Source of the DNA: Gemmatimonadota bacterium
Lineage (GTDB): Bacteria; 4572-55; J002
NCBI GenBank assembly: GCA_003697105.1
Contig: RFFQ01000062.1
Span: forward strand, 1-9,099
DNA: 9,099 nucleotides
Direction: 5' to 3'
Below the pieces are notes generated by a model, which did not search any database, had not been told where the DNA came from, and worked only from the letters and a program-made list of their open reading frames with translations. This document shows, in pieces, positions 1-9,099 of the stretch; positions within the stretch are counted from its first letter, which is position 1; the number at the start of each line of letters is the position of its first letter. A program made the translations under genes and the position numbers.

Positions 1-1661
1 GCATTGATCAGACCATCACCATCCCAGTCAGCACTAACTGCCGTACCATTATGGGTACCACCAATAACGAAGTCCAAACCACCATTTTCACCATACGTGG
101 TACAACCCGGGAAGCTCACACCTGCCGGAATGCGTGCCATCACCGCTATAAGGGAATCACGCGGCAACCCTTCGTTGATACCATCACCATCGGTATCAAA
201 GTCTGCCGCGGCATTTTTATAACTGGTTTTATAAATTAAGGCTTCGCTTTCATCGGGAATACCGTCACAATCGTTATCATTAAACCCTAAGGGATTGGTT
301 TTAAGATAGTTGACTTCATCACCGTCACCCACATAATCTCCAAAATAGTAATCAGAAGAAAATTGAGTCGGATCTGTTTCTGAAGGGTTCGCAACAGACC
401 CCCAAGCAGAACTATCCGTACTTACATCTGATGCCCAATTAACCCACAAAGTTCCTTTATTCGTATCCGAATTGGGAAGAAAAGCACCTTGAGCACCATT
501 ACGGTCAAAGTCTTCTCCTTCGCCATAGTTAGTGTCGCTGGCACCAGAAAGATTAGCATAACCATCAATCCAACCATCAGGTAAACCATCCCGGTCAGTA
601 TCAATGTGAGTGGGGTCTGTCGTTGACGTAGAGTCGTTATCACCGCCAACACTGATGAAGTCAAACTGACTGGCACCATCTTCAGTCCCAACAACAGTGA
701 TGGTGGCAGTACCCCCATTATAGGGAATACTTTTAGAAGAAGCCGTACCATACACCATGGTGGAAGGGAGGTCATTTAATGTGTAGCCAACTTCCACCCC
801 GTCAGCGATACCGTCGCCATCGGTATCGAGGTCACGAGGGTCTAAATAACGCCAGGGCTCATCCGCATCACGGGTGTGATTATTATTATAATCGTAATAA
901 TTCCCAAGAGTCAATTGGTCAGCCGTGCCGGCATTGATGGTATAAGAATACTGCCCTAGGTTTGTCTCATCGGTTCCATCGAGGTCTTTATCAAACGAAG
1001 CACCGATTTCTTCCCCATCAATAATCCCATCATCATCAGAGTCACGGTCTAAAGGGCTAGTACCATAACCGGGTTCCCAACTATCGATAATCCCATCGGC
1101 ATCCGTATCGAGCTTATAGGGGTCGGTCGTCCACCCCATCCCCCATGTCGTTACCACTTCAACTTGGTCTGGAATCGCATCATTATCCGAATCTTTATCC
1201 ATAGCATTGTTCAACCCGTCACCATCCACATCGAAACGCGCTTTAACCGCGGCACTGGCATTCCAGTTGATGGCGGTTACCAGCCCGTTGGCATCCACCG
1301 TAACCATCCCGTCGGTATCCGCGGCCCAATTATCGGCCACCGCATCCGCGGCGGTATTATACCCTAAAAAATAACCGAACAATTCAAAGAAGTCGGAAAT
1401 CCCATCACCATCAGAGTCATCCAACGCCGGATCGGTTTCCCACGTGGTAACATCTGTTGGGTCTGGATAGGGATTCACAATACCGAAAGTACCATATTGG
1501 TTATCGGCACCGCCATTTGACACATTACGGTCATACAATTTGCCTTTCTCAGCTTGAACTTCCGCACCGTCACTAATACCGTCACCATCGGTATCCATAT
1601 TGTACGGGTCCGTACCATATAAGAACTCCGTCGTATCATACAGGCCGTCATTGTCCGAATC
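1..1661 (-). repeat. Array of TSP3-type DxDxDG repeats within the CDS
   Basis: About twelve copies of a 12-13 residue acidic motif are spread irregularly through the coding sequence, most as D-T/S-D-x-D-G-I/L-x-D. At DNA level they show on the plus strand as recurrent short strings such as CCATCGGTATC (near 187, 818 and 1585) that drift between copies. The spacing ranges from about 13 to over 100 residues, so this is a diverged protein repeat family and not a tandem DNA repeat. Confidence 0.8.
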
Positions 1662-1760
1662 AACAACCTCAGCCATTACCGGCGATAAAACCGCCACCGA
1701 TAATAAGAGAACTATGGCACTTAACAGCGAAAACCGACTTAGTGTATCATTGGAAAACAC
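1..1760 (-). CDS. Secreted protein with thrombospondin type 3 calcium-binding repeats, partial (C-terminus off the left edge)
   Basis: The frame is open from a GTG at 1760 to the window edge: 586 codons plus two bases, with no stop. The start is preceded by GAGGAGGT at 1775-1768, 7 nt away. It gives a type I signal peptide: a short n-region with Arg9, a hydrophobic stretch at about 11-26, and a likely cleavage after VMA at residues 28-30. The mature part carries about 12 acidic DxDxDG repeats, at residues 34, 56, 115, 177, 190, 218, 240, 312, 387, 495, 522 and 578. Several follow the classic TSP3 form TDP-x3-DTDGDGIxDGxE. In this family the Asp side chains bind calcium and stiffen rod-like extracellular proteins, so an exported or surface role as stalk, adhesin or scaffold is inferred; the ligand is unknown. 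Segments at about 128-176 and 330-380 lack repeats and may be small beta domains. A longer form could start at the in-frame ATG at 1889. No catalytic domain is visible in the part present. Confidence 0.85.
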   Translation of the reverse strand, partial: MFSNDTLSRFSLLSAIVLLLSVAVLSPVMAEVVDSDNDGLYDTTEFLYGTDPYNMDTDGDGISDGAEVQAEKGKLYDRNVSNGGADNQYGTFGIVNPYPDPTDVTTWETDPALDDSDGDGISDFFELFGYFLGYNTAADAVADNWAADTDGMVTVDANGLVTAINWNASAAVKARFDVDGDGLNNAMDKDSDNDAIPDQVEVVTTWGMGWTTDPYKLDTDADGIIDSWEPGYGTSPLDRDSDDDGIIDGEEIGASFDKDLDGTDETNLGQYSYTINAGTADQLTLGNYYDYNNNHTRDADEPWRYLDPRDLDTDGDGIADGVEVGYTLNDLPSTMVYGTASSKSIPYNGGTATITVVGTEDGASQFDFISVGGDNDSTSTTDPTHIDTDRDGLPDGWIDGYANLSGASDTNYGEGEDFDRNGAQGAFLPNSDTNKGTLWVNWASDVSTDSSAWGSVANPSETDPTQFSSDYYFGDYVGDGDEVNYLKTNPLGFNDNDCDGIPDESEALIYKTSYKNAAADFDTDGDGINEGLPRDSLIAVMARIPAGVSFPGCTTYGENGGLDFVIGGTHNGTAVSADWDGDGLIN

Positions 1761-1767
1761 AGTCGTT

Positions 1768-1775
1768 ACCTCCTC
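1768..1775 (-). promoter_or_regulatory. Strong Shine-Dalgarno supporting the GTG start at 1760
   Basis: The minus strand reads GAGGAGGT, 7 nt before a GTG codon whose translation begins a signal peptide. It is the best ribosome-binding site in the window and decides the preferred start of the TSP3-repeat gene. Confidence 0.75.
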
Positions 1776-1897
1776 TAAAGGTGAAAAATGAAAGTTATTA
1801 TTGTACTTATAAGGTCTGTAACCATCACTACATTCTGACTTGTTAGAAGCACGTCGGAGGAATGAAAAATTATTTTTCACACCATCCATATCGGCTA

Positions 1898-1903
1898 CTC
1901 CTT
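1898..1903 (-). promoter_or_regulatory. Second Shine-Dalgarno (AAGGAG) ahead of the in-frame ATG at 1889
   Basis: AAGGAG lies 8 nt before an ATG at 1889-1887. That ATG is in frame with the TSP3-repeat gene, with no stop over the 43 codons between it and the GTG at 1760. Use of this start would add a polar 43-residue N-terminal extension, beginning MDGVKNNFSFLRR, ahead of the signal peptide. It may be an alternative start, a translated leader, or chance. Confidence 0.45.
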
Positions 1904-1969
1904 AACGTTAGTTTAGCGTTCAAAATTCTAGAAGTCTTATTTTAGAGCATAATCCTAGAATGAGGGTGC

Positions 1970-1998
1970 ATTTTATCATATAAAAGCGAGGCTGTCAA
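1970..1998 (-). promoter_or_regulatory. Sigma70-type promoter of the TSP3-repeat gene
   Basis: A perfect TTGACA -35 box (1998-1993) is followed after 17 nt by TAAAAT (1975-1970). A TG sits one base upstream of the latter, making an extended -10. Transcription would start near 1963, giving a leader of about 75 nt to the ATG at 1889 or about 200 nt to the GTG at 1760. A 7-bp inverted repeat, ATTCTAG/CTAGAAT at 1961-1955 and 1931-1925, lies at the very start of that leader. Confidence 0.7.
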
Positions 1999-1999
1999 C

Positions 2000-2055
2000 A
2001 AAAAAGTTGTTCAAAATGCAGTCGTTTGCTGTACCAACACCAAGTGCATTTTGAA
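2000..2055 (-). terminator. Inverted repeat and T-run after purA, possible terminator
   Basis: TTCAAAATGCA (2055-2045 on the minus strand) is repeated in perfect inverse as TGCATTTTGAA (2020-2010), giving an 11-bp stem with a 24-nt loop. A T6 run (2005-2000) follows after 4 nt. It lies 36 bp past the purA stop, where a terminator is expected. The stem is AT-rich and the loop large, so efficiency is doubtful. Because it ends just before the next -35 box it could instead be an operator. Confidence 0.4.
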
Positions 2056-2091
2056 TTCTCTTAATGAGCAATACAAGACTCATGCCGAAAA

Positions 2092-3454
<1,363 letters not shown>

Positions 3455-3456
3455 GC

Positions 3457-3485
3457 AAAAAGTTGATAACTGAAAAATAATCAAC
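3457..3485 (-). terminator. Weak intrinsic terminator after engB
   Basis: On the minus strand GTTGAT (3485-3480 as ATCAAC on plus) pairs perfectly with ATCAAC (3467-3462), with a 12-nt loop. It is followed directly by five T residues (3461-3457). It lies about 40 bp past the engB stop and two bases before the purA -35 box, so it would separate the eno-ftsB-engB transcript from purA. The stem is only 6 bp with two G-C pairs, so read-through is likely. Confidence 0.35.
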
Positions 3486-3525
3486 CAGGCGCAATAACAC
3501 CCGAAAATTCAATAGGAAAGAAACG

Positions 3526-4116
3526 TTATGCAGATAAAAAGTTTTCAGATAACTGCTTCCACACTTCCGTCTTTCCCGCACGTGTTTTTGCCGAAAATGG
3601 AATGACTAAATCCGGTGGAAGCACCGCCTGCCGTTGAAATTGACCGTGTTGTTGTCGAATTTGATGTCTGGATAATTTATCCGCTTTGGTAGCCACAATA
3701 ACGTGGGGTAAAGAAAATGACCGAACCCACTGAATAAAATCAATATCCAATTTAGAAAGTGGGTGTCGAATATCGGTGACCACCACAACGCCATTCAGAA
3801 CCTCACGAACCGAAAAATAATCATTCATCAGGCTCACCCATTGTCTCCGCATCGCTTTGCTAACTTTGGAATAGCCATATCCCGGCAGGTCAACAAAAAA
3901 AAAGGCATTATTGATCCGGTAAAAATTGAGGGTCTGTGTTCGCCCCGGCGTGGAACTCGTAAAAGCAAGCCGCTTCCGGTTCAGCAGCGCATTAATCGCC
4001 GACGACTTCCCGACATTAGAGCGACCCGCAAAGGCAATTTCCGGTAAACCTTGCTTTGGAAATTGAGCAGGCGACGCGGCACTGATTACAAAATCAACGG
4101 TTTTTATCGTGACCAT
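3526..4116 (-). CDS. engB: Ribosome-biogenesis GTP-binding protein EngB (YsxC/YihA)
   Basis: This is a small GTPase of the TrmE-Era-EngA-EngB-Septin family. In other bacteria it is needed for late assembly of the large ribosomal subunit. At 196 residues it has the typical family length. All G motifs are visible: G1 GRSNVGKS (31-38), the G2 region TSSTPGRTQ (53-61), G3 DLPGYG (76-81), G4 TKAD (143-146) and G5 SAK (175-177). The family signatures LPEIAFAGRSNVGKSS and DIRHPL are also present. The N-terminus has the usual form, a short strand followed by SAASPAQFP, which supports the ATG at 4116. That start lies inside the end of ftsB (23-nt overlap) with no strong ribosome-binding site, so translational coupling to ftsB is likely. 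Confidence 0.96.
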   Translation of the reverse strand: MVTIKTVDFVISAASPAQFPKQGLPEIAFAGRSNVGKSSAINALLNRKRLAFTSSTPGRTQTLNFYRINNAFFFVDLPGYGYSKVSKAMRRQWVSLMNDYFSVREVLNGVVVVTDIRHPLSKLDIDFIQWVRSFSLPHVIVATKADKLSRHQIRQQHGQFQRQAVLPPDLVIPFSAKTRAGKTEVWKQLSENFLSA

Positions 4117-4450
4117 TGGACCGCTTTATAAAACGATACACCACTTCCCCACTCTGAACCATCCCTAAGTCTTGGCGTGCAAGAGCTTCAATAGAAACCA
4201 TATTTGTCGCTAAATCACGGTTGCGGTACAAAAGGTGATCGTTCTTTACTTGCAGATCAGAAATTGAACTCTGGAGGCGATCCCGCTCATGTTGTAACTG
4301 AAGAATCCGCACTAATCCAAAATCACCACCAATAAACATATAAAGCAGGATTCCCACACCCATTAAACCTATAAATTTGAGCAGGGAAAAATGCCATTTT
4401 GGCCGCTCTCGACGTTCAGATAACCGGTTGATAGACGGGTTTGAAGCCAT
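4094..4450 (-). CDS. ftsB: FtsB/DivIC-type septum formation initiator protein
   Basis: This is a bitopic inner-membrane division protein. In the known family it forms a coiled-coil complex with FtsL and FtsQ (DivIB) and helps activate septal peptidoglycan synthesis. The 118-residue product has the expected plan: a basic cytoplasmic N-terminus (SERRERPKWH, 11-20), one transmembrane helix at about 22-40, a heptad-rich coiled coil at about 46-85, and the C-terminal segment IEALARQDLGMVQSGEVVYRF (87-107), which is split here only for description and resembles the conserved end of FtsB/DivIC. It starts 5 nt after the eno stop and overlaps engB by 23 nt. The eno-ftsB pairing is also common in Proteobacteria, which supports the assignment. 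The ribosome-binding site is weak (AGTAGG overlapping the eno stop), suggesting coupled translation. FtsL is a less likely alternative. Confidence 0.88.
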   Translation of the reverse strand: MASNPSINRLSERRERPKWHFSLLKFIGLMGVGILLYMFIGGDFGLVRILQLQHERDRLQSSISDLQVKNDHLLYRNRDLATNMVSIEALARQDLGMVQSGEVVYRFIKRSNGHDKNR

Positions 4451-4455
4451 AAAAC

Positions 4456-5736
<1,281 letters not shown>

Positions 5737-5865
5737 CTAACGTTCTCCTTAATTTTGCAAAATGTGATTACACCTACCCGAACAACCCAACGTAGTCATT
5801 ACTAAACATAGAGTAAAAAGTCAAGTATTTTTTGGTAAGCCCCATGCTTGAAAAAAGTATCCGGT
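5737..5865. promoter_or_regulatory. Intergenic region upstream of eno: Shine-Dalgarno, palindrome, uncertain promoter
   Basis: On the minus strand the eno ribosome-binding site AAGGAG is at 5750-5745. One base upstream lies a perfect 12-bp palindrome, ATTTTGCAAAAT (5752-5763). A -35-like TTGACT is at 5824-5819, but the hexamer 17 nt downstream (TAATGA) is a poor -10, so the eno promoter is not firmly placed. Closer to the upstream gene, complementary T6 and A6 runs (5856-5851, 5833-5828) enclose AAGC/GCTT, a weak AT-rich hairpin that might be a poor terminator. Confidence 0.35.
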
Positions 5866-8800
5866 TTAAAATTCAGCACCAAGGCTAAATAAGTGTTTGG
5901 GGTCGGATTGGGAGGAAAAATCAGTTGTCCAGGCAATGTCATACTTCAGGATAAAGGGCAGAACGACCATCCAACTGCGAAAACCCACACCCCAACTGGC
6001 TTTCAGGTCTCGCAACCGGAATCTCGAACCCTCACGTTCGGAGCCCCGCCATAAATCTTCGTTGTTCCACGCACTACCTATATCAAAAAAACCAACACCG
6101 CGAATCCCTTGAACCGCTAAACCGGGTAATGGAAATGCCATCAACACCACATCCAAAAACGGAAATCGGAATTCCGTGTTCAATAACGCCACCCGACTCC
6201 CCCGCACCTCATCATAATTATATCCCCGTAACAGCCACGGGCTCCCAATATAAAATTGGCGACGATCTTCACCATAACTGGCGCTTGTTAGAAAACGATA
6301 AGCAAAATTATAGCGTTGCCAGAACAAGTGATACCGGTGATAGAAGAACGTCACATTCGTATAATTCCAAGAACTTAACACCGAGGTATCTAAACTGATC
6401 CGCCATCGCGACCCGTTAACGGGACCCATGGACCCCCAAATCGTGTTATCCTTGACAAGAGAAATCCCCGGCGAGAGTATGGTTCGGCGTTCCACATCCC
6501 CAGAAGGGCGGTAGTAGCCATCCAAACCGCGTTCAAACAATTCTTGCTCCAACCGCATTGTGGTAAACCCGGCTTCCAAGCGCCGAAACCGGTCAAACGG
6601 ACGGCTCAATTTGCCGGTTATTCCGTACATACGTTCCGAAAATAACTGATTGGAGTCAAAAAACTCACCAAAGGTACTCACCCGACCATAGTAATAGCTT
6701 TTATAGTGAAACAGTTGCAAACTATAATCCACCCGGCGAGGTAGATACCAGTATGCTAAAAAAAGGTCTGAATCTTCCAGCGTATTACTAAGGCTGGACA
6801 TTCCCATCCGAATTTGATGATTTCCGAGAACATCGCTTAATGCCACAGCAATTTGAGTCGCCCAGCCATACTCGGTATCATAACCACCTCCGGCGGTAAT
6901 GTAATCCGGCTCAAAACGGAGCTTGTACTTTTTTGAACGGAGATTGATCTCACCTTGCGTTAAAAGGGTCTCAGAAGAGTCTGTAGGGGTGGGTTTCAGG
7001 TAAACCGGTTTTAACGGCTCCAAAGGGAACGGCATCTTGGAAGTGGACATGTCTTTTTCGTCCCGCTCACCGGTAGAAGATGAAACAAACGAATCAACCG
7101 TATCAACCTCAACCCGATCGCGGTCAGAAGAGATGGATTGCAAAGAGTCACGATCAGCCACCTGCAAACTATCGGCATCCATTTCAAGCAAATGTTCCGG
7201 GTCATTCACCAGAAACACATCCCAACCGGCATAGCGAAATCCGGCAAACGCCAACCGTTTCCCATCAGATGACCATGTCGGCATAGCGACCCCAGTGGCA
7301 ACGTTTGTCATCGCTTCAATGGTGTTCTCCGCAAAATTCAATCGATAAAGATTTGGAACCCCATTTTGATCGGAAACAAAAACCAGCCCTTCGCCGTGAG
7401 GTAACCATTCTGGATGTTCTTCTTTAGAGGGCAGATCGACCACACGCTGGATGCTGTAGTCCTTCATATTCATCGTAAAAATATCATATTGACCGACATC
7501 AGAGCGTTGTTCCGTCGAAGGATGATCGGAAGAAAAGGCAATTTGCGAACCATCCGGCGACCATGAGGGCCAATTATCGTCCCACATATCATGGGTCAAT
7601 CGTTGAAGATTGGCACGCAGATCGGCTTCCGAAACCTCACCGCGCAAGTACAAATCCACATCCCTCACCACATACAAATCTGAATATCCATTTTTCAGAC
7701 CCACAAATACAATTTGGGAGCCATCCGGAGACCAATCTGGAGAATATAACCCATCCAGATCAAACTTTAACAGATAGTGTTTGTCGCCATTTTTGACCGT
7801 TACGATGTGCAACCCATCTTGATCACCCGCTTTGGCAGCAAACGCCAGATATCTGCTATCCGGTGACCACGTCAGTTTATTCCGGTCGGTGTGAAGATGT
7901 TCAAAATGCCCTGTCCGCTCGCCGGTTACCAAACTTTTATCAATAATTTTCCCATTGATGGCAGACATCAGAATAATCCGGCTATACTGATTCCAACTTC
8001 CCGATTGCACAAACGCAATTTTATCCCCTTCTGGGGAGAGTGACGGCGCAATGTTGATAAAAAATGTCCGGTCTTCTTCATGCTTTGTCATCTCTTTGGC
8101 GATTTCATGGGGCATATCCCGGTCAACGAGTACGGGCCAATACCGCCGTTGCAACCAAAGTTCCCACTCATTCGTTAGTTCTTTTTTATCCACCCCAAAC
8201 ACCGCTTCCAAAGTGCGGTCAAAATTGCGAAATTTCCGCAAACTATGGACAAGCTCAATCACCTTTTCACGCCCATAACGCTCTTCCATAAACTCAAAAA
8301 TGGACTGTCCCTCTTTATAAATGATGAAACCGTTCGCATATTCCAATTGGGGTATTGGGATTAAATAATCTGAAATGACGGCATCCCGCATAAACATATC
8401 ATCACTGTTATCCCATGTTTTGGAGAAATACTCCGCCATACCTTCCATCACCCAGAGAGGCAACGGAAACACATATGCCCGCCCCACCACAGAATCTAGC
8501 AAACTTCCGTAAATGAGGTCAAATTGGAATACGTGCACCAATTCATGCGTCAATACATGCTCAAACTCCGCGTATGAACCGGTAAAGGGGATCACCACTC
8601 GCGTGCGGAATACTGTCGTGAACGCCCCCACACCTTCTTCAATCATTTCCAGCGAGACGTTCGTCTGTTTGAAATCATTGTGCGAATCATACAGAATAAT
8701 CGGCGTACGGCGGGAAAGTTTGTGCTCCATTTTTTTACTCAGACGGTGGTAAGCATCCTCCGCCATTTCGGCGGTTCTTTGCGCCAATTCTTCCGAGCCG

Positions 8801-8946
8801 GGATAATAAAAAATATCAAAATTTTCGGTTTTAAGGATATACCAATCAAATGTTTTGTATTGAACTTTATTCTGACCATAACCCTGTGCCCACACTGGAG
8901 TGGTGGCAGTGAACACCCACAAAAAGATGAAAACGTACCGAACCAT
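5866..8946 (-). CDS. Secreted gluzincin metallopeptidase, TolB-like propeller and Omp85-like outer-membrane barrel fusion
   Basis: The 1026-residue protein starts at an ATG with AAGGAG 7 nt upstream. It has a type I signal peptide (cleavage after VWA, residue 20). Residues about 30-270 form a peptidase-MA-like gluzincin domain: the zinc motif HELVH at 134-138 and a downstream WVMEGMAEY (165-173), whose Glu168 would be the third zinc ligand. Residues about 295-585 form a TolB/PD40 propeller with six blade motifs of the W/L-SPDGxxIAF type, at 300, 358, 402, 459, 511 and 555. An acidic Ser/Asp-rich linker spans about 587-665. Residues about 670-1026 look like an outer-membrane barrel: alternating aromatic strands, the Omp85 L6-like LLRGYNYDEVRGS (905-917) with the following strand TEFRFPF, and a terminal Phe. 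No POTRA domain is seen. The peptidase and propeller should face the periplasm or the surface; the substrate is unknown. It is a monocistronic neighbour of the eno cluster, with no link visible from sequence. Confidence 0.85.
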   Translation of the reverse strand: MVRYVFIFLWVFTATTPVWAQGYGQNKVQYKTFDWYILKTENFDIFYYPGSEELAQRTAEMAEDAYHRLSKKMEHKLSRRTPIILYDSHNDFKQTNVSLEMIEEGVGAFTTVFRTRVVIPFTGSYAEFEHVLTHELVHVFQFDLIYGSLLDSVVGRAYVFPLPLWVMEGMAEYFSKTWDNSDDMFMRDAVISDYLIPIPQLEYANGFIIYKEGQSIFEFMEERYGREKVIELVHSLRKFRNFDRTLEAVFGVDKKELTNEWELWLQRRYWPVLVDRDMPHEIAKEMTKHEEDRTFFINIAPSLSPEGDKIAFVQSGSWNQYSRIILMSAINGKIIDKSLVTGERTGHFEHLHTDRNKLTWSPDSRYLAFAAKAGDQDGLHIVTVKNGDKHYLLKFDLDGLYSPDWSPDGSQIVFVGLKNGYSDLYVVRDVDLYLRGEVSEADLRANLQRLTHDMWDDNWPSWSPDGSQIAFSSDHPSTEQRSDVGQYDIFTMNMKDYSIQRVVDLPSKEEHPEWLPHGEGLVFVSDQNGVPNLYRLNFAENTIEAMTNVATGVAMPTWSSDGKRLAFAGFRYAGWDVFLVNDPEHLLEMDADSLQVADRDSLQSISSDRDRVEVDTVDSFVSSSTGERDEKDMSTSKMPFPLEPLKPVYLKPTPTDSSETLLTQGEINLRSKKYKLRFEPDYITAGGGYDTEYGWATQIAVALSDVLGNHQIRMGMSSLSNTLEDSDLFLAYWYLPRRVDYSLQLFHYKSYYYGRVSTFGEFFDSNQLFSERMYGITGKLSRPFDRFRRLEAGFTTMRLEQELFERGLDGYYRPSGDVERRTILSPGISLVKDNTIWGSMGPVNGSRWRISLDTSVLSSWNYTNVTFFYHRYHLFWQRYNFAYRFLTSASYGEDRRQFYIGSPWLLRGYNYDEVRGSRVALLNTEFRFPFLDVVLMAFPLPGLAVQGIRGVGFFDIGSAWNNEDLWRGSEREGSRFRLRDLKASWGVGFRSWMVVLPFILKYDIAWTTDFSSQSDPKHLFSLGAEF

Positions 8947-8953
8947 GAAGTAT

Positions 8954-8959
8954 CTCCTT
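8954..8959 (-). promoter_or_regulatory. Shine-Dalgarno of the peptidase-propeller-barrel gene
   Basis: AAGGAG on the minus strand lies 7 nt before the ATG at 8946. It supports this start, which also gives a clean signal peptide. Confidence 0.75.
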
Positions 8960-9099
8960 GTATATTATGTTTTTGAATAGGGTAAAGGTCTGGCATATTT
9001 TAACCCAAGTTGCTACCAAAGAAAGTCTTGAAATAGGCCACTCCTTTCATGTAGACTTATCATATCTATATCTTATTGATAACTCTAACGTCTAACGAA
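8960..9099. other. Non-coding stretch upstream of the peptidase gene
   Basis: No convincing gene is seen here. A -10-like TATGAT on the minus strand (9064-9059) has no good -35 partner, and TAAAAT near 9001 likewise lacks one, so the promoter cannot be placed. The last bases hold a short direct repeat, CTAACGT/CTAACGA. The region continues beyond the window. Confidence 0.3.

Follow-up and report, generated by a model that had tools for sequence, protein, structure and literature searches.

The best-studied Omp85 machines, BamA, TamA and FhaC, handle their clients with POTRA domains. At least one POTRA is demanded by the definition of Omp85 in PMC11116518, but not by that in PMC4104836. The part of the latter paper available to us (Heinz and Lithgow 2014) defines a WD40-Omp85 subfamily, in which a TolB-like propeller sits on an Omp85 barrel without POTRA and which its authors liken to a BamA-BamB fusion; no peptidase domain is mentioned there for this subfamily, and in the "Metallo" Omp85 subfamily of the same paper the domain carried is the phosphoesterase domain PF00149 and not Peptidase_MA_2. 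A later paper (Mol Biol Evol 2025, PMC12204202), likewise available in part, describes OMP-TolB-like or FhaC-TolB-like proteins that combine a barrel with a six-bladed TolB-like periplasmic propeller. These are more widely spread than TolB, which is proposed to have arisen from them, and a "Rossmann fold" is reported next to the propeller; the words "zinc", "metallo" and "protease" are absent from the main text as available (PMC12204202). Enzymes are also known in this setting: the enzyme domain of PlpD, a patatin-like Omp85 protein, was once thought to be exported and stays periplasmic (PMC11116518), and BepA is a zinc peptidase that acts on BAM clients (PMC8423444).

The window analyzed here, a stretch of 9,099 nucleotides from a Gemmatimonadota contig, carries a gene at 5866–8946 that an earlier note had read as a fusion of a zinc peptidase, a TolB-like propeller and an Omp85-like barrel. 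We confirmed this observation. The novelty implied for the fusion stands in part, since the pairing of barrel and propeller had already been described (PMC4104836, PMC12204202), while the peptidase is not mentioned in the available portions of those papers. We found no paper on the three-domain combination in a search that covered few subscription journals and no preprints.

Domain order and predicted structure

The gene, which like all of its features given below lies on the minus strand, is complete and encodes a protein of 1026 aa belonging to the group that we call clade A. Its ATG start is preceded, at a distance of 7 bases, by a ribosome-binding site, AAGGAG (8954–8959), read directly from the sequence. 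A signal peptide, recognized by eye, spans residues ~1–20 (8887–8946) and ends in ...TTPVWA; it has no lipobox Cys, and residues 1–21 have low pLDDT in the model described below. The predicted gluzincin-type zinc peptidase domain follows (residues 22–275; 8122–8883) and has, near its N terminus, a motif conserved in the alignment, YGQNKVQYKTFDW (residues 23–35; 8842–8880). Pfam placed Peptidase_MA_2 (PF13485) at residues 62–266 with 46.4 bits against a gathering cut-off of 32.4, and this match, together with HExxH and a downstream Glu, agrees with the gluzincin type of clan MA. The zinc/catalytic motif HELVH lies at residues 134–138 (8533–8547), MEGMAEY, with E168 as the predicted third zinc ligand, at residues 167–173 (8428–8448), and Tyr210, a predicted transition-state-stabilizing residue, at 8317–8319. 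Both motifs are intact and situated as the earlier note had them.

A TolB-like β-propeller occupies residues ~281–590 (7177–8106), where PD40 scored 98.7 bits over four stretches, above its gathering score. It is joined by a variable linker of low confidence, delimited from the model and the alignment (residues 591–670; 6937–7176), to a 16-stranded Omp85 β-barrel (residues ~671–1026; 5869–6936), in which PF01103 matched residues 736–1009 with 42.2 bits against a gathering cut-off of 24. No POTRA model matched the 1026-aa protein at an E value of 1 or less, and the region preceding the barrel is the low-confidence linker, with no POTRA, in the AlphaFold2 model. The proposed order of peptidase, propeller and POTRA-less barrel is thus borne out, with three Pfam domains above their gathering scores.

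Prediction from the single sequence reached only pLDDT 32. An AlphaFold2 model built on a 75-sequence alignment of clade A and clade B proteins reached pLDDT 86.1 and pTM 0.86, with a confident peptidase and propeller, a low-confidence linker (residues 598–666) and then 16 strands forming the closed C-terminal barrel supposed earlier. HELVH sits in helix 125–146 and E168 in helix 164–175, both confidently predicted. In structure comparisons of the model, TolB was the top fold match of the propeller (Z 27.9, rmsd 2.2 Å, 246 residues), in agreement with the resemblance noted from the sequence, and the barrel matched BamA (Z ~21–23, rmsd 4.2–5.7 Å, ~280–310 residues). Foldseek agreed with both matches; the VIA-align matches listed for the full-length model were those of the propeller and barrel domains, which filled the list.

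The RGY motif (residues 907–909; 6220–6228) falls in the loop joining barrel strands 11 and 12, the position of L6 in BamA, and R907 and G908 are present in 72 of the 75 sequences, so that the suggested likeness to the BamA L6 motif holds. E925 (6172–6174; 72/75) is a candidate partner of the L6 Arg within the barrel, matched to BamA E717, and D955, in the FFDIG motif (residues 953–957; 6076–6090), is found in 73/75. The L6 Arg and the barrel Glu and Asp are therefore kept across the 75 sequences, as they are in translocating or assembling Omp85 proteins.

Family, clades and the peptidase site

A genome scan gave at least 431 confirmed relatives, and 80 loci were kept, fetched by the patterns FGxNKVQY or PLWxxEG[LMI]AE. 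The kept loci come from Zixibacteria, Marinimicrobia, KSB1, Calditrichota, Ignavibacteria, Balneolaceae, Chlorobi, Gemmatimonadota, Eisenbacteria, Krumholzibacteria, Latescibacterota, WOR-3 and Coatesbacteria, along with single MAGs labeled Myxococcota and Spirochaetota; similar fusions, which the earlier note had expected in FCB-group genomes, do occur across FCB-type genomes. The protein of one locus on a contig filed as Cryomorphaceae (L081) is almost identical to that of L067, of the Marinimicrobia clade, and the contig is probably mis-binned.

In a quick maximum-likelihood tree of 110 sequences, clade C (16 rows) and clade B (15 rows) each had a support of 100, and the main group of clade A, which includes the window protein, comprised 66 rows with a support of 95. 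Outside its main group, clade A had 12 rows that grouped together, from Calditrichota, Gemmatimonadota and their allies, and a single row from the window's class. In this quick tree the placement of the two longest branches, the clade C copy of the window's genome and L151, is unsure. The phyla of clade C were read indirectly, some of its rows coming from genomes reached through the loci. Clades A and B each cover several named phyla, and single genomes carry two or all three clades, which suggests that the duplications predate these phyla. Judged from these sequences, the fusion is no one-off; the family appears to comprise three ancient paralogous clades, at least two of them spanning several phyla.

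The clade A genes of three draft MAGs are interrupted by single in-frame stops (L058:1122, L070:2413 and L103:7630), one of them beside masked bases. We rejected the idea that these split frames are natural separations of the domains: as lone stops in draft metagenome data they are probably sequence faults or pseudogenes and were treated as such.

Eight residues (N96, R116, H134, E135, H138, E168, E172 and Tyr210) are invariant in all 75 sequences of the alignment, which covers clades A and B only, as is G169 of the MEGMAEY motif. Because the loci were fetched with the FGxNKVQY and PLWxxEG patterns, the invariance of these two segments is partly a product of selection; H134, E135, H138 and Tyr210 fall outside both patterns. 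Mean Jensen-Shannon conservation over the 75 sequences was 0.516 for the peptidase, 0.449 for the propeller, 0.429 for the barrel and 0.246 for the linker. Among the large domains the peptidase is the best conserved, which argues that its predicted catalysis is in use.

The nearest solved relatives of the peptidase, found with a profile of 35 peptidase domains, are the M9 microbial collagenases 7wss and 7esi (E ~0.001), in an alignment that spans HExxH, the WxxEGxAEY segment and then a Tyr-x-x-Gly segment. PF13485 matched 33 of the 35 domains and M9, more weakly, 12; the isolated peptidase domain scored 19.3 bits against M9 (PF01752), below the gathering score of 26. A stand-alone Peptidase_MA_2 protein of 314 aa is encoded elsewhere (L136:4694–5635, plus strand; G000:C140), immediately behind a long gene resembling that of a polyribonucleotide nucleotidyltransferase.

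The window's genome has three full-length members of the family, namely the clade A gene at 5866–8946, a clade B copy (C159) and a clade C copy (C185; L135:4108–6948, plus strand). The last has PD40 and Omp85 above cut-off, and no peptidase model was found in it by a domain-model search. Aligned to the other members, it has QNLNPLW at the place of HELVH, DWVVFGF at that of LWVMEGM and no equivalent of Tyr210; because its identity is low (19%), this residue alignment is approximate. The peptidase region is thus kept in outline and every residue of the zinc site is lost, and the loss of Tyr together with HExxH and Glu speaks for Tyr210 belonging to the active site. In the other clade C sequences that we read HExxH is retained, and so is WxxEG in all but a few. 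The zinc-dead copy shows that a protein of this build can be maintained when peptidase activity is gone. The same genome encodes a separate, ordinary BamA (C150), so the clade A protein is not its main assembly machine, as well as several OmpA/Pal-like domains.

Gene neighborhoods

A gene for a PQQ_2 propeller directly follows the clade B gene on the same strand, sometimes with an overlap of a few bases, in 11 of the 16 cases examined (L101, L110, L112–L115 and genomes G043, G044, G047, G049 and G054). In G048 it adjoins clade B in convergent orientation, in G010 it lies one gene away, and in the remaining three of the 16, the window's genome, G001 and G004, it is not beside the clade B copy. 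The best NCBIfam model for these partners is BamB (TIGR03300), at 169–233 bits against a cut-off of 285, and in Pfam the ACSF4 propeller model outscores the others for most of them, so that "BamB-like" denotes resemblance and not membership. The partner genes (L112:7158–8321, L114:3447–4646 and L115:4038–5198 among others) come from several phyla, and several copies show a lipobox by eye. A PEGA-domain gene comes after the BamB-like gene in some genomes.

For clade A, no universal partner gene was found among the loci examined. RNase R lies directly upstream of clade A in 12 loci of Ignavibacteria, Balneolota and Chlorobi, and in 11 of these a TamB/AsmA-like gene precedes RNase R, in a tight, fixed order on one strand; one member was assigned to TamB with a score of 71.6 bits, and the others through their grouping with it by BLAST. 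The order TamB-like gene, RNase R, clade A is seen upstream at L095, L104, L108, L083 and L043. murA precedes clade A in eight Zixibacteria loci, and an lpxH-like gene is near it in 11 loci of Marinimicrobia and Zixibacteria. Taken together, the neighbors lean towards outer-membrane biogenesis.

Downstream of the clade A gene, the window holds eno, a divIC/ftsB-like gene, engB and purA, which we rejected as functional partners since they are near none of the other homologue loci examined. At 3–1889 (minus strand) it also encodes a large secreted protein with bacterial TSP3 calcium-binding repeats (PF18884), which runs off the window end and is weakly like CglD and MtsD of myxobacteria. A general TamA role for clade A was likewise rejected, since several genomes have another TamB near an Omp85 gene of POTRA-type length; the window genome's own TamB (C175) lies elsewhere, away from the clade A gene.

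Proposed function and relation to known systems

What the computation shows is the set of three domains, the conservation of the zinc site, the L6-bearing Omp85 barrel, the absence of POTRA and the age of the family. We tentatively propose, as a prediction that is quite possible though short of probable, that the protein is an Omp85 machine, facing the periplasm, in which a peptidase and a propeller take the place of POTRA domains and which assembles outer-membrane proteins or controls their quality. A 16-stranded barrel has both of its ends facing the periplasm, which, with the precedent of PlpD, would put both the peptidase and the propeller at the inner face of the outer membrane. They would stand there, the peptidase first and then the propeller, where BamA and TamA have POTRA. 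The propeller would dock clients, which may be unfolded or stalled barrel proteins or lipoproteins, beside the barrel, and docked clients would be either handed on and inserted at the barrel or cut by the peptidase once assembly fails. One chain would then work like BepA, BamB and BamA together. The periplasmic side, the proteolytic activity, the clients and the insertase action are what we infer; protein handling and policing appears the likeliest job because the active site is conserved, the barrel keeps the L6 Arg and its partners, and clade B has a BamB-like gene. The roles that the earlier note had suggested, processing, secretion or envelope quality control, are compatible with these data.

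We consider it unlikely that the protein is a secretion or surface-processing device, whose barrel would export partners in the style of two-partner secretion for the peptidase to trim, or whose peptidase would act externally in the manner of a collagenase. The peptidase is indeed nearest to secreted M9 collagenases, and the L6 RGY and FxDxG motifs of the clade A and B alignment are shared with FhaC-like translocators. Similar proteins have been named "FhaC-TolB-like" in the available part of PMC12204202. However, no constant TpsA-like or substrate gene was found next to clade A at the loci examined, the old three-clade distribution suits housekeeping better than a secretion niche, and the fact that PlpD keeps its enzyme domain in the periplasm (PMC11116518) leans, by analogy, towards a periplasmic and not a surface location. 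The tight same-strand order in which a TamB-like gene, RNase R and clade A follow one another in Ignavibacteria, Balneolota and Chlorobi, with the lpxH-like neighbor in Marinimicrobia and Zixibacteria, would suit a lipid or LPS port, in which an AsmA/TamB-type lipid bridge has the barrel as its outer end and is controlled by the peptidase. This appears improbable, since the TamB pattern is limited to one branch, RNase R intervenes, and several such genomes have another TamB near an Omp85 gene of POTRA-type size, so that clade A is no simple replacement for TamA.

Slightly less probable still is a Tol-Pal-like, peptidoglycan-linked device, whose propeller would bind OmpA/Pal-type domains and whose peptidase would cut wall peptides or envelope lipoproteins. 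TolB is the nearest solved structure to the propeller, murA adjoins clade A in Zixibacteria, the window's genome encodes several OmpA/Pal-like domains, and an origin of TolB from such proteins has been proposed (PMC12204202, available part); yet the TolB equivalog model scores well under its cut-off (114 bits vs. 343), the model of the TolB N-terminal domain is not reported by Pfam in the 1026-aa protein, and the closest peptidases cleave proteins, not peptidoglycan. The full-length zinc-dead clade C paralogue raises the prospect that the peptidase domain serves chiefly as a structural adaptor whose catalysis is dispensable, but we regard this as very unlikely, because the catalytic residues do not vary in clades A and B and are also intact in the remaining clade C members that we read.

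If the assembly and quality-control reading is true, a widespread class with a conserved protease in place of POTRA would provide a second way to feed or police the outer membrane, in clades that occur in phyla whose envelope biogenesis is almost unstudied; the clade B gene and its BamB-like neighbor offer a directly testable partner. The position of the peptidase before the propeller would also bear on the suggested descent of TolB from a barrel-propeller protein. It is possible, though doubtful, that these proteins form an unrecognized ancient Omp85 class, machines that assemble and destroy outer-membrane proteins with one chain and have, in one clade, a BamB-like lipoprotein as partner, and that TolB came from a protease-bearing ancestor. 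Earlier work had described the half formed by propeller and barrel; what appears to be new is that the family has a conserved M9-like peptidase, three old clades and a zinc-dead paralogue, and that clade B has a BamB-like gene partner.

Among known systems, BamA shares with the clade A protein the 16-stranded barrel, the L6 RGY/F and the conserved barrel Glu and Asp, but the clade A protein has a peptidase and a propeller and no POTRA, and scores 40.5 bits against TIGR03303, whose equivalog cut-off is 297. TolB shares the propeller fold (Z 27.9 over 246 residues), whereas here the propeller is fused to a barrel and a peptidase and reaches 114 of the 343 bits required by TIGR02800. The M9 collagenase catalytic module (7wss, 7esi) has HExxH, the third ligand in WxxEGxAEY and Tyr-x-x-Gly in common with the clade A peptidase, at E ~0.001; M9 collagenases, however, are secreted and lack the barrel and TolB-like propeller. 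BepA of Escherichia coli (M48) is likewise a periplasmic HExxH zinc peptidase, and policing of barrel assembly would be the functional parallel, but it is a separate TPR protein of another peptidase family, so the likeness is one of analogy only. PlpD, like clade A, has an enzyme domain N-terminal to an Omp85 barrel, but this is a patatin-like domain with POTRA and not a zinc peptidase with a propeller. By its PF01103 match and 16-stranded L6 RGY barrel the protein falls within the Omp85 superfamily; from the definition in PMC11116518 it departs in having no POTRA. In the OMP-TolB-like proteins, by the description in the available part of PMC12204202, a "Rossmann fold" adjoins the propeller, whereas in clade A a gluzincin-type peptidase precedes it; that fold may correspond to a peptidase of the clade A type. 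A close architecture is that of WD40-Omp85 (PMC4104836, available part), with which clade A shares a TolB-like propeller N-terminal to the barrel and to which it adds the peptidase.
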